Positions 1-54,728 of a DNA stretch of 54,728 nucleotides are shown here, piece after piece. The DNA is taken from contig JAFSPM010000014.1 of assembly GCA_017442855.1 (NCBI GenBank), forward strand, positions 1-54,728, written 5' to 3'. The notes below the pieces were generated by a model. The model was not told the origin of the DNA. It searched no databases and saw nothing but the letters and a program-made list of their open reading frames with translations. Positions within the stretch are counted from its first letter, which is position 1. Each line of letters opens with the position of its first letter. Source of the DNA: Bacteroidaceae bacterium. Its GTDB lineage: Bacteria; Bacteroidota; Bacteroidia; Bacteroidales; Bacteroidaceae. The translations under genes were made by a program, and so were the position numbers.

Positions 1-141
1 AAGCTTGGCTCTGCCCTCGCTGCTCCAAAAAGTCCGACAATGGTTGTTCCCAATACCTTTTCTTATTTTCTGCTATCATGTCGCGACTCGGCATAGCTCA
101 AGCAAGCTTGGCTCTGCCCTCGCTGCTCCAAAAAGTCCGAC
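1..141. repeat. 38-bp direct repeat pair downstream of nagA
   Basis: The same 38 bases (starting AAGCTTGGCTCTGCC, ending AAAAGTCCGAC) occur at 1-38 and 104-141, 103 bp apart. Just before the second copy, GGCATAGCTCAAGC faces GCTTGGCTCTGCC, an imperfect inverted repeat. No gene is seen in 1-157. The window starts inside the first copy, so the array may extend further left. Elements of this flavour resemble dispersed intergenic repeats of Prevotella, but that is from memory and was not checked. Confidence 0.7.
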
Positions 142-157
142 CTTGTTGTTTTTTTAT

Positions 158-1288
158 TCAGCATATCTTTCCTTGAAGCATTACTTTCTTCACATTCCAG
201 TCAGCATCGAAAGCGACAAGATTGGCTTGATGGTTTTCTGCCAGCAATCCCACTTCATGGTCGATGCTCAATACTTTGGCAGGCTCGAACGACGCCATCT
301 TTAACGCTTTGTGGATAGGAATGTCCACATGCTCCACACAGTTTCTCACCGCCTTGAGCATACTCAGATTGGAACCACACATCACCTTTTGCCCTTCTGG
401 GGTAGTACGTACAAAGTAATCATGTGTATCGTCATGAGTAACTCCCATCTTAGGACATTTAGTAAACCTATCAGTAAAGAGATAGAGCGAATCAGGCATC
501 ATGTCGTAAGCCATCCTTACCATAGGATACGCCACATGCTCACCATCCACAATGATGCCCGTCATAGGCTTGGCACGGAAGATAGCAGGGATATGACCTG
601 GTTTGCGATGATGCATGGGTGGCATACCATTATATAAATGTGTCACACAGCAACCTGTTTCCTCGAAAAAGTGCAGGGCAGTGTCATAATCCACTCCACT
701 ATGACCGAAAGAAACTTTTACCCCCTGCTTTTTCAGATAGCTTAACTGAGCTGCATTGATCCGTTCAGGGGCAACCGTCATCAGACGCACGAAATGGTTT
801 TCTTTCTCCAGCATCACTCGCAGTTCCGCATCCGTACAGTCACGAACACAATCCTCACGATGAGCACCCCTGAACTCACGACTCAGGTAAGGCCCTTCCA
901 GGTGAACACCCAAGAAATTAGCGGGCAGTTGGGTTTGATGAACCGCCAGCGCCATCTGCATCTGTTCCACCATCTCCAACCTGTTACTTGGTGCAGCCGC
1001 TAGAAAACCCGTTGTCCCCTCTTCCAGCATAGCTTTACCCATTCGGTGCAGATCTTCAAAACTGGCCGTCACACCAAAGGCGCCACCACCTGCTCCATTG
1101 GCTAATAAGTCAATAAAACCAGGTACTACGATACAACCTTCCATATCCACCTGTCTGACATCCTTGGGTATATCCTCTACTCCACAAACACCTACTATGC
1201 GCTTACCCTTAATAATCAGCGCCCTATTAACCTGTTCGTCAAAAGATTCGTCGAATCCAAAGAAACGGCCATTTACTAATGCAATCAT
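158..1288 (-). CDS. nagA: N-acetylglucosamine-6-phosphate deacetylase
   Basis: This is a 376-residue cytoplasmic amidohydrolase that removes acetate from GlcNAc-6-phosphate to give glucosamine-6-phosphate. It has the NagA motifs PGFID near residue 56, HLEGPYL with E131, GHS with H196, THLYNGM with H217, and the catalytic aspartate D273 in FTDRF. These match the metal and catalytic positions of E. coli NagA almost number for number. The C-terminal part (GSNLSMLKAVRN) also fits the family. It would process GlcNAc released by a hexosaminidase such as the GH20 enzyme nearby on the same strand. A terminator separates it from mutB upstream, so it is probably transcribed on its own. Length is normal and no truncation is seen. 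Confidence 0.93.
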   Translation of the reverse strand: MIALVNGRFFGFDESFDEQVNRALIIKGKRIVGVCGVEDIPKDVRQVDMEGCIVVPGFIDLLANGAGGGAFGVTASFEDLHRMGKAMLEEGTTGFLAAAPSNRLEMVEQMQMALAVHQTQLPANFLGVHLEGPYLSREFRGAHREDCVRDCTDAELRVMLEKENHFVRLMTVAPERINAAQLSYLKKQGVKVSFGHSGVDYDTALHFFEETGCCVTHLYNGMPPMHHRKPGHIPAIFRAKPMTGIIVDGEHVAYPMVRMAYDMMPDSLYLFTDRFTKCPKMGVTHDDTHDYFVRTTPEGQKVMCGSNLSMLKAVRNCVEHVDIPIHKALKMASFEPAKVLSIDHEVGLLAENHQANLVAFDADWNVKKVMLQGKIC

Positions 1289-1300
1289 ATCCCCAGATGA

Positions 1301-1348
1301 TTAAAAAAAGATGGCTGCGCCCGCTGATAACAGACAAGAGCAGCCATC
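1301..1348 (-). terminator. Rho-independent terminator of mutA-mutB
   Basis: A perfect 9-bp stem (GATGGCTGC at 1310-1318 with GCAGCCATC at 1340-1348) has a 21-nt loop. Read on the minus strand it is followed by seven T (complement of 1303-1309). It lies between the mutB stop and the nagA start, so nagA likely has its own promoter. Confidence 0.8.
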
Positions 1349-1379
1349 CAAATAATATATGTCAACCATAGAAGTTGAA

Positions 1380-3545
1380 TCAATCTTCCAGCAGAATCTC
1401 CAGGATGGTGCATGCAGCCTTAGCCACAGAGGTACCAGGACCGAAGATAGCGCTTACGCCAGCCTTGTAGAGGAAGTCGTAGTCCTGTGCGGGAATCACA
1501 CCACCTGCAATGACAATGATATCCTCGCGACCCAGCTTCTTTAATTCTTCAATCAGCTGAGGAATCAAAGTCTTGTGACCAGCAGCCAAAGAAGATGCGC
1601 CCACTACGTGAACGTCGTTCTCAACAGCCTCGCGAGCAGCCTCTGCAGGAGTCTGGAACAATGGTCCCATATCCACGTCGAAGCCACAGTCGGCATAACC
1701 AGTTGCAACGACCTTAGCACCACGGTCGTGACCGTCCTGACCCATCTTAGCCACCATGATACGTGGCTGACGGCCTTCCTTCTTGGCGAACTCCTGAGCC
1801 AGGCGGCAAGCTTTCTCGAAGTCGCTATCATTCTTAGATTCTGATGAATACACGCCTGAAATAGTTCTAATTACTGCTTTATAACGGCCTACGATGGTCT
1901 CGCAAGCATCTGAAATCTCACCCAAAGTACAACGCAAACCTGCTGCCTTAACAGCCAAAGCCAGCAAATTGTTCTTGCTCTTGCGGCCTTCAGCAAAGTC
2001 ACGTACGCACTCTGTAATTTCAGCCAGAGCTGCCTGACAAGCAGCCTCATCACGGTTAGCACGCAACTTCTTCAGGTTCTCAATCTGCTCTAAGCGGACA
2101 GCAGTGTTGTCGATTTCCAGAATGTCGATTGGGTCTTCGTGATCCAGACGGTACTTATTGGTACCAACGATAGTCTGAACGCCTGAGTCAATACGAGCCT
2201 GAGTACGGGCAGCTGCCTCTTCGATACGCATCTTTGGCAGACCAGTCTCGATAGCCTTTGCCATACCGCCTAACTTCTCGATTTCCTGTATATGCTCCCA
2301 TGCCTTATGCACTAATTCGTTGGTCAGAGACTCTACATAGTAAGAACCACCCCATGGGTCAATCTGCTTGCAGACATTGGTCTCTTCCTGAATATAAATC
2401 TGGGTATTACGAGCAATACGAGCAGAGAAGTCAGTAGGCAATGCGATAGCCTCATCCAAAGCGTTGGTGTGCAGTGACTGAGTGTGGCCCAATGCAGCAG
2501 CCATAGCCTCGATACAAGTACGGCCTACGTTGTTGAACGGATCCTGCTCGGTCAGTGACCAACCAGAGGTCTGTGAGTGAGTACGCAGAGCCAAAGACTT
2601 AGGATTAGTAGCGCCGAAACTCTTCACAATCTTAGCCCACAGCAGACGACCAGCACGCATCTTGGCAATCTCCATGAAGTGGTTCATACCAATAGCCCAG
2701 AAGAATGAAAGACGAGGAGCGAAAGCATCAACAGGGATACCTGCGTTCACACCAGTACGGAGGTAATCCATACCATCAGCCAAAGTGTAAGCCAACTCAA
2801 TATCAGCGGTAGCACCTGCTTCCTGCATGTGGTAGCCAGAGATAGAAATAGAGTTGAACTTAGGCATGTTTTGTGAAGTATATTCAAAGATATCAGCAAT
2901 AATCTTCATAGAGAATGCTGGTGGATAGATATAGGTGTTACGCACCATGAACTCCTTCAAGATATCATTCTGAATAGTTCCAGCCATTTCTTCCAACTTA
3001 GCACCCTGTTCCAGACCTGCGTTGATGTAGAATGCCATAATTGGCAATACACCACCATTCATTGTCATAGACACAGACATCTTATTCAATGGAATACCAT
3101 TGAACAGCACTTTCATGTTCTCAAGTGAGCAGATAGACACACCAGCCTTACCAACATCACCTACCACACGTGCGTTATCTGGGTCATAACCGCGATGGGT
3201 AGGAAGGTCAAATGCTACAGACAAACCTTTCTGACCAGATGCAAGGTTACGACGATAGAATGCGTTTGACTCCTCAGCAGTTGAGAAACCAGCGTACTGA
3301 CGGATGGTCCAAGGACGCAGAGGATACATAGCTGAATACGGGCCACGCAGGAATGGAGGAATACCAGACACAAAGTCCAGATGTTCCATACCCTCCAAGT
3401 CCTCCTTGGTGTAAGCGGGCTTTACATGGATATGTTCTGGGGTTTCCCAGTCGGCAGTAACAGCGTTAGCTTTCTGCCATGCAGCGCCATCGGTAGCCTG
3501 ACCGAGTGCTGCATATATATCTAAGTTTTTAAAATCTTTTCTCAT
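1380..3545 (-). CDS. mutB: Methylmalonyl-CoA mutase, large (catalytic) subunit
   Basis: This is a 721-residue adenosylcobalamin-dependent isomerase that interconverts succinyl-CoA and (R)-methylmalonyl-CoA, the key step of the Bacteroidetes succinate-propionate pathway. The N-terminal TIM-barrel part carries the typical mutase sequence ([30 protein letters not shown]-like regions). The C-terminal B12-binding domain has the DxHxxG motif at residues 604-609, with H606 as the lower cobalt ligand. Its start lies 6 nt after the mutA stop, so the two subunits are in one operon and form the heterodimer. Length agrees with MutB/MUT proteins (about 710-750). Confidence 0.97.
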
Positions 3546-3551
3546 GATGTC

Positions 3552-5405
3552 TTACTTCTTCAATAATTTAGCATTATATTCCTTCATTGTCTCCAGCACG
3601 TTGCAACGAACATGGATAAAGTTCTCGATACCCTCAGCCTTCAGGTCCTCCATGCAAGCAGGAGCACCAGCCACGATAAACATCGCACGGCCATTCAGGT
3701 ACTTGAATGCTGGAACAGCATATTCTGCATATTCATCATCGCTTGAGCAGAGCACCACGATGTCAGCGTCAGCTGCCAAAGCAGCATCAACACCTTCTTC
3801 AACAGTCTTGAAACCCAAGTTGTCAATTACCTTGTAACCAGCTGTTGCCAGGAAGTTGCAAGAGAACTGAGCTCGAGCCTGACGCATAGCCAGGTTACCA
3901 ATGGTCAGCATGAAAGCAACAGGACGCTTAGCAGCAGCCTCGGTTTCCAGACGCAAAGCCTCAAATTCAGAAGCAGCACGATCAAACTTCAGCGTAGCAA
4001 TTTCAGTTTCAGTGTTGCCACCACAGCAGCAGCAAGTATCAACAGGTTTCTTACCGTTGCTTACCTCTGTAAAGTTAGGATACTGGTTGGTACCAACGAG
4101 AATCTCCTTACGCTTAGCTACGTTAGCATGACGGGTCTTGGTGCTTTCAGCTACAGCTGCCTGCACCTTACCTGCCTTCACCTGAGCATAGAAGCCACCG
4201 TCTTCCTCAACAGCGAGGAAGAGTTTCCAAGCCTGCTCAGCGATAGCTACTGTCAAATTCTCGATATAATATGAACCACCAGCTACATCAACGATACGTC
4301 CCATGTGACTCTCTTCTTTCAAGAGCAACTGCTGGTTGCGTGCCAAACGCTCAGAGAAGTCGTTAGGTTCTTCGTAAGTAACGTCAAACGGAGTAACAGT
4401 CATTGAATCCACACCACCCAGTGCAGCACTCATAGCCTCTGTCTGCGTACGCAGCAGGTTCATGTGAGCGTCAAATACGCTAAGGTTGTAGGTTGAAGTA
4501 ACAGCATGCGTATGAATCTTGCAAGCCTCCTTATTGTCAGTATAGGTAGCCATGATATTAGCCCAGAGCAGACGAGCTGCACGGAACTTGGCGATTTCCA
4601 TGAAGTAGTTAGGACTAACACCCAGGTTGAAACGCATCTTCTGGTTCACTGTCTCTGCAGATACACCAGCATCAGTCAACATGTTCAGATATTCAGCACC
4701 CCAAGCCAAAGCATAGCCCAGCTCCTGATAGATGAATGAGCCAGCATTCTGAAGATTGAAAGCACCTACGCCGATTACCTGATACTGTGGTAACTCAGCA
4801 GTTGCCTCAATCAGTGCCTTCATGGTTGCTACAGCATCTGGACGCTCGTGGCCACGAGTCATCATCTTACCCATGAAGTCATAGTCGATAGAGCCCTTCA
4901 GGTCAGCCAAAGGATAGTTGTTTTTCTTGAAGTAAGCCACCAGCAACTTAGCCAGATTCTCAGCCTTCTTCATACAGCAAGCAAAGTTCAACTCAACATA
5001 TTGTGGCATGATACCAGCTAATAATGTTTCAACGAATTGCTCATCCACCTCAGCGTGTCCAAGGCTGAACATCAGAGAGTCAACGCCACGATTCAATATA
5101 TCAAGCGCCTTCTTGTTAGCCTCAGCAGGGTCTGTCACTTTCAGATCCTGGCGTACAAACCATGTGTTGTCTTTCTTCTTGTTACCTCTCAGATAAGGGA
5201 ACTCGCCAGGGAGAGAGTTAATGGTCTTGAGATCCTTCACATTCTCCAGGCGGTAGAAAGGATACACATTGAATCCTTCGTTTGTTCTCCAGACAAGTTT
5301 CTTGTCAAATGGAGCGCCTTTCAGGTCGGTAGTAATCTTCTCAACCCACTGTTCGGTAGTGGTCGGAGAGAACTCCTCGAAAAGCTTTTCTTTCAATTCT
5401 GCCAT
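3552..5405 (-). CDS. mutA: Methylmalonyl-CoA mutase, small subunit
   Basis: This is the 617-residue non-catalytic partner of MutB. It keeps the mutase barrel (residues about 1-450) and a degenerate flavodoxin-like C-terminal domain that lacks the DxHxxG cobalt-ligand motif, as expected for MutA. A run of four cysteines (residues 458-461, followed by GGN) sits in the linker between the two domains. That is unusual and could be a metal- or redox-sensitive linker, or a lineage-specific insertion. It is the first gene of the mutA-mutB pair. A CAAAGGTA at 5458-5465 gives a TACCTTTG -7 box on the minus strand about 50 nt before the start, though no clear -33 box is seen. Confidence 0.95.
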   Translation of the reverse strand: MAELKEKLFEEFSPTTTEQWVEKITTDLKGAPFDKKLVWRTNEGFNVYPFYRLENVKDLKTINSLPGEFPYLRGNKKKDNTWFVRQDLKVTDPAEANKKALDILNRGVDSLMFSLGHAEVDEQFVETLLAGIMPQYVELNFACCMKKAENLAKLLVAYFKKNNYPLADLKGSIDYDFMGKMMTRGHERPDAVATMKALIEATAELPQYQVIGVGAFNLQNAGSFIYQELGYALAWGAEYLNMLTDAGVSAETVNQKMRFNLGVSPNYFMEIAKFRAARLLWANIMATYTDNKEACKIHTHAVTSTYNLSVFDAHMNLLRTQTEAMSAALGGVDSMTVTPFDVTYEEPNDFSERLARNQQLLLKEESHMGRIVDVAGGSYYIENLTVAIAEQAWKLFLAVEEDGGFYAQVKAGKVQAAVAESTKTRHANVAKRKEILVGTNQYPNFTEVSNGKKPVDTCCCCGGNTETEIATLKFDRAASEFEALRLETEAAAKRPVAFMLTIGNLAMRQARAQFSCNFLATAGYKVIDNLGFKTVEEGVDAALAADADIVVLCSSDDEYAEYAVPAFKYLNGRAMFIVAGAPACMEDLKAEGIENFIHVRCNVLETMKEYNAKLLKK

Positions 5406-5457
5406 TGTAATATCAGTTAGTTAAGTTTAAAAAATTGTTTCTTTCTAAAAAGCGGTG

Positions 5458-5465
5458 CAAAGGTA
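5458..5465 (-). promoter_or_regulatory. Candidate -7 box for mutA-mutB
   Basis: On the minus strand this reads TACCTTTG, matching TAnnTTTG. A convincing TTTG at the usual spacing is missing. Confidence 0.45.
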
Positions 5466-5527
5466 CAAAAATTTACACAGATACTAGGTCTCTCAATAGT
5501 TAAAGAATGGTAATATTATATGTATAT

Positions 5528-7174
5528 TTATCGAAACACATGTTGCGCAACTGTCCAGTTATGCATGTCGTAAATCTCCTTCAGTCGCTTCAGTCTGCCC
5601 AAGAAAGCATCATAGTCTTTTTTCGCCGGCTGCAACCACTGTACTTCAGCCAAAGCAGCCATACGGGGCAGTACCTGATATTCAATATGATGTGGATAAG
5701 CCACATACTCTGTCCACAGGTTAGCCTGCACACCCAAGATGTGCTTTGCCTGGTCGGCAGCCAAGTCAGCAGCTACTGGTTCGAAGGAATACACATCCTT
5801 CACTGTCTCGTTACCACCAATCGACAGTGGCTCGTGTGAAATATTGTCTGTCTGATAGTGGTCGAAATACATTGGCTTGTTAGGCGACATAATCACATCA
5901 TGTCCCAACTTGGCAGCCTTTGCTCCGGGCTCGGCACCATGCCATGACATAATAGTAGAGGAGAGATCCACATTGCAGTTCAGCAGTTCATCCCAACCAA
6001 TAAGTTTCTTGCCTTTCTCATGCAAGTACTTCTCAACGCGACGGGTGAAGTAGCCCTGCAAAAGATCTTCCTTTGAGCGACCTTCCTGTGCTACCAAGCC
6101 TTCTTCAGCAATGCGCTTCTGGCAAAGCGGACACTCTGCCCAACGCGTACGTGGGCACTCGTCACCACCAATGTGTACATACTCAGAAGGGAAAATAGAG
6201 ATCACCTCGTCCAGCACACCCTCAATAAACTTAAAGGTATCTTCCTTACCCATGCAGAGCACATCGGGGAAAACGCCCCAATTATGAGAGACCTCGTAAG
6301 GGCCACCAGTGCAACCTAATTCTGGATAAGAAGCCAATGCTGCCAACATGTGACCAGGCATGTCAATCTCTGGGATAACGGTGATATAACGGTCAGCGGC
6401 ATATTTCACAATCTCACGGCATTCATCCTGTGTATAGAAACCACCATGACGCACACCGTCATCAATGCCTGAATTCTTACCAACGGTGGTGCCTGAACGC
6501 CAAGCGCCCACCTCCGTCAGACGAGGATACTGCTTAATCTCTATGCGCCAGCCCTGGTCTTCGGTGAGGTGCCAATGGAAACGGTTCATGCCATGCAGGG
6601 CAATCAAGTCGATATATTCTTTCACCATATCCACCGTGAAGAAGTGACGGGCACAGTCGAGCATCATGCCACGATAAGCATATCTTGGTTCGTCAACTAT
6701 ATTGACAGCAGGCAGGGTGACATTCTGTGGCTTTTCCTTCAATACAGGCAACGACTTACGCAAGGTCTGTATGCCGAGGAACACGCCTGCAGGTGTCTGT
6801 CCACTGATCACAACCCCCGTAGCAGTCACGTTAATGGTATAGCCTTCCACATTCTTAATTTTAGGATCGAGGGTAAGCAGGATATTGCCTTTGGCTACCT
6901 GTGCCACCTTTGCCTTTGCAGGCATTGACTGATGACCGACTTTCAGCTGTGTCATCTCGGTGATGTAATCACACAGGAAGTGGGCATTGCGATGCATATC
7001 CGCATTGCCTTCCGGACAAACCACTTTAGTGTTCTCATTCAATACGAAGCCTGGCGCAGATGATTGATTCACCGTCTGGGGTAGCGGTACTACGTCATAG
7101 TTAGCTACTTGAGCCATGAGGGCTCCCATCGACAACATACATGTCATACAGAGAGATAAGAAGTGTTTCTTCAT
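5528..7174 (-). CDS. Secreted GH20 beta-N-acetylhexosaminidase
   Basis: This is a 548-residue exo-hydrolase that releases terminal GlcNAc or GalNAc from glycans. It starts with a signal peptide (cleavage after about residue 21, ALMA/Q), then a GH20b-like alpha/beta domain (about 22-160) and the GH20 barrel. Barrel motifs are HWHLTEDQGW near 200, EIDMPGH near 270, HIGGDE with the catalytic pair D338-E339, then GWDELL, SWHG and ANLWTEY. No lipobox follows the signal, so it is probably periplasmic or released. Released GlcNAc, once phosphorylated, is the source of NagA substrate, and nagA lies 4 kb downstream on the same strand. A TATTTTTG -7-like box (complement of 7217-7224) precedes the gene. 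Confidence 0.94.
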   Translation of the reverse strand: MKKHFLSLCMTCMLSMGALMAQVANYDVVPLPQTVNQSSAPGFVLNENTKVVCPEGNADMHRNAHFLCDYITEMTQLKVGHQSMPAKAKVAQVAKGNILLTLDPKIKNVEGYTINVTATGVVISGQTPAGVFLGIQTLRKSLPVLKEKPQNVTLPAVNIVDEPRYAYRGMMLDCARHFFTVDMVKEYIDLIALHGMNRFHWHLTEDQGWRIEIKQYPRLTEVGAWRSGTTVGKNSGIDDGVRHGGFYTQDECREIVKYAADRYITVIPEIDMPGHMLAALASYPELGCTGGPYEVSHNWGVFPDVLCMGKEDTFKFIEGVLDEVISIFPSEYVHIGGDECPRTRWAECPLCQKRIAEEGLVAQEGRSKEDLLQGYFTRRVEKYLHEKGKKLIGWDELLNCNVDLSSTIMSWHGAEPGAKAAKLGHDVIMSPNKPMYFDHYQTDNISHEPLSIGGNETVKDVYSFEPVAADLAADQAKHILGVQANLWTEYVAYPHHIEYQVLPRMAALAEVQWLQPAKKDYDAFLGRLKRLKEIYDMHNWTVAQHVFR

Positions 7175-7263
7175 AATATTGCTAATTTTAGGTTATTACT
7201 TGTCTTATTTATTATGCAAAAATACATAACTCAGTAAAAAAAAGAAAAAAAATTGTCCAAATA

Positions 7264-7294
7264 TTTGCAGATAAAAAAAAAGTACGTACCTTTG
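7264..7294 (+). promoter_or_regulatory. Bacteroidetes-type promoter for candidate small RNA
   Basis: TTTG (7264-7267) and TACCTTTG (7287-7294) are separated by exactly 19 nt, a consensus match. Transcription would start near 7300-7303. Confidence 0.7.
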
Positions 7295-7300
7295 CAATGT

Positions 7301-7383
7301 TCCAAATTTCATAGTTGGGGCATTGTTATGAATGAATTAATTGTTGGGAGAAGGTTGCCTGTGAAGGCAGCCTTCTTTTTTTT
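7301..7383 (+). ncRNA. Candidate ~80-nt small RNA
   Basis: A consensus promoter is followed within about 85 nt by a strong terminator, with no convincing gene in between, so the unit would give a discrete short transcript. Predicted parts are a small 5' hairpin (CCAA 7302-7305 with TTGG 7315-7318), a single-stranded middle and the terminator stem. I do not recognise the family. It could instead be an attenuated leader, but the next gene has its own promoter. Confidence 0.5.
7350..7383 (+). terminator. Strong Rho-independent terminator
   Basis: A ten-bp stem (GAAGGTTGCC 7350-7359 with GGCAGCCTTC 7366-7375, one G-T wobble) has a 6-nt loop and is followed by eight T. Confidence 0.85.
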
Positions 7384-7430
7384 ATATTTTTTTAGTCGCC
7401 CAAATTAAAGAAAAATCACTATCTTTAGAT

Positions 7431-7503
7431 AAGTTAGGCTGCGCCTCAACAAAGCGAAATAAACAAGTTTATTTGCTTTTGTCTTCGGCTTGCACTAACT
7501 TTG
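7431..7503 (+). promoter_or_regulatory. Promoter of the transporter gene inside a repeat-like element
   Basis: TTTG at 7472-7475 and TAACTTTG at 7496-7503 are spaced by 20 nt. Upstream lies the palindrome AAATAAAC-AA-GTTTATTT (7457-7474) after GGCTGCGCCTC. This layout resembles a promoter repeat dispersed in Bacteroides and Prevotella genomes. The family link is from memory. Confidence 0.65.
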
Positions 7504-7553
7504 CACTCGGTTTTTAATAGAGAATTAGTCTTAACTTACAGATTTTAGTTGTT

Positions 7554-9215
7554 ATGGATTGGATTCAGAGTTTATTATGGGATACTTCATCAGTGGCACA
7601 CATCGTGCTGCTCTATTCATTTGTCATAGCGGCTGGCGTCTTTTTGGGTAAGCAGAAAGTTTATGGCGTATCATTGGGAGTCACCTTCGTACTGTTCATG
7701 GGCATCCTTATGGGCCATTTCGGCTTTACGGGCAACACAGACATCCTGCATTTCATCCGCGATTTTGGCTTGATACTCTTCGTGTTCTGCATAGGTCTGC
7801 AGGTAGGTCCGTCGTTCTTCACCTCTTTCCAACAGGGAGGCATACGGCTCAACCTCTTGGCTACTGCCATCATAGCCTTAGACATCATCGTCACCTTGGC
7901 AATCTTCTATTTGGATGGTTCTGTCAAACTGCCTATGATGATTGGTGTGCTCTATGGTGCAGTGACCAATACCCCTGGTCTGGGTGCCGCACAAGAAGCC
8001 CTGAACCAGTTGGGCTATACAGGCGACCCTATTGCATTAGGCTACGCCTGCGCCTACCCTTTGGGTGTGATTGGCATCATCGTTGCAATTTTGCTTATCA
8101 AGCACCTTTTCAAGATTCACACCAAGGAGGAGGAGAAAGACTTGGAAGGACTCGAAGACACCAGCAAACAGCCTCATACGCTCTACCTCGAGGTCCGCAA
8201 CGAAGCCATTGACGGCAAACAGCTGTTGGAGGTAAAGAGCCTTTCTGGCCGTAACTTCGTGGTATCACGCATCAAGCACAATGGTTTCGTTGACAGTCCT
8301 AACCAGGACACCATCTTTAATATAGGCGACCAGCTACGCATCGTGTGTGCAGAAGACGATGCTCCTGGCATCACCGCTTTCATCGGCCGTGAGGTAGAAG
8401 GTGTCAAGTGGGAAGACAAGCATTTCCCTTTGGTGTCTCGCCGCATCCTCGTCACCAAGTCTGAAATCAACGGCAAGAAACTGGGCGACCTGCATTTCCG
8501 CAGTATGCACGGGGTGAATGTGACGCGTGTCAACCGCTCCGGTATGGACCTGTTTGCTGCTCCTAACCTGAAGCTGCAAGTAGGCGACCGAGTAATGGCG
8601 GTAGGTCCTCAAGATGCTGTTGAGCGTGTGGCTCGCGTACTGGGCAATGAGATGAAAAAGCTCGATGCACCCAACATCATCACCATCTTTGTGGGTATCT
8701 TCATGGGTATCTTGATTGGCAGCATTCCTATCATGTTCCCGGGCATCCCTACCCCAGTAAAGTTAGGTTTGGCTGGCGGACCATTGGTGGTGGCCATTCT
8801 GATTGGTCGCTTCGGATATAAGTTCAAGTTGGTTACCTATACCACCATGAGTGCCAACCTGATGGTGCGAGAGTTGGGTATTGTGCTCTTCCTCTCCAGC
8901 GTGGGCATCGAGGCAGGCGAGAGTTTTGTCAAGACGGTGGTTGATGGCGGAGGTATGATGTATGTGCTTTACGGCTTCCTTATCACCATCATCCCGTTGC
9001 TCATCGTGGGCATCTTTGCCCGTTGGAAATACAAGCTGAACTACCTCACGCTGATGGGCCTCATCAGCGGTAGCTACACCCAACCTGCGGCTTTGGCTTA
9101 TGCCAACCAGCAGACCGACACCGATGCTCCTTCAGTGGGCTACTCAACGGTTTATCCTTTGAGTATGTTCTTGAGAATCATCGTAGGCCAAGTGATATTA
9201 CTGGCGATGATGTAG
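7554..9215 (+). CDS. AspT/YidE-type membrane transporter with two RCK_C domains
   Basis: This is a 553-residue inner-membrane protein of the aspartate:alanine exchanger (AAE) superfamily. It has the duplicated layout of that family: about five membrane segments (residues 10-190), two consecutive RCK_C (TrkA_C) domains (about 205-290 and 295-375), then a second membrane half (about 385-553). The signature [16 protein letters not shown] is in the first half and its counterpart [17 protein letters not shown] in the second. Substrate cannot be told from sequence; family members exchange small carboxylates or amino acids. The gene stands alone between its promoter and terminators. Its last 30 bp are duplicated just downstream. 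Confidence 0.88.
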
Positions 9216-9317
9216 GATAAAACAACACCCCGCCGCTGGCGGGGTATTGCTCCGTTCAAAGAATCATCGTTGGCCAAGTGATATTACTGACCATAATTCG
9301 TCGGCCAAGTGTTATTA
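9174..9317 (+). repeat. 3' end of the transporter gene repeated downstream
   Basis: The segment starting AGAATCATCG and containing GGCCAAGTGATATTACTG lies inside the gene end (9174-9203). It recurs at 9260-9289 with one mismatch and more loosely at about 9295-9317. AATCGTTGGC at 9364-9373 may be a further fragment. A hairpin lies between the first two copies. Confidence 0.8.
9227..9245 (+). terminator. GC-rich hairpin after the transporter gene
   Basis: ACCCCGCC (9227-9234) pairs perfectly with GGCGGGGT (9238-9245) around a 3-nt loop. There is no clear T run. Nearly the same stem follows the esterase gene at 12430-12447. Confidence 0.5.
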
Positions 9318-9355
9318 TAAAAAAACGCCCCTCGTTCAATTGAGGAGCGTTTTTA
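9318..9355. terminator. Bidirectional terminator between convergent genes
   Basis: The stem AAAAACGC-(C)-CCTC / GAGG-(A)-GCGTTTTT flanks an 8-nt loop, with A and T runs at the two ends so that it works on both strands. It serves the transporter gene and the convergent hydrolase gene. Confidence 0.85.
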
Positions 9356-9374
9356 TTATATGCTAATCGTTGGC

Positions 9375-11489
9375 TTATTCAACCACCACTCTGACCTTGC
9401 CCAAATTAGGAATGCAAGTATATGGCGTCTGAGCGTCACCCTTGCGTTCCGAGAATACCTTCACCGTTGGGAAATAGGTACCTGACTGGTCATAGCTCAC
9501 GGTAGTATCAAACTCCACATGCTCGCCGTTGGCACTATACTGCGCCTTCGACAAATCTACAGGCTGTGTAAACTCACCTGAGCCATCCATGCACCAAGTA
9601 GCACGCACCACCTTGCCCGTTCCTTTGGGCACATCGATAGATACATGCATCGTCACCTGCTCGCCTGGCTTCACGTCAGCACGCTCTTTACCGCCAACAG
9701 TCACCGTTGGCACAGGCTGTATGCCGCCACGCTGTGCACCCTCTGCTGCCAGCAACACCTGCGCATCTTCAATCCTGTAGTCGGAGGTCTTCGAAGGAGC
9801 AACACCACGCTCCACCCAGTCACTCACATCCAGCAAGGCCTGATAAAGCACGGTCGTATAATCCACCACCTCGATAGGATCATCCTCGCCACCATGCGTA
9901 CTGCGGTCGGTATACCACAGACGGAAGTTGTCATCCGTAGCATTGCCCAAGTATTCTGTCACCTTAGTTCTATACCAGTCACCCTGCCAAGGATAAGCCT
10001 CCCTGTCCCACACAGAGCAGCAAAGAATCATCTTGCCGTGAATCTTGCCCGTAGGCAATATGCCCGAAGCCGATTGGGTGATAATCGGGCCCAGCAGCAT
10101 CGGACGCTGCGGATAGATAGGCAAATCGTTGAAGCTGCGGAACTGATTCCACGCATAATAATCCTTTGTAGGCATCTGGTGACGGTAGTAAGTCTCCGAC
10201 GCCAGCCAGTCGCTGTTGTCCACCTGCACCTGGTCACCCTCGCGAACCTTCGCCAGCAGTTGCGGATTATTGACGGAAGCCAGTATCACATACTTCCCCT
10301 TCGTACTGACAACCTGCAGTTGCTCGCCCTTGCCCTCGCCCGAGAGCAGCATCAGTTCGCCACCCAAGGTGTGCATCTCTACCTCTTTGTCAATCTCAAA
10401 TGCCACAGGCTTTTCCTTCACCTCAGTGCCCATGCTTGCCCACGCACGGTCGGCACTGCCTCGGTCGGTTTCCGACATAGGCGCCACGATACCCAGCTGT
10501 TCGGCCTCCAACTGTCCGATGGCTCGCTTCACCACCGCCTTCGTCTGCACATGATCACGCTGCAGTGAGGGTGGATTGTCGTAGCCCAAGTAACCCGGCT
10601 TGTTCCAGAAGTCCTCACGGAAATACTTCGTATCCATACCCACGATACTTCTGTAGAGCACCGTAAACCCGTGTGCGTCCATGTATTTCCAGCCATACCA
10701 CGACTTGATAGGGAATCCCATGCTGGTAGCCTCCTTCAGCACCTGACGCTGCTCGGCATTCAGGGTGGCGTATGGGTCACCGCTGCCGCCCGGACGCATA
10801 GCATCCACAATGTCCTCCATCTTGTCACGCAGCACACGCAAAGCATTCATGCGCACGCCAAACACGTTGGGGATAGCCTGCGGAGAGCCCAGCACGAAAG
10901 GCACAGCTCCGTCCCACACACCCTCGGTAGCCTCCATGCTGCCCGTAGTGCGATAGGCACCTCCACTGCCTCCGAAGCAATAGCCATAAGGGCGGTCGCA
11001 GTCGTACAGCAGTTTGGCGATATAGCGTGACAACTCGGCACAGGCAGCGTTGGCACGATAGGCACCTATCGTAGCCTCCCTGCGGGTAGAAGGGTCGTTC
11101 ACATCCATCGCCCCACCCTCGTTGGTCTCAATGAAGTAAGCACCGTGCGATATACTGAAGCCAATGGGACTTGCCGCATAGTAGTGCTGCGCAGAAATCT
11201 CGCTGTCAGGCATCGGGGTGATATACTGGAAGAACCTGCCCGTAAAGTCTTCCTTGTTCAATGGGAAGTAGAACGAGAAACGCGTACCGTCGTCGAAACC
11301 GCCGTGAATATAGCGGCACTTCACCGGCTCCGTCATCGTCTTGTCCACATCCACAAATGGGTTCTTGAACTGCGTATCGGCACAAACGAAATCCAGTTTC
11401 TTGCCCTTGAGTTTCTTCATGCCGGCAGCACTGACTGTACCTGCCAGCAGAGCCACCATCAGCAGCATCACAAGTCTGATTGTCTTCAT
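9375..11489 (-). CDS. Secreted alpha/beta-hydrolase, tannase-like, with C-terminal Ig/PKD-like domain
   Basis: This 704-residue exported protein has a signal peptide (cleavage near residue 21, VSA/AG). A nucleophile elbow GGSGG (S175) lies in a context (SMEATEGVWDGAVPFVLGSP) resembling tannase/feruloyl-esterase-type alpha/beta hydrolases. A candidate catalytic histidine is H532 in STHGGED. The last ~110 residues, with alternating beta pattern and FDTTVSYDQSGTYFPTVKV, look like a PKD or Ig-like domain. I cannot assign a substrate. It is divergent from another secreted esterase-like gene (11579) only 89 bp away, which suggests shared control and a joint role in removing ester groups from dietary polymers. 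That role is inference. Confidence 0.6.
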   Translation of the reverse strand: MKTIRLVMLLMVALLAGTVSAAGMKKLKGKKLDFVCADTQFKNPFVDVDKTMTEPVKCRYIHGGFDDGTRFSFYFPLNKEDFTGRFFQYITPMPDSEISAQHYYAASPIGFSISHGAYFIETNEGGAMDVNDPSTRREATIGAYRANAACAELSRYIAKLLYDCDRPYGYCFGGSGGAYRTTGSMEATEGVWDGAVPFVLGSPQAIPNVFGVRMNALRVLRDKMEDIVDAMRPGGSGDPYATLNAEQRQVLKEATSMGFPIKSWYGWKYMDAHGFTVLYRSIVGMDTKYFREDFWNKPGYLGYDNPPSLQRDHVQTKAVVKRAIGQLEAEQLGIVAPMSETDRGSADRAWASMGTEVKEKPVAFEIDKEVEMHTLGGELMLLSGEGKGEQLQVVSTKGKYVILASVNNPQLLAKVREGDQVQVDNSDWLASETYYRHQMPTKDYYAWNQFRSFNDLPIYPQRPMLLGPIITQSASGILPTGKIHGKMILCCSVWDREAYPWQGDWYRTKVTEYLGNATDDNFRLWYTDRSTHGGEDDPIEVVDYTTVLYQALLDVSDWVERGVAPSKTSDYRIEDAQVLLAAEGAQRGGIQPVPTVTVGGKERADVKPGEQVTMHVSIDVPKGTGKVVRATWCMDGSGEFTQPVDLSKAQYSANGEHVEFDTTVSYDQSGTYFPTVKVFSERKGDAQTPYTCIPNLGKVRVVVE

Positions 11490-11510
11490 ATCGTCAAATT
11501 ATTTTATTTC

Positions 11511-11542
11511 ATTGCAAACATAATGAAAATAAACTATCTTTG
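11511..11542 (+). promoter_or_regulatory. Promoter of the esterase-like gene
   Basis: ATTG (11511-11514), 20 nt, then TATCTTTG (11535-11542), 36 nt before the chosen start. The box also shows that the upstream in-frame codons from 11480 are not translated. Confidence 0.6.
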
Positions 11543-11578
11543 CAATATCAACGAATTAACAATAACGAAAAAGTGAAA

Positions 11579-12421
11579 ATGAGAACATTTTTAGCACTAT
11601 TTATGTCAGCCATGTTGCTGACAAGCGTTTCTGCACAGGCAGAAACCACGAAACTGACCATCGACGGCAGCAAGGGTAAGCTGGCTGCAGTTATCCAGAA
11701 ACCACAGACCGTTCAGGGACAGCAAATCCCGATGGTCATCCTGATGCACGGCTTCGGCGGCAGCAAGGACGGCAGAGGTGGACAAAAGGGTATGCTGGAA
11801 ATCATTGCCGACAAACTCGAGGCACAGGGCATTGCCTCTATCCGCTTCGACTTCAACGGTCATGGTGAGAGCGAGGGTGAGTTCTGGCAGCACACCGTAC
11901 CCAACGAGATTGAAGATGCCCTGAAAGTTTATGAATATGTGCGCGACCTGCGCTATGTCAGCACTGTTTCCGTACTGGGTCACTCACAAGGTGGCGTAGT
12001 AGCCAGCATGGTGGCAGGCAAGCTCGGCGCCGAGATCAAGGCAGCCGTACTGATGGCTCCTGCAGCTGTGTTGCGCGATGATGCCATTCGTGGCAGTACG
12101 TTTGGTGCAAGCTACGACCCTCTGAATCTGCAGGGCGACTATATTGAACTGATGGGAGGCCGTCAGAAACTGGGCACAGAGTACATCCGCACCGCCTTCA
12201 GCCTGCCCATCTACAAGACAGCAGCCAACTACAAAGGTGCCCTCTGTGTCATTCACGGCACTGGCGACAAGGTAGTGCCCTACACCTACGGCGAGCGTTA
12301 TACTGAACAGAGCAACAATGCCGAACTCTACATCTTGCCTGGTGAGGATCATGGCTTCATGAAAGACATGGAGCGTGCCACCGACATTGCCGTAGAGTTC
12401 CTGACCAGAAACCTGAAGTAA
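11579..12421 (+). CDS. Secreted alpha/beta-hydrolase, cinnamoyl/feruloyl-esterase-like
   Basis: This is a 280-residue exported hydrolase. The start is set at 11579 because it gives a clean signal peptide (MRTFLALFMS..., cleavage near SAQA/E) and lies after the promoter; the open frame begins further upstream at 11480. The catalytic triad is visible: S136 in GHSQGG, D230 in GTGDKVVP, H258 in GEDHGF, with the oxyanion region HGFGGSK near 57. The overall order resembles Est1E-type cinnamoyl esterases of rumen and gut bacteria, which release ferulic or caffeic acid from esters, but general acyl esterase activity is possible. It shares the intergenic region with the divergent tannase-like gene. 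Confidence 0.75.
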   Translation: MRTFLALFMSAMLLTSVSAQAETTKLTIDGSKGKLAAVIQKPQTVQGQQIPMVILMHGFGGSKDGRGGQKGMLEIIADKLEAQGIASIRFDFNGHGESEGEFWQHTVPNEIEDALKVYEYVRDLRYVSTVSVLGHSQGGVVASMVAGKLGAEIKAAVLMAPAAVLRDDAIRGSTFGASYDPLNLQGDYIELMGGRQKLGTEYIRTAFSLPIYKTAANYKGALCVIHGTGDKVVPYTYGERYTEQSNNAELYILPGEDHGFMKDMERATDIAVEFLTRNLK

Positions 12422-12429
12422 AACAATAT

Positions 12430-12447
12430 CCCCGCCGGATGGCGGGG
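12430..12447 (+). terminator. Hairpin after the esterase gene
   Basis: CCCCGCC (12430-12436) and GGCGGGG (12441-12447) pair around GGAT, followed by ATTATTAT. The stem is strong but the T tract is weak. Confidence 0.5.
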
Positions 12448-12473
12448 ATTATTATCACCTATATACCATTATC

Positions 12474-12989
12474 ATGAAAAAGACTTGTTTGCTATTATTT
12501 GCTATTTTAGCGGTTATCAGCATAAAGGCACAAAACATCGTGCCACCAACTGCCTCCGACACTCCTAATTTAGAGTATGTCATGCAACTGTATGTTACCC
12601 TTGAACCCCAATATACCGTAGGCGAAGTTCCTCACGGCAAACGAGTGGTCATCCCTATTACAGGAGGCATCTTTGAAGGTCCGAAACTGAAGGGTACCAT
12701 CATCCCTGGTGGCGCCGACTATCAGTACCAAAAGACCGATGGCAACAACCTCCGCACGGAGTTAGAAGCCATCTATTCTATCAAGACAGACGACGGTGTG
12801 TATATCCATGTACGTAACTGCGGCATTTTCCATGTTGGGCAGGACGGCATGTATTTCTACACTGCCCCCAAGTTCGAGGCGCCAGAAGATAGCCCTTACG
12901 CATGGCTCAACAATGCCATCTTTATCTGTGCCCCAGCACCCTCTGACCCCAATACCGTCAGGCTGAACATCTGGAAGGTGGTGAAGTGA
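12474..12989 (+). CDS. Exported DUF3237 (UPF0311) protein
   Basis: This is a 171-residue protein with a signal peptide (cleavage after SIKA/Q). The mature part has the DUF3237 pattern: GGIFEGPKLKG followed by IIPGGADY, then a beta-rich region ending in LNIWKV. Function is unknown; members have a lipocalin-like beta-barrel appearance and are often found beside aromatic or ester catabolism genes. Here it follows an esterase-like gene in the same direction, separated by a hairpin. Some read-through is possible. Confidence 0.75.
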   Translation: MKKTCLLLFAILAVISIKAQNIVPPTASDTPNLEYVMQLYVTLEPQYTVGEVPHGKRVVIPITGGIFEGPKLKGTIIPGGADYQYQKTDGNNLRTELEAIYSIKTDDGVYIHVRNCGIFHVGQDGMYFYTAPKFEAPEDSPYAWLNNAIFICAPAPSDPNTVRLNIWKVVK

Positions 12990-12998
12990 CAGATTATA

Positions 12999-14003
12999 TC
13001 ACTTATTGTACTCATAGCACTCTCCCCATGTCATCAGGGAATAGGGATAAGGAAGGGCATCGAACTTGAGGTAGCTCATCCAATAGGCTTCGCGATGGTC
13101 GATGCCATGACCTAATTCGTTCTCATGGCCGGTGATGACCAGCTGAGGATGGAAAGCATCAACATGCGTCTGGAGCTCCATCGCCCAACAAATGATGAGG
13201 AGTACATCGACCTTGGGTAATTGCGAGGGCAATTGCGTTATCCAAGATATGTCTTCCTTGAGGTATTGGTCACCCGTTTGCACAAAGGTGAGGCCTTCGG
13301 GAGTAGTAACAACATAAATATTGTTTTGCAGTTCGTCCTGATGACCTGGTAACACCTTGACTTGCAGGGCAGCTTTTGGCAAACGGATAGCAAGATCAGC
13401 TACCTGTTCCTTACGGAAATGCAGGATGTCTTTATTATCGGGCAAAGCCTCATCGGGGGCCACCACCTGCTTGCCTCGGTCGATGAACATCTTTACCACG
13501 CCTGGATCTACATGATCGCGATGGTTATGAGTGAGGAACATAACATCGCACATATCGACCAACTGTGTCATCAGGCTATCGGGGATGAGCTGATAGGTAC
13601 TGCCCATGACCATATCGAAAGCTACCGTAGCCGACTTTGTGCGCACGATGAAGCCATCGTTATAGAGCTTATAGACAACCATATCAGACGTTAAAGGAGC
13701 CTTCAATCCTTTGATGACCTGCTGCATGCGAGTACTGATATAGTGCATCAATGGTTCGCTCTTGTCAAAAGCGGTGTTATGCAGGATAGCATCGAGGTTG
13801 CTAAGTGCCAGACGACGGGGCATCCCATTGCCTGATATAGGAGGATATTCCAGCATGGACTGGTTTACCAAGTCGAGGGTACGGGCAGTCTGACGCATCA
13901 GATAGGAATCGGCACTGCCCCAAAATTCATTATCGTTGGCAGTCTGTGCCATCATAGGAATGCACAGTAGCAAGGCAACACCTAATAGGATGATCTTTTT
14001 CAT
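12999..14003 (-). CDS. Exported MBL-fold metallo-hydrolase
   Basis: This is a 334-residue protein with a signal peptide (cleavage near MMA/Q, residue 19-20). The metal-binding motif of the metallo-beta-lactamase fold is THNHRDH at 158-164, with further candidate ligands in PGHQDE and QTGDQY (a conserved aspartate) and ITGHENE. It is closest in style to UlaG-like or general MBL-fold hydrolases; substrate is unknown. It is the last gene of a minus-strand run with the cytidylate-kinase-like and MATE genes (spacings about 20 nt). Confidence 0.75.
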   Translation of the reverse strand: MKKIILLGVALLLCIPMMAQTANDNEFWGSADSYLMRQTARTLDLVNQSMLEYPPISGNGMPRRLALSNLDAILHNTAFDKSEPLMHYISTRMQQVIKGLKAPLTSDMVVYKLYNDGFIVRTKSATVAFDMVMGSTYQLIPDSLMTQLVDMCDVMFLTHNHRDHVDPGVVKMFIDRGKQVVAPDEALPDNKDILHFRKEQVADLAIRLPKAALQVKVLPGHQDELQNNIYVVTTPEGLTFVQTGDQYLKEDISWITQLPSQLPKVDVLLIICWAMELQTHVDAFHPQLVITGHENELGHGIDHREAYWMSYLKFDALPYPYSLMTWGECYEYNK

Positions 14004-14023
14004 AGTATTGAGGTTGAAAATAA

Positions 14024-14647
14024 TTATAAACCTAGTTTGGTCCTCACAAACTCTTCGATGAAATCGGTGGTTTTTGCAATGCCCAACACGGATGAGTCGA
14101 TGCAGAGGTGATAGCTCTCAGCAGCGCTCCAACGTTTGTTGCTATAGAAGTTGTAGAACTCGGCACGACGCTTCTCTACATGATGAATCATTTCTTCGGC
14201 CTTGGTGGTGCTGATGCCTTCGAGACGGGCAACGCGCTCCACACGGAAAGGCAATGAGGCAGAGATGAAGATATTGACACAACGAGGATTGTCGCGAAGA
14301 ATATAATCAGCGCAACGACCAATGAAGAGGCACGACTGTTCACTGGCCAACTTGCGAATGGCATCGCTCTGCATCTGGAACAAGGCATCGTTGCTGAGGT
14401 AGTTAGTGGTATTCATAGCATTGCCGCTAAAGGGGAATCGGATACCAAACAGTCCACCTGTAAGAGGCTGTGAAGCATGCTCATCGGCCTTCTCGAAGAA
14501 TTCCTTGCTCATGCCACTCTCCTGAGCAGCTACACTGAGCAACTCCTTGTCGAAATAGGAAATGCCAAGGCGTTTTGCCAACTCTGCTGATATCTCTCGT
14601 CCACCACTGCCTAATTGGCGACCAATATTGATTACAAACTTTTCCAT
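14024..14647 (-). CDS. Cytidylate kinase-like family protein
   Basis: This is a 207-residue P-loop kinase-like protein with the N-terminal signature INIGRQLGSGGREI (phosphate-binding loop, residues 6-19) typical of the cytidylate kinase-like family (Cytidylate_kin2). The middle FIGRCADYIL and the RVxR-like region fit the nucleoside-monophosphate-kinase fold. It is not the housekeeping Cmk, and the phosphate acceptor is unknown. It lies between the MATE exporter and the MBL-fold gene with gaps of about 20 nt, so it is probably co-transcribed with them. Confidence 0.82.
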   Translation of the reverse strand: MEKFVINIGRQLGSGGREISAELAKRLGISYFDKELLSVAAQESGMSKEFFEKADEHASQPLTGGLFGIRFPFSGNAMNTTNYLSNDALFQMQSDAIRKLASEQSCLFIGRCADYILRDNPRCVNIFISASLPFRVERVARLEGISTTKAEEMIHHVEKRRAEFYNFYSNKRWSAAESYHLCIDSSVLGIAKTTDFIEEFVRTKLGL

Positions 14648-14668
14648 TGTATAATTGACAATTGATAA

Positions 14669-16021
14669 TTAGACTTGTTGTTTCTTAAAAAGTTGGAACT
14701 GGTGCCAGAGCATGAGAGCTGCCACAATCGTAGCAATGGCATCGGAGATAGGCATGCTGAACCACACTCCGTTTTCGCCAAAGTAATGGGGCAGGATAAG
14801 GATGCAAGGCAAAAGGAAGATGAGCTGACGCGTGAGCGACAGGAAGATGGCTTTGCTCGCCATACCGATGCTTTGGAAGAAGTTGCCCGTTACCATCTGG
14901 AAGCCCACCACGGGGAACACCAACAAGATGATGCGCATAGCCTTGACGGAGATGCAAATCAACTCTTCGTCGGTAGTAAAGATGCGCACCAACACCTCAG
15001 GAATGCCCATACAAAGCAGGGTGGCAAAGGTAGTGACACCTGTAGCCCACATAACGGTAAGTTTGAACACTTGGGTGACGCGATCGTAGTGCCTTGCACC
15101 AAAGTTATAGCCGGCGATAGGCTGCATACCTTGGTTGAAGCCCATCACCACCATGATGGCCACGAACACCAGGCGGTTCACCAAGCCATAAGCACCAATG
15201 GCATAGTCGCCACCATGGAACACCAATGAGTTATTAATCAATATCACCACCACACACGAAGCTAAGTTCATGAGGAAGGGCGACAAGCCGATAGCCAAGG
15301 AATCAAGCACAATGCGCTTCTTCAGTTTGAAGATGCCTGGCTGGAAATGCAACAGTTCGTTTTTGTTGCTGAACAGCTTGATCTGCCACATCAGCGACAG
15401 TGATTGTGCGATGACGGTAGCGATGGCTGCTCCCCGAATGCCCATATCCATGCCAAAGATGAAGATGGGGTCGAGGATGGTATTCACCAACACAGTAGCT
15501 ATGGTGGCATACATGGCTTTCTCAGGATGACCCGATGAGCGCAACAAGGCATTCAATCCGAAATAGAGATGGGTAATAATATTACCTATCAAGATGATTT
15601 GCATATAGTCATACGCATAGGGCAAAGTATTGTCACTCGCTCCAAAGAAATAGAGGATGGGGGCGAGGAAAGGAAGGGCACAGACCGTAAGCAGAAAGCC
15701 CAATAGGACATTGAGCACCACCACATTACCCAGTACTCGGCGAGCCGTGTCGTAATCTTTCTGGCCCAACTTGACGGACGTAAGGGTAGCAGCACCCACG
15801 CCCACCAACGAACCGAAAGCGGCGGTAATATTCATCAGGGGGAAGGTGATGGCTATACCTGAGATAGCCATAGCTCCCACACCTTGTCCGATGAAAATGC
15901 TGTCCACCATATTATACAATGACGAGGCCGTCATCGCAATGATAGACGGTATGGCATACTGCATCAGCAGTTTACTGATTTTCTCTGTACCTAAAGCGGT
16001 AGGAACATTTTGATTCGACAT
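14669..16021 (-). CDS. MATE family multidrug/metabolite exporter
   Basis: This is a 450-residue polytopic inner-membrane protein with about twelve hydrophobic segments and the MATE layout. The opening YAIPSIIAMTASSLYNMVDSIFIGQGVG and the second-half motif around GFNQGMQPIAGYNFGARHYDRV are characteristic. It would use a Na+ or H+ gradient to export cationic compounds; the true substrate is not visible. It is the first gene of the three-gene minus-strand run. A -7 box (TACCTTTG, complement of 16041-16048) lies 20 nt before the start. Confidence 0.92.
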   Translation of the reverse strand: MSNQNVPTALGTEKISKLLMQYAIPSIIAMTASSLYNMVDSIFIGQGVGAMAISGIAITFPLMNITAAFGSLVGVGAATLTSVKLGQKDYDTARRVLGNVVVLNVLLGFLLTVCALPFLAPILYFFGASDNTLPYAYDYMQIILIGNIITHLYFGLNALLRSSGHPEKAMYATIATVLVNTILDPIFIFGMDMGIRGAAIATVIAQSLSLMWQIKLFSNKNELLHFQPGIFKLKKRIVLDSLAIGLSPFLMNLASCVVVILINNSLVFHGGDYAIGAYGLVNRLVFVAIMVVMGFNQGMQPIAGYNFGARHYDRVTQVFKLTVMWATGVTTFATLLCMGIPEVLVRIFTTDEELICISVKAMRIILLVFPVVGFQMVTGNFFQSIGMASKAIFLSLTRQLIFLLPCILILPHYFGENGVWFSMPISDAIATIVAALMLWHQFQLFKKQQV

Positions 16022-16040
16022 AATAATTAAGTTTACAGCG

Positions 16041-16099
16041 CAAAGGTACGTATTTTCTTCCGGAAATGGCGGTGGACTCGAAAAAAAGTTGTAAATTTG
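16041..16099. promoter_or_regulatory. Divergent -7 boxes for the MATE gene and lysS
   Basis: The complement of 16041-16048 reads TACCTTTG (towards the MATE gene) and 16092-16099 reads TAAATTTG (towards lysS). Neither has a clean TTTG at the -33 position. Confidence 0.5.
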
Positions 16100-16132
16100 C
16101 AGTCCAATTATAGGATGAAATACTGATTTTAT

Positions 16133-17860
16133 ATGAATGTATTGGAATTAAGCGAACAGGAGATAATCCGTCGCAACAGCTTGGAAGAGCTTCGCAAAAT
16201 GGGCATCAACCCTTATCCCGCAGCAGAATATGTGACTAACGCTTTCTCGACCGACATCCGCGAGCAGTTCAAGGATGAGGACGAACCTCGTCAGGTATCG
16301 ATTGCCGGAAGGATGATGAGCCAGCGCATCATGGGCAAGGCTTCTTTCATGGAACTGCAAGACTCAAAGGGACGCATCCAAGTGTATGTTACCCGCGATG
16401 ACATCTGTCCCGACGAAAATAAAGACTTATACAATGTGGTATTCAAGAAGTTGCTGGACATTGGCGACTTCGTTGGCATCGAGGGCTTCGTGTTCCGCAC
16501 CCAGATGGGTGAGATTTCGGTTCACGCCCAGAAACTGACACTGCTCAGCAAGAGTCTCAAGCCACTGCCTATCGTGAAATATAAGGATGGTGTGGCTTAC
16601 GACAAGTTTGACGACCCTGAGCTGCGCTATCGTCAGCGTTACGTGGACCTGGTGGTAAACGAGGGTGTGAAGGACACTTTCCTGAAACGTGCCACCGTAC
16701 TGAAGACCATGCGTAAGTTCTTGGATGATGCAGGCTATACCGAGGTGGAGACCCCTACCCTGCAATCTATCCCTGGTGGTGCATCGGCTCGTCCGTTTAC
16801 CACCCACTTCAATGCGCTCGACCTCGACATGTATATGCGTATTGCCACCGAGTTGTACCTGAAGCGCCTTATCGTAGGTGGTTTTGAGGGTGTGTATGAG
16901 ATTGGCAAGAACTTCCGTAACGAGGGTATGGACCGCAACCACAACCCTGAGTTTACCTGCATGGAGTTGTATGTACAATATAAGGACTACAACTGGATGA
17001 TGAGTTTCACCGAACGATTATTTGAGACCATATGCATCGCCGTGAATGGCAGTACGGAGCGTGAGATCGACGGTAATATCGTGAGCTTCAAGGCTCCTTA
17101 TCGCCGCTTGCCTATCCTGGAAGCCATCAAGGAAAAGACGGGCTACGACTGCGACGGGAAGACGGAAGAGGAGATTCGTGCTTTCTGCCTCAGCAAGGGC
17201 ATGGAGGTGGACGAGACCATGGGCAAGGGCAAGTTGATAGACGAACTGTTTGGCGAGTTCTGCGAGGGCACCTTTATCCAGCCGACCTTCATCACCGACT
17301 ATCCTATCGAGATGTCGCCTCTCTGCAAGCGTCACCGCAACAATCCTGAACTGACTGAGCGCTTCGAACTGATGGTGAACGGCAAGGAGTTGGCCAACGC
17401 TTACTCTGAGCTGAACGACCCGATAGACCAAGAGGAGCGTTTCAAGGAGCAGATGCGACTGGCTGCCAAGGGCGATGACGAGGCAATGATTATTGACCAG
17501 GATTTCCTGCGTGCTTTACAATATGGTATGCCTCCTACATCAGGCATTGGTATCGGCATCGACCGACTGGTGATGCTAATGACGGGCAAGACTTTCATCC
17601 AGGAGGTGCTGCTCTTCCCACAGATGCGTCCCGAGAAGGTGACTCCTAAAGACAGCGTAGAGAAATATACTGCTTTGGGCATCAGCGAGGACTGGGTACC
17701 TGTGATTCAGAAGGCAGGCTATAACCTCGTGAGCGACATGAAAGACGTGAACCCGCAGAAGTTGCACATGGATATCTGTGGCGTGAACAAGAAATATAAG
17801 TTGGAGCTGACCAACCCTACAGTGGCAGAAGTGACTGAATGGCAGAGCAAGATTCTATGA
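16133..17860 (+). CDS. lysS: Lysyl-tRNA synthetase (class II) with C-terminal extension
   Basis: This is a 575-residue class II synthetase that charges tRNA-Lys. The N-terminal OB-fold anticodon domain (about 50-150) is followed by motif 1 (RYVDLVVN), motif 2 (IGKNFRNEGMDRNHNPEF) and motif 3 (GIGIGIDRLVML). After the usual end (about residue 505) there are roughly 70 extra residues ending in ...TVAEVTEWQSKIL, not present in E. coli LysS. The extension looks folded (KAGYNLVSDMKDVNPQKLHMDICG) and is probably a Bacteroidetes feature. The stop overlaps the start of gpsA by 4 bp (ATGA), so the two are translationally coupled. Confidence 0.97.
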   Translation: MNVLELSEQEIIRRNSLEELRKMGINPYPAAEYVTNAFSTDIREQFKDEDEPRQVSIAGRMMSQRIMGKASFMELQDSKGRIQVYVTRDDICPDENKDLYNVVFKKLLDIGDFVGIEGFVFRTQMGEISVHAQKLTLLSKSLKPLPIVKYKDGVAYDKFDDPELRYRQRYVDLVVNEGVKDTFLKRATVLKTMRKFLDDAGYTEVETPTLQSIPGGASARPFTTHFNALDLDMYMRIATELYLKRLIVGGFEGVYEIGKNFRNEGMDRNHNPEFTCMELYVQYKDYNWMMSFTERLFETICIAVNGSTEREIDGNIVSFKAPYRRLPILEAIKEKTGYDCDGKTEEEIRAFCLSKGMEVDETMGKGKLIDELFGEFCEGTFIQPTFITDYPIEMSPLCKRHRNNPELTERFELMVNGKELANAYSELNDPIDQEERFKEQMRLAAKGDDEAMIIDQDFLRALQYGMPPTSGIGIGIDRLVMLMTGKTFIQEVLLFPQMRPEKVTPKDSVEKYTALGISEDWVPVIQKAGYNLVSDMKDVNPQKLHMDICGVNKKYKLELTNPTVAEVTEWQSKIL

Positions 17861-18846
17861 ATAAGAAGGTAGCCATATTCGGAGGAGGCAGTTGGGCAAC
17901 GGCCATTGCCAAAATATTTCTGGAGAAAGAGACAGAAATAAACTGGTACATGCGTCGTGATGACCGCATAGCCGACTTCATGGAGCTGGGGCATAACCCT
18001 GCGTACCTGACTGATGTGACGTTCGATGTGAGCCGTATCCACTTTTCATCGGATATCAATCTGACTGTAGAGCAATCAGACATTCTGGTGCTGGCCATCC
18101 CGTCGCCCTACCTGAAGCATCACTTGCAGAAGCTAACTGCACCGTTGAAGGATAAGGTACTGCTGAGTGCTACCAAAGGCATCGTGCCTGACGAGAACAT
18201 GACCATCTCGGAATATTTTCACGAATATTATGACATGCCTGATGATAACATCCTGGTGGTGAGCGGACCGAGTCATGCGGAGGAGATAGCTTTGGAGCGC
18301 CTGACCTACCTCACTGTTGCAGGCAAGGACCAGAAGATGGCGGCTTACCTGGCAGAGCAGATGTCCAACCACTATGTGATGACCTCGGTAAGCCGTGATA
18401 TCGTTGGCATTGAATACGCTGCCGTGCTGAAGAACATCTACGCCATCTGTGCCGGCATTTACTACGGACAGAAATATGGCGACAACTTCCATGCTGTGAT
18501 GGTGTCTAATGCCATTCGTGAGATGAAACGCTTTCTGAATGCCATCTCTCCAGGCAAACGCATGGTGTCGAACTCGGCTTACTTAGGCGACCTGCTGGTG
18601 ACCAGCTACTCGAACTTCAGCCGCAACCGTGTGTTTGGCACCATGATAGGCAAGGGCTATTCGGTGAAAGCCGCTCAGGTGGAGATGGAGATGGTGGTGG
18701 AAGGCTACTACGGTGCCAAGTGCATCCACGAAATCAACGACCGCTACAAGGTGGATATGCCTATCTTGGATGCGGTGTATCATATTCTCTATGAGAAGGC
18801 CAACGCCCGTAGGGAACTGAAGGAACTGACGAAAAGATTTAATTAA
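17857..18846 (+). CDS. gpsA: NAD(P)H-dependent glycerol-3-phosphate dehydrogenase
   Basis: This is a 329-residue cytoplasmic enzyme that reduces dihydroxyacetone phosphate to sn-glycerol-3-phosphate for phospholipid synthesis. It has the nucleotide-binding loop GGGSWATAIAK at residues 9-19, then SATKGI, SGPSHAEE, the catalytic lysine in EYAAVLKNIYA, and GDLLVTSYSNFSRNR. The start at 17857 is chosen over 17839 because it gives the standard GpsA N-terminus and an ATGA overlap with lysS. pgi follows after 12 nt, making a lysS-gpsA-pgi run. Confidence 0.96.
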   Translation: MNKKVAIFGGGSWATAIAKIFLEKETEINWYMRRDDRIADFMELGHNPAYLTDVTFDVSRIHFSSDINLTVEQSDILVLAIPSPYLKHHLQKLTAPLKDKVLLSATKGIVPDENMTISEYFHEYYDMPDDNILVVSGPSHAEEIALERLTYLTVAGKDQKMAAYLAEQMSNHYVMTSVSRDIVGIEYAAVLKNIYAICAGIYYGQKYGDNFHAVMVSNAIREMKRFLNAISPGKRMVSNSAYLGDLLVTSYSNFSRNRVFGTMIGKGYSVKAAQVEMEMVVEGYYGAKCIHEINDRYKVDMPILDAVYHILYEKANARRELKELTKRFN

Positions 18847-18858
18847 CAATTTATACTT

Positions 18859-20202
18859 ATGATTACTTTAAACATCGAAAAGACTTTTGGATTCGTATCC
18901 AAGGAGAATGTGTATGGCTACGCAGCTAAGGCTAAGGCTGCCCGAGAGACATTGGAGAACGGTACTGGCAAAGGCAACGACTTCTTAGGTTGGTTGCACC
19001 TGCCTTCTTCTATCACCAAGGAACATCTGGCTGACCTGAAGGCTACTGCAAAGGTATTGCGCGAAAACTGCGACGTGGTAGTGGTAGCCGGTATCGGTGG
19101 CAGCTATCTGGGCGCTCGTTGCGTGATCGAGGCTTTGTCAAACAGCTTCGAGTGGCTACTGGATCACAAGCAGAACCCAGTGATTCTGTTTGCCGGCAAC
19201 AACATCAGCGAGGACTATCTCTATGAGCTGACCGAGTATGTGAAGGGCAAGCGCTTTGGTGTAATCAACATCTCTAAGTCGGGTACCACTACCGAGACCG
19301 CTCTGGCTTTCCGTCTGCTGAAGAAGCAGTGCGAGGAAGAGCGTGGCAAGGTACTGGCAAGAAAGGTGATTGTGGCTATTACCGATGCCAAGAAGGGTGC
19401 TGCTCGTGTTACTGCCGATAAGGAAGGTTATAAGTCATACGTAATTCCTGACAATGTAGGTGGTCGTTTCTCAGTGCTCACTCCTGTAGGCTTGCTGCCT
19501 ATCGCTGTGGCTGGCTTCGATATTGAGAAGCTGGTGGCTGGTGCTGCTGAGATGGAGAAGGCTACGGGTGTGGATGTACCTTTCGAGCAGAACATCGCCA
19601 TGCAGTATGCAGCTGTTCGCAACGAGCTCTATCGCAACGGCAAGAAGATTGAGATCATGGCCAACTTCTGTCCGAAACTGCACTACGTAAGTGAATGGTG
19701 GAAGCAGCTCTACGGCGAGTCTGAGGGTAAGGATAATCTGGGTATCTATCCTGCTTCTGTTGACCTGACTACCGACCTGCACTCTATGGGTCAGTGGATC
19801 CAGGAAGGCGAGCGCTCTATCTTCGAGACTGTTTTGTCAGTAGATAAGGTGAACCACACCGTAGAATTCCCATTCGACGAGGAGAACCTCGACGGTTTGA
19901 ACTTCTTGGCTGGCAAGCGTGTGGATGAGGTGAACAAAATGGCTGAGCTGGGCACCCAGCTGGCTCACGTGGATGGTGGTGTACCTAATATCCGTGTCGT
20001 CATCCCTTGTCTGAACGAGGAGAACATCGGTCAGTTGCTTTACTTCTTCGAGGTGGCTTGCGGTATCAGCGGCTACATCCTGGATGTGAACCCATTCAAC
20101 CAGCCTGGTGTAGAGGCTTACAAGAAGAATATGTTCGCCCTGCTGAATAAGCCTGGTTATGAGGCTGAGTCAGAGGCTATCCGTGCTCGTCTTGGAAGAT
20201 AA
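18859..20202 (+). CDS. pgi: Glucose-6-phosphate isomerase
   Basis: This is a 447-residue glycolytic enzyme interconverting glucose-6-phosphate and fructose-6-phosphate. Family motifs are [14 protein letters not shown], the phosphate-binding [38 protein letters not shown] and the C-terminal [17 protein letters not shown]. Length matches the shorter bacterial (Bacillus-type) PGI. It is the last gene of lysS-gpsA-pgi and is followed by a strong terminator. Confidence 0.97.
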
Positions 20203-20231
20203 ACTTTGTCAGATAAGACAAAATCATTAAC

Positions 20232-20269
20232 AAAAGCTGAGGGGATGGCAACATACCCCTCAGCTTTTT
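20232..20269 (+). terminator. Terminator after pgi
   Basis: A perfect 13-bp stem (20232-20244 with 20256-20268; AAAAGCTGAGGGG / CCCCTCAGCTTTT), 11-nt loop, T run. Confidence 0.9.
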
Positions 20270-20282
20270 AAACATATCCTGC

Positions 20283-21026
20283 ATGATGACAGATTCTCTT
20301 TCAGTTCCATACCCTCTTTTGGGAAAGTCGGCACCCTCGCTTTCGTCCATCCACCTCAAGGCGGTACTCTTCGACATGGACGGGGTGTTGTTCGACTCTA
20401 TGCCCTATCATGCTGACGCCTGGGTGACCTCGATGGCGAAATACGCCCTGCCCATGACACGTGAGGAAGCCTTCATGAACGAAGGGCGTACGGGCATGAG
20501 TACCATCAACTTGATATACAACCGAGTGCATGGGAAGGATGCTCCCAAGGAACTGATTGATGAAATCTATCTGGATAAGTGCAATGAGTTTGCCAAGCAT
20601 CCCGACCCGTCGCGAATGCCTGGGGCGTTGGATCTTCTGAAGAAGCTGAAGCGTGACGGCATCACCCCTGTGTTGGTCACCGGCTCTGGACAACACACCT
20701 TGTTTGCTCGCTTCGACCGCGACTACCCCGGTATGTTTGAACGCGACAAGATGGTAACGGCTTATGATGTGAAATATGGGAAGCCTCATCCAGAGCCTTA
20801 TCTGATGGGACTAAAGAAAGCTGGTGTTGCCGTCAATGAGGCCATCGTCATTGAGAATGCTCCCATCGGAATTCAAGCTGGCGTGGCAGCTGGCATCTTC
20901 ACCATAGCTGTTAACACAGGTCCTTTGAAAGACAGTGTTTTGCTGGATGCTGGTGCCCACCTACTCTATCCGTCTATGCAGGCGCTCTGCGATGGCTGGG
21001 AAACCTTAGCAGAGAAACTTACATAA
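20283..21026 (+). CDS. HAD-superfamily sugar phosphatase / beta-phosphoglucomutase-like
   Basis: This is a 247-residue HAD subfamily IA protein. Motif I FDMDGVLFD has the nucleophile D31 and acid/base D33; motif II is VTGSGQ; motif III/IV are KPHPEPYLMGLKKAGV and VIENAPIGIQAGVAAGI. The helical cap lies between residues about 45 and 110. Activity is probably on a sugar phosphate; mutase versus phosphatase cannot be decided. The first ~25 residues before the core are extra, and ATGATG at 20283 leaves the exact start open. Confidence 0.85.
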   Translation: MMTDSLSVPYPLLGKSAPSLSSIHLKAVLFDMDGVLFDSMPYHADAWVTSMAKYALPMTREEAFMNEGRTGMSTINLIYNRVHGKDAPKELIDEIYLDKCNEFAKHPDPSRMPGALDLLKKLKRDGITPVLVTGSGQHTLFARFDRDYPGMFERDKMVTAYDVKYGKPHPEPYLMGLKKAGVAVNEAIVIENAPIGIQAGVAAGIFTIAVNTGPLKDSVLLDAGAHLLYPSMQALCDGWETLAEKLT

Positions 21027-21030
21027 AAAA

Positions 21031-21064
21031 AACTCCCCGTTGGGGGAGTATATTTAGTTTTTTT
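21031..21064 (+). terminator. Terminator after the HAD gene
   Basis: ACTCCCC (21032-21038) pairs with GGGGAGT (21043-21049), followed by a T-rich tract. It lies between convergent genes. Confidence 0.75.
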
Positions 21065-21087
21065 TGCGATGGCTAGAAATCCTATTA

Positions 21088-22125
21088 TTAAATAAGGTGG
21101 ATATTTTCAGCGGCACATTCCTTGCGCATATCCTCTGGCCAGATGCTGGCTTGAATCTCACCCACATGGGCCTTGCGTAGGTAGTACATGCAAAGGCGTG
21201 ACTGACCAATACCACCACCGATGGACAATGGCAACTCGTCGGCCAAGAGTTTCTTGTGGAAGTAAAGGTTCTTGCGCTCTTCCTTGCCTGCGGCTTTGAG
21301 CTGCTTGAGCATCACCTCCTTGTTGACACGGATACCCATAGACGATATCTCGAAGGCACATTGCAGGACGCAGTTCCAGAGCAGCAAGTCGCCATTAAGA
21401 CCAGGAAGGTCGTTCAAGCCCGGAGTGGTAAAGTCGTCGTAGTCGGGGGCACGGCCATCGTGTGGCTTGCCATCGCCCAACGGACAACCGATGCCGATGA
21501 TGAACACAGCACCAAACTTCTTGGTGATGGCATTTTCACGCTCCTTGGGCGTGAGATCCGGATAGAGCTGACGCAACTCCTCTGCATGGATAAAGTGCAG
21601 CTTCTTAGGCAACAGTGGGGTGATTTCGGGATAGTTCTCGAACACCATATATTCTGTGCGACGCATAGCGGCATAGATGCGGGTGACCACCTCTTTGAGG
21701 AACTCTACATTGTGCTCATCTGGAGTGATGACACGCTCCCAGTCCCACTGGTCAACATACAACGAGTGAAGATTGCCCAACTCCTCGTCGGCACGGATGG
21801 CGTTCATATCAGTATAAATTCCATAGTCGGGCTCAATATTATACTCTGCCAAGGTGAGGCGTTTCCACTTTGCCAACGAGTGTACTACCTCAGCCTGTGC
21901 GCCCCCAAGGTCCTTGATGGGGAACGACACGGCATGCTCCACTCCGTTAAGGTCGTCGTTGATACCCATGCCCTTGAGCACGAACAACGGAGCAGTAACA
22001 CGGCGCAAATGAAGCTCGGACGAGAGGTTCACCTGGAAGAAATCCTTGATCTGCTTGATGCCTTGCTCGGTCTGTCGCATGTCAAGCAGGGGCTTATAAT
22101 TGGTAGGTTTTATAAAATAGCTCAT
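21088..22125 (-). CDS. asnA: Aspartate--ammonia ligase (asparagine synthetase A)
   Basis: This is a 345-residue cytoplasmic enzyme making asparagine from aspartate, ammonia and ATP; its fold is related to class II aminoacyl-tRNA synthetases. Characteristic parts are IKDFFQVNLSSELHLRRVTAPLF at the N-terminus, LAKWKRLTLAEYNI, YTDMNAIRADEELGNLHSLYVDQWDWE, and the C-terminal GGGIGQSRLCMYYLRKAHVGEIQ. Length (330-350) is standard. It is a single gene; a -7 box TATCTTTG (complement of 22158-22165) lies 33 nt upstream. Confidence 0.97.
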   Translation of the reverse strand: MSYFIKPTNYKPLLDMRQTEQGIKQIKDFFQVNLSSELHLRRVTAPLFVLKGMGINDDLNGVEHAVSFPIKDLGGAQAEVVHSLAKWKRLTLAEYNIEPDYGIYTDMNAIRADEELGNLHSLYVDQWDWERVITPDEHNVEFLKEVVTRIYAAMRRTEYMVFENYPEITPLLPKKLHFIHAEELRQLYPDLTPKERENAITKKFGAVFIIGIGCPLGDGKPHDGRAPDYDDFTTPGLNDLPGLNGDLLLWNCVLQCAFEISSMGIRVNKEVMLKQLKAAGKEERKNLYFHKKLLADELPLSIGGGIGQSRLCMYYLRKAHVGEIQASIWPEDMRKECAAENIHLI

Positions 22126-22467
22126 CTTTTTACCTTATCATAATAAGTTTTGCGAGGCAAAGATACAAATTATAATGATAGGTGCTCATATTTTGGACAA
22201 TTATTTGACAAAATGCAGCAATTTTTTCTATCTCAATAAACAAAATAACACCAAACACTCCCATGTACACCAGCAACCCTGCCCTACTATCTCCAACATC
22301 GTTCATCAACGTATCATCAGCGAAGGCATAGCGAAGGTACAACAAACCTTCAGGCACCAGCACCGTCCCCATGCAAAGGGAGATAGTTCAAGAGAGAAGG
22401 GGCGTATAAAAGCGACAAAAGATTTGGTGGATGCAAACATTTTGGTTACTTTTGCACTGCAATTAAT
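22126..22467. other. 342-bp intergenic region, partly coding-like
   Basis: It contains the asnA promoter at its left end and the tRNA promoter at its right end. Between them the minus strand has an 80-codon frame (22130-22372, starting MGTVLVPEGLLYLRYAFADD) and an overlapping frame starting near 22440 (MFASTKSFVAF...). They could be joined by one frameshift. The frame runs through the asnA promoter, so a gene in present use is unlikely; a remnant or dispersed repeat is more likely. Confidence 0.4.
22423..22454 (+). promoter_or_regulatory. Promoter of tRNA-Arg
   Basis: TTTG (22423-22426), 20 nt, TACTTTTG (22447-22454); the tRNA begins 13 nt later. Confidence 0.7.
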
Positions 22468-22541
22468 GGCCTGGTAGCTTAGCTGAATAGAGCGTCAGAT
22501 TCCGGTTCTGAAGGTCGCGGGTTTGAATCCCGCCCGGGTCA
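22468..22541 (+). tRNA. tRNA-Arg (anticodon CCG)
   Basis: A 74-nt cloverleaf. The acceptor stem GGCCTGG / CCGGGTC has two G-T pairs, followed by D arm, anticodon stem TCAGA/TCTGA with loop TTCCGGT (anticodon CCG at 22502-22504, reads CGG), T arm GCGGG-TTTGAAT-CCCGC and discriminator A at 22541. The 3' CCA is not encoded. Confidence 0.95.
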
Positions 22542-22544
22542 CTA

Positions 22545-22580
22545 ACCGTTAACCGTTGAACGTTGAACGTTGAACGTTGT
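22545..22580 (+). repeat. 7-bp tandem repeat between tRNA-Arg and ung
   Basis: About five copies of a heptamer related to CGTTGAA, with early copies reading CGTTAAC. It lies just upstream of the ung start. Confidence 0.7.
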
Positions 22581-22598
22581 CTATACCTTATATATAAT

Positions 22599-23261
22599 AT
22601 GAACGTACAGATTGAAGATAGTTGGAAGGCAAGGCTGCAAACAGAGTTTGACAAGCCTTATTTCGAACAGCTGACCCAGTTTGTGCGTACGGAATACCAA
22701 CACTATCGCATTTACCCCCCAGGCAAGTTGATCTTCAATGCTTTCAATCTTTGTCCGTTCGACAAGGTGAAGGTGGTGCTTATTGGACAAGACCCCTATC
22801 ACGAACCCGGACAGGCACATGGGTTGTGCTTCTCAGTGAACGACGGGGTGCAGTTTCCGCCCTCGTTGGTAAACATCTTCAAGGAGATACACGATGACAC
22901 GGGGGTTCCCATACCTGACAGCGGCAACCTGACGCGCTGGGCAGAACAAGGGGTGCTGTTGCTCAATGCCACCCTGACCGTGAGGGAGCACCAAGCGGGT
23001 TCGCACCAGAACAAGGGGTGGGAAACATTTACCGATGCGGTGATTCGTACCATCGATGCCGAACGGGAGCATGTGGTGTTTATCCTATGGGGTAGCTATG
23101 CGCAGAAAAAGGGGGCATTCATCAATAGGCAGAAGCACTTGGTGCTGACTTCTGCCCATCCGTCGCCACTGTCCGTTTATCGTGGCTTTTTCGGCAATCA
23201 TCATTTCAGTTTGGCGAACAGCTATCTGAAGCAGCACGGCTTGGAACCCATCATTTGGTAA
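22599..23261 (+). CDS. ung: Uracil-DNA glycosylase
   Basis: This is a 220-residue family 1 UDG that removes uracil from DNA. The water-activating loop [13 protein letters not shown] carries D65; LLNATLTV follows; the Leu-intercalation loop [13 protein letters not shown] has the catalytic H187. The ATG at 22599 is chosen because an upstream in-frame TTG at 22563 falls in the tandem repeat and adds 12 residues not in the family. The gene is alone between tRNA-Arg and the convergent lptD. Confidence 0.96.
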
Positions 23262-23264
23262 AGC

Positions 23265-23376
23265 TTTCACACCTCTCAGTCACTACGTGACAGCTCCCCT
23301 AAACAGGGGGCAACTCTTAGAATACCAATCCATGAGAAAGGGGAAGTGCTCTTTAGAACGGAGGGGACTCTAAGCA
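23265..23376. repeat. Hairpin-rich intergenic repeat between ung and lptD
   Basis: GTCAC-TAC-GTGAC followed by CCCCT-AAACA-GGGGG (about 23279-23308) forms two adjacent hairpins. The combination resembles a short dispersed repeat seen near gene ends in several gut bacteria (from memory). It may also serve as terminator for the convergent genes. Confidence 0.5.
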
Positions 23377-26124
23377 TTAATACCACTTAATATTACTCTG
23401 CGTTTGGGAGCGCTGATCCCACTTGAGGTCTTGCAGGATGCTGGCCGTAGCTCGGATGGTAAAGTTGTAGTATTTATACTGACCAAAGGGTGAGATGGCG
23501 GCTGTCATAGTGAAGCAGTGCAGGTCACGACTGATATTGAAAGAGGTCTGTACAATCTTCTTGGTCTCAAAATCGTAGCCCGTATTGAAGTTAATAACCC
23601 ACTTGTTGGTCAGCTTGAGGTTGCCATTGATGTTCAAGGCATTCAGGCTGATCTTGTAAGGATAGCGCATGGTGCGCTTGTTGATGGGCTTAGTGCGGTC
23701 TTCACGTATATTGAAGCCCGTACTGAGGTTGACCGACCACTGGATGTTGGCCTTCTGGTAGCCATCACCATCGGTAGCCGCCTGCACCTTACGCTTGGGT
23801 TGCGGCACGCCGTCGTCAAGTTCGGAGTCATCCTCCCTGTCAGGCGAATTGTCGTCACGCCGCCTGTCTTTATCTTCGTTCTTGTCTTTCTTACTGAACA
23901 GTTTCTTGATAGTCTGGTTGTTGAGGGTATAGTTAAACGAAGTGCCATAACCCTGGAAACGTCCAAAGCGCCCATACGACCACTCCGTACGATTACCCAC
24001 CACCACATTACCGTTCTTGTCGAACTCGTAGGCATAGGTAGCAAACGAGGTACTCATGCTGAACGTATAGTTCTTGGTGAGTCGCATACGTAGGTTCATC
24101 GACAAGTCGCTCCAAGGTCGTTGCTCAGCAGCAAAGTTATATGACAAGCCGAAACCCAGTTCGTCGATAAGGCTCACCTTCTTGATGCTGTCGTTCTTGT
24201 CGCGGTACTTCATCTCGAGGTTATTACTCAGGTTGAAGCTCACCACACCACTTTTTCCCCTACCGGGCACACCAAACAAAGCGCCCTCGTACATGGAATA
24301 GACAACGGTGTCGCGAGGCGTTCCGTTGAGGTCACGACGCACATAGCTGTCATAATAGCCGTAATGGGAAGAGCCGAAATCAGGGGTAGCACTCATGGAC
24401 ACCGTAGGAGTGATGATATGACGAATCTGTATCTGCTTCTTCTTCATAAACATCGGCTGATACATGCCATAGACCTTGGTGTTGATGCTGACGCTTCCCG
24501 AATAATTATAGACGCGGTGGAAACCATAGATGGTATCGGTGTTCACCACCTGCTGGTTCACAGGATCCCAGTCTTTCTTGACTTTCTGCGAATACCAACG
24601 TTCTGTATAGCTGAAGCTGGGTGTCACGTTGAAATACTTGAACAACGTGAAGGTGGCACTGACTGGTATTTCGTGCTTCATACCATTGCGCCAATCCTTG
24701 ATATAGTTTTTCTTGAAGATCTGATCGTCCTTAGTGTTGATGCTGGCCGAGAATCGTCCGCTGTATCGCAGGGAGATTTTCTCATACCACCGTTCGTTGC
24801 CCACAGGATGCTTGCGCTTGAAGGGGAAGATGGTGGAGAGCGAGATGTTCAGGTCAGGCAAAGTGATGGAGATGGACGAGTCACGTGTGGTCTGGGCTAT
24901 ATTGGCAGAAAGCGAGACATTAAGCTTCTGATTAGGGAAGTTGCGCGAATAGCTCACACTGGACGTCTTGGTGTTCTGCGCCATTGCCTGGGCGTTGTAC
25001 AGGTTGCCGATGTTGGTCTTCTCATAACTGCTGGTCGAGAAGTTCACGCTGGCCGAGAAGGTGGTGTTGGGATTGGCCTTGGAATCCTGACGGTGCGACC
25101 ACACAATCTTAAAGTCCTTAGTCTCGGAATAGTCGGGCAATCCCTTGTCGCCCATCTTCGTCACCTGATAATTGGCTTGGAAACTGCCCGAGTAGCGGTA
25201 ACGCTTCACATAGTTGGTGGTAGCATCGATGCGCCACGAACCCCTGGTGAAGATATCGCCTCTCAAGGCTAAGTCCATCTTGTCACTGATAGCAAAATAG
25301 TAACCTCCGTTGGTAAGACCGAAGCCTCGGTTGGAGTCGTCCATATAGGTAGGCATCAGGATACCTGACGAATAAGTGCTATTGAACGGGAAGAAGAAGA
25401 ACGGCACCGCGATGGGCAACGGTACATCTTCCACCACCAGATAGGCAGGACCTGTTACCACATTCTTCTTGGGACGCACCTTGGCATAGGTCATCTGCAT
25501 GTAGAAATGAGGATGATCGTGGTTGTCGCAAGTGGTATAGATGCCCTGCTTGAGGTAAATCTCATCGTTGGCGCCCTTCTTGGCGTTGTTACCAATGACA
25601 TAGCCCTCGCCTTGCTGGGTAACGATGTTGCTGATGATGCCCTTCTTGCTATTGAAGTTATAGCGTATCTGATTGGTTTCATAAGGTGTCTCGCCCTCAG
25701 AGAAGACAGGCTTTCCCTTTACCGTTCCCAAGGAATCTTCGCGACCGTAGGCAAAGACAGTGGTGCTGTCGATGTTCATGGTAATGACATCGGCCGTCAG
25801 TTTGATTTGCTCATAGGATACCTGTCCGTCGCCATAGAGGTGGGCAAAGCCGTTTTGCGTGAAGACAATGGAGTCGGAAGCCTCGAAATCAACAGGAGCA
25901 GTGATGGTTTCCTTGCGCTGAGGAACACTGTCGGTAGCCAGGGAGTCGGCAGGCAACCCTGCAAGGGTTAAGGAATCGAGTGCCAATGAGTCGGAGGATG
26001 CGGTCATCTCCTCTGTATTGATCGGTGTAACACGGGTGTTACGACGACGCTGGGCACTTGCATCCATTGAATAGGAAGCAAGGACCACGAGGGTTAAAAG
26101 CAATATGATGACCTTAAATCTCAA
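23377..26124 (-). CDS. lptD: LPS-assembly protein LptD (outer membrane)
   Basis: This is a 915-residue outer-membrane beta-barrel protein that inserts lipopolysaccharide into the outer leaflet. It has a signal peptide (cleavage near SMDASA/Q, residue 24), an N-terminal OstA/LptA-like jellyroll (about 90-230, HLYGDGQVSYEQIKLTADVI and YETNQIRYNFNSKKGII), then the long barrel beginning near VPFFFFPFN and ending with an aromatic-rich strand. A highly charged insert (KKDKNEDKDRRRDD, about 745-790) is presumably a loop. The most likely start is TTG at 26124: an in-frame stop lies just upstream and the next ATG is inside the signal peptide. Confidence 0.88.
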   Translation of the reverse strand: MRFKVIILLLTLVVLASYSMDASAQRRRNTRVTPINTEEMTASSDSLALDSLTLAGLPADSLATDSVPQRKETITAPVDFEASDSIVFTQNGFAHLYGDGQVSYEQIKLTADVITMNIDSTTVFAYGREDSLGTVKGKPVFSEGETPYETNQIRYNFNSKKGIISNIVTQQGEGYVIGNNAKKGANDEIYLKQGIYTTCDNHDHPHFYMQMTYAKVRPKKNVVTGPAYLVVEDVPLPIAVPFFFFPFNSTYSSGILMPTYMDDSNRGFGLTNGGYYFAISDKMDLALRGDIFTRGSWRIDATTNYVKRYRYSGSFQANYQVTKMGDKGLPDYSETKDFKIVWSHRQDSKANPNTTFSASVNFSTSSYEKTNIGNLYNAQAMAQNTKTSSVSYSRNFPNQKLNVSLSANIAQTTRDSSISITLPDLNISLSTIFPFKRKHPVGNERWYEKISLRYSGRFSASINTKDDQIFKKNYIKDWRNGMKHEIPVSATFTLFKYFNVTPSFSYTERWYSQKVKKDWDPVNQQVVNTDTIYGFHRVYNYSGSVSINTKVYGMYQPMFMKKKQIQIRHIITPTVSMSATPDFGSSHYGYYDSYVRRDLNGTPRDTVVYSMYEGALFGVPGRGKSGVVSFNLSNNLEMKYRDKNDSIKKVSLIDELGFGLSYNFAAEQRPWSDLSMNLRMRLTKNYTFSMSTSFATYAYEFDKNGNVVVGNRTEWSYGRFGRFQGYGTSFNYTLNNQTIKKLFSKKDKNEDKDRRRDDNSPDREDDSELDDGVPQPKRKVQAATDGDGYQKANIQWSVNLSTGFNIREDRTKPINKRTMRYPYKISLNALNINGNLKLTNKWVINFNTGYDFETKKIVQTSFNISRDLHCFTMTAAISPFGQYKYYNFTIRATASILQDLKWDQRSQTQSNIKWY

Positions 26125-26222
26125 TAGTTTAGCTCAAATTACACATGGCCACAATGACCCATAAACGTACAAAATTAGTAATTAAATGAATAAATCTTGC
26201 AGATTTAACGGTTTTTTAGTTC

Positions 26223-26771
26223 TTAGAGGAACATCTGGCACCAATGGTCGAAGCGAACTACCCCTTCGTCACCAAACTTGAGCAGACTTTTACGGGCCTG
26301 TTCTATGGTCTTCTCCTCAGTGAGTCGTGTTTTGGAGAAGAACTTGTCGGCAAAGCAGATGACCTGTTCTTCCAGACTGACAGGCAACATGTCGCGATGG
26401 GGCACTGGCAAGTCCTGCGCCTCGATTTGTGTAAGGGAAAGTCCGGCTCCTGTATGCCGCTCGCACACCAACGCGTGGCGTTCAAAACCCTCCTGGCGCA
26501 TCAGTTCTGCGCCTAAATACCCGTGACAGATATAGCGATGGGTACCAAAGCACTGGATGCCAGGGGCATCACAAAGGAATATACCGATGTCGTGCAATAA
26601 AGAGGCATCCTTCAGAAAAGTACGATCGAGGTCCAGTTCTGGGTGGAGGTCGGCCACTTGCAGGGCCTTACGGGCAACTTGCTCACTGTGGGTTAGCAAG
26701 ATGTGTCTCAATTGGTTCTCCTCTGGATAATACTTGTTTATGATGCTATAAGGAAACAATTTTGTGTCCAT
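26223..26771 (-). CDS. HD/HDIG-domain phosphohydrolase
   Basis: This is a 182-residue cytoplasmic HD-superfamily protein. The ligands are visible: H in LTHSEQVARKA, the HD pair in SLLHDIGIFL (an HDIG motif), then CHGYLGAELM and CERHTGAGL, which supply later histidines. Substrate is unknown; small HDIG proteins usually hydrolyse phosphate esters of nucleotides. The ATG at 26771 is chosen because the longer frame to 26810 would run through the -7 box TATTTTTG (complement of 26790-26797). It lies upstream of lptD on the same strand with a 98-bp gap. Confidence 0.8.
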   Translation of the reverse strand: MDTKLFPYSIINKYYPEENQLRHILLTHSEQVARKALQVADLHPELDLDRTFLKDASLLHDIGIFLCDAPGIQCFGTHRYICHGYLGAELMRQEGFERHALVCERHTGAGLSLTQIEAQDLPVPHRDMLPVSLEEQVICFADKFFSKTRLTEEKTIEQARKSLLKFGDEGVVRFDHWCQMFL

Positions 26772-26875
26772 TTTCACTCTATTTTTGTGCAAAAATACAA
26801 ATGTTAGCAATAAAACCTATGCAATAAAGCAAGTTTTCAGTATTTTTGATTTAAATTTGCAGTGCAATTGGAAAT

Positions 26876-28141
26876 ATGACTTCTACTAAACACATATTTG
26901 GGTTGGTCTGGCTACTCTGTTGCTTCTGCCTGACAGTGACTGCGAGGGATTTCGTGGTGGTGATTGATGCTGGGCATGGCGGAAACGACCCGGGAGCTGT
27001 GGGAAAAACGGCCAAGGAGAAAAACATCAACCTGAATGTGGCCCTGAAATTCGGCAAGCTGATAGAGAGTAAGTGCAATGACGTGAAGGTAATATATACC
27101 CGCAAGACGGATGTATTCGTGAACCTGAACCGCAGGGCTGAAATCGCTAATGAAGCCAAGGCCGACCTCTTTATCTCGATACACACCAACGCTTTGGCCA
27201 ATAACCATACGGCAAGGGGTGCCTCCACTTGGACTTTAGGTTTGGCACGTAGCTCAGCCAATCTGGAGGTGGCCAAGCGAGAAAATGCCGTGATTTTGTA
27301 TGAGGACGACTACAAGACACGCTATGCAGGCTTTGACCCCAACTCATCTGAGTCGTATATCATCTTCGAGTTCATGCAGGATCAGTTCATGTCGCAGAGC
27401 GTGCATTTCGCCTCGATGATTCAGCAGCAATTCAAGAACAATAGTAAACGAGTGGATAGCGGTGTTCATCAGGCTGGATTCCTGGTACTGAGGGCGACCT
27501 CGATGCCCAGTGTGCTGGTGGAGTTGGGCTTTATCTCTACGCCTGCAGAAGAGAAATATCTGTCGAGCAACGAAGGGGCGACCTCGATGGCCAATAGTCT
27601 CTTCAACTCGTTCCTGACCTACAAGACAGAACAACAGGCGCGTGAATCGAGTGTTGGCAACACCCCAACACCTACAACCGTTTCCGATGATGAGGACGTG
27701 AAGCCCATTGCCAACGTGAAGCCTACCCCAGCAAAAACAGAAACCGTTAAGACGACAACAGTAAAGGAGCAGAACCAAGAAGCTGCAAAGACCGCAAAGG
27801 CCACAACCACCAAGAATACTTCGAAAGCCACGACAACTAAGGATACGGCGAAGGCCAGCACAAAGAGTGATGCACCCGTGTTCAAGATTCAGTTCCTTTC
27901 TTCATCGTCAAAGTTGGCCAATAACGACAAACGCCTGAAAGGTCTGCAACCTGTGGAGTATTATGTAGAGAATAAAACCTATAAATATACATATGGAGCA
28001 TCAACCGACTACAATGCGGTGAAGAGTCAATTAAAAACGGTAACCGCCAAATTCAAAGATGCCTTCATCATTGCTTTCAAGAATGACAAGAAAGTGAATG
28101 TGAACGAGGCTATCAACGAGTTTTTACGGAACAAGAAATAA
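26876..28141 (+). CDS. N-acetylmuramoyl-L-alanine amidase (Amidase_3) with C-terminal SPOR-like domain
   Basis: This is a 421-residue exported zinc amidase that cleaves the stem peptide from peptidoglycan, typically for daughter-cell separation. The signal peptide ends about residue 23 (VTA/RD). The Amidase_3 domain (25-250) has VIDAGHGG (H34), RRAE (E89), SIHTN (H103) and the catalytic glutamate in VELGFIS. A low-complexity Thr/Lys/Ala linker (about 265-335) leads to a C-terminal ~80-residue domain that looks SPOR-like and would localise it to the septum. A TAAATTTG box at 26852-26859 precedes the start. An mce gene follows after 21 nt. Confidence 0.9.
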   Translation: MTSTKHIFGLVWLLCCFCLTVTARDFVVVIDAGHGGNDPGAVGKTAKEKNINLNVALKFGKLIESKCNDVKVIYTRKTDVFVNLNRRAEIANEAKADLFISIHTNALANNHTARGASTWTLGLARSSANLEVAKRENAVILYEDDYKTRYAGFDPNSSESYIIFEFMQDQFMSQSVHFASMIQQQFKNNSKRVDSGVHQAGFLVLRATSMPSVLVELGFISTPAEEKYLSSNEGATSMANSLFNSFLTYKTEQQARESSVGNTPTPTTVSDDEDVKPIANVKPTPAKTETVKTTTVKEQNQEAAKTAKATTTKNTSKATTTKDTAKASTKSDAPVFKIQFLSSSSKLANNDKRLKGLQPVEYYVENKTYKYTYGASTDYNAVKSQLKTVTAKFKDAFIIAFKNDKKVNVNEAINEFLRNKK

Positions 28142-28162
28142 AAAAAAGAGAAACGGACGATT

Positions 28163-29068
28163 ATGAAAGGATTCAATAAGGAAGTAAAGATAGGAATTGC
28201 CGGCATCATTGCCTTGTTCATTTTAGTATTTGGCATCAACTACCTGAAAGGCGTGAGTCTGTTCAAGCCCACCAGACATTTCTATGTGCAGTTTCAAGAC
28301 ATCAACGGACTGGCCAAATCGAGTCCGGTATTTGCCGATGGCTTCAAGGTGGGTATCGTGAGTAAGCTGGAATATGACTTTGTACATCCGGGTAACGTGG
28401 TGGTAGAGATTGATGTGGATCCCTCCCTGCGCGTTCCTAAAGGCTCTACAGCTGAACTACAAAGCGATTTGTTAGGTGCTGTCAAGCTGAACCTGCTTTT
28501 GGCCAACAACCCTCGGGAAAAAGTAGAGTATGGAGATACCATAATGGGCCATGTGAACGCTGGTGCTCTGGGTAAGGCAGCAGACATGATTCCCACGGTT
28601 GAGAAGATGCTTCCCAAACTCGACTCCATCTTGACATCGCTGAACATGATTCTGGCCAACCCAGCCATTCCGGCTACATTGCACAATATAGAGAATCTGA
28701 CCGCAAGCCTCAACAACAATAGTCGACAGCTGGAACGCATGATGCATGACGACATTCCTCTATTGACGGATAAGCTGAATGAGATTGGCGACAACTTCGT
28801 AGCCATCAGCGGCAACCTCAAACAGATTGACTATGCTGCTACGATGGCGAAGGTGGATGAGACATTGGCCAACGTGAAACAGATAACAGACAAGCTGGAA
28901 CAGAAAGACAATACTGTGGGATTACTCCTGAACGACCCTTCACTGTATAACAACCTGAACCAAACAGCTATCAATGCTGCTAGTTTGCTGGACGATCTGC
29001 AGAACCATCCAAAACGTTATGTTCACTTCTCCGTTTTCGGGAAAAAAGATAAACCAAAAAATCCTTAA
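28163..29068 (+). CDS. MlaD/Mce-family lipid-transport protein
   Basis: This is a 301-residue inner-membrane-anchored periplasmic protein: one membrane segment (about 10-28), the MCE domain (about 36-115, YVQFQDINGLAKSSPVFADGFKVG, then VPKGSTAELQSDLLGAVKLNL), then a helical tail. It would bind lipids as part of an MCE/Mla-type system; the ABC partners (MlaE/MlaF-like) are not in this window. It follows the amidase gene closely and is probably co-transcribed. Confidence 0.88.
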   Translation: MKGFNKEVKIGIAGIIALFILVFGINYLKGVSLFKPTRHFYVQFQDINGLAKSSPVFADGFKVGIVSKLEYDFVHPGNVVVEIDVDPSLRVPKGSTAELQSDLLGAVKLNLLLANNPREKVEYGDTIMGHVNAGALGKAADMIPTVEKMLPKLDSILTSLNMILANPAIPATLHNIENLTASLNNNSRQLERMMHDDIPLLTDKLNEIGDNFVAISGNLKQIDYAATMAKVDETLANVKQITDKLEQKDNTVGLLLNDPSLYNNLNQTAINAASLLDDLQNHPKRYVHFSVFGKKDKPKNP

Positions 29069-29380
29069 TTTAGATTTTCTCTAAATAGGAAAGTAATGCA
29101 TAGTGGTTCTTGAATTAGTTGCAAAACTAATTACTAATAGGCAAATCCAAAAGGGGCAGAATGACATTATTAAAGAGATCATCATTCGGGGATTTGATAT
29201 AAAAACAACTGTAATTCAAGATAGTACAAAAACACAAATGCACTAAATATGCATCTAAAAAAGCCTTTATCACAAAATACTGAAATATAGTATCTTGTAA
29301 TCTGTTCGAATTTCCCAAGGAAAAAGTCATTTGTTTATTTGAAATAAGATTCTCAACTTTGTATTCGCGGAAAAAAGCAA
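29069..29380. other. 312-bp AT-rich region upstream of dnaA
   Basis: No gene is supported. It holds an 8-bp inverted repeat, AATTAGTT-GCAA-AACTAATT (29113-29132), and the dnaA promoter at the right end. No cluster of DnaA boxes (TTATCCACA) is seen, only one poor match (TTTATCACA near 29270), so this is not called an origin. Confidence 0.6.
29330..29361 (+). promoter_or_regulatory. Promoter of dnaA
   Basis: TTTG (29330-29333), 20 nt, CAACTTTG (29354-29361), one mismatch from TAnnTTTG and 20 nt before the ATG. Confidence 0.5.
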
Positions 29381-30793
29381 ATGACAAATCAAGGTGTACA
29401 TATTAATCAACGTGTAGATTTTGCCTCCCTATGGTCAAAATGTTTGCAAACCATTAAGGACAATGTCTCTGAGCAGATATTCCAGACTTGGTTTGCTCCC
29501 ATTGTGCCATTGGGATACGAAAATCATACCCTGCACATCAGTGTGCCCAGCCAGTATTATTATGAATTTCTCGAAGAGCAGTTCATAGACTTGCTGAGGA
29601 AGGTATTGTATAGGTATTTTGGCGAAGGCACCAACCTGGAGTACCAAGTGATGGTGGTTCAGGACACCCATACTACCGTTGATTTGGTATCTTCCAAACG
29701 CACCATCTTGCCTCAACCACCCAAGACAATTGTCAATAAGGGAATGCCACAGGGTATAGTAAGCGAACTGGATCCACACTTGAACCCTGAATGTAACTTT
29801 GATACTTTTATCGAGGGCATGAGCAACAAACTGGCACGCAGTGTGGCAGAGGCAGTAGCTAAAAATCCTGGCAAGACGTTCAATCCTTATTTCATTTATG
29901 GCTCATCTGGCGTGGGCAAAACCCATCTGGCTAATGCCATCGGTCTGAAGGTAAAGGAATTGAACCCATCAGCCCGTGTGCTGTATGTATCGGCTCATCT
30001 TTTCAAGGTGCAGTACACTGATTCTGTAAGAAACAACACACTAAATGATTTTATTAATTTCTATCAGACCATTGACGTGCTGATCATTGATGACATCCAG
30101 GAATTCGCGGGAAACACGAAAACACAGAACACATTTTTCTATATATTCAACCAGCTGCACCAAAACGGTAAGCAGTTGGTGATGACCGCCGACAGGGCGC
30201 CAATTCTGCTGCAAGGTATGGAAGACAGATTGATCACCCGTTTTAAGTGGGGAATGGTGGCAGAGTTGGAAAAGCCATCGCTCGATCTGCGTAAGGATAT
30301 CTTGCGTAGCAAGGTGCAACGTGACGGATTGGAATTCCCTGATAACGTGATTGACTATGTGGCTGAGCACGTAACGGGTAGCGTAAGAGACTTGGAAGGC
30401 ATTGCTATTTCCATGATGGCACAGGCTACCATCTTTAATAAAGATATTGATATGGAGTTGGCTCGCCAAACGGTGAGGAAGTTGTCGTATGTGGAAGAGA
30501 AAGAAGTAACCATCGACGATATCTTGGATACCGTATGCAAGCATTACGGATTGGAAACAGCTGCCATACAGACCAAGTCACGTAAGCAAGAGGTAGTACA
30601 AGCAAGGCAGATTGCCATGTTCCTCGCAAAAGACAATACCGACTTTTCTACTGCACGCATCGGCAAACTCATTGGCGACAGAGACCATGCTACCGTATTG
30701 CATGCCTTTAAGACCGTAAAGGAACGTGAAGAGGTTGACAAGAACTTCCATGAAGAGCTGGAAGAGATTCGCATCGCATTGAAAAACAGATAA
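29381..30793 (+). CDS. dnaA: Chromosomal replication initiator DnaA
   Basis: This is a 470-residue AAA+ initiator that binds DnaA boxes and melts the origin. Domain I (1-85) starts with ...[24 protein letters not shown]. Domain III has Walker [10 protein letters not shown] (174-182) and Walker [10 protein letters not shown]. Domain IV ends with the DNA-binding signature in the form [14 protein letters not shown]. The linker (about 95-140) is short. nrdJ starts 25 nt downstream, so replication initiation and dNTP supply may be transcribed together. Confidence 0.98.
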
Positions 30794-30818
30794 CATTTTT
30801 TATTTCTAAGCTAATACC

Positions 30819-33362
30819 GTGGAGAAAAAAACATACACCTACGATCAAGCTTTCGAAGCGTCGTTGAAATACTTCGAAGGAGACGAACTGGCTGCCCGTG
30901 TCTGGGTAAACAAGTATGCCGTAAAAGATTCATTTGGGAACATCTATGAAGAATCGCCAGAGGACATGCATTGGCGCATCGCCAACGAGCTGGCTCGTGT
31001 GGAGAAAAAATACTCCAACCCACTCAGCGCTCAAGAACTGTATGACCTGATGGACCATTTCAAATATATCGTTCCTCAGGGCAGTCCGATGACGGGCATC
31101 GGTAATGATTTCCAGATTGCATCATTATCCAACTGCTTCGTAATAGGTGTTGATGGCGAAGCGGATTCGTATGGCGCTATCTTCAAGATTGATGAAGAAC
31201 AGGTGCAGCTGATGAAACGTCGTGGTGGTGTAGGTCATGACCTGTCGCATATACGTCCGAAAGGTTCTCCCGTAAAGAACTCAGCCCTGACATCTACCGG
31301 TCTTGTGCCTTTTATGGAGCGCTACTCCAACTCTACCCGTGAGGTGGCACAAGACGGACGACGTGGTGCCCTGATGCTGACAGTAGCTATCAAACACCCT
31401 GACGCTGAGGCATTCATCGATGCCAAGATGACAGAAGGGAAAGTTACAGGAGCCAATGTTTCTGTAAAGATTGACGATGCGTTCATGCAAGCAGCCGTTG
31501 ATGGCAAGCCTTATGTTCAACAATATCCTATTGATAGTGATGACCCCAAGGTAAAGAAAGAGATTGTTGCCAGTGACTTGTGGAAGAAGATTGTACACAA
31601 TGCATGGCAATCGGCAGAGCCAGGTGTGTTGTTCTGGGATACTATTATTCGTGAGTCTATACCTGACTGCTATGCCGACTTGGGATTCCGTACGGTAGCC
31701 ACTAATCCATGTGGCGAGATTCCTCTTTGCCCTTACGACTCCTGCCGTCTGTTGGCCATCAACTTGTACTCGTACGTAGTGAACCCATTCACCAAAGAAG
31801 CCTATTTCGATTTTGAGTTGTTTAAGAAGCATGTGCAGTTGGCGCAGCGCATTATGGACGACATCATCGACCTCGAGTTGGAAAAGATTGAACTGATTCT
31901 GGAAAAAGTAAAGACTGACCCTGAGGATGATGAAGTGAAACATACCGAGTGGGAACTTTGGCAGAAGATATACAAAAAGAGTGGCATGGGACGACGTACG
32001 GGTGTAGGCATCACTGCCGAAGGCGATATGATAGCTGCTATGGGCTTGCGTTATGGTACCGAAGAGGCAATAGCATTCTCTGTGCAGGTACAACAAACGT
32101 TGGCACTCAGTGCCTACCGTTCTTCTGTGGAGATGGCCAAGGAGCGTGGTGCTTTCGAGATTTACGACTACAAACGTGAGGAGAACAACCCATTTATAAA
32201 ACGCTTGGCAGAAGCCGACTCAGCCCTCTACGAGGATATGAAGCAATATGGACGACGCAACATCGCCTGCCTGACCATCGCTCCTACGGGTACGACCAGT
32301 CTGATGACACAGACCTCTTCTGGCATTGAGCCCGTGTTCATGCCAGTTTACAAACGTCGCCGCAAGGTGAACCCCAACGACACCAACGTTCATGTGGACT
32401 TTGTGGATGAAACAGGTGATGCTTTCGAGGAATACATTGTGTTCCATCCTAAGTTCAAGACCTGGATGCAAGTAAACGGCTACGACACCAACAAGCATTA
32501 TTCTCAAGAAGAATTAGATGCGTTGGTGGAAAAGTCTCCTTATTACAAGGCAACGTCAAACGATATTGACTGGGTACAGAAAGTAAAGATGCAGGGACGC
32601 ATCCAGAAGTGGGTGGACCACAGCATCAGTGTGACCATCAACCTGCCAAACAATGTAGATGAGGCATTGGTGAACAACCTGTATGTTGAGGCTTGGCGTA
32701 GTGGTTGCAAGGGATGTACGGTTTATCGTGATGGTTCTCGAGCCGGTGTATTGCTCTCTACAAAGAAAGACGAGAAGGAAGAGAAGAAAGAAGTACCTTG
32801 CGTGCAACCTGCCGTAGTTGAGGTACGCCCGAAAATACTGGAGGCCGATGTAGTGAAATTCCAGAACAACAAAGAGAAATGGGTGGCATTCGTAGGCTTG
32901 CTGGACGGATATCCCTATGAAATATTCACAGGTGTGCTGGACGACGACGAGGGAATCATGTTACCAAAGACTATCTCTCGTGGTTATATCATCAAGAATG
33001 TCGATGAGAACGGTAATAAACGTTATGACTTCCAGTTTGAGAACAAGCGTGGATATAAGGTTACCATCGAAGGACTCTCTGAGAAATTCAACAAGGAATA
33101 CTGGAACTATGCTAAGCTCATCTCCAGTGTGTTGCGCTATCGTATGCCAATCGACCGTGTGATTCGCTTAGTGGGTCAGCTGGAACTGGATAGCGAAAAC
33201 ATCAACACTTGGAAGAACGGCGTAGAAAGAGCATTGAAGAAATATATTGCCGATGGAACAGCTGCTAAAGGCCAAAAGTGTCCTAACTGCGGTAATGAGA
33301 CGTTGGTTTACCAAGAAGGTTGCTTAATTTGCACCACATGTGGTGCTTCAAGATGCGGATAA
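30819..33362 (+). CDS. nrdJ: Adenosylcobalamin-dependent (class II) ribonucleoside-diphosphate reductase
   Basis: This is an 847-residue reductase making deoxyribonucleotides in an oxygen-independent, B12-dependent way. C106 in SLSNC and the radical-site motif NPCGEIPL (N296, C298, E300) are present, with PTGTTSLMTQTSSGIEPVF and the C-terminal TSCPD-like region. It ends with a zinc-ribbon-like tail of CxxC pairs (CPNCG...CLICTTCG, about 822-847) that carries the redox cysteines. Start is GTG. It is the second B12-dependent enzyme in the window besides MutAB. It follows dnaA by 25 nt. Confidence 0.95.
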   Translation: MEKKTYTYDQAFEASLKYFEGDELAARVWVNKYAVKDSFGNIYEESPEDMHWRIANELARVEKKYSNPLSAQELYDLMDHFKYIVPQGSPMTGIGNDFQIASLSNCFVIGVDGEADSYGAIFKIDEEQVQLMKRRGGVGHDLSHIRPKGSPVKNSALTSTGLVPFMERYSNSTREVAQDGRRGALMLTVAIKHPDAEAFIDAKMTEGKVTGANVSVKIDDAFMQAAVDGKPYVQQYPIDSDDPKVKKEIVASDLWKKIVHNAWQSAEPGVLFWDTIIRESIPDCYADLGFRTVATNPCGEIPLCPYDSCRLLAINLYSYVVNPFTKEAYFDFELFKKHVQLAQRIMDDIIDLELEKIELILEKVKTDPEDDEVKHTEWELWQKIYKKSGMGRRTGVGITAEGDMIAAMGLRYGTEEAIAFSVQVQQTLALSAYRSSVEMAKERGAFEIYDYKREENNPFIKRLAEADSALYEDMKQYGRRNIACLTIAPTGTTSLMTQTSSGIEPVFMPVYKRRRKVNPNDTNVHVDFVDETGDAFEEYIVFHPKFKTWMQVNGYDTNKHYSQEELDALVEKSPYYKATSNDIDWVQKVKMQGRIQKWVDHSISVTINLPNNVDEALVNNLYVEAWRSGCKGCTVYRDGSRAGVLLSTKKDEKEEKKEVPCVQPAVVEVRPKILEADVVKFQNNKEKWVAFVGLLDGYPYEIFTGVLDDDEGIMLPKTISRGYIIKNVDENGNKRYDFQFENKRGYKVTIEGLSEKFNKEYWNYAKLISSVLRYRMPIDRVIRLVGQLELDSENINTWKNGVERALKKYIADGTAAKGQKCPNCGNETLVYQEGCLICTTCGASRCG

Positions 33363-33399
33363 GTCAGTTTTTTCGATTTTTTTTACATACAAAGTAAAA

Positions 33400-33467
33400 T
33401 ATCTTCGCAATAGCTACAAGATTGTGCGAAAAATTTAATATAATTGCATAATCAATTGTAGCTATTG
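33400..33467 (+). promoter_or_regulatory. Inverted-repeat control region of malQ
   Basis: A perfect 12-bp inverted repeat, CAATAGCTACAA (33408-33419) and TTGTAGCTATTG (33456-33467), lies just before the malQ start. Inside it GATTGTGC (33420-33427) and GCATAATC (33446-33453) extend the stem with one wobble, leaving an 18-nt AT-rich loop. A weak -7 box TATCTTCG (33400-33407) abuts the left arm, so the arms flank the likely transcription start. It may be an operator or an RNA hairpin. Confidence 0.65.
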
Positions 33468-33473
33468 TGTTAT

Positions 33474-36167
33474 ATGATCCTTAAATTTAATATCGAATAT
33501 CGCACCCATTGGGGCGAGGAAGTTAGAGTAGTGGGCAATATGCCCGAACTCGGTAATGACAATATTGAGCAGGCTGTTGCCCTTACAACAACAGACGGCA
33601 TCAGATGGTTTGCCGAGATGGAAGTAGTGGTAAGCTCTACCAAGCTAATCAAATATCGTTATCTGATTGGACGAGGCAAGGAAATCGTACGCGAGGAATG
33701 GCATGCCTTTCCAAGAATTCTCCATGCACATAACCTGAAAGGCAAGGTTTATACGTTGATGGATAGCTGGAAAGACTTACCAGAGAACAGCTTTATGTAC
33801 TCATCAGCCTTCACGGAGGCTTGGACTGCTCACAACAAACGTAATTTGGGATTGCCTACCCCAGCTCGTGGCATCGTCATCAAGGCTTATATGCCGACAA
33901 AGCCTAACATACGTCTGGCCATCTGTGGCAATCAGGAGATTTTCGGTAATTGGAATCCAGAGAAGGCGATGGTGATGAGCGACACCTACTACCCAGAATG
34001 GCAATTAGAGATAGATATCAACAAGCTGCATTTCCCTGTTGAGTATAAGTTTGTATTGGTAGATATCAAGACGAAAGAATTCCTGGGCTGGGAAGAGAAC
34101 CCCAACCGCTTGCTGACGGAACCTGAGCTGGAAGAAAAAGGGACCATCGTCTATGGCGACCGCTATGCTCAGTTCAACCAACATCCATGGAAAGGTGCCG
34201 GCGTGGCAGTACCCGTATTCTCTTTGCGTTCTGAAGGGAGCTTTGGTGTGGGCGACTTCGGCGATTTGAAGCTGATGATCGACTGGGCTGCTAAGACGCG
34301 CCAGAAGATGGTGCAGATTTTGCCTATCTACGATACCACCATTACCAAAACATGGACAGACTCCTACCCTTATAACAGCATTTCCATCTATGCTATACAT
34401 CCTATGTATGCCGACCTCCGTCAAATGGGTGAACTAAAGGATGCCAAGAAGCAGGCCAGCTTCAAAAGGCTAAAAACCAAACTGAATAAGTTGGCACAGG
34501 TGGACTATGAGGCAGTGAACAAGGCTAAGTGGGATTATTTCAAGCTATTGTTCGAGCAAGACGGCGAAGCTACTATGCAATCAGCTGACTATAATACCTT
34601 CTTCCTCAACAACCAGGGTTGGCTGGTACCTTATGCTGCATTCAGTTACCTGCGCGACAAGTATGGTACACCCAACTTTCGCGAATGGCCTAAGTACCAG
34701 AAATATAATGCTGAAGAAATAGCAAAGCTCTGCAGTAGTGAAAGTAAGATATTCCCTGAGATAGCCATCTACTATTTCATACAGTATCACCTCGACCGTC
34801 AGTTGTCAGCTGCCAGCAAGTATGCCCGCAAGCAAGGCGTGGTATTGAAGGGTGATATTCCTATTGGCATTAGTCGCAACAGTGTTGAAGCTTGGACAGA
34901 GCCTTATTACTTCAACCTGAACGGCCAAGCAGGTGCTCCACCTGATGATTTCTCAGCCAACGGACAGAACTGGGGCTTCCCCACCTACAACTGGGATGTG
35001 ATGGAGAAGGACAACTATGCTTGGTGGATGCGTCGCTTCCGCAAGATGAGCGAATATTTCGACGCCTATCGTATTGACCATATCTTGGGCTTCTTCCGCA
35101 TCTGGGAAATGCCAAGTCATGCCGTGCACGGATTGCTGGGACAATTTGTACCATCATTACCAATGACGAAAGAGGAAATCGAGAGCTTCGGCCTAAAGTT
35201 CAACGAGGAATTCTTTACCAAGCCTTATATCCACGAGCGTTTCCTTGGTGAACTGTTCGGAGAGCATACTGATTTCGTGAAGAAGACCTTCCTCTGCCCC
35301 ACCAGCACCTATGAGTTGTATGACATGAGGCCAGAGTATGCTACCCAACGTCAGGTAGAAGCTTACTTCATGGGCAAGACAGACGAGAACAGTGTGAAGA
35401 TTCGTGAAGGACTCTATAGCCTTATCAGCGATGTGTTGTTCTTGCATGACCGCCACGATGCCAATCGTTTCCATCCACGCATCAGCGTACAGAACGACTA
35501 TATCTATCAGACTTTAAGTGAAGCCGACAAGCAGACCTTCACCAACCTCTATAACCACTATTACTACCAGCGTCACAACGAATTCTGGCGTGAGCAAGCC
35601 ATGAAGAAGTTGCCTCAGCTTACCCAGTGCACGAACATGTTGGTGTGTGGTGAGGACTTGGGTATGATACCTGATTGCGTACCATCGGTAATGAACGATT
35701 TACGCATCCTCTCCTTGGAGATCCAGCGTATGCCTAAAGAGCTGGGAACCGACTTCGGCAACCCTGACCACTATCCTTACCGCTCGGTATGTACTATTTC
35801 TACACATGATATGTCCACCTTGCGAGGCTGGTGGGAGGAAGACCCTCAGGTGACGCAACGCTACTACAATGTGGTGATGGGTAAGGGCGGATTTGCTCCT
35901 TCTACGGCATCGCCTCAGATTTGTGAAGAAATCATCGATGCCCACCTGAAAGGCAAATCTATGCTCTGCGTACCATCATTGCAAGACTGGCTCTCTATCG
36001 ATGGCGAGATACGCTTGCCTGACGGACAGGATGAACGTATCAACATCCCAGCCATCGTGAAACACTATTGGCGTTATCGCATGCATCTCACCCTTGAGGA
36101 TTTGTTACAGGCTGACACGCTGAATAACAAGATCATCAGCATGGTAGAGAACACTGAAAGAGATTGA
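33474..36167 (+). CDS. malQ: 4-alpha-glucanotransferase (amylomaltase, GH77) with N-terminal CBM20-like domains
   Basis: This is an 897-residue cytoplasmic enzyme of maltodextrin/glycogen metabolism that transfers glucan segments between chains. Two N-terminal starch-binding CBM20-like domains (about 1-110 and 125-240; VRVVGNMPELG and RLAICGNQEIFGNWNPEKA) precede the GH77 barrel. The nucleophile is D535 in YRIDHILGFF, the acid/base E727 in CGEDLGMIPD, and the third acidic site is in STHDMSTLRGWW. Two CBMs before GH77 is the layout typical of Bacteroidetes and plant DPE2-type enzymes. The ATG at 33474 is used because the upstream TTG lies in the inverted repeat. folB follows after 4 nt. Confidence 0.93.
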   Translation: MILKFNIEYRTHWGEEVRVVGNMPELGNDNIEQAVALTTTDGIRWFAEMEVVVSSTKLIKYRYLIGRGKEIVREEWHAFPRILHAHNLKGKVYTLMDSWKDLPENSFMYSSAFTEAWTAHNKRNLGLPTPARGIVIKAYMPTKPNIRLAICGNQEIFGNWNPEKAMVMSDTYYPEWQLEIDINKLHFPVEYKFVLVDIKTKEFLGWEENPNRLLTEPELEEKGTIVYGDRYAQFNQHPWKGAGVAVPVFSLRSEGSFGVGDFGDLKLMIDWAAKTRQKMVQILPIYDTTITKTWTDSYPYNSISIYAIHPMYADLRQMGELKDAKKQASFKRLKTKLNKLAQVDYEAVNKAKWDYFKLLFEQDGEATMQSADYNTFFLNNQGWLVPYAAFSYLRDKYGTPNFREWPKYQKYNAEEIAKLCSSESKIFPEIAIYYFIQYHLDRQLSAASKYARKQGVVLKGDIPIGISRNSVEAWTEPYYFNLNGQAGAPPDDFSANGQNWGFPTYNWDVMEKDNYAWWMRRFRKMSEYFDAYRIDHILGFFRIWEMPSHAVHGLLGQFVPSLPMTKEEIESFGLKFNEEFFTKPYIHERFLGELFGEHTDFVKKTFLCPTSTYELYDMRPEYATQRQVEAYFMGKTDENSVKIREGLYSLISDVLFLHDRHDANRFHPRISVQNDYIYQTLSEADKQTFTNLYNHYYYQRHNEFWREQAMKKLPQLTQCTNMLVCGEDLGMIPDCVPSVMNDLRILSLEIQRMPKELGTDFGNPDHYPYRSVCTISTHDMSTLRGWWEEDPQVTQRYYNVVMGKGGFAPSTASPQICEEIIDAHLKGKSMLCVPSLQDWLSIDGEIRLPDGQDERINIPAIVKHYWRYRMHLTLEDLLQADTLNNKIISMVENTERD

Positions 36168-36171
36168 CACC

Positions 36172-36528
36172 ATGAAGACTGAGATCATCTTGAAAGACAT
36201 CCATTTCTTTGCCTACCACGGACTTCTTCCGCAAGAAGCCGTGGTGGGCAATGATTTTATAGTCAACCTCACCCTATCGGTTGACATCACTCGAGCTATT
36301 GAGACGGATGATGTGAACGATACCGTAAACTATGCCGATGTCTATCAAGTGGTCAAGGCAGAGATGCAACAACGTTCTAACCTCCTGGAACATGTAGCTG
36401 GTCGCATTGCCCATCGTCTGTTACACGACTTCCCTTCCGTTACTTCTGTAGATATTCAGGTGGAAAAGCTCAATCCACCTATGAAAGCCGACATCCACAG
36501 TGCTGCTATCCACTTGGTTTTGCCATAA
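36172..36528 (+). CDS. folB: Dihydroneopterin aldolase
   Basis: This is a 118-residue folate-pathway enzyme converting 7,8-dihydroneopterin to 6-hydroxymethyl-dihydropterin and glycolaldehyde. Motifs are the N-terminal AYHGLLPQE, NYADVYQVV, LLEHVAGRIAHRLL and the lysine in VEKLNPPM. Length is normal. It is 4 nt after malQ, so it is translated from the same message although the pathways are unrelated. Confidence 0.93.
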   Translation: MKTEIILKDIHFFAYHGLLPQEAVVGNDFIVNLTLSVDITRAIETDDVNDTVNYADVYQVVKAEMQQRSNLLEHVAGRIAHRLLHDFPSVTSVDIQVEKLNPPMKADIHSAAIHLVLP

Positions 36529-36594
36529 AGGACAAGTCTATTTTCCTATCAACCAGGTTTCGTTTTACCCCTCGTGTAATATTGTCCACTTTTT

Positions 36595-36655
36595 GTTCCC
36601 ACGTAGGGAACAGTCTGTTCCCCCTAGTGGAACTGATCGTTCCCAAGGAGGGAAC
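36595..36655. repeat. Three 17-bp palindromes in exact 22-bp register
   Basis: Units at 36595-36611, 36617-36633 and 36639-36655 each have arms related to GTTCCC / GGGAAC around a 5-nt centre (ACGTA, CCTAG, AAGGA) and are separated by 5-nt linkers. The start-to-start distance is exactly 22 bp. The array lies between the convergent ends of folB and the glycosyltransferase gene. The arms are conserved and the centres vary. The same register is found in the array at 50883-51190. Confidence 0.85.
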
Positions 36656-36712
36656 GATTCATTACAGCTATCAAAACGCCCCTTAAAGATGCTTCAAATG
36701 AAAAAAGTGGAT

Positions 36713-37729
36713 TTAGAATAGCTTGGCAAAGGTATGTTTGGCTTGGACATAGTAAGCCCAGAGCAGACTCTTCATCCATCGGGTTTGAGCAGGATGTTCT
36801 ACCCCAGCCAACATATTCAGATTGCGAGAGAGGAAGAATTCGGGACGAAGGTAATGATAAGCCTTACGAGCCTGGAAGACAGCTTTGGCATTGGGGAACT
36901 GTCCCTTGAGGGCAAAAGACAATGCGGCCAAATAATCGAGGAAGGTACGCCAACGCATGACATGATGCAACTCATTATCGGGTAGGTTCTTGTAAAGCAT
37001 CAAGAGGTTATTGCGGAAATTGAGGAACGTCTTGCGAGGGTTCTCCCGTTTCAAAGTAGCCGCTCCCACATGATAGACTTTGCTTGTTGGCACACACCAC
37101 ACTTCACGCCCTCTGGCATTGAGTCGCCAACATAGGTCGATTTCCTCCATGTGAGCAAAGAAACGGGCATCCAAACCGCCAGTGTCACGATAGTCTTTCA
37201 AACGGATAAAGAGACAAGCCCCCGTAGCCCAGAACACTCGCATGGGGTCATCATACTGACCTTGATCTGCTTCTACGGCGTTAAAAATACGCCCCCTACA
37301 GAAGGGATAGCCATAACGGTCCAGGAAACCGCCTGCGGCTCCAGCATACTCAAAGGATTCTGGTTGGCGCCAACTCCTTATCTTTGGCTGACAAGCCGCC
37401 ACCTCTGGGTGAGCATCCATAAAAGACACCAACGGTGCAAGCCATTGTTCCGTCACCTCTACATCAGAGTTCAGCAACACTACATACTCAGCTTCCACCT
37501 CTTGCAAAGCGCGGTTATAACCCTCAGCAAATCCATAGTTCTTGTCTAACGATATGACCTTTACAGAAGAGAATGAAGTAGCCAGCAACTCTAACGTATC
37601 ATCTTCCGACCCATTATCAGCCACAAACACTGTTGCCTCGTCCTCAGCATATTTTATCACTGAGGGCAAGAAAGAGCGGAGCATCTGACTACCGTTCCAG
37701 CTTAATATCACGATTGCTACTTTATCCAT
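36713..37729 (-). CDS. Glycosyltransferase family 2
   Basis: This is a 338-residue GT-A fold transferase, probably acting on cell-surface glycan at the cytoplasmic side of the inner membrane. The opening VAIVILSWNG, ADNGSEDDT, NYGFAEGYNRAL and the DxD-like LLNSDVEV (near residue 88) define the nucleotide-sugar site; HMEEIDLCWRL is the conserved ED motif. It is close in style to rhamnosyltransferase-like GT2 members; the sugar is not predictable. It follows mtaB on the minus strand with a gap of about 60 nt. Confidence 0.87.
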   Translation of the reverse strand: MDKVAIVILSWNGSQMLRSFLPSVIKYAEDEATVFVADNGSEDDTLELLATSFSSVKVISLDKNYGFAEGYNRALQEVEAEYVVLLNSDVEVTEQWLAPLVSFMDAHPEVAACQPKIRSWRQPESFEYAGAAGGFLDRYGYPFCRGRIFNAVEADQGQYDDPMRVFWATGACLFIRLKDYRDTGGLDARFFAHMEEIDLCWRLNARGREVWCVPTSKVYHVGAATLKRENPRKTFLNFRNNLLMLYKNLPDNELHHVMRWRTFLDYLAALSFALKGQFPNAKAVFQARKAYHYLRPEFFLSRNLNMLAGVEHPAQTRWMKSLLWAYYVQAKHTFAKLF

Positions 37730-37788
37730 TTTTCATTATCATCCAATGTTTACCACCAACAGGAAAAACTGCTTTTCAAACCATGTTG

Positions 37789-39111
37789 TCATTCCAGTAA
37801 TTTACCTTTCAAAGCATCGCCTGTCTCATTCATCTCTCCCAAGCGCACCATCACGATATGATTGTCCAATTCTGGTCTGTTTTCCACTTCCACGCGTATA
37901 TAATTAGGTGTAAAGCCATGCATGGGTTGACCAGCTTTCGATTTCTCCAGCAATACAGGCATTGTTTGTCCAATAAAAGACTGATAGAATGCATGCGTCT
38001 TTTCGTCAGAGAGATCCAACAAGCGCTGACTCCGTTCATGCTTTACCTGCGGAGGCACCACATAATCAATCTGCAAAGCCTTCGTTCCTGGTCGCTCAGA
38101 ATAGCTGAACACATGCAGTTGTGTTACATCCAAACCCTTGATAAACTCGTAAGAGTCCTCAAAATATTCTTCTGTCTCACCACGAGTACCCACCATCACA
38201 TCCACTCCTATGAAACAATGAGGCATCAGCTGCTTGATACGTTCTATCTTATGTGCGAACAAAGCACGGTCATAATGACGATGCATCAGTTTCAGTACCT
38301 CGTCGCATCCCGATTGCAGCGGAATATGGAAGTGAGGCATGAAATGTTGGGAATGAGCTACGAAGTCAATCATCTCATCCGTCAGCAAATCAGGTTCGAT
38401 AGATGATATGCGATAACGCTCTATGCCCTCCACCTTATCCAACGCCTTAATCAAATCCAGGAAACTCTCTCCTGTGGTTTGTCCGAAATCGCCTATGTTC
38501 ACCCCTGTGATGACGATTTCCTTGCCTCCCTCAGCAGCAGCTTTGCGAGCATCATCCACCAATGAGGCAATACTGCCGTTGCGACTTCTGCCTCTGGCAA
38601 AAGGTATGGTGCAATAGGTACAGAAATAATTACAACCGTCTTGTACTTTCAAGAAATATCGGGTTCGGTTGCCACGCGAACAAGAAGGAGCAAACGTGCG
38701 GATATCCTTTAAGGCTGACGTGAAAGCCTCGCCTCCCTCAGTCTTTTTGGTTAAATTACCCAAGTAACTAAGCAGGTCTTTCTTCTGTTCAGCCCCCAAG
38801 ACCACATCCACCCCAGGGATATTGGCCACCGTCTGAGGTTTCAGTTGGGCATAGCAACCCATCACCACCATAAATGCGTTAGGATGCTGCTTGTGCAACC
38901 GATGAATGGCTTGGCGGCATTTACGATCAGCCACCTCCGTCACGGAACAGGTATTGATGATACACACATCAGCGTCTTCCCCTCTGCGTGCATTCCGAAT
39001 ACCAGCATCCAGCAGCAATTTGTTAATCGTTGCAGTTTCCGAGAAGTTCAGTTTGCAGCCCAGCGTATAGTAAACAGCCTTCTTATCTTGAAATATATGC
39101 TCGTCGGTCAT
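37789..39111 (-). CDS. mtaB: tRNA (t6A37) methylthiotransferase
   Basis: This is a 440-residue radical-SAM methylthiotransferase that converts t6A37 to ms2t6A37 in tRNAs reading ANN codons. The N-terminal domain supplies C19, C55 and C86 for the auxiliary cluster; the radical-SAM motif is CNYFCTYC (C160, C164, C167); a C-terminal TRAM-like domain (about 375-440) binds tRNA. It groups with MtaB rather than MiaB/RimO from the C-K-L-N-F-S-E and SSIEPD sequence. A TACTTTTG -7-like box (complement of 39130-39137) precedes it. Confidence 0.92.
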   Translation of the reverse strand: MTDEHIFQDKKAVYYTLGCKLNFSETATINKLLLDAGIRNARRGEDADVCIINTCSVTEVADRKCRQAIHRLHKQHPNAFMVVMGCYAQLKPQTVANIPGVDVVLGAEQKKDLLSYLGNLTKKTEGGEAFTSALKDIRTFAPSCSRGNRTRYFLKVQDGCNYFCTYCTIPFARGRSRNGSIASLVDDARKAAAEGGKEIVITGVNIGDFGQTTGESFLDLIKALDKVEGIERYRISSIEPDLLTDEMIDFVAHSQHFMPHFHIPLQSGCDEVLKLMHRHYDRALFAHKIERIKQLMPHCFIGVDVMVGTRGETEEYFEDSYEFIKGLDVTQLHVFSYSERPGTKALQIDYVVPPQVKHERSQRLLDLSDEKTHAFYQSFIGQTMPVLLEKSKAGQPMHGFTPNYIRVEVENRPELDNHIVMVRLGEMNETGDALKGKLLE

Positions 39112-39191
39112 AGTTTTCTATTATGAGCACAAAAGTACTACAAAAATATATTTTTTCCTACTATTAGAGAACAACGTATATAAAAAGATAG

Positions 39192-39199
39192 TATCTTTG
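39192..39199 (+). promoter_or_regulatory. -7 box of the small lipoprotein gene
   Basis: TATCTTTG, 85 nt before the start; no clear -33 box. Confidence 0.45.
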
Positions 39200-39283
39200 C
39201 AGCGTTTTTGAGCGAGAAAACTATTATTACTCACTCATAAACACAGGTAAAACATTAGTTATTAGTTTAAAAGCAAGTGAACT

Positions 39284-39604
39284 ATGAAAAAGATTGTATT
39301 TTTCGCAGCAGCTATTCTGGCTGTATCTTTCGCTTCATGCGGAGGTAACAAAGCAAACAATGAAGAAGCTACTAACAACGAGCAGCAGTTGAAGGACTCT
39401 ATCGCAGCTGTAGCTGCAGCTGCTTCTGAGGCAGCTGCCGACAAGGCCGTAGAGGTGATTGACGCTGCTAAGCAGGCAGGCGAAGATTTGAAGCAAGCTG
39501 CTAAGGACAAGGCAGAAGAGGTTACCAATGCTGCTAAGGACGCTGCAAAACAGGCTATTGACGATGCTGCCAATGCTGCTAAAGGTCAGCTTGAGAAGAA
39601 ATAA
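39284..39604 (+). CDS. Small Ala/Lys-rich helical lipoprotein
   Basis: This is a 106-residue predicted lipoprotein: the signal ends in the lipobox FASC (C19). After a short Asn/Glu-rich spacer the rest (about 35-106) is one long amphipathic helix made of A-A-K-D/E-type repeats, with no aromatic residues. It resembles LEA-like or YtxH-like proteins and the abundant Lpp-like small lipoproteins of Bacteroidetes; the function is unknown. It is a single gene ending at a strong terminator. Confidence 0.8.
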   Translation: MKKIVFFAAAILAVSFASCGGNKANNEEATNNEQQLKDSIAAVAAAASEAAADKAVEVIDAAKQAGEDLKQAAKDKAEEVTNAAKDAAKQAIDDAANAAKGQLEKK

Positions 39605-39635
39605 TCATTGATATTATTTCTTAAGACAAAACAAT

Positions 39636-39663
39636 AAAGGCTCCGCAATGCGGAGCCTTTATT
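39636..39663. terminator. Bidirectional terminator between the lipoprotein gene and rplI
   Basis: A perfect 11-bp stem AAAGGCTCCGC / GCGGAGCCTTT with loop AAT (39636-39660), with A/T runs on both sides. Confidence 0.9.
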
Positions 39664-39682
39664 TATATTGCTTGTTGTAATC

Positions 39683-40138
39683 TTATGCCTCTTCAGCCTC
39701 AGCTACCACTTCGAAAGGAATTTCTACCTTCACTTCCTTGTGCAGCTGTACGTTAGCTACATAATTACCAACTTCTTTCACACTGCCTTTAACGGTAATG
39801 ATCTTGCGGTCAATCTCAATACCCATCTTAGCCAGCTCGTCAGCAATCTGCATAGCGCCAACAGAACCGAAGATAGTACCTGTGTTGCTCACCTTAGCAG
39901 CAATCTTCAAACTAACGTCCTTCAACTGCTCAGCCTTAGCCAAAGCCTCGTTCTTAATCTTCTCCAGTTTGTGAGCACGTTGCTTCAGGTCCTCAGCCAA
40001 CTGCTTCTTTGCAGAAGGAGTAGCAATAACGGCCTTGCCAGTAGGGATGAGGTAGTTACGGCCATAACCGTTCTTTACCTTAACGATATCGTTCTTGTAA
40101 CCCAGATTGATTACGTCTTCTTTCAAAATTAATTCCAT
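39683..40138 (-). CDS. rplI: 50S ribosomal protein L9
   Basis: This is 151 residues with the L9 N-domain signature MELILKEDVINLGYKNDIVKVKNGYGRNYLIP, the long connecting helix (about 40-75) and the C-domain. It is the third gene of rpsF-rpsR-rplI, 15 nt after rpsR. Confidence 0.97.
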   Translation of the reverse strand: MELILKEDVINLGYKNDIVKVKNGYGRNYLIPTGKAVIATPSAKKQLAEDLKQRAHKLEKIKNEALAKAEQLKDVSLKIAAKVSNTGTIFGSVGAMQIADELAKMGIEIDRKIITVKGSVKEVGNYVANVQLHKEVKVEIPFEVVAEAEEA

Positions 40139-40153
40139 ACTATCTCCTCCTTA

Positions 40154-40438
40154 TTATTTCATCATGTCAGTTACATAAGGCAGCAAAGCCAAGTGACGGG
40201 CTCTCTTCACAGCTTGCGCAACACGGCGCTGGAACTTTAAGGAAGTACCAGTGATACGACGAGGTAAGATCTTACCCTGCTCGTTGAGGAACTTCTTCAG
40301 GAATTCAGGATCCTTATAATCGATGTACTTGATACCAGCCTTTTTGAAGCGGCAGTACTTCTTCTTCTTAATATCTACTGAAGGGGGAGTCAGATATCTG
40401 ATCTCAGACTGCTCTTGAACGTTCTGATTCTGTGCCAT
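40154..40438 (-). CDS. rpsR: 30S ribosomal protein S18
   Basis: This is 94 residues with the S18 core ([48 protein letters not shown]) and a short lineage-specific N-terminal extension. It is 2 nt after rpsF. Confidence 0.97.
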
Positions 40439-40440
40439 AA

Positions 40441-40782
40441 TTAATCCTCCTTTTTAGTTTTAAGACCTCTTCTCTTAGCAGCATATTCAGCAGCATATTT
40501 TTCCTGCTTCAATGTCAGAAAGCGAAGAACGCGCTCATCGCGACGATAATTAACCTCTAACTTAGCGATCACTGTAGGATCAGCCTCAAACTCTACCAAC
40601 TGATAGAAACCAGTGGTCTTCTTCTCAATAGGATAAGCCAGCTTCTTCAAGCCCCAGCTTTCTTCATTGACAATCTTACCACCATTGTTAGTGATGATGC
40701 CAGTGAACTTTCCTACCGCTTCCTTCATCTGTTCATCAGACAAAACGGGAGTCAAAATGAAAACGGTTTCGTATTGATTCAT
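40441..40782 (-). CDS. rpsF: 30S ribosomal protein S6
   Basis: This is 113 residues beginning [14 protein letters not shown], with [22 protein letters not shown] and [12 protein letters not shown] typical of S6. The start at 40782 is preferred to the longer frame from 40857, which would include promoter DNA. It is first in the rpsF-rpsR-rplI operon; no ssb lies between the genes. Confidence 0.96.
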
Positions 40783-40827
40783 ACTGTTTAATAAATTAAT
40801 AATACTTGTTTTGCAAAATTGCGGATG

Positions 40828-40875
40828 CAAAGGTAGGGATTTTATTTTGAACTGCAAAAATATTTTGTATCTTTG
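40828..40875. promoter_or_regulatory. Overlapping divergent promoters of rpsF operon and marR-type gene
   Basis: For rpsF (minus strand): TTTG (complement of 40855-40858), 19 nt, TACCTTTG (complement of 40828-40835). For the MarR gene (plus): TTTG 40846-40849, 18 nt, TATCTTTG 40868-40875. The two promoters interlock. A small inverted repeat CAAAA-ATA-TTTTG (40855-40867) lies in the shared part. Confidence 0.7.
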
Positions 40876-40904
40876 TGGCTAAAATAATTACAAATAAGGC
40901 GTAC

Positions 40905-41375
40905 ATGAAAGGAATTGAGCAGTTTGATTTTGACGTAACCTTGATTTTTGCGGTACTAAATGGCAGGGTATCAGCCGCCATCAACCGTCGACTGGCTACC
41001 GATTTCAAGGAAGAGGGCATAGACATATCGCCTGAGCAACTTACCGTGTTATCGTTGCTATGGAAGAAAGACAGGGTGACACAACAAGAGCTCTGCAACA
41101 TCACCTTTAAAGACAAGCCCAATATGACGAGACTCATTGACAGCTTGGAGGAGAAAGGGTTGGCTAAACGTACCACTGACCAAAACGACAAGCGCAACAA
41201 CTTGATTGTTCTTACGCCAGAGGGTAAAGCCATCGAAGAAAAAGCTTTCTTGGTGGCAAACGCCACTATGCGCAAGGCACTTGTCAATGTCACACCCCAA
41301 GAATTGGCCATTGGGCAGAACCTGCTGAAAAAAATATTCAACAATATGCAAGAGAAGCCGAATAAAGAGGCCTAA
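40905..41375 (+). CDS. MarR-family transcriptional regulator
   Basis: This is a 156-residue winged-helix dimer-type regulator. The core is LTVLSLLWKKDRVTQQELCNITFKDKPNMTRLIDSLEEKGLAKRTTDQNDKRNNLIVLTPEG, with the recognition helix around KPNMTRLIDSLE and the wing DQNDKRNNLI. Ligand and targets are unknown. The start at 40905 is used because the open frame to 40875 overlaps the -7 box. Its promoter interlocks with that of the rpsF operon, so binding there for self-control could also touch ribosomal-protein expression. Confidence 0.88.
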   Translation: MKGIEQFDFDVTLIFAVLNGRVSAAINRRLATDFKEEGIDISPEQLTVLSLLWKKDRVTQQELCNITFKDKPNMTRLIDSLEEKGLAKRTTDQNDKRNNLIVLTPEGKAIEEKAFLVANATMRKALVNVTPQELAIGQNLLKKIFNNMQEKPNKEA

Positions 41376-41506
41376 AAGGCCAAAACAAAAATAATTAGGT
41401 GCTTTTTTATATTTTTACCTGAAATTATTTCGTTCGTTAAAGATTTTTCCTTTTCTTTGTAAATGATTTTAGTCAGAATAAATAATAATTAAAAAATAGT
41501 GTACAC

Positions 41507-41683
41507 ATGAAAGGCTTATTAAAGAATCTGGGACTGATTTTAATCCTGCTGGGTGGCATTGGCTTGATTGCTTGCCAGTTTACCGGCAACGTTAACAACA
41601 ATGGTGTATTAGGTGGCCTCTTCTTCCTGATGGTAGTAGGTTTAATCGTTTACATCGTTATCAACAAGCGTTTGGCAGACTAA
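41507..41683 (+). CDS. 58-residue two-helix membrane protein
   Basis: A short gene, MKGLLKNLGLILILLGGIGL... to ...VINKRLAD, with two hydrophobic segments (about 7-24 and 36-53) joined by a polar loop containing TGNVNNNG. Good codon usage, a clear ATG and a strong terminator just after it support a real gene. It resembles small conserved membrane proteins of Bacteroidales of unknown role. It is not part of a visible operon (131 nt after the MarR gene). Confidence 0.75.
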   Translation: MKGLLKNLGLILILLGGIGLIACQFTGNVNNNGVLGGLFFLMVVGLIVYIVINKRLAD

Positions 41684-41710
41684 TCTTCCCACACGAGATC
41701 GTGTTTGAAA

Positions 41711-41750
41711 AAGAATAAAGGCAGCTTCTTTTGAAGCCGCCTTTATTCTT
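41711..41750. terminator. Bidirectional terminator
   Basis: An 18-bp stem with one A/C mismatch (41711-41728 with 41733-41750) and loop TTTT, A-rich on the left and T-rich on the right. It serves the small membrane protein gene and the convergent rprY. Confidence 0.88.
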
Positions 41751-41754
41751 AACT

Positions 41755-42459
41755 TTATCCCTCGTTGGTCTCTGGGATAATCAACTTATATCCTTTACCG
41801 TGGATATTGATAATCTCGATGGCTGGGTCAGCCTTCAGGTGCTTACGCAATTTAGTGATATACACATCCATACTGCGGGCATTAAAATAGTTATCATCAA
41901 TCCAGATAGTCTTCAAGGCAAAGTCACGGTTCAGCACGTCATTGGCATGCGTGCAAAGCAGGTTCAACAACTCCGACTCCTTCGTGGTAAGTTTCGTTTG
42001 CTCACCATCGATCGACAGGATCTGCTTCTGAATATCGAATGTAAACTTACCAATCTTATAGGTGTTGCTATCTTTGTTTCGTTTGCCCTTTACCCTGCGC
42101 AAGATAGCCTCAACACGCAATGTCAGTTCCTCCATGCTGAAAGGTTTGGTGATATAATCATCAGCACCCAACTTGAAACCTTCCAGAATATCTTCTTTCA
42201 GTGTCTTGGCAGTCAAGAAGATGATAGGCACCTCAGAATTAGCCGAACGCACTTCTTTTGCCAAAGTAAAACCATCTTTCTTAGGCATCATCACGTCGAA
42301 GACGCAGATGTCATACTTCGTTTTCAAGAAAGCTTTGTAACCAGCATCTCCATCGGGGTAGAGATCGGCAACATAGCCCTTTGCCTGTAAATACTCCCTG
42401 AGCAGCATGCCCAAGTTCTCATCGTCTTCACACAACAGAATACGCAATTTGTCTTCCAT
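41755..42459 (-). CDS. rprY: OmpR-type response regulator, RprY-like
   Basis: This is a 234-residue DNA-binding regulator: receiver domain (5-118) with acidic pocket E11-D12-D13, phospho-acceptor D55 in VFDVMMP, T83-type TAK and K105-type TKPF; a winged-helix OmpR domain follows (about 135-230, LTTKESELLNLL...YITKLRKHL). Length and sequence agree with RprY of Bacteroides fragilis. Start 42459 is chosen because it follows the histidine-kinase stop by one base, indicating coupling; the longer frame overlaps the kinase gene. Confidence 0.9.
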   Translation of the reverse strand: MEDKLRILLCEDDENLGMLLREYLQAKGYVADLYPDGDAGYKAFLKTKYDICVFDVMMPKKDGFTLAKEVRSANSEVPIIFLTAKTLKEDILEGFKLGADDYITKPFSMEELTLRVEAILRRVKGKRNKDSNTYKIGKFTFDIQKQILSIDGEQTKLTTKESELLNLLCTHANDVLNRDFALKTIWIDDNYFNARSMDVYITKLRKHLKADPAIEIINIHGKGYKLIIPETNEG

Positions 42460-42460
42460 A

Positions 42461-43993
42461 TCATTCAGGATTAAATAAAGGTAATGCAATAATAAACCTG
42501 GTTCCGACATTCAGTTCGCTTTCCGCCTTGATAGTACCGTTATGGTCAGTAATAATCTTCTTCACATAGGCCAAGCCCAAACCAAATCCCTTTACATCGT
42601 GCAGATTACCTGTATGCACGCGATAGAACCTTTCAAATATCTTTTTTAGATTTTCTTTCTTAATACCGATGCCGTTGTCTTGCACTGCAATCATCAACTT
42701 CTTACCCTCATTCCAAGTCTTTACGGTAAGGTGCAAATCCACATCCTCACGCTTGTACTTTACGGCATTGTCCATCAGGTTGAAGATGACATTGGTGATA
42801 TGCATCTCATCAGCATACACAATAGGATCTTCCGCCAACAGTTCGCTATCAATCTTGCCATTATAGCGTTCCACCTTCAGAGCAAAAGTGTTGACCACCC
42901 CTTCAATCAGGGCGTTCATATCAATCTCCTTAGGCTTCATAGTGGCTTTATCGTGGTCGAACATCGACATCTGCAACACTTTCTCCACCTCCAGTCTCAG
43001 ACGTTTGGTCTCATCGTTAATCACTCCCGAGATATGCTGGAACATATTAGGCGACTTTGCCACAGCTGGATCATTCAGCATCTGAGCAGCCAAAGAGATG
43101 GTAGAGATAGGTGTCTTGAACTCATGTGTCATGTTGTTGATAAAGTCATTCTTCATTTCCGTAAGCTTCTTCTGGCGGAAGATGACATAAATGGTAAAGA
43201 TAAAGGTTACCAACAACACCAAAGTAAAGACCACCGACGGAATCATGAAACTCACTGAGTCGAAGATATAATCACGCTTACCAGGGAAGTGTACCTGCAC
43301 GATACTCATACGTGCAGGCGTGTCATTCAGGAACAGAGGCTGAGTATATACCTGATCGCTACCCTTCTCATTGAAGTCAGAACAACGATACACTTCCTTG
43401 CCGTCGCCGTCAATCACCTTGAAATGATAGCTAAGGTTCACACCATTGTCCACCAAGCCCGAGTGGATGTAATTATCAAGATTCCTGAAATTGATCCTTT
43501 CCGATACAGGCTTCACGTCGGCATTATACACCATCTGCCAAGCTATCTCATCCAGCAAGTCACGCTGGTAAAGATAGCGGTTGCGCAACATCTCAGCCAT
43601 TGAACGAGAAGTCTGCGGAATGGTTTTGGTACCATGACGACGAGATATCATCGCCTTGGGAAGTTCCTGAGTACTACTCGAAAAAGTCTTCAACTCAATC
43701 TTCGAGCCATCAGGACCCGTTATAGTAAAACCTTGTGATTGTGTTTTTGTGTTTTGCGAACTTTGGCTCCAAGCATTTCGATCGCGACTGGATATATCCT
43801 CACGAAGCCAACGATCCACCTCCTCCGACTCTACATCCTTCGAAGCAGCCAGCAACGCACGCTTGACCGACTCGTCAAATTGCTCGTTGCGCATGGTGGC
43901 CATCTCCTCGATGTAGCTGATCTGAAGATACAGCAAGCTAAGGAACGAAAGTCCCATCACAATGCCCAATATCCATATTGTCGTTTTCTTCAT
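42461..43993 (-). CDS. rprX: Sensor histidine kinase, RprX-like
   Basis: This is a 510-residue inner-membrane kinase with two membrane segments (about 5-27 and 248-270) and a periplasmic sensor part in between containing a Ser/Gln-rich stretch. The H-box MTHEFKTPIS has the phospho-acceptor H290, followed by the N box (NLMDNAVKY), G1 (DNGIGI), F (FERFYRV) and G2 (GFGLGLAYV) motifs. It pairs with the adjacent RprY-like regulator. The signal sensed is not known. Confidence 0.9.
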   Translation of the reverse strand: MKKTTIWILGIVMGLSFLSLLYLQISYIEEMATMRNEQFDESVKRALLAASKDVESEEVDRWLREDISSRDRNAWSQSSQNTKTQSQGFTITGPDGSKIELKTFSSSTQELPKAMISRRHGTKTIPQTSRSMAEMLRNRYLYQRDLLDEIAWQMVYNADVKPVSERINFRNLDNYIHSGLVDNGVNLSYHFKVIDGDGKEVYRCSDFNEKGSDQVYTQPLFLNDTPARMSIVQVHFPGKRDYIFDSVSFMIPSVVFTLVLLVTFIFTIYVIFRQKKLTEMKNDFINNMTHEFKTPISTISLAAQMLNDPAVAKSPNMFQHISGVINDETKRLRLEVEKVLQMSMFDHDKATMKPKEIDMNALIEGVVNTFALKVERYNGKIDSELLAEDPIVYADEMHITNVIFNLMDNAVKYKREDVDLHLTVKTWNEGKKLMIAVQDNGIGIKKENLKKIFERFYRVHTGNLHDVKGFGLGLAYVKKIITDHNGTIKAESELNVGTRFIIALPLFNPE

Positions 43994-44102
43994 ATCTGCG
44001 ATAAATCAGTTTTAATGTCTGTTTTACGAGGCAAATTTAACAATTCAAATAATACCATGCAAGTAAATTGTTAATTTTTTTCGAACTTTTTCGTTAACAA
44101 TG

Positions 44103-44145
44103 CTAAAAACAACAAGGACCACACCGAAATCGGTGCAGTCCTTGT
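44103..44145 (-). terminator. Terminator after the EF-G paralogue gene
   Basis: ACAAGGAC (44112-44119) with GTCCTTGT (44138-44145) and CACCGA with TCGGTG form a two-part stem. A T run follows on the minus strand (complement of 44105-44109). Confidence 0.75.
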
Positions 44146-44169
44146 ATATATAAATAAGGTATGAGTTTT

Positions 44170-46329
44170 TTACTCGTCTTCCTTGTTGCTCTCCTCGAAC
44201 TCCTTGATTAGCTTGTTCTGAACATCGGTTGGAACCAGTTCGTAGCCAGAGAAGCTCATCACGAATGAAGCACGACCACCAGTCAGTGAACTCAGAGCAG
44301 TTGAGTATGATGACATTTCCTTCAGAGGCACCTTAGCGCTCAGCTTCTGGAAACCAGACTCGCTGTCCATACCCATAATCATGGCACGACGACCCTGCAA
44401 GTCACTCATCACATCACCCATATAGTCAGCAGGCACCAGTACATCCACATCATAGATAGGCTCCAAGATCTTAGGACCAGCGTTGCGGAATGCCTCACTG
44501 AAAGCGTTACGACCAGCCAGCATGAATGAGATTTCATTAGAATCCACTGGGTGCATCTTACCATCATATACGATAACACGAACGTCACGAGCATAAGAGC
44601 CAGTCAATGGACCCTGCTCCAGACGAGACATGATACCCTTCAGGATAGCAGGCATGAAACGAGCGTCGATAGAACCACCAACGATAGCGTTGTAGAACAC
44701 CAGTTTACCACCCCATTCCAATGGATACTCGTCCTTGCCCTTTACAGAGATACGATATTCCTGACCATTGAACTTGTAAAGAGTAGGCTCAGGCATACCC
44801 TCGGTATAAGGCTCCACGATGAGGTGAACCTCACCAAACTGACCAGCGCCACCTGACTGCTTCTTATGACGATAGTCGGCACGAGCTGCCTTGGTGATAG
44901 TCTCACGATATGGGATACGAGGCTCTTCATAAATAATCTGCATCTTCTCGTTGTTCTCCATGCGCCACTTCAGCGTACGCAGGTGGAACTCACCCTGACC
45001 ATAGAGGATGGTTTGACGCAACTCCTTAGACTGGTCAACAATCCATGTTGGGTCTTCCTCATGCATGCGGTTCAGCAAGCCCATCATCTTCTCCATATCT
45101 GCCTCATTAGCAGGACGGATAGCACGAGAGTACTTAGAGTTAGGATACTTGATGAAGTCAAAACGATACTCACAGTCCTTACCGTTCAAGGTATTGCCCA
45201 CACGAACGTCCTTCAGCTTCACAGTACAGCCTATATCACCTGCTACCATAGCCTCCACCTTCTCGCGGTTAGCGCCTGCAGGAGAATAGATCTGAGCGAT
45301 GCGCTCCTTAGAGCCACGATCAGCGTTTGTCAGGTCATCACCCTCACGTACGGTACCGCTCATCACCTTGAAATACTGAACATCACCGATATGTGGTTCA
45401 ACAGAAGTCTTGAAGAAGAAGATAGAAGTAGGACCATTAGGATCTGGCTTCACTTCCTCACCTGCGGTGTTCTTCACAGCTGGCATATCGTCAACGAAAG
45501 GCACTACGTTGCCCAAGAACTCCATCAGACGGCCTACGCCCATGTTCTTCTGTGCGCAAACGCAGAACACAGGGAACATGCCACGGCTTGCCAAACCCCT
45601 ACGGATACCCAGACGAATCTCATCCTCAGTCAGAGGCTCTTCCATAAAGAACTTCTCCATCAAAGCCTCGTCGTGCTCAGCAGCAGCTTCCACCAAGGCA
45701 TTATGCAATTCCGTAGCCTTGTCCATCTCTGAAGCAGGGATATCCTCGATGGTAGCAGCACCACCATCAGGACCCCATGTCAGCTTCTTCATCAACAGCA
45801 CGTCGATGACAGAGTTAAAATTAGGACCAGCATTCAAAGGATACTGTACACGTACCACCTTGTTGCCGTAAGTCTCACGCAGACGTTCCACCACGTTGTC
45901 GAAGTCGCAGTTATCAGCATCCAGCTTGTTGATCAGGAAGATCACTGGCTTGCCCAACTTATCGGTATAACGGAAGTGGGTCTGGGTAGTTACCTCAGGA
46001 CCATACTGACCGTTGATCAGCAAGATAGCAGTATCCGTTACATTCAAAGCTGTCAGATATGCACCGGCGAAGTCATCACTTCCCGGGCAATCGATGATAT
46101 TCAGCTTCTTGCCATTATACTCAACATGGAATACTGTGGAGAAAACCGAGTAGCCATATTCCTGTTCTACAGGGAAATAGTCACTCACTGTGTTCTTCTG
46201 ACTCACTCTACCGCGACGTTTTATAATACCACCCTCAAAGAGCAAAGACTCTGTGAGAGTGGTTTTTCCGGCGCCATCACTACCTAACAAGGCAATGTTC
46301 TTAATTTCGTTTGTTTGATAAACTTTCAT
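44170..46329 (-). CDS. fusA2: Elongation factor G paralogue with altered GTPase motifs (EF-G2 type)
   Basis: This is a 719-residue five-domain EF-G homologue: P-loop GSDGAGKTT (16-24), G4 NKLD, and domains II-V to the C-terminus. Two GTPase motifs are changed. The DTPGH motif reads DCPGS (80-84), so the catalytic histidine is serine at residue 84. The switch I region RGIT reads YGYS (58-61). Gut Bacteroides have a second EF-G reported to lack GTPase activity and to matter under carbon limitation; this protein fits that type. It is a single gene ending at its own terminator, and no strL/tuf cluster is nearby, so it is not the housekeeping EF-G. Confidence 0.87.
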   Translation of the reverse strand: MKVYQTNEIKNIALLGSDGAGKTTLTESLLFEGGIIKRRGRVSQKNTVSDYFPVEQEYGYSVFSTVFHVEYNGKKLNIIDCPGSDDFAGAYLTALNVTDTAILLINGQYGPEVTTQTHFRYTDKLGKPVIFLINKLDADNCDFDNVVERLRETYGNKVVRVQYPLNAGPNFNSVIDVLLMKKLTWGPDGGAATIEDIPASEMDKATELHNALVEAAAEHDEALMEKFFMEEPLTEDEIRLGIRRGLASRGMFPVFCVCAQKNMGVGRLMEFLGNVVPFVDDMPAVKNTAGEEVKPDPNGPTSIFFFKTSVEPHIGDVQYFKVMSGTVREGDDLTNADRGSKERIAQIYSPAGANREKVEAMVAGDIGCTVKLKDVRVGNTLNGKDCEYRFDFIKYPNSKYSRAIRPANEADMEKMMGLLNRMHEEDPTWIVDQSKELRQTILYGQGEFHLRTLKWRMENNEKMQIIYEEPRIPYRETITKAARADYRHKKQSGGAGQFGEVHLIVEPYTEGMPEPTLYKFNGQEYRISVKGKDEYPLEWGGKLVFYNAIVGGSIDARFMPAILKGIMSRLEQGPLTGSYARDVRVIVYDGKMHPVDSNEISFMLAGRNAFSEAFRNAGPKILEPIYDVDVLVPADYMGDVMSDLQGRRAMIMGMDSESGFQKLSAKVPLKEMSSYSTALSSLTGGRASFVMSFSGYELVPTDVQNKLIKEFEESNKEDE

Positions 46330-46449
46330 GGTATTTAATTATTAAATTTATAATCCATTAAAAGGTGCTTCGTTAAAAAGCGGTGCAAATTAGCAAATCT
46401 AAGCAAGAAAAGCAACTCTTTCGCCACTTTTTTACGTATTCATAACGAT

Positions 46450-49400
46450 TTAGTCTATCTCGATGTTATTCTCAATAGGGGAAATCACGAAGGTAAATTC
46501 GTAATCCTGATACGGCAACATATAATCTTGCAGCGGCAAAGCACCCCAACTGTTGATGCATCCCAAGCCCATCTGTACCTTGTCGATCAACAGGTTTGTC
46601 AGGTTGGCAGGTTCAATCTCCTGCGAGTGCATCTGGTGCTTCGTCATGCCCTCATCCAGCTGCTCGATGGTATAATGCAAGGCAGAAGCCGAGAACGGCT
46701 CTTCAGCCACAATCTGAATACCCTTACCCGTTTCATTGATCATCTTCCAGTAACGGATATCAGTCTTGTTGCCATTCTCCTGCGGACGGATGTAAGGATA
46801 GAACTGATCGGTCACTGTCTGACGATAGACAGCAATGAACGTACTGTGGTTGCGGTCGGCATAATTCTCTATCGGGCCCCTACCCCAATACTCTATCGTT
46901 TCATAGTTCGCTGGCATCGGCAACTGCATACCGAAGCGGAACAGGTTGGCCACCTTCTCGTTCTTGTCAGCCGTCAACTTCTGGGTAATCTTCACTGCTC
47001 CTTTATTATTAATAAGGTATGTAAGTTCCAACTGACTCTTCACATCTGGCATCTTATATTCAGCCTTCACAAAAGCCATACCGTCTTTCTCCTCTTGCGA
47101 GAGCTTCGACAATTTCATCTCAGGGTTCTTCCAAGCAGCATAGCGTCTTTGCAGATTAGCACCAAAGTCGTTGTCGGTAGGCGCACGCCAGAAGTTTGGC
47201 GTCAATGCCTCACCATCCTTCAGTACCTGCTGACCTTGCAACTCATAGCCCACCAAGAAACCATTATGCTTGTCGAATTCCATGCGGAACTGCTCACCAG
47301 TAATAATCAAGTAGTTGTTATCCTTGTCATTGATTACCGGCTTCAGCGTTTCCACATTGTTCACCACCACATTCTTCAAATCCACATTGGTTCCCTGGAA
47401 TGGATTAATCACCAACTGCTCTTTCGCCACCTCAAAGTTGATAGGCAACAATCCGTCAGCCTTCTTCAGCTTATAGCTCACATTGAGCAACCACTCGCAA
47501 TGCTTGCAGGTCTCGCCATAATCCAACTGAATAGTCACCGTCTGATGCGGAGCCACCGACAGGTTTTCTACCCTACCCGTTTTCTCCACCTTTCCGTTGT
47601 GAACCAACTGCCAATCCATGTAATAGTCAGACAAGTCACGGAAGAAGTTTTCGTTATACACACTGATGATACCCTTGTCGGCATCCACCATCTTTGCCCA
47701 AATATTCTGGTAGTAGTAACCCACCTCATACATGTGAGGATTAGGCACACGATCAGGACTGATCAAACCATTGTCGCAGAAGTTCTGGTCGCTGGCATCA
47801 AACTTGTTGAAGTCGCCACCATAGCCATAAATCATCTTGCCGTTCTTCTCCCAACGGACAGACTGATCCACGAAGTCCCAGATAAATCCACCCTGGTACT
47901 TCGGATATTTGCGGATAATGTCCCAATACTCCTTGAAACCACCTTCCGAATTACCCATCGCATGAGCATATTCGCACTGGATGAGCGGCTTGGTCTTTGA
48001 AGGATCCTCACTGTATTTAATGGCACTCTCAGGAGTCATGTACATAGGGCAATGGATATCCGTCTTACCCTCATAGCCTGCACGTTCATACTGCACAGGA
48101 CGTGTTTTGTCCTCCGCCTTGACCCAGTCGTAGGCAGCTTCAAAATTAGCACCATAGCCAGCTTCGTTACCCAACGACCAGAAAATGATGCTCGGGTGGT
48201 TGTAGTTACGTTGCACGTTACGCTGGTTGCGTTGCAGGTGAGCCAACTTGTAGTCATCACGAATGGCCAGAGTCTCCTTGCCATAGCCCATTCCGTGAGA
48301 TTCCACATTGGCCTCAGCCACCATGTAGATACCATATTGGTCGCACAGATCATACCAATAAGGATCATCAGGATAATGACAAGTCCTGACACCGTTGATA
48401 TTGAATTTCTTCATAATCTGGATGTCCTGAATCATACGTTCACGAGACATTACATAGCCTCCATCCGGATCCAGCTCATGACGGTCGGCACCCTTGAAAA
48501 GAACAGGTTGTCCATTTACCAGCACCTGAGCATCCTTGATCTCAATCTTGCGGAAGCCCACCTTTACAGGGATTACCTCCACCACGTTGGCACCGTTCTT
48601 CAAGGTAGCCTTCAAAGTATATAAATAAGGCGTCTCTGCCGACCACCTGTTAGGATTGGCCACATTGAAGGTGACATTGGTTTGCGGAGTAGCTTTCACG
48701 ATCTGACTGGCCACTTCCTTGCCCGTAGCATCCAACAAGGCCAGATCCACCGTACCACCGCCTTTGGTCGTCAGCTTCACGTCCAACTTACCATCTTTGT
48801 ATTGCGCATCCAAGTCGGGCGTTACACGTATATCACTGATCTGCTGCTTACTGCGAGCATACATATAAGTATCACGTGCCACACCGCAATAGCGGAAGAA
48901 GTCCTGGTCCTCGAGATAGGTACCGTCGCACCAACGGAACACCTGGAAAGCAATCAGGTTCTTCTGTCCTGGTTTCACAAATGATGTCAGGTCGAACTCG
49001 GCCTCCAGCTTGCTATCTTCACTATAGCCCACAAAGCGGCCGTTTACCCATAGGTAGATGTTAGAGGTTACCGAACCGAAGTGAACAATAATCTGCTTGC
49101 CGTTCCAGGAAGCAGGAACGGTGATTTCTTTTCGATACGAACCTACATGATTATCTTTGATAGGAAACTCGGGCGGATTGTTCTTAAACTGGTTCTTCCA
49201 CGCATAGCCAATATTCACATACAACGGGTCGCCATAGCCGTTCAGCTCCCACATACCAGGCACAGGCATCATACCCCATCCACCATCATTATAATCTGTC
49301 TTCCAGAAATCTGTGGGACGGGCATCAGCATCTTTCACCCAATTAAATTTCCAATTCCCATGCAAGGTCATGTAATTGGCAGCCTGCTCTTTCTCGCCCT

Positions 49401-49551
49401 TTGCGGCCTTGTCGTTCTCGAATGCAAAGAAACTGGAATGCATCGGTAAGCGGTTCACCTCGTTCACCCTGGGGTCTTTCCATTCGTTGCTCTGCGCCTT
49501 GGCACCCAAAGCCATCAGCACCAACAAGCCTGTCAGCAAATGTCTTTTCAT
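46450..49551 (-). CDS. Secreted GH2 beta-galactosidase
   Basis: This is a 1033-residue LacZ-type enzyme with a signal peptide (cleavage near AKA/Q, residue 20). Order: sugar-binding jellyroll (about 50-230), Ig-like domain, the GH2 barrel (about 345-640) with acid/base E463 in SLGNEAGYG and nucleophile E527 in QCEYAHAMGN, another Ig-like domain, and the C-terminal Bgal_small_N supersandwich (about 760-1030, NFWRAPTDNDFG). It is exported, so it probably trims beta-galactosides of dietary or host glycans in the periplasm. It is divergent from hemW and has no PUL genes beside it in the window. Confidence 0.94.
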   Translation of the reverse strand: MKRHLLTGLLVLMALGAKAQSNEWKDPRVNEVNRLPMHSSFFAFENDKAAKGEKEQAANYMTLHGNWKFNWVKDADARPTDFWKTDYNDGGWGMMPVPGMWELNGYGDPLYVNIGYAWKNQFKNNPPEFPIKDNHVGSYRKEITVPASWNGKQIIVHFGSVTSNIYLWVNGRFVGYSEDSKLEAEFDLTSFVKPGQKNLIAFQVFRWCDGTYLEDQDFFRYCGVARDTYMYARSKQQISDIRVTPDLDAQYKDGKLDVKLTTKGGGTVDLALLDATGKEVASQIVKATPQTNVTFNVANPNRWSAETPYLYTLKATLKNGANVVEVIPVKVGFRKIEIKDAQVLVNGQPVLFKGADRHELDPDGGYVMSRERMIQDIQIMKKFNINGVRTCHYPDDPYWYDLCDQYGIYMVAEANVESHGMGYGKETLAIRDDYKLAHLQRNQRNVQRNYNHPSIIFWSLGNEAGYGANFEAAYDWVKAEDKTRPVQYERAGYEGKTDIHCPMYMTPESAIKYSEDPSKTKPLIQCEYAHAMGNSEGGFKEYWDIIRKYPKYQGGFIWDFVDQSVRWEKNGKMIYGYGGDFNKFDASDQNFCDNGLISPDRVPNPHMYEVGYYYQNIWAKMVDADKGIISVYNENFFRDLSDYYMDWQLVHNGKVEKTGRVENLSVAPHQTVTIQLDYGETCKHCEWLLNVSYKLKKADGLLPINFEVAKEQLVINPFQGTNVDLKNVVVNNVETLKPVINDKDNNYLIITGEQFRMEFDKHNGFLVGYELQGQQVLKDGEALTPNFWRAPTDNDFGANLQRRYAAWKNPEMKLSKLSQEEKDGMAFVKAEYKMPDVKSQLELTYLINNKGAVKITQKLTADKNEKVANLFRFGMQLPMPANYETIEYWGRGPIENYADRNHSTFIAVYRQTVTDQFYPYIRPQENGNKTDIRYWKMINETGKGIQIVAEEPFSASALHYTIEQLDEGMTKHQMHSQEIEPANLTNLLIDKVQMGLGCINSWGALPLQDYMLPYQDYEFTFVISPIENNIEID

Positions 49552-49613
49552 AGCATCAATATTTAAAGTTTATTTTCTAATCTACAAATTTACGCTTTTC
49601 GCAGGAAATAAAC

Positions 49614-49621
49614 TACCTTTG
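49614..49621 (+). promoter_or_regulatory. -7 box of hemW
   Basis: TACCTTTG, 21 nt before the hemW start; the -33 box is not clear. Confidence 0.5.
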
Positions 49622-49642
49622 CAAAAGAAAATCTTACCCATT

Positions 49643-50773
49643 ATGGCAGGAATTTACCTACATGTGCCTTTTTGCAAAACCCGTTGCGCCTATTGCGACT
49701 TCTACTCCACCACCCTTTCGGAGTTGAAGCCTCGCTATGTCGAGGCCCTATGCCAAGAGCTGTCCATGCGTCGTAACTACCTGCATAATGAGCCTATTAG
49801 CACCCTTTACTTTGGCGGAGGCACTCCTTCGCAACTATCTGAGGCTGACTTTAAGAAGATATTTGCTTGCATAGATGAGGTTTATGGCTTGGAGACTTGT
49901 CAGGAGATTACCTTAGAGGCCAATCCTGACGACCTCACGGAAGATTATGTCAAGATGCTTAGTACCCTGCCGTTTAACCGCATCAGTCTGGGTATCCAGA
50001 CTTTCCACGAACCCACGCTGAAGCTGATTGGACGAAGGCATACGGCACAAGAAGCCATAGCAGCCGTTCGTCGTTGTCAGCAACATGGGTTTGCCAATAT
50101 CAGCATCGACTTGATCTATGGTTTGCCTTCAGAGACACCAGAGCTTTGGCTACAAGACTTGCAGACAGCCTTCTCGTTAGGAGTACAGCACATTTCAGCC
50201 TATCACCTTACCTACGAACAAGGCACCCGATTGTGGCAAATGTTACAAAAACACGAGATTGCAGAGGTAGATGAAGACACCAGTGTCGAGCTATTCCGCA
50301 TTTTGTGTGAGGAGATGCGTCAAGCCGGCTATGAGCATTATGAGATTTCCAATTTTGCCCTGCCTGGCTATCGTTCTCGCCATAACAGCGCCTATTGGCA
50401 CGAAGTACCCTACTTAGGAGCTGGTCCAGGCGCCCATTCATTCGATGGCGAGAGCCGAGAGTGGAATGTCGCTTCGCTGCCCACCTATATCGAGGCCCTG
50501 GAAGCAGGTCGGCGCGACTTTGAACGAGAAACGCTCGACAAAGACACCCAATACAACGAGTTCATCATGACACGCCTCCGCACCTGCGAGGGCTTTAGCC
50601 TAAAAACCCTCCAACAACGCTTTGGCACCACCTACCACGACTATTGCCTCTTGTTGGCCACTCCCTATATGAAGCGAGGTTGGCTACTACAAAAAGAAGA
50701 TACCCTCCAGCTATCGCCAGAGGGCATCTTCGTATCCGATGATATCATCAGTGATTTAATGAAAGTTTTATAA
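49643..50773 (+). CDS. hemW: Radical-SAM heme chaperone HemW
   Basis: This is 376 residues in the HemN/HemW family. The radical-SAM cysteines are in VPFCKTRCAYCDFYS (C11, C15, C18), followed by TLYFGGGTPS, TLEANPDDL, ISLGIQTFHE and HNSAYWHEVPYLGAGPGAHSF. It lacks the features of true oxygen-independent coproporphyrinogen oxidase (HemN is longer), so HemW is preferred. The start at 49643 lies after the promoter; the open frame upstream is antisense to the galactosidase gene. The inverted-repeat element begins 6 nt after the stop. Confidence 0.92.
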   Translation: MAGIYLHVPFCKTRCAYCDFYSTTLSELKPRYVEALCQELSMRRNYLHNEPISTLYFGGGTPSQLSEADFKKIFACIDEVYGLETCQEITLEANPDDLTEDYVKMLSTLPFNRISLGIQTFHEPTLKLIGRRHTAQEAIAAVRRCQQHGFANISIDLIYGLPSETPELWLQDLQTAFSLGVQHISAYHLTYEQGTRLWQMLQKHEIAEVDEDTSVELFRILCEEMRQAGYEHYEISNFALPGYRSRHNSAYWHEVPYLGAGPGAHSFDGESREWNVASLPTYIEALEAGRRDFERETLDKDTQYNEFIMTRLRTCEGFSLKTLQQRFGTTYHDYCLLLATPYMKRGWLLQKEDTLQLSPEGIFVSDDIISDLMKVL

Positions 50774-50778
50774 AAGCA

Positions 50779-50859
50779 ACCTTCACCCTTCACCTTTTTC
50801 TTAAAACATCATGAGTTTACTTGTTTATTAAGGTGAAGGTAGAGGTGAAGGGTGAAGGT
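50779..50859. repeat. Left 81-bp terminal inverted repeat, itself palindromic
   Basis: It begins ACCTTCACCCTTCACC (50779-50794) and ends GGTGAAGGGTGAAGGT (50844-50859), which are exact reverse complements, so the single end can fold into a hairpin with a 16-bp stem. An extra GGTGAAGGT at 50832-50840 breaks the symmetry and tells the two halves apart. Confidence 0.92.
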
Positions 50860-50882
50860 AGCATCCTTTTGGTGATATGTTG

Positions 50883-51190
50883 CTTAATTAGGCGTTTTTT
50901 TCTGCCTAGTTAGGAAATTTTTTCTGCCTAGTTAGGAAAAAATATTTTCCTAGTTAGGGCGCAAAAAAACGAGATACGTTCTCGTTGCCTTTGAGAACCG
51001 TTCTCGTCGCTTGCGAGATACGTTCTCGTCTTGAAATTCTCTAGAGAATTTTGTGGTTTACTACTAGTAAGCGGTGGGTTTACTACTAGTAAACCGCCCT
51101 TTTACTTCCCTTAAGCAAAAAGCCCGATTACTTTAAGAAAACCCCTTAGTTACTTAAAGCAAATGACCAACTATCTTTAAGTAAAAAAAA
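50883..51190. repeat. Array of 14 palindromic units in exact 22-bp register
   Basis: Unit starts are 50883, 50905, 50927, 50949 (core CCTAGTTAGG, first one CTTAATTAGG); 50971, 50993, 51015 (core GAGATACGTTCTC or GAGAACCGTTCTC); 51037 (TTCTCTAGAGAA, within a 16-bp perfect palindrome 51035-51050); 51059 and 51081 (TACTACTAGTAA); 51103, 51125, 51147, 51169 (TTACTTTAAG-like). Neighbouring units share a family, families change along the array, and every step is 22 bp, about two helical turns. Each core is palindromic or nearly so. The array lies directly upstream of the VirE-like promoter. Confidence 0.9.
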
Positions 51191-51235
51191 GTATTATTAT
51201 TATGCATCCCAAAAGTCCGCTTTTTGGGTCTAAAA

Positions 51236-51267
51236 TTTGGAAGTGATTAATTTTTTTTATATCTTTG
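51236..51267 (+). promoter_or_regulatory. Promoter of the VirE-like gene
   Basis: TTTG (51236-51239), 20 nt, TATCTTTG (51260-51267), a consensus match about 40 nt before the ATG. The hairpin CCCAAAA (51208-51214) / TTTTGGG (51222-51228) lies just upstream. Confidence 0.75.
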
Positions 51268-51307
51268 TGCCCCTTTTTGCGGGAAATTTAATTTTTTTTA
51301 ATAATTT

Positions 51308-52513
51308 ATGAGAAACACAAGAAGGGTTATGACTCCCCAAAAGTCAAACGAGCAAGTACTGGCACTAAACAAAGTTCAACAGAAAGCTGTTATGTTCCAA
51401 CGTTACATGAAAGACCGCTATGCCTTGAGGCTAAACATGCTGACAGGCAAGGTGGAGTATGATGACAGAATCTCGACTGGTTTGGGATTCCGTAAGATTG
51501 ATGACCGCAGGCTCAACACGATGGTGATAGATGCCCAACTGAGCGGTATTGATGTGAATGACAGGGATATGAAGAGGTATATCCATTCGATGGATGTGCC
51601 TGAATTTAACCCTGTGGATAACTACCTGGATAAGGTGAAAGGCAAGTGGGATGGCAAAGACCGAATTGGCGAGCTGGCTAACAGGATCCAGACGGACAAC
51701 GCCAATTGGCCTCGTTGGTTCGCCATTTGGCTGAGGGGGATGGTGGCTCAATGGAAAGGCATGAGTCAGCAATATGGCAATAGTGTGGCACCTATTATTA
51801 TTGGCAAACAAGGTTGGCACAAGTCAACTTTCTGCCGTCAACTTTTGCCACCAGAGCTGAGCTTTGGCTACACCGACCAACTGAACTTCGGCAGCAAGCA
51901 CGACATCGACCTTACCATCAAGCACTACTTGCTGGTGAATGTGGATGAGTTTGACCAACTTACCAAACGAGTGCAGGACGGCTATCTGAAGAACCTGTTA
52001 CAACGCACTGACAGTAAGACACGTAGGCTCTTTACAGACGATGTGGATGAAGCTCGTAGATATGCCTCTTTCATTGGTACCAGCAATGTATCCGACTTGC
52101 TGACTGACCCAACAGGAAGCAGACGATTCCTGTGCGTGGAACTTACGGGACCTATTGATACCGAAACACCTATCGAGTACGATCAGCTGTATGCTCAGAT
52201 CCTGCAAGAGCTCGAAGAAGGCAAACCTTATTGGTTCACTGATGAAGAGGTGCAGATAATCATGGCCTCCAACAAGACATTCATGCGAATGAAGTTGACT
52301 GAGCAAATCTTTAGAGAGTATTTCCGTTATCCCAAGAATAATAAGGAAGGCGAGTGGCTCTTGGCTACTGAGATCTTCCAGGAGGTCAAAGCAAAGAGAG
52401 GGAACCTGAATATGTCAGTGGAGCAATTTGGCAAATACCTCTCAAGTTTGAAGTTATTCCCTCATAAACACTCGAAGCGAGGTAATATGTATAAGGTGGT
52501 ACTTGCCGCTTGA
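51308..52513 (+). CDS. VirE/VapE-family P-loop ATPase (stand-alone, no primase domain)
   Basis: This is a 401-residue cytoplasmic protein of the virulence-associated protein E family, related to D5/SF3-type helicases of phages and plasmids. Residues 100-155 (NPVDNYLDKVKGKWDGKDRI, RWFAIWLRGMVAQW) are the family's pre-ATPase part. Walker A is GKQGWHKST (166-174); Walker B is LLVNVDEFD with D213-E214; the sensor is IGTSN (N260); the arginine finger is TGSRR (R272/R273). The last ~80 residues look like the DUF3874-type tail of Bacteroidetes VirE proteins (from memory). Full-length relatives carry an N-terminal primase-like or VirE_N part, absent here. It is the only gene inside the 81-bp inverted repeats. 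Function is unknown; replication or mobility of the element is inference. Confidence 0.85.
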   Translation: MRNTRRVMTPQKSNEQVLALNKVQQKAVMFQRYMKDRYALRLNMLTGKVEYDDRISTGLGFRKIDDRRLNTMVIDAQLSGIDVNDRDMKRYIHSMDVPEFNPVDNYLDKVKGKWDGKDRIGELANRIQTDNANWPRWFAIWLRGMVAQWKGMSQQYGNSVAPIIIGKQGWHKSTFCRQLLPPELSFGYTDQLNFGSKHDIDLTIKHYLLVNVDEFDQLTKRVQDGYLKNLLQRTDSKTRRLFTDDVDEARRYASFIGTSNVSDLLTDPTGSRRFLCVELTGPIDTETPIEYDQLYAQILQELEEGKPYWFTDEEVQIIMASNKTFMRMKLTEQIFREYFRYPKNNKEGEWLLATEIFQEVKAKRGNLNMSVEQFGKYLSSLKLFPHKHSKRGNMYKVVLAA

Positions 52514-52523
52514 GTTATGTTGC

Positions 52524-52604
52524 ACCTTCACCCTTCACCCCAACCTTCACCTTAATAAATTTGAAAACTCATGCTCTTTTAAGAAAAAGGTGAAGGGTGA
52601 AGGT
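52524..52604. repeat. Right 81-bp terminal inverted repeat
   Basis: Reverse complement of 50779-50859 with 8 mismatches and no gaps. Like the left end it is a palindrome, ACCTTCACCCTTCACC (52524-52539) against GGTGAAGGGTGAAGGT (52589-52604). It starts 10 nt after the VirE-like stop. Confidence 0.92.
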
Positions 52605-52641
52605 GGATTTGTAATTCTTTGTAAAATAATAATCAAAGACT

Positions 52642-52671
52642 ACGAAAAAAGTCGTAACGAAAAAAGTCGTA
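52642..52671 (+). repeat. 15-bp perfect tandem repeat
   Basis: ACGAAAAAAGTCGTA occurs twice without a spacer (52642-52656, 52657-52671). Each copy is an imperfect palindrome ACGA/TCGT. Confidence 0.8.
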
Positions 52672-52739
52672 ATGCAGAAAGGCCTTTTATAATCAGCATT
52701 ATCGTGCTTTCTATTCATAAAAAAAACAAGCAAAATTAC

Positions 52740-52798
52740 ATGGTACACAAAATTGTGGTCCACAAACTTGTGTACCATTGTTTTTTTATATACCTTTG
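52740..52798 (+). promoter_or_regulatory. Promoter with composite palindromic operator
   Basis: ATGGTACACAA (52740-52750) and TTGTGTACCAT (52768-52778) are exact reverse complements, and TTGTGG-T-CCACAA (52753-52765) is nested at the same centre. The right arm covers the -33 position (CTTG 52767-52770, 20 nt before TACCTTTG 52791-52798). A regulator bound here would cover the promoter of the leader and BACON gene. Confidence 0.7.
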
Positions 52799-52803
52799 CT
52801 TTT

Positions 52804-53047
52804 GAAGGGTGCAAATCCTTCAAGACATTGTGGATTATTATAAGAAGCGTTATGCTTATCTTGCAAGTGAAAACCTAGGAAATTTTCAGTGCAACAAGTG
52901 AGCATGATGGTTCTCACGTTATAGCGTGGGCTGCTATCATTACAACTTTTGCACATAGGTTTTCCTAGGACCTTCACTTGAGGATGTGGTGTACAGTACC
53001 ACGCTTCTTTTTAGGTTTAGCCGTCTTAGGGTACTGAAGGCATCCTC
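52804..53047 (+). ncRNA. Highly structured ~250-nt 5' leader of the BACON/LRR gene
   Basis: Downstream of a promoter the following helices are perfect: TTGAAGG / CCTTCAA (52802-52823). A long nested arm is CAAGTGAA / TTCACTTG (52864-52871 with 52973-52980), CCTAGGAAA / TTTCCTAGG (52874-52882 with 52961-52969), GTGCAA / TTGCAC, ATGAT / ATCAT and CTCACG / CGTGGG (52913-52930). A second arm is GAGGATG / CATCCTC (52980-52986 with 53041-53047). CAGTACC near 52994 can pair either in a local hairpin (GTGGT/ACCAC) or with GGTACTG (53030-53036), mutually exclusive. It may be a cis-regulatory RNA. Confidence 0.65.
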
Positions 53048-53057
53048 ATAAATCGCC

Positions 53058-54488
53058 ATGAAAGAGTTAAAATTATGTCTAGTCTTATTGTCAGCTATCT
53101 TGCTGAATGCTTGTGGTGGAGATAATGGTCCAAGTTCGGAACCATCCAAACCCACACCAACTCCTACGCCAACCACAACAACACCAACTATAGAAATAGC
53201 AACTACGGAGAACACAAGCCCTGTGCTTTCTCAAACTAGCGGTTCTGCTCAGCTGAGCTTCAAAGCAAGTGGCGATTGGACGGTAACTTGTTCTGAATCT
53301 TGGATCAAAGTATCACAAGCAAGTGGTAAAGCTGGAAGTGTTACCATCACTATTTCAGCTTCAGATAATGATACTTATGATGATAGAAAAGGAACGGTAA
53401 CTATTAGTATAGGTTCAGTAATTAAAACGATTAACGTAAGCCAAGTGCAAAAGGACGCTATTGTTTTAGCTTTACAAGACTATAACATAGAGGCTACCAC
53501 CAAACAATTGGACTTTGAGGTGGAAACAAACGTAAGTCTTGCTGTTACCATTAGTGAAGATGCTAGTTCATGGATAACACAAGCCACCACTCGTGCCTTG
53601 CATACCGCGACTTTGCATTTTGACATTGCGCCTAATACTACTACAGAAGCTCGTGAAGGAACAATCACCATTTCTGGTGGCTCAGTTACTCAGACTATCA
53701 AGGTAAAGCAGGATGGTGACGGTGTTATTTCATTTGAGGACGCAGAGGTAAAAGCCATCTGTGTAGCTAACTGGGATACGAATGGGGATGGAGAGCTAAG
53801 TCATTCCGAGGCAGCGGCAGTAACTGATATTGGCACCACTTTTAAAGGGAATGTAAATGTCAGGTCATTCAATGAATTCCAATTCTTCAAAGGGTTGACA
53901 GACCTGCCACTTGGTGCTTTTAGAGACTGTTCCGATCTGACCGGCATTACATTGCCTGATGGGATAACATCTATAGGAGGCTGGGCATTTTTTTATTGCA
54001 GCAGCCTGACTAATATTACGCTGCCAGAAGGGTTAAAAACAATTGGAGATTCAGCATTTGTAGGTTGTAGCAGCTTGACCAGCATTAAACTGCCAGATGG
54101 ACTAACATCTATTGAAATATTTGCATTTCAAAATTGTAGCAGTCTGACTAACATTACTATTCCAAAAGGGGTAACAAGTATTGGAGGTCAAACATTTGGT
54201 AGTTGTAGCAGTTTGATCAGCGTAACACTGCCAGATGGGATAACATCTATAGGAGAATCAGCATTTTACAATTGTAGCAACCTAACCAGCATTAAGCTGC
54301 CAGATGAACTAATTACAATAGGCCGACTTGCATTTTCAGGTTGCAGCAGCCTAGCCAGCATAACGCTGCCGACTGTGCTATCAACTATAGAATCTAGTGC
54401 ATTCGGCGGTTGTAGCAGTCTAACCAGCATCACGTTGCCGGAAGGGGTAACAACAATAGGCGAATGGGTATTCGGTGGCTGTATTTAG
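53058..54488 (+). CDS. BACON-domain and BspA-like leucine-rich-repeat surface lipoprotein
   Basis: This is a 476-residue predicted lipoprotein: lipobox LLNAC (C19), a Pro/Thr linker (about 28-45), and two BACON domains (about 46-133 and 135-220; WTVTCSESWIKVSQASGKAG is typical). Then comes an EF-hand/dockerin-like loop DTNGDGELSHSEA (about 238-250) and eight BspA/TpLRR repeats of 23 residues (consensus C-S-S-L-T-x-I-T-L-P-x-G-x-T-x-I-G-x-x-A-F). The last repeat stops right after its Cys (GGCI), with no C-terminal cap, so the protein may be shortened. BspA-like proteins bind host or mucin components; the ligand is unknown. It is expressed from a long structured leader. Confidence 0.85.
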   Translation: MKELKLCLVLLSAILLNACGGDNGPSSEPSKPTPTPTPTTTTPTIEIATTENTSPVLSQTSGSAQLSFKASGDWTVTCSESWIKVSQASGKAGSVTITISASDNDTYDDRKGTVTISIGSVIKTINVSQVQKDAIVLALQDYNIEATTKQLDFEVETNVSLAVTISEDASSWITQATTRALHTATLHFDIAPNTTTEAREGTITISGGSVTQTIKVKQDGDGVISFEDAEVKAICVANWDTNGDGELSHSEAAAVTDIGTTFKGNVNVRSFNEFQFFKGLTDLPLGAFRDCSDLTGITLPDGITSIGGWAFFYCSSLTNITLPEGLKTIGDSAFVGCSSLTSIKLPDGLTSIEIFAFQNCSSLTNITIPKGVTSIGGQTFGSCSSLISVTLPDGITSIGESAFYNCSNLTSIKLPDELITIGRLAFSGCSSLASITLPTVLSTIESSAFGGCSSLTSITLPEGVTTIGEWVFGGCI

Positions 54489-54728
54489 AGACCTCTAAAC
54501 TACCATGAATAACGAAAACTAATCAGACTTAAATCATTGTATTACAGTCACTTTTAGATTTTAACACTTCGGAAGCTGTTTTTGGTTGCTTCGGAAATTC
54601 CCTATAAATTTGCAACGTATTTCTACCGCAGGGAATTTACGAGGCTTTATTTTTGCCACATCGTGGAGAGAGTTGACAAGTGTTGCTGACAGGTTACAAC
54701 AATTGACAGAGTCCTGAACTCTTTTTGA
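54489..54728. other. Window-end region, possible edge of a repeated element
   Basis: No plus-strand gene is seen. CTTCGGAAGC and GCTTCGGAA (about 54567-54596) form an imperfect repeat pair, and TATAAATTTGC near 54603 contains a TAnnTTTG-like box. The minus strand is open from the window edge to 54561. Confidence 0.4.
54561..54728 (-). CDS. Partial open frame of unknown function (C-terminal 55 residues)
   Basis: The minus strand is open from the right edge for 55 codons and ends at 54561-54563. The end reads ...KFPAVEIRCKFIGNFRSNQKQLPKC. I recall similar tails in many short hypothetical proteins of Bacteroidetes, which suggests a dispersed repeat or insertion-sequence end rather than a normal gene. 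It is partial, the start is outside the window, and coding status is uncertain. Confidence 0.3.
   Translation of the reverse strand, partial: SKRVQDSVNCCNLSATLVNSLHDVAKIKPRKFPAVEIRCKFIGNFRSNQKQLPKC

Follow-up and report, generated by a model that had tools for sequence, protein, structure and literature searches.

REP and BIME elements are dispersed intergenic palindromic repeats that are accompanied by a RAYT (Y1) transposase. In plasmids and phage satellites, iteron origins have phased sites close to the gene of a replication-type helicase, and parS, matS and phage operators are clustered dyad-symmetric protein sites. In the Bacteroidales, the BrickBuilt MITE of Porphyromonas gingivalis is described as a multi-copy intergenic element of 23-nt direct repeats with IS5-like terminal repeats (PMC4596501). 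Our searches of the literature found no paper naming DUF6078 or DUF3874 and nothing on point for palindromes in Bacteroides or Bacteroidales.

Here we analyze a 54,728-nt stretch of a Bacteroidaceae genome (contig JAFSPM010000014.1 of assembly GCA_017442855.1), which as a whole is called the window, and in which an array of 22-bp units lies between hemW and the gene of a 401-aa VapE/DUF3874 helicase. Like REP and BIME elements, this array and its relatives are dispersed intergenic palindromes, here with matching copies beside one gene, DUF6078. Unlike them, they keep a constant 22-bp pitch, their motif changes from array to array, and DUF6078 matches only its own Pfam family, PF19555. A REP/RAYT system was rejected, as no Y1 (RAYT) transposase is adjacent and the neighbors in the window are hemW and VapE. 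Like an iteron origin, the window array has its phased sites close to a helicase gene of the replication type, but it holds several palindrome families and 12 of the 15 sites of its type have no VapE beside them. With parS, matS and phage operators the arrays share dyad-symmetric sites, and the two-turn spacing would suit dimers on one face; they differ from these in a recognition motif that appears to change with the DUF6078 clade at constant pitch. BrickBuilt is likewise a Bacteroidales intergenic multi-copy element with tandem repeats of about two turns, but its repeats are direct and 23 nt long, and no word beginning with "palindrom" occurs in its text (PMC4596501). Phased operator arrays are already known; as far as these searches go, a constant-pitch, clade-specific array system tied to DUF6078 is undescribed.

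Structure, surroundings and conservation of the window array

The initial annotation had described fourteen palindromic units that start at 50,883, keep a strict 22-bp register and are built from successive sequence families. The units are present and the description is right in substance, with corrections. The lag-22 self-identity over 50883–51190 is 0.531, against a mean of 0.269 (sd 0.028, maximum 0.367) in 2000 Markov shuffles and a mean of 0.259 at lags 5–119 excluding multiples of 22. The palindrome-chain score is 41.5, while the maximum in 2000 shuffles is 19.75. The families change by block as described (Table 1), with near-duplicate units inside each block, except that the first unit of block C is a variant and only three units are alike. 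A palindromic core had been assigned to every unit; strong palindromy is limited to the six central units of blocks B, A and D (scores 5–9, background mean 3.2), and the units of C (3.5–4.0) and E (3.0–4.5) are weak. The register stands as measured by lag-22 identity but is not strict for the dyad, whose center, located from the sequence, lies at offsets of 4.5, 6, 5.5 and 5 within the unit and then at ~9 in the last block. This slip of 3–4 bp into block E is also seen as raised lags 25–27. One E unit in the close relative L007 is a perfect TTACTTTAAGTAA. The array is made up of five families of unit, and we also agree that it is neither a CRISPR array, which needs near-identical repeats and unique spacers, nor a simple tandem repeat, nor an iteron origin with repeats of one sequence.

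Table 1. Coordinates of the features in and around the two arrays of the window.
Feature	Coordinates	Strand	Basis and remarks
Mosaic array, fourteen 22-bp units, in blocks of four C, three B, one A, two D and four E	50883..51190	+ (= C-to-E orientation)	Sequence; 99.4% identical in L007
Block C: CTTAATTAGG, then CCTAGTTAGG x3	50883..50970	+	Sequence; same block at other sites
Block B: [CT]GAGA[TA][AC]CGTTCTCG x3; palindrome starts 1 bp upstream of unit	50971..51036	+	
Block A: AATTCTCTAGAGAATT x1; palindrome starts 2 bp upstream of unit	51037..51058	+	
Block D: TTTACTACTAGTAA x2; palindrome starts upstream of unit	51059..51102	+	
Block E: four weak units of TTACTTTAAG type; 3-4 bp slip of the dyad	51103..51190	+	
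VapE gene leader	51191..51307	+	98.3% identical to L007
VapE-like helicase with DUF3874, 401 aa	51308..52513	+	Pfam PF05272 1.3e-29, PF12990 7.6e-14; PHROG DNA helicase 4.2e-37
Left arm, long inverted repeat of CCTTCACC-like repeats	50773..50859	+	87 nt, 89% complementary to 52524-52610
Right arm, same inverted repeat	52524..52610	-	Equivalent arms in L008 and L010
Second window array, GTTCCC-N5-GGGAAC x3 (one with mismatch), exact 22-bp steps 36595, 36617, 36639	36594..36655	.	Between convergent folB and glycosyltransferase gene

The 87-nt arms of a long inverted repeat bracket the array together with VapE. Six VapE homologs, including that of the window, are found in the genome (2.76 Mb, 49 contigs). 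At two of the loci, L008 and L010, VapE lies at other places and beside different neighbors, shorter or degenerate arrays precede it as judged by eye, and it is bracketed by inverted repeats of other letters (85 nt, 88%; 54 and 49 nt, 93–94%). The VapE leader contains TATCTTTG at 51260–51267, which we take to fit the Bacteroides -7 box TAnnTTTG. A Pfam search recognized no transposase gene beside the window array. The Rfam search of the window gave no match at gathering score except a tRNA, PADLOC returned only a generic PrimPol match and two weak ones, and NCBIfam returned no match. Other repeats were also observed in or near VapE genes. Tandem palindromes at 15-bp pitch lie just 3′ of the window VapE, at 52642–52671 (ACGAAAAAAGTCGTA x2) and 52740–52778 (CACAA..TTGTG x2), and the gene after VapE encodes BspA-type leucine-rich repeats in 69/138-bp coding repeats at 53938–54306. 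At ~520–840 of L006, tandem repeats (GGGGAGGAGTTGAGAGAAGAAGTCGC) lie within a VapE/primase reading frame of the same genome.

Compared with L007, the window array shows 2 mismatches in 308 bases and one inserted T, which falls between units 1 and 2. The array is kept there with its register apart from this base, and lag 22 stands far above the neighboring lags, so neither the related strain nor the autocorrelation refutes the pattern first described. The array is better kept than VapE (62 mismatches in 1206; Fisher 9e-5), hemW (130 mismatches in 1214; Fisher 3.6e-11) and the inverted-repeat stretches (28 mismatches in 216; 1e-9). The VapE leader has 2 mismatches in 117, and hemW and the neighboring genes of L007 are 88–89% identical to the window. 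Because the identity is 99.4% for the array, 94.9% for VapE and 89.3% for hemW, the comparison of this one genome pair indicates that the window array is under constraint. Recent transfer of the whole element would not explain the conservation, because the ends of the element diverge at the background rate. The linkers of the window array are as conserved as its palindromes, which a simple half-site reading does not predict.

Recurrence of the 22-bp pitch and arrays beside DUF6078 genes

Used as a DNA query against its own genome, the window array gave 50 matches at 15 sites, the window included, some of them of only a few units. The order of B units, A and D is kept by eye at six of the seven sites having B units, and window-type arrays are found in either orientation relative to VapE. 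We scanned 1.19 Mb of the genome, in contigs chosen because they bear arrays, for palindrome chains at periods of 13 to 40. Period 22 gave 14 chains of at least three units and 5 of at least four, compared with 2 and 0 in one Markov null, and 9 of the 14 were convincing by eye. No other period rose above 9 chains, a count reached at 33 bp (3 of at least four units) that is largely a harmonic of 22. Two other genomes were scanned over 400 kb apiece, and there period 22 was not prominent (4 chains against 1 in the null, and 2 against 0), other periods reaching 5 and 3. The best chains in those two genomes are still clear arrays, with TAAAGC-N3-GCTTTA at two G021 sites and a seven-unit chain in G039. 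The pitch of about two helical turns, to which the initial annotation had drawn attention, is the feature common to arrays of differing sequence. A blastn search of plasmids with the window array gave no match. Some further arrays were noted in passing. At 1500–1800 of L072 (G088), an array of 22–23 bp units switches family part-way from GAGATACGTATGTC to CGTCTCTATAGAGAGACG, like the window mosaic, and HU-HIG genes of two genomes are accompanied by similar arrays in which AACTACCTATAGGTAGTT units recur every 22 bp (L287 and L288, ~1290–1375).

The second array of the window bears the motif of the array of one DUF6078 gene in the same genome. Within one mismatch, GTTCCCN5GGGAAC occurs at 16 sites in this genome, against 8 for the pattern read backwards. 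Fifteen of the 16 make up five arrays with steps of exactly 22 bp; the remaining site is within a gene. One array is ~90 bp upstream of the DUF6078 gene C1:26460-26909, which has its array on the 5′ side, unlike the usual 3′ position. Three of the five lie between convergent genes (window, C37:186416 and C15:128726). The half-sites and the pitch are common to these arrays, and because their loops differ, they look like sites rather than recent copies.

An inspection of 61 DUF6078 loci, drawn from this genome, its genus, family and order with flanks of 500 bp, revealed an asymmetry. The strict test found arrays 3′ of the gene at 29/61 loci and 5′ at 4/61 (3.6e-7), in a set that is not independent, as five of the loci come from the window genome and include near-identical copies. 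With the relaxed test the counts were 37/61 and 6/61. Shuffled 3′ flanks scored 7 (strict) and 10 (relaxed) times in 1220, which is under 1%. The 22 loci that fail both 3′ tests are counted in a set that includes L180 and L237, with under 100 bp of 3′ DNA, and excludes the fragment locus L232. DUF6078 also occurs in plasmid and phage records; in the eight fetched of nine matches, 3′ arrays were present in five (strict) or six (relaxed) and strict 5′ arrays in none, the array of phage record L380 being nearly the same as that of L183 in the 61-locus set. The other two records, from Bacteroides finegoldii and Treponema saccharophilum, show half-sites spaced 22–23 bp by eye. Two long VapE genes of the window genome, one of which (L056) has a primase domain, adjoin DUF6078 genes with a different 22-bp-spaced array between them. 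The order DUF6078, array, VapE was found with a detected array at six loci (L011, L379 of Parabacteroides distasonis with DUF6078 protein WP_011966740.1, L197, L199, L205 and L230), and the order VapE, array, DUF6078 by eye only at L164 and L166. A CRISPR-like array whose repeats contain ATCTACAATAGTAGAAAT lies directly after the DUF6078 gene of L164 (2400–2876); we presume these repeats to be Cas12a-like.

Conservation in the DUF6078 arrays is concentrated in the columns at 4–8 bp from the dyad, where mean identity is 0.63–0.95; the central and linker columns fall at ~0.2–0.6. A motif similarity above 0.7 was seen for 21 of 49 DUF6078 protein pairs that are at least 40% identical, against 6 of 617 pairs below 40%. 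The Mantel correlation between protein and motif was 0.39, and none of 2000 permutations reached it. The half-site motif thus appears to follow the DUF6078 clade, a coupling that could also come from linked inheritance. The initial annotation had put forward a reader of spacing rather than sequence. This idea does not agree with the conserved half-sites of the DUF6078 arrays, with a motif that tracks the clade, or with a window array that is the best-conserved segment among those compared.

DUF6078 is found in 34 of the 41 sampled genomes of the genus, and the phage collection holds five matches to it. Pattern-based scans for DUF6078 and VapE in viral contigs gave no relative. An alignment of eight sequences shows four invariant cysteines, a profile search of the PDB with DUF6078 gave no relative, and a single-sequence fold prediction was uninformative (pLDDT 44). 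The five DUF6078 matches of the window genome fall at none of the 15 window-type sites, so that DUF6078 cannot be assumed to be the reader of the mosaic.

Other genes were considered as partners, with control loci of ~1.5 kb per side, for which rates are not directly comparable with those of the 500-bp DUF6078 flanks. Around VapE domains of other genomes, at loci that have the C-terminal domain at their center and in many cases do not cover the 5′ side, arrays were found at 5/29, the same as for the hemW controls (5/29), own loci excluded. Some of the hemW matches are clear arrays with other motifs (L260, L263 and L267). HU-HIG, two genes of which lie near arrays of the window genome, was rejected, as its flanks gave 3/29 (29 of 30 fetched loci), no more than hemW. 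DUF4248 was set aside as well, with strict 3′ arrays at 4/30, of which two were convincing by eye, and no clear enrichment; one further DUF4248 gene stands beside a G021 array.

Possible readings of the arrays

A protein or an RNA had been proposed as the reader. An array of RNA hairpins, as a 3′ UTR structure, a small-RNA precursor or an RNA antitoxin, would fit the position of the arrays 3′ of DUF6078 genes and the folding of the window array, whose + strand folds better than shuffles (z -5.7), but the opposite strand folds no less well (z -6.2). In 37 DUF6078 arrays, read on the gene sense strand, G-T mismatches number 26 and A-C mismatches 23. Double changes, 33 against 6.3 expected under independence and 16 of them complementary, favor pairing; this excess may mainly reflect phase slips of whole units. 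An earlier count at a low unit threshold gave G-T 35, A-C 49 and 65 complementary double changes, and was judged too noisy to use. The window-type B blocks show 11 G-T against 9 A-C mismatches, and the D blocks 30 against 12, although a single fixed variant accounts for 24 of the 30, and at the C/G alternative of block D the half-sites are uncorrelated (p 0.67 over the 52 units in which both sides carry C or G). Window-type arrays run in either direction with respect to VapE, and the tRNA was the only Rfam match of the window at gathering score. The wobble counts show no sign of RNA hairpins, which makes RNA a disfavored reader and RNA hairpin arrays very unlikely. A type III toxin-antitoxin system, with RNA repeats upstream of a ToxN-like gene, was rejected on the mainly 3′ position of the DUF6078 arrays and the lack of wobble bias. 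The part of the proposal that names a protein is the one we retain.

The ordered blocks and the heptad inverted repeat might instead belong to a dispersed, MITE-like repeat, that is, a non-autonomous mobile element whose palindromes are structural and which is perhaps moved by a VapE-bearing relative. The 15 sites in one genome, the kept order of B, A and D, the long inverted repeats with locus-specific heptads around VapE in the window, L008 and L010, and the different neighbors of VapE in the latter two are all consistent with mobility, as are two G284 loci whose arrays have no counterpart beside the one flank matching this genome. However, neither a target-site duplication nor a clean empty site came out of the two site comparisons, no transposase gene was recognized beside the window array, and a strongly constrained array between unconstrained inverted repeats is not what a decaying MITE would be expected to show. 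The GTTCCC arrays, which share half-sites and pitch and not loops, are unlike recent copies, and the association with DUF6078 is left unexplained. We consider such an element unlikely as the explanation, and it is not mutually exclusive with a protein platform. In an origin of replication, the palindromes would be iteron-like sites of the VapE helicase, whose longer relatives have a BT4734-type primase domain, and the inverted repeats would be part of the origin. VapE is a predicted helicase, and arrays adjoin it in the window, L007, L011, C6 and C15 of the same genome and P. distasonis, as well as by eye in L008, L009 and L010. Since 12 of the 15 window-type sites have none of the six VapE homologs beside them, the half-sites vary from one array to the next and even inside the window array, as those of iterons do not, and neither the pattern-based scans of viral contigs nor blastn of plasmids gave a VapE relative or an array match, respectively, an origin seems distinctly improbable. 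The near-duplicate units within a block would also suit sequence-neutral tandem duplication with palindrome-directed mutation and no function. A 22-bp pitch common to unrelated sequences, conserved half-sites and near identity between relatives make this extremely improbable.

On balance, the window array is probably a member of a Bacteroidaceae class of platforms with phased sites on double-stranded DNA, to which a dimeric protein would bind cooperatively, with DUF6078 as the candidate for the DUF6078-type arrays. The DUF6078 arrays combine conserved dyad half-sites, variable spacers and a constant pitch, as would be expected of a phased protein-binding array; the window mosaic shares the pitch, but its linkers are conserved too. 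In each 22-bp unit, two inverted half-sites spaced by about one turn would form a dyad-symmetric site, and the two-turn pitch would set successive sites on one DNA face, so that bound dimers could touch and assemble cooperatively. In its best-documented form, the platform would lie just 3′ of the DUF6078 gene encoding its proposed binder, sometimes before a VapE helicase gene, and arrays with that motif at other chromosomal positions might be further sites for the same DUF6078 protein. The window array would be a larger mosaic of several half-site families, placed before VapE and inside a long inverted repeat. Most likely, the mosaic nucleates a similar nucleoprotein assembly that would control the VapE element or help to replicate or maintain it. 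This role is suggested by the location of the mosaic ahead of VapE and by the order and constraint of its units. A tentative and rather doubtful extension is a lineage-wide site system in which the pitch is the conserved code and the half-site letters can be swapped. DUF6078-type proteins would co-evolve with their own arrays, and mosaics would be composite platforms that bring several DNA-binding paralogs into one mixed filament.

The arrays point to a class of dispersed repeats that similarity searches overlook, since their sequences differ. For DUF6078, a common and uncharacterized family, its own array is a concrete and testable partner. If the arrays are indeed binding sites, their geometry would be kept while their letters change by clade, and they may offer a handle on the evolution of DNA-recognition specificity.
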